A stretch of DNA of 8,119 nt from an uncultured Chloroflexota bacterium (GTDB lineage Bacteria > Chloroflexota > Anaerolineae > Anaerolineales > Anaerolineaceae): contig CADBKS010000220.1 in NCBI GenBank assembly GCA_902795255.1, positions 1 through 8,119 of the forward strand, given 5' to 3'. Position numbers and translations under genes: made by a program. Positions 1 to 8,119 of the stretch are shown one piece after another. Under the pieces are notes generated by a model that was given only the letters and a program-made list of their open reading frames with translations, was not told where the DNA came from and searched no databases. Numbering within the stretch: position 1 is the first letter of the stretch; the number at the start of each line of letters is the position of its first letter.

Positions 1-709
1 AAAACCCGGACGCCGCCAGCATTTCGGTATCATTATAGTTGTCACCGATGGCTGCCGTCTGCCCGAGCGGGATATTCAGATGATCTGCAAGGCGCTTCAG
101 CCCGGTGGCTTTGCTGATCCCCGGGGGCGTGATCTCCAGCGTCGCGTCTTCGGAAAAGGAGAGCTGCAGCGGCAGCGCCTTCAGCTCCGCGTACCCTTTT
201 TCCCGGTCTTCCAGTGTGCGGAAATAGATGTTGATCTTGGGGATAACAGAATAACGCCTGCCTTCCTCCGCCATGTCCGGGACCTGACGGGCGATCCGCT
301 CAAACATCGGCTGATAGACGCCCCGCATGAAATCCGCCATCCGGCAGACATCTGCCGCTGCAGCAACCGACTCCCGTTCGGTCAGGAAATGCGGCATGGC
401 GCCGTATTTCAATGCGGTATCAACGATCCGGTCAATATAAGGCTGACGGATGCCGTCCGTATACAGACAGCGCTCTTCCTCCCGGTCCCAGATCACCGCA
501 CCGCTGGAACAGACCGCGAAGCGGATCATCGGCAGCAGCGGGAAAATATCCCGCATCTCGGCCACACCACGGCCGGTACAGTAAGCGGTCCGGATCCCGC
601 GGTCCAGTGCGGCCTGAATGTCGGCAGCCGTTTTCGGATCGACCGTCTTATCCGAACGCAGCAGTGTGCCGTCCATATCAACGGCGATCAGTTTAATTAT
701 CGGAGCCAT
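1..709 (-). CDS. Cof-type HAD-IIB family phosphatase, 3' end cut by the window edge
   Basis: The visible 236 residues cover most of a roughly 270-residue haloacid dehalogenase-superfamily hydrolase of the Cof/IIB type. These are cytosolic, Mg-dependent enzymes that usually dephosphorylate sugar phosphates or similar small phosphates. Motif I is DMDGT at residues 11-15 (nucleophile D11, acid/base D13). Motif II is the Thr of CTGR at 44-47. Lys200 (GISKATGL) is in the motif III position, and motif IV is GDNYND at 222-227, just before the left edge. The stretch between motifs II and III (about 80-195) holds the type IIB cap. The start is the ATG at 707-709, 12 bp after the stop of the racemase gene. 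Its ribosome binding site is poor, which suggests translational coupling. It is the last visible gene of the amino-acid uptake operon. The substrate cannot be read from sequence. The family call is secure; the link to amino-acid metabolism is only from position. Confidence 0.93.
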   Translation of the reverse strand, partial: MAPIIKLIAVDMDGTLLRSDKTVDPKTAADIQAALDRGIRTAYCTGRGVAEMRDIFPLLPMIRFAVCSSGAVIWDREEERCLYTDGIRQPYIDRIVDTALKYGAMPHFLTERESVAAAADVCRMADFMRGVYQPMFERIARQVPDMAEEGRRYSVIPKINIYFRTLEDREKGYAELKALPLQLSFSEDATLEITPPGISKATGLKRLADHLNIPLGQTAAIGDNYNDTEMLAASGF

Positions 710-721
710 AAAACCATTTGA

Positions 722-1561
722 TCAGAAATTGTAAGAACCAAGCAGACGGGTCATCCCGTAAAGCAGGATCTTTCCTGAGGAAGGATCGCAGCCCGCTTCC
801 AGACAGCCGCCGGGTTCCCGAAGCGTCAGCGTGACCGGCTGTCCGCTCTCAGATGCCAGCAGGACCGCAGCGGCAGCGCTGCCGCTGGCGCAGGAATTTT
901 CACGGAAAAAAGTCCCGCTCCCCGGGACAAAAACAAAAGGCGTCAGCCGGTACGCCGCGTCTTCCGTTTCCAGGAACATCAGACCGAGACAGTCCGCCCC
1001 GAGCAGCGGGCACCAGTCCCGCAGCGCGGCTTCAGCCCCCGCGGGGTCTTCCCGAAGAGACCAGAAACACGAATCCGGACGGATGATGATATGGGTGATT
1101 CCCTGCAGACAGACCGCCCGCAGCGTTTCGGACCGACCGCCGAAGAAAAGCTGCTGCGCAATGACCCCGAGAAGCGGGGGATAGATCACGCAGGCACTGA
1201 AACTCCCGTCCGCATCCCTGCGGATCGTGACTTCCACAGCCTGTGCGGCACCGGAGACTTTCAGCCGGACCGGAACGGAGGTCCCGCACCCGATCCCTTT
1301 TTTCAGGAGGAACATTGCCGCCGTACAGATCGAGGCATTCCCACAGAATTCCCCGCCGGCCATGTACAATTCGGCATCGACCGGCGAACCCGCCTCTTCC
1401 GGGAAACAGACAAAGCCGACCTGCTCGACCTCCGGATGCGCCTGCATCAGCACTGAGGCCGCCCCCGGCCGTTCTGCAGGGGGCACAGGACTTTTCACCA
1501 GCGCCGTAATATTCCCCGTCGGATCCCAGATTTCGTATTTCAGCTGCACGTTCGTACCCAC
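722..1561 (-). CDS. DapF-fold amino-acid racemase/epimerase (CntK histidine-racemase-like)
   Basis: A 279-residue, PLP-independent racemase or epimerase of the diaminopimelate epimerase fold, which uses two cysteines as acid and base on either face of the alpha carbon. Both cysteine motifs are visible: GGEFCGNAS with C73, and ENSCASGSAA with C224, matching the two-half pseudo-symmetric architecture. The first motif reads EFCGNA rather than the GNGxRC type of true DapF. This, with cysteine positions close to what I recall for staphylococcal CntK (about 72 and 219), favours a histidine-racemase-like or other non-DAP amino-acid racemase. The start is a GTG at 1559-1561. An in-frame TGA lies just upstream at 1571-1573, so no in-frame ATG is available, and an AGGTGA stands about 9 nt before the GTG. 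It begins 27 bp after the ATPase gene of an amino-acid importer, so the imported amino acid is a plausible substrate. Diaminopimelate epimerase proper is the main alternative. Confidence 0.8.
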   Translation of the reverse strand: MGTNVQLKYEIWDPTGNITALVKSPVPPAERPGAASVLMQAHPEVEQVGFVCFPEEAGSPVDAELYMAGGEFCGNASICTAAMFLLKKGIGCGTSVPVRLKVSGAAQAVEVTIRRDADGSFSACVIYPPLLGVIAQQLFFGGRSETLRAVCLQGITHIIIRPDSCFWSLREDPAGAEAALRDWCPLLGADCLGLMFLETEDAAYRLTPFVFVPGSGTFFRENSCASGSAAAAVLLASESGQPVTLTLREPGGCLEAGCDPSSGKILLYGMTRLLGSYNF

Positions 1562-1588
1562 GTTCCCATGTCACCTGTAAAAACCCGG

Positions 1589-2347
1589 CTACCGTTCAAA
1601 CACCCGCAGGAACTGCTTCGTGCGTTCCTCCTGCGGATCCTCGAAAACCGCCTTCGGGTCTCCCTGCTCAACGATCACACCGCCGTCCATAAAGATCACG
1701 CGGTTGCTGACCGCCTTTGCGAAGGGCATTTCATGCGTGACGACCACCATCGTCATCTTTTCCTCAGCCAGCTGCCGGATGACCTTCAGCACTTCCCCCG
1801 TCAGTTCCGGGTCCAGCGCCGATGTAGGTTCATCAAAGAAAAGGATCTTCGGGTTCATCGCCAGCGCACGGGCGATCGCCACCCGCTGCTGCTGGCCGCC
1901 GGAAAGCTGGTAAGGATAAGCCTTCGCTTTGTCGGCGATCCCCATCTTCCGAAGCAGCTCCATCGCTGTGGCTTCAGCCTCCTCCCGGCTGCGGTGCTGC
2001 ACGACCATCGGTGCGTCCGTCAGGTTTTTCAGAATATTATAATGCGGGAAGAGGTTGAACTGCTGAAAAACCAGCCCGCAGTAGCTGCGGAACCGCCGCA
2101 TCTCCTTCTGCGAAACATAAACCGCCTTCCCGTCCGCGCCGGTATGGGCAGCCCGCTCCCCCATATAAAGGATCTCCCCGCCGTCGATCTCCTCCAGGAA
2201 GGTCGCGCAGCGGAGCAGCGTTGACTTTCCGGAACCGGACGGCCCGATGATGGAGACGACTTCCCCGCTGTCCACGCTCATGCTGATGTTTTCGATCACG
2301 CCCAGCCCGTCAAAGTGCTTGCGGATATTCTTCATTTCCAGGATCAT
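1589..2347 (-). CDS. Polar amino-acid ABC transporter, ATP-binding subunit
   Basis: This 252-residue protein is the ATPase of a polar amino-acid importer (GlnQ/HisP-type), on the cytosolic face of the membrane. All nucleotide-binding elements are intact: Walker [10 protein letters not shown] at 35-43, Q-loop Q95 in [10 protein letters not shown], signature LSGGQ at 148-152, Walker B ILFFDEP at 168-174, D-loop SALD at 176-179 and switch H205. The [10 protein letters not shown] and SALDPEL wording is characteristic of the polar amino-acid subfamily. I chose the ATG at 2345-2347. It has a GGAGAGGAG ribosome binding site 8 nt upstream, and the protein then starts directly with the usual [12 protein letters not shown] beta-strand. 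A longer reading from 2446 would overlap the permease gene and add 33 residues unlike the family. The gene lies 19 bp after the permease stop and 27 bp before the racemase. Confidence 0.96.
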
Positions 2348-2366
2348 GGTCTTTTCTCCTCTCCGC

Positions 2367-3014
2367 TCAGCGGTAATAGTCCAGGGCTTTTTCGATCCGC
2401 CCCATGGTGAATTCCACGGCATAGTTCGCGATGAAATAGAAAACACCCGCGATCACAAAAGGCATGAACGAGGTCTGCGAAGCCGAGATCTGTTTGGCAA
2501 GGGAAAACACTTCCTGATAAGCCAGTGTAAAGGCCAGCGAGGTATCCTTGACCAGGGTAATGACTTCATTCGTCACGGAAGGCATGATGCGTTTGACGAC
2601 CTGCGGCAGGATCACCCGCAAAAATGTCTGCGATTTTGTATATCCGAGAACCTCAGCCGCCTCATACTGCCCGGCCGGGATGGATTCGATCCCGCCCCGG
2701 TAGATCTCGGCGAAATAAGCCGCATAATTCAGGATGAAGCCGACGATCAGAGCCGGAAAACGCCAGCCGCGGATCGACCAGCCGAAAAGATAATACGGGC
2801 CGAAATACCAGGCCAGCAGCTGCAGCATCAGCGGCGTACCGCGCATGACCGAGATATAAGCCCGGATGATCCCCCGCACCAGCGGGATGCGTGATTTCCG
2901 CAGCAGCGCGACCACCATCCCGAGCGGCAGGGAGCCGACAAGCGTCAGCACGAAGATGCTGCCGGTCCGCAGCATGCCGGCGCTCATCGTAGAAAGCATC
3001 GTCGAAAAGTTCAT
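2367..3014 (-). CDS. Polar amino-acid ABC transporter, permease subunit
   Basis: A 215-residue integral membrane protein of the His/Glu/Gln/Arg/opine permease family (HEQRO, the HisM/GlnP type). Hydrophobic segments lie at about 16-38, 61-77, 87-108, 155-172 and 186-205. The cytoplasmic coupling loop (EAA motif) runs from [15 protein letters not shown] at 117-131 through the following VILPQ, and contacts the ATPase. The family motif RGTPLMLQL is at 58-66. Only one permease gene is present, so the channel is probably a homodimer. The start chosen is the ATG at 3012-3014, giving [10 protein letters not shown] and a normal family length. A GGAAGGA lies about 12 nt upstream, which is rather far. 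An upstream ATG at 3080 would add 22 polar residues encoded by the hairpin region and is unlikely. The gap to the binding-protein gene upstream is unusually long for this operon (128 bp) and holds two hairpins. Confidence 0.94.
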
Positions 3015-3047
3015 TGAAGTCCGTGTTCCTTCCGGTCCCGTAACATC

Positions 3048-3077
3048 CTGCCGCCGGGACGTTTGTTCCGGCGGCAG
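3048..3077 (-). promoter_or_regulatory. Strong hairpin between binding-protein and permease genes
   Basis: CTGCCGCCGG at 3048-3057 and CCGGCGGCAG at 3068-3077 are perfect inverted repeats of 10 bp with a 10-nt loop. No T-run follows on the minus strand, so it is not a standard terminator. It sits between the solute-binding-protein gene and the permease gene. In many importer operons a hairpin in this position protects the binding-protein message and lowers downstream expression. That role here is inference. Confidence 0.7.
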
Positions 3078-3100
3078 CATCTTTGTCTATTTTATCAGTC

Positions 3101-3127
3101 CGGTCCCCGGAAACGCCCCGGGAACCG
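3101..3127 (-). promoter_or_regulatory. Second hairpin just after the binding-protein gene
   Basis: On the minus-strand transcript this segment folds as an 11-pair stem (nine Watson-Crick and two G-U pairs) with a 5-nt loop, beginning with CGGT and ending with ACCG. It lies 16 bp beyond the binding-protein stop codon. An A-rich stretch rather than a U-run follows, so full termination is unlikely. With the hairpin at 3048-3077 it forms a tandem pair that probably acts on mRNA stability or partial read-through. Confidence 0.6.
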
Positions 3128-3142
3128 CCCCGTCATGACAGC

Positions 3143-3922
3143 TTATTTTCCGAGAGAAAGATAGTCGTAGATCTCCGGATACTTCTGACCGATCTGATCA
3201 TAGGTGCCGTCCTCGACGAGGGCCAGCAACGCGGTGTTGACCTTTTCGCAGAGCTCGGTATCATCCTTGCGGAAGCCAATGCCGTACTGTTCACTACCCA
3301 GTTCCTCGCTGAGAAATTCATAATCGGTCTGGCCGCTCATCAGGAAGTTGCCGCTCGTCACATCGATCGCGAGCGCGTCCACCGCACCGGCCTTCAGATC
3401 GTTGAAAGCGATGGTATAGGTCTCGTAGACTTCCAGGGATTTGAAAGTCTTGCACAGCTCCGCCTGACCTTCTTCATCGTTGAGCAGGTCATAAGCGGAA
3501 GTGGAGGTCTGGACACCCACGACCTTGCCGGCGAGATCCGCGAGTGTCTCGATGCCGGAGCCCTTTTTGACCATGATCATCTGGGTATTGTCGGAGTAGG
3601 GAATGCTCCACAAATAGTCATCTTCACGGCCGTTGATGGTGAAACCGGACCAGATGCAGTCGCAGCTGCCGGCATTCAGTTCCAGGTCCTTCGCGTCCCA
3701 GTTGAAGGGGACTGCTTCATACTGCCAGCCGTAATAATCGCAGACGGCCTGCGCCATTTCCACATCGAAACCGCCCATTTCGCCGTTATCGTTGATATAG
3801 GAATACGGGGGATAATCAAGATCAAAACCGTGCTTGAAAACAAAGGTATCTTCAGCCGAAACACTGAGGGCCAGCACAGCGATCATTGCAATTGCCAGGA
3901 TCAGGGAAAAAGTCTTTTTCAT
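3143..3922 (-). CDS. Secreted amino-acid-binding protein of the ABC importer
   Basis: A 259-residue periplasmic-type solute-binding protein (family 3, SBP_bac_3) that captures an amino acid outside the membrane and delivers it to the permease. Residues 1-23 form a signal peptide: MKK, a hydrophobic core, then SVSA before EDT. The fold motifs are DLDYPPYSY (34-42), GFDVEMAQAV (51-60) and SGFTINGRE (92-100). R99 is in the position that normally holds the ligand carboxylate, and D187 in ALAIDVTSG in that for the ligand amino group. The ligand is therefore an alpha-amino acid; its side chain cannot be read. There is no lipobox cysteine, which is odd for a Gram-positive binding protein. The start is the ATG at 3920-3922, with AGGAG 8 nt upstream. 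An in-frame GTG at 3929-3931 overlaps that ribosome binding site and is rejected. It is the first gene of the operon. Confidence 0.95.
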   Translation of the reverse strand: MKKTFSLILAIAMIAVLALSVSAEDTFVFKHGFDLDYPPYSYINDNGEMGGFDVEMAQAVCDYYGWQYEAVPFNWDAKDLELNAGSCDCIWSGFTINGREDDYLWSIPYSDNTQMIMVKKGSGIETLADLAGKVVGVQTSTSAYDLLNDEEGQAELCKTFKSLEVYETYTIAFNDLKAGAVDALAIDVTSGNFLMSGQTDYEFLSEELGSEQYGIGFRKDDTELCEKVNTALLALVEDGTYDQIGQKYPEIYDYLSLGK

Positions 3923-3930
3923 AATGAACA

Positions 3931-3935
3931 CTCCT
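3931..3935 (-). promoter_or_regulatory. Ribosome binding site of the binding-protein gene
   Basis: AGGAG on the minus strand, with 8 nt before the ATG at 3922. This spacing decides the start, because the alternative in-frame GTG at 3931 would overlap the site itself. Confidence 0.85.
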
Positions 3936-3960
3936 GTAGATCTGTATTTATGTTTCTCAA

Positions 3961-3988
3961 CACTTCACTATTTTAACGCGATGAAGTG
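3961..3988 (-). promoter_or_regulatory. Inverted repeat flanking the -10 of the amino-acid uptake operon (operator candidate)
   Basis: CACTTCA at 3961-3967 and TGAAGTG at 3982-3988 are perfect inverted copies. Their starts are 21 bp apart (two helical turns), and they bracket the -10 hexamer at 3970-3975. A dimeric repressor bound there would block RNA polymerase. No regulator gene for this operon is visible in the window, so the protein is unknown. Confidence 0.55.
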
Positions 3989-3997
3989 ATAATGCAA
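3970..3997 (-). promoter_or_regulatory. Promoter of the amino-acid uptake operon
   Basis: Read on the minus strand, TTGCAT (3992-3997) is followed after 16 bp by TAAAAT (3970-3975), a good sigma-70/sigma-A pair in an AT-rich stretch. It predicts a transcript start near 3963 and a leader of about 40 nt before the binding-protein ATG, too short for a large riboswitch. Confidence 0.65.
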
Positions 3998-4023
3998 GAT
4001 ATTAATTTATTTTTATGACAATT

Positions 4024-4052
4024 GGTACAGAAGCACCTGATACGGGTGTACC
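4024..4052. repeat. Inverted repeat GGTACA / TGTACC
   Basis: GGTACA at 4024-4029 and TGTACC at 4047-4052 are perfect inverted copies 17 bp apart, just upstream of the uptake-operon promoter. Inner bases (ACC at 4035-4037 and GGT at 4045-4047) could add a second short stem. It is either a protein site upstream of the promoter at 3970-3997 or the edge of the structured element that follows. Confidence 0.4.
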
Positions 4053-4115
4053 ACACTCGCATAAGTGCTCTGCTATATAAGCTCAGTTTGATATGGATCT
4101 GGCAGTCGGAAGTGA

Positions 4116-4228
4116 GTGCTTCGCACAAGGCGCGGCACGGACGTTCGTGTGTTTGCATAAGCCGCCGGCCGCGCCCGGTTTGTTTAGCCGGGGGCACGGG
4201 CCGGCTAAAGCCGCCCGCTGCCCCCGGC
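4116..4228. repeat. GC-rich structured intergenic element with several inverted repeats
   Basis: The 450-bp gap between the two minus-strand operons holds no credible gene, but this part is dense in dyads. GTGC/GCAC pair at 4116-4126. GGCGCGGC (4129-4136) matches GCCGCGCC (4168-4175). GCCGGGGGCA (4187-4196) matches TGCCCCCGGC (4219-4228). The last stem continues inward as CGGGC/GCCCG and GGC/GCC around a TAAA loop, about 18 pairs with two single-base bulges. A competing 9-bp stem, TTTAGCCGG (4183-4191) with CCGGCTAAA (4201-4209), uses some of the same bases. Its base composition differs sharply from the AT-rich flanks. It could be a dispersed extragenic palindromic repeat, a non-coding RNA or a DNA-level structure. 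A repeat is my best guess. Confidence 0.55.
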
Positions 4229-4321
4229 ACCCCCATTTATCATGTCTGAGATGACAGATTCAATTATGTATCCGCAGCTCGTCATAAGACTCATCCGCAT
4301 TTAGAGGTAACTTTATTAATG

Positions 4322-4350
4322 GAAAACGGCCGGACGAGCCGGCCGTTTTC
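4322..4350 (-). terminator. Intrinsic terminator of the EIIC-like operon
   Basis: GAAAACGGCCGG (4322-4333) and CCGGCCGTTTTC (4339-4350) form a perfect 12-bp stem with a 5-nt loop, 23 bp beyond the stop at 4374. The A/T tracts at the stem ends give a U-run on either strand, so it may work in both directions. Confidence 0.85.
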
Positions 4351-4373
4351 GGAGAGGTTATGCCAGAAAGGTA

Positions 4374-5119
4374 TTAATAGACATTCAGAAAATCATTGAT
4401 GGCGTCCTTGGCTGCCTTTTCAACCATCTTATCGATGGAGGTGCCGATCACCAGAATATTGACGCCGGTATCCTTGAAAGCCTGGTAGTTGGTCAGGTTG
4501 ATGCCGCCTTCACCGAGGGTCGGAACATGGACGGTCTCGACCATCGCGCAGAGTCTTTCCTTCAGGACGGTCGGGATCTGTCCGGCTTCCACGCCTTCGT
4601 AGCTCATGCCGGTCATCATACCGATCATATCGGTACCGACTTCTTCCATCTGCTTCGCGACGCGGCGGACGTCTTCCGGGGTTTCGGCGGGCAGACCGAA
4701 GATGTGGCGGTCCGTGGGCAGGCCGATGTAGGCATCATCTTCTGCATATCGGCATCGGTCAGGATGACAGGCTGTCTTTCGGTGAAGCTGCCGGGGATGC
4801 CCACGGTGATGTAGATATCTTCACCGACGACGGCGCGGACACCGCGGGTAACTTCGGCCATCTGGTCGATGGTGATCTCATGGCGGTAGTTTTCAGCGTC
4901 ATGCATGACGGTGATGCCGCGGTGGCCGCGGGCCAAGACAACAGCCGGATGGTTCGGTTCCAGCATCGTGGCGCCGGCTTCGACCGCTGCGCGGGCGAGG
5001 CGGGCATCATCACCGGTGATCCCGGTGCTCAGAATGGTGTGGCCGTGACCTTTTTCGATCGCACGGTGAACGATTTCCATGCTGCGTTTGCGCTTCAGAT
5101 CCATGTCGTTGTAAATCAT
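4374..5119 (-). pseudogene. TIM-barrel-like protein, reading frame broken by a -1 shift
   Basis: Two adjacent frames together encode one protein of about 248 residues. The first half (from the ATG at 5117-5119, GGAGGA 6 nt upstream) includes HTILSTGITGDDARLARAA and the strand GEDIYITVGIPGS, then goes out of frame after about residue 128 (ADMQKM). The second half resumes at about 4736 as DAYIGLPTDRHIFGLPAE and runs to the TAA at 4374-4376. Its end, LGEGGINLTNYQAF then GVNILVIGTSI, looks like the phosphate-binding strands 7 and 8 of a TIM barrel, as in phosphosugar aldolases and synthases. I do not recognise the exact family. One missing base near 4736 restores the frame. No slippery heptamer for programmed shifting is visible, so a sequencing error or a recent inactivating deletion is likeliest. 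Codon use and conservation look intact on both sides. It follows the EIIC-like gene by 74 bp and probably shares its transcript. Confidence 0.75.
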
Positions 5120-5141
5120 TTTCAATCCTCCAAAATTTTTA

Positions 5142-5172
5142 TAAATAAATCACTCTTTATTTAGAATATTCT
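5142..5172 (-). promoter_or_regulatory. AT-rich dyads between the EIIC-like and barrel genes
   Basis: TAAATAAA (5142-5149) pairs with TTTATTTA (5156-5163) across a 6-nt loop, and AGAATATTCT (5163-5172) is a perfect 10-bp palindrome. The stem is weak and lacks GC, so a terminator is unlikely. It may be a processing site or a protein site, or only AT-rich intergenic sequence. Confidence 0.3.
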
Positions 5173-5193
5173 TTCAGCAGGCCTGGGGAGAAA

Positions 5194-6762
5194 TTATCCC
5201 TCGGCCACTTCCTTCTTCCCGTCGATGATATTCGCCGCCAGGGTCAGCACAAAAGCAGTGCCCATCGCGATGACCATACAGATGATGGTGGGGACGACTT
5301 TGTCATTGGAGACAAACGGCGCCACGAAGCAGGGGACGTAAGCCGTGCACATCACATTGAAGGCACCGATCGCCAGACCGGAAAGTGTGGAGGCGATGAT
5401 CGCGGACGCGAAGACCTTTTTGCTCGCGAACATGAAAGGATATGCCGCCTCAACGAAGGTCCCGAACACCAGGTTCACAAAGAGGTTGGGGATGCAGGTG
5501 ACCCGGTCGCTGCCGTGCTTCGGTTTTACGATGTTGGCAAGCTGGATGCCCGCGCAGACCATGACCAGACCGCAGAGGTCGATCGCACCGAGGAAGCTGT
5601 AGCCCTGGGATTCCATTTCAAGCAGAACGATCGGCAGGATCGCGGCGTGATAGACACCGCCGATGATCGCGAACCAGATGGCGAAGCCGGCGATGATCCC
5701 GGCCAGAATGCCGTTGGTGGCAAGCGCCCAGTCAATGGCTGCCTTGATGCCGTTGCCGGCCAGCAGTGCGACCGGAGCGATCGCGAATTTACCGATCAGG
5801 CCTGCAGCAAGACCGCCGAGACCGCCGGCTGCGATGTTCGTGGTCGTACCGGGAACGCGGTGGGAAAAACAGAACTGGCTGATGTAGTAAACGAAAATGC
5901 CGCCGAGAATACCGACGACGATACCGCCGATAATGCCGCCGTCAACAGACATCGCACCGGCAACGACACCGGCCACGATGCCGACCTCGTCCATACCGGA
6001 AACCTGTTTCGCGGCAACGGCCGCAACGATGATCGGCAGGATGCCGACAAGATCATTGAAGACGTCTTCCAGAATGCCGAGGCCCGGGATCTTGGAGAGC
6101 GCAAGGCAGATCGCCATGGCGATGAAGCCCGGCATGGAGGCCATCATGATCCCGCGGAAATTGATGCGCTTCCAAACAGAGCCCTGTGCGGCCTGTCCGG
6201 CTTTGGAGGAACCGATCACCGGGCGGTACTTGATGCCCCATTCCTTGGAGAACGCTGCGACAGCGGATACGGCACGGGTCCGGTTGGTCGTGCCCGTCGT
6301 ACCGGAAGCAGCGATCACACGGCAGCCCAGCGCCTGGGTATCGGCCATGGACGTTCCGCCGGTCCCCGCGACCGCGACTTTCTTTTCCGCGGCAGCTTTC
6401 AGCGCTTCATTGTTGATCCCCTTCGGATCGCAGCTCATCAGCATGATGCCGTCGATCTTCCCGTCACGGATCAGTTTCGCGAGCTTCGCGTCGCATTCTT
6501 TGGCGAGCTTGTTGATCTCGGCGAGCGTACCTTCTTTGCTTTCGGTCAGCTCACCGTTCTGATCAAGCGTGTAAAGCTTCGCTTTCGCGTTCTGGCTGAT
6601 GCCATCCATACTGCCGTTCGTTCCCACGAACTGAACAAAAGCCACTTCGACTCCGGCAGATTCCGCCTGGGTGAAGATCTCCTTCATCATTCCGTAAGGA
6701 TCACTTCCGCCCTGGTTGTACAGGTTTCCGCCGCTGCTGCCCAAAACAGCCAACTGTTTCAT
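5194..6762 (-). CDS. PTS EIIC-like membrane protein with an unrecognised soluble N-terminal domain
   Basis: A 522-residue protein in two parts. Residues 1-180 are soluble and alpha/beta in pattern, with glycine-rich motifs LGSSGGNLYNQGGSDPYG (7-24), FVGTNGSMDGIS (45-56), DGIMLMSCDPKG (104-115) and AGTGGTSMADT (132-142); I do not recognise this domain. From about 200 to 513 there are some nine or ten hydrophobic segments that resemble a phosphotransferase-system EIIC channel. GGVYHAAILPIVLLE (368-382) corresponds to the conserved Gly-His-Pro substrate loop, and FVEAAYPFMFA (436-446) to the ITEGAIPF-type motif of fructose-family EIIC. I see no EIIB phosphocysteine loop or EIIA histidine domain in it or beside it. 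The start is the ATG at 6760-6762 after AGGGGGTG. It leads an operon with the barrel gene and is probably repressed by the divergent GntR protein. Transport, sensing or a combined enzyme role are all open. Confidence 0.75.
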   Translation of the reverse strand: MKQLAVLGSSGGNLYNQGGSDPYGMMKEIFTQAESAGVEVAFVQFVGTNGSMDGISQNAKAKLYTLDQNGELTESKEGTLAEINKLAKECDAKLAKLIRDGKIDGIMLMSCDPKGINNEALKAAAEKKVAVAGTGGTSMADTQALGCRVIAASGTTGTTNRTRAVSAVAAFSKEWGIKYRPVIGSSKAGQAAQGSVWKRINFRGIMMASMPGFIAMAICLALSKIPGLGILEDVFNDLVGILPIIVAAVAAKQVSGMDEVGIVAGVVAGAMSVDGGIIGGIVVGILGGIFVYYISQFCFSHRVPGTTTNIAAGGLGGLAAGLIGKFAIAPVALLAGNGIKAAIDWALATNGILAGIIAGFAIWFAIIGGVYHAAILPIVLLEMESQGYSFLGAIDLCGLVMVCAGIQLANIVKPKHGSDRVTCIPNLFVNLVFGTFVEAAYPFMFASKKVFASAIIASTLSGLAIGAFNVMCTAYVPCFVAPFVSNDKVVPTIICMVIAMGTAFVLTLAANIIDGKKEVAEG

Positions 6763-6831
6763 AAAACACCCCCTGGTTTCCCTGGTTAACGGACGCCCGC
6801 AGGCTTCCGTTTTAACGTATTTTCAGAATTA

Positions 6832-6859
6832 ATTGTACGTACATTTTAAAAGCCGTCAA
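6832..6859 (-). promoter_or_regulatory. Promoter of the EIIC-like operon
   Basis: On the minus strand TTGACG (6854-6859) is followed after 16 bp by TACAAT (6832-6837), five of six matches to consensus in each hexamer. The predicted start is near 6825, giving a leader of about 60 nt before the ATG at 6762. Confidence 0.8.
6834..6843. promoter_or_regulatory. Operator candidate for the GntR/HutC regulator
   Basis: TGTACGTACA is a perfect 10-bp palindrome, with partial symmetry reaching 6831-6846. It overlaps the -10 hexamer of the EIIC-like operon. It has the GT-N4-AC spacing used by HutC-subfamily GntR repressors, and the divergent gene at 7108 encodes such a protein. Binding there would block the promoter, so repression is the likely mode. 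Confidence 0.65.
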
Positions 6860-6865
6860 GCATGA

Positions 6866-6880
6866 TTAATGTCACATTAA
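6866..6880. promoter_or_regulatory. Inverted repeat upstream of the EIIC-like promoter
   Basis: TTAATGT (6866-6872) and ACATTAA (6874-6880) are perfect inverted copies around a single C. The centre lies about 48 bp upstream of the predicted start and clear of the -35, a classic position for an activator. It does not fit the CcpA cre consensus, and the binding protein is unknown. Confidence 0.45.
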
Positions 6881-7007
6881 ATTGCTGCTCTATGGCACAG
6901 ATACATGTGACAAAAGTCAAAATCTTACAGCGATTTCCGACACAACCCGCCGGGATCCCAAATCAAGCAGGTTCCTGTTCCGACAAACAAACAGCATACA
7001 TTTATGC

Positions 7008-7045
7008 ATACTTTTTACGGATATTTAAATACTTTTTGTACGCAA
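7008..7045. promoter_or_regulatory. Direct repeats and degenerate operator upstream of the GntR gene
   Basis: ATACTTTTT occurs at 7008-7016 and again at 7029-7037, exactly 21 bp apart. The second copy runs into TTGTACGCAA (7036-7045), which shares TTGTACG with the operator at 6833-6839 and keeps only imperfect symmetry. This could be a weaker site for autoregulation of the GntR gene. I found no convincing -35/-10 pair for that gene in this gap; TAAGAT at 7072-7077 is the best -10 candidate, with no good -35. Confidence 0.4.
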
Positions 7046-7107
7046 ATTCAGTAAAGACGGACAAACCGTGATAAGATTAATTTCACCTTAACCAAGAGGG
7101 TACCGAC

Positions 7108-7836
7108 ATGACCGATTCAAAGAAAAAATTCCGCTATTTTCAGATCTACCAGGAGATCCGGGATCAGATCGAAGACGGGCGGATCCCATCCGGCACGCAG
7201 CTTCCCACCGAAGCCGAGCTGCAGAAAACCTACGGTGTCAGCCGGGACACGATCCGGAAAGCGCTTCAGAAACTTGAGATGGAGGGCATCATCAACCGGC
7301 GCGCCGCGCTCGGTACCTTTGTCCGCTCCGCCAAATCCGTTTACGCACTGTCCTCCATGTCCTCCTTTTCCGAACAGATGCACAGCCGGGGCGTCGTCCC
7401 GAGCTCCGACCTGAAAAGCATCGACCTCACCGCGGAGATCCGTGCGGACATCCGCGAGGCCCTGCAGCTCGGTCCCGAAGAGCGCTGCTACATCGTGAAA
7501 AGGATCCGCCGGGGAGACGGGATCCCGATGGCGTTCGAAGAGACCTACATTCCTGCCGCGCTTTGCCCCAACATCCAGAAATACATCGATGAAAACGCGT
7601 CCCTGTATGAGATCTACGAAAATGTCTACGGCCTGAAGATCGGGGATGCCAATATCGACCTGGAAGCGATCATCCCGCCGCTCAAATATCAGACCGCGCT
7701 GTCCCTTCCGAAGGAGTCGCCGGTCCTTTTCATGCGCTGTTCCGCCCGTCAGCAGTCCGGGGCCCCGCTTTATTACGTGGAGTGCTACTACAGCGGCAAC
7801 AACTACGTCTTTTCCGCCCATGTGATGAGAGGATAG
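7108..7836 (+). CDS. GntR-family transcriptional regulator, HutC subfamily (UTRA domain)
   Basis: A 242-residue, full-length member of the HutC branch of the GntR family: cytosolic dimeric regulators, mostly repressors released by a small metabolite. The N-terminal winged helix-turn-helix spans about 8-75, with PSGTQLPTEAEL (27-38), recognition helix SRDTIRKAL (45-53) and wing ending in GTFV (69-72). The rest is a UTRA effector domain (about 85-240), seen in SFSEQMHSRG (86-95), the MAFEETYIP strand (141-149) and the closing PLYYVECYYSG strand with FSAHV. Effectors of this branch are typically sugar phosphates, amino acids or related acids. The start is the ATG at 7108 with AGAGGG 7 nt before it. 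It is divergent from the EIIC-like operon, whose promoter carries a matching palindrome, and precedes an FAH-family gene by 96 bp. It very likely controls both sides. Confidence 0.95.
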   Translation: MTDSKKKFRYFQIYQEIRDQIEDGRIPSGTQLPTEAELQKTYGVSRDTIRKALQKLEMEGIINRRAALGTFVRSAKSVYALSSMSSFSEQMHSRGVVPSSDLKSIDLTAEIRADIREALQLGPEERCYIVKRIRRGDGIPMAFEETYIPAALCPNIQKYIDENASLYEIYENVYGLKIGDANIDLEAIIPPLKYQTALSLPKESPVLFMRCSARQQSGAPLYYVECYYSGNNYVFSAHVMRG

Positions 7837-7869
7837 CGTGATTTCAGACATTCGCGCCGATTCCGGCAG

Positions 7870-7883
7870 GAACCGGCCGGTTC
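7870..7883. promoter_or_regulatory. Perfect 14-bp palindrome before the FAH-family gene
   Basis: GAACCGGCCGGTTC is fully self-complementary, with no loop. It lies 33 bp after the GntR stop and just before TAAAAT (7888-7893), a possible -10 for the next gene. A protein-binding site is likelier than a terminator. It does not resemble the TGTACGTACA operator. Confidence 0.4.
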
Positions 7884-7896
7884 GGGGTAAAATAGG

Positions 7897-7916
7897 AGCA
7901 GATAACTGCTGTTTTG
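7897..7916 (+). terminator. Weak hairpin with short T-run after the GntR gene
   Basis: AGCAG (7897-7901) and CTGCT (7906-7910) form a 5-bp stem around ATAA, followed by GTTTTG. It is a marginal terminator at most. Read-through into the FAH-family gene is plausible, so both genes may share a transcript. Confidence 0.3.
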
Positions 7917-7932
7917 ATGAAGGAGAAAATCT

Positions 7933-8119
7933 ATGACGAAATATGTCCGCTTTGAATCTAACGGAAAGACCGCCTGCGGGATCGTAAACGGAGAAACGAT
8001 CGATATCCTCGACCGGAACTTTCTGGAAGAAGGCGCGCAGCCGACCGGTGAACAGGTGAAGCTCGCCGATGTGAAGCTGCTTTCCCCCGTCGTTCCGCCC
8101 AACATCATCTGCATCGGAC
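7933..8119 (+). CDS. Fumarylacetoacetate hydrolase (FAH) family protein, 5' part only
   Basis: The first 62 residues are visible, beginning MTKYVRFESNGKTACGIVNGE and reaching LLSPVVPPNIICIG at the window edge. A small N-terminal domain followed by LLSPVxPxxIxCIG (usually continuing xNY) is typical of the FAH superfamily. These are metal-dependent enzymes that cleave, hydrate or decarboxylate 2-oxo-acid substrates such as acylpyruvates and sugar-acid-derived 2-keto-3-deoxy compounds. The metal ligands lie beyond the edge, so activity cannot be judged. The start is the ATG at 7933-7935, with AAGGAG 7 nt upstream (7920-7925). It follows the GntR gene by 96 bp on the same strand and is probably part of the same regulated module as the divergent EIIC-like operon. 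Confidence 0.85.
   Translation, partial: MTKYVRFESNGKTACGIVNGETIDILDRNFLEEGAQPTGEQVKLADVKLLSPVVPPNIICIG

Follow-up and report, generated by a model that had tools for sequence, protein, structure and literature searches.

We suggest that the window (the whole stretch of 8,119 nucleotides analysed here, from an uncultured Chloroflexota bacterium) encodes a carrier of sugars or polyols, derived from the PTS, with no fused or neighbouring EIIB and with a ligand-binding domain in its place; we put the probability of this reading at about one half. EIIC channels are familiar as proteins that depend on EIIB. If a family of EIIC proteins with an unclassified domain in the place of EIIB holds, the EIIC membrane fold would be able to work outside the usual PTS chain. 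The family, which among the matches listed includes Salmonella, Yersinia, Paenibacillus, Brevibacillus, Bacillus and Lachnospiraceae, would then mark a gut-bacterial sugar pathway without an assigned substrate.

Architecture and breadth of the EIIC fusion

5194-6762, minus strand: EIIC-like protein with an N-terminal Rossmann-like domain (open reading frame with ATG start, 522 residues)
6217-6762, minus strand: N-terminal soluble domain, residues 1-182 (AF2 model, invariant columns, no Pfam or NCBIfam family over cut-off)
5194-6177, minus strand: EIIC membrane domain, residues 196-522 (His372 at 5647-5649, Glu438 at 5449-5451)

The AF2 model of the whole chain (mean pLDDT 87.6, pTM 0.77) has a soluble part up to about residue 182 and membrane helices from about residue 202, in line with the roughly 180 soluble residues that the first-pass annotation had placed ahead of the membrane part. 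Modelled alone, residues 1-187 reach a pLDDT of 92.9 and a pTM of 0.89.

The protein is a member of a large family and is not unique. Of 7998 candidates scored with it as the query, 959 are homologues at E <= 0.001, thus the fusion is not a chance product; with the E. coli orthologue the figure is 945 of 7999. Names and organisms of relatives are taken from the 120 matches listed per query, not from all 959 or 945. Among these, the window protein retrieves Lachnospiraceae and Mogibacterium MAGs, and the E. coli protein retrieves Salmonella enterica, Yersinia, Pantoea, Morganella, Paenibacillus, Brevibacillus, Oceanobacillus and Bacillus. They are named 'PTS sugar transporter', 'hypothetical protein', 'putative phosphotransferase system protein', 'fructose-specific phosphotransferase system IIC component' or similar. 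The 393 genomes surveyed from the class of the isolate Parablautia muri (G008) gave 11 matches, three to the whole protein (G008 included) and eight weak and partial. Neither of the two queries matched a plasmid. The whole protein has no PDB relative at E <= 1 in a single-sequence search, and the best E in profile searches of the PDB is only 0.17. The open-licence literature yielded no title describing such a fusion. Treating the protein as an orphan oddity understates it: the family is real, conserved, under-described and broader than had been held, with a conserved partner gene of its own.

The membrane part has the EIIC fold, as the annotation had proposed. The motifs GGVYHAAILP (His372) and GTFVEAAYP (Glu438) are present, and both residues are kept in 230 of 230 sequences. 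For comparison we used six class-survey records. Five of them exceed the Pfam cut-off of PF02378, which makes them EIICs, and give matches of 8e-9 to 1.5e-4 to the window protein; the sixth (L028) gives no match. The His motif is found in all five EIICs and the Glu in four (Gln in L022), with one residue of alignment slack at the Glu motif. The two best-conserved EIIC motifs are thus present, as the annotation had stated. In individual scans of the window protein and 12 relatives, PF02378 either stayed under its cut-off or did not appear (at most 27.5 bits against 30.7 in family members scanned singly), and the precomputed column of the database has it in 5 of the 120 relatives listed. TIGR01995 (36.7 bits, cut-off 614.7) and TIGR01996 (33 bits, cut-off 559.3) also stay below threshold, both being models that span whole multi-domain proteins.

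The N-terminal domain carries three strong motifs: GSSGGNL (8-14), GTGGTS (133-138) and SGTTGTTNRTRA (153-164), the last absent from the first-pass annotation. From that annotation's list SSGGNL and GTGGTS are strongly conserved, whereas VGTNGS is only partly so: its Gly47 is kept in at least 90% of an 83-sequence alignment and falls below that in a wider one of 63 sequences. Invariant columns among the 63 sequences are G8, S10, G11, G12, L14, E28, L80, N84, S110, P113, G133, T134, G135, G136, G154, T156, T158, T159, T162, R163 and A164, and those at strand ends were counted by hand from the alignment and the AF2 model.

No phosphorylatable Cys or His of the kind found in EIIB or EIIA is conserved in the domain across 230 sequences. 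The best-kept cysteines are Cys111 (119/230) and Cys147 (111/230), no His is kept in half of the sequences, and the E. coli domain has only C33 and C174. No Pfam or NCBIfam family exceeds its cut-off, and neither EIIA nor EIIB appears in the 25 of 40 families listed for 63 family members. Profile comparison with PF02302 (hhalign, 7 of 12 fetched loci) gives P 0.33 in local and P 0.97 in global mode. We rejected an EIIB or EIIA identity on the missing Cys/His conservation and family match. The structure prediction and fold search proposed in the annotation assign the domain no more closely than to a generic Rossmann/flavodoxin-like class, with some likeness to binding proteins; EIIB is not among the 50 matches listed, a comparison which is no test of EIIB likeness. 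The N-terminal domain is an unclassified Rossmann-like domain without conserved Cys or His. Short matches to it gave 69 candidate stand-alone genes, most of which seem cut off or chimeric; P0151, P0130, P0157 and P0152, seen without gene context, may be genuine stand-alone copies.

Gene neighbourhood and regulation

4374-5125, minus strand: TIM-barrel partner gene, downstream, broken (open reading frames 4625-5125 and 4374-4649; tblastn with the L003 orthologue; family alignment)
7108-7836, plus strand: divergent GntR/UTRA regulator, 242 residues (PF00392 4e-20, PF07702 1.4e-27)
6833-6844, no strand: TTGTACGTACAT, containing the palindrome TGTACGTACA (6834-6843), in the spacer that separates the two divergent genes; possible operator of GntR
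7035-7046, no strand: TTTGTACGCAAA, near the GntR start, where the palindrome recurs in imperfect form, read by eye

The neighbourhood is conserved. A 279-residue TIM barrel is the next gene in 12 of 17 loci taken from genome contigs (contig ends truncate L006, L007 and L017), followed by a GntR regulator in 10 of 17, and both are kept in two relatives of about 55% identity (L019, L020). A barrel match occurs in 14 of 18 genomes; that of L004 has the gene elsewhere, and the same search found none in the genomes of L001, L002 and L016. The window's copy of the barrel gene is interrupted: it falls into two frames, and about residues 129-160 of the family (some 32 codons) have no match. Either the gene has decayed or the assembly is at fault; the transporter gene beside it is intact.

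The solved relative of the barrel family is PDB 4ml9 (E 1.3e-139 over 277 positions), listed as an 'uncharacterized protein'; we take it to be the Sebaldella termitidis protein whose title refers to a phosphate-binding site. The C-terminal part of the barrel resembles that of hexulose-6-phosphate synthase and ThiE, and we read it as a phosphate site on this likeness.

Directly downstream of the module lies hisB (imidazoleglycerol-phosphate dehydratase) in 8 of 17 loci (L003, L004, L005, L008, L010, L011, L012, L013), which we treat as a position common to related Lachnospiraceae and not as a sign of function. A His_biosynth/HisIE fusion is found near the module in L012, and a relative of that fusion upstream in L005. 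In L009 the GntR gene is followed by an Ldh_2 gene (malate/L-lactate dehydrogenase family, 3745-4857), a candidate pathway enzyme. At the other end of the window, a Cof-type HAD-IIB phosphatase gene (2-709, minus strand) is cut by the window end; a Cof-type HAD gene is also found in the E. coli operon. The adjacent DAP-epimerase-like gene (722-1561, minus strand), whose matches to two models of histidine racemase stay under threshold (78.4 bits against 300 and 64.2 against 400), adjoins a polar amino-acid ABC transporter (1589-3931).

The spacer common to the GntR gene and the transporter holds TGTACGTACA as a perfect palindrome, and 0.01 palindromes such as that at 6833-6844 are expected per window with one mismatch allowed. 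The exact sequence occurs upstream of 6 of 21 loci (window counted), within 330 bases (240 in L012). All six belong to the 13 loci with a GntR gene at hand; none is among the eight without one, three of which are cut by contig ends. The palindrome agrees with the central bases of the AraR box, the B. subtilis operator of another GntR protein (PMC4218819). It is a good candidate for the GntR operator.

In E. coli the fusion is the first gene of an operon that lies between lysC and yjbD and occurs in 3 of 5426 complete genomes; the order is transporter, barrel (annotated 'histidine biosynthesis protein'), Cof-type HAD phosphatase and DeoR regulator. The insertion that carries it (L035, 8909-12989) is rare, and lysC is separated from the operon by genes of the zeta-toxin family, a nucleotidyltransferase and a slipin. 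The operon makes the EIIC fusion testable, with a partner enzyme that already has a solved relative.

PTS partners, proposed mechanism and alternatives

EIIA and EIIB domains are absent from the nine window proteins scanned and from the three E. coli operons, so the earlier remark that neither was in sight stands. In 18 carrier genomes searched for three EIIB families (EIIB_Glc, PTS_IIB, PTSIIB_sorb), only that of L009 (G009) has one within 10 kb of the fusion gene, a sucrose-type EIIBC encoded separately about 7.6 kb downstream. The other 17 show no match to these families inside 10 kb on the contig of the fusion gene, and several of these contigs end sooner. The E. coli operon is followed about 5.9 kb downstream, past yjbD and rluF, by a mannose-family PTS operon.

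Genome-wide, EIIB_Glc was found in 8 of 16 carriers plus one of two more, PTS_IIB in 8 of 18 and PTSIIB_sorb in 4 of 18; thirteen of the 18 hold at least one of the three families and five hold none (G007, G008, G015, G016, G141). The EI N-domain is present in 15 of 16 carriers and EIIA_1 in 10 of 16, both counts leaving out G141 and G206; EIIA_2 is present in 9 of 18. The one genome without the EI N-domain, a Mogibacterium MAG (G015), also lacks EIIA_1 and EIIA_2, and its sole PF02896 match lies inside an 890-residue frame that we take for pyruvate phosphate dikinase. P. muri has EI and one EIIA_2 match, in a frame with a stop. The carrier genomes behind named records are mostly MAGs and were searched with a loose first look, thus single absences weigh little. 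The genome-wide check that the annotation had called for gives a divided answer: most carriers have EIIBs away from the locus, but five have none of the three families.

These counts bear first on the alternative that the protein is an ordinary PTS permease, served in trans by EIIB and EIIA of other systems, with a front domain that is only regulatory or structural. The frequency of EI, EIIA_1 and EIIB_Glc fits it, as do the invariant EIIC His and Glu, and the phosphate-handling neighbours (TIM barrel, HAD phosphatase) would suit a phosphorylated product. PTS cross-talk in B. subtilis, the subject of a paper (PMC6148471), is counted on the same side. The carriers without EIIB argue against PTS in trans in at least some species, as do the PTS-poor G015 and the lack of EIIB within 10 kb in 17 of 18 carriers. 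We hold this reading unlikely, and the strongest of the alternatives.

We return to the carrier with a ligand-binding domain. The EIIC part would take the solute through the membrane with an elevator movement of the kind described for PtsG. Positive residues immediately ahead of TM1, together with known EIIC topology, suggest that the front domain lies on the cytosolic face, where it would sit at the docking place of EIIB. Its invariant Gly/Ser/Thr loops, placed where the sheet ends, may bind the incoming solute or its phosphorylated metabolite, and this binding would gate or pull transport. The TIM-barrel partner, joined in E. coli by the HAD phosphatase, would then handle the solute as a phosphorylated compound, under the control of GntR in clostridia and DeoR in E. 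coli. Here ligand binding, independence from the PTS in vivo and the pathway are what we infer. The phosphoryl group may come from PTS in trans, from a separate kinase or, most boldly, from the front domain itself.

The last source leads to the suggestion that the front domain is a kinase or other phosphoryl-transfer enzyme using ATP, PPi or acetyl phosphate, so that one chain would transport and phosphorylate without phospho-EIIB. The partner is a conserved barrel of phosphate-binding type, the usual module holds no kinase gene, and the invariant loops, chiefly SGTTGTTNRTRA, resemble in our reading a phosphate-binding loop. Weak Foldseek matches include PPi-phosphofructokinase (probability 0.16 to 0.47), with poor scores (TM by query 0.22-0.27); no kinase family reaches its cut-off for the domain, and an unlinked kinase would serve equally. 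We regard this as distinctly improbable. Very doubtful, too, is its fuller form, a PTS-independent group translocation in one chain in which the Rossmann-like domain would phosphorylate the sugar using a donor that is not phospho-EIIB, and would feed the TIM-barrel partner. The first-pass claim that the front domain replaces phosphotransfer with different chemistry is accordingly not established: the domain reaches the cut-off of no described family, as supposed, but its Rossmann-like fold is generic and 13 of 18 carriers have EIIBs able to act in trans. Different chemistry is a testable possibility.

Last, that the protein is a transceptor, chiefly a solute sensor that signals to the cell and transports little, is the least probable reading, with the solute-site His and Glu of EIIC invariant and GntR/UTRA and DeoR proteins sensing ligands of their own.

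Comparison with known systems

PDB 4ml9 is related to the TIM-barrel partner and not to the transporter, and its function is absent from the listing. Fold matches and a similar first loop point to type II dehydroquinase and flavodoxin-like enzymes; however, profile-profile comparison with the N-terminal domain is not significant (P 0.13 local, P 0.96 global), and we therefore do not claim homology. The nearest described family is Peripla_BP_4 (PF13407), of the type I periplasmic/LacI sugar-binding fold, whose best score is 26.4 bits against a cut-off of 35.1 (E 6.3e-6 in P0246; 1.1e-5 in another relative) and stays below it in the family members whose scores were shown. The N-terminal domain corresponds to about one lobe of this fold. 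Unlike Peripla_BP_4 proteins, it is fused to a membrane carrier and no signal peptide is seen. Also among the closest systems is the glucose-superfamily PTS EIIC (PF02378; TIGR01995/TIGR01996; PtsG, MalT, PTTBC), which has the membrane fold and the His and Glu motifs in common with the EIIC fusion. In contrast to these permeases, the fusion has a membrane domain that is shorter, leaving the alignment with a gap midway, and in the place of a fused or adjacent EIIB it carries the N-terminal Rossmann-like domain.
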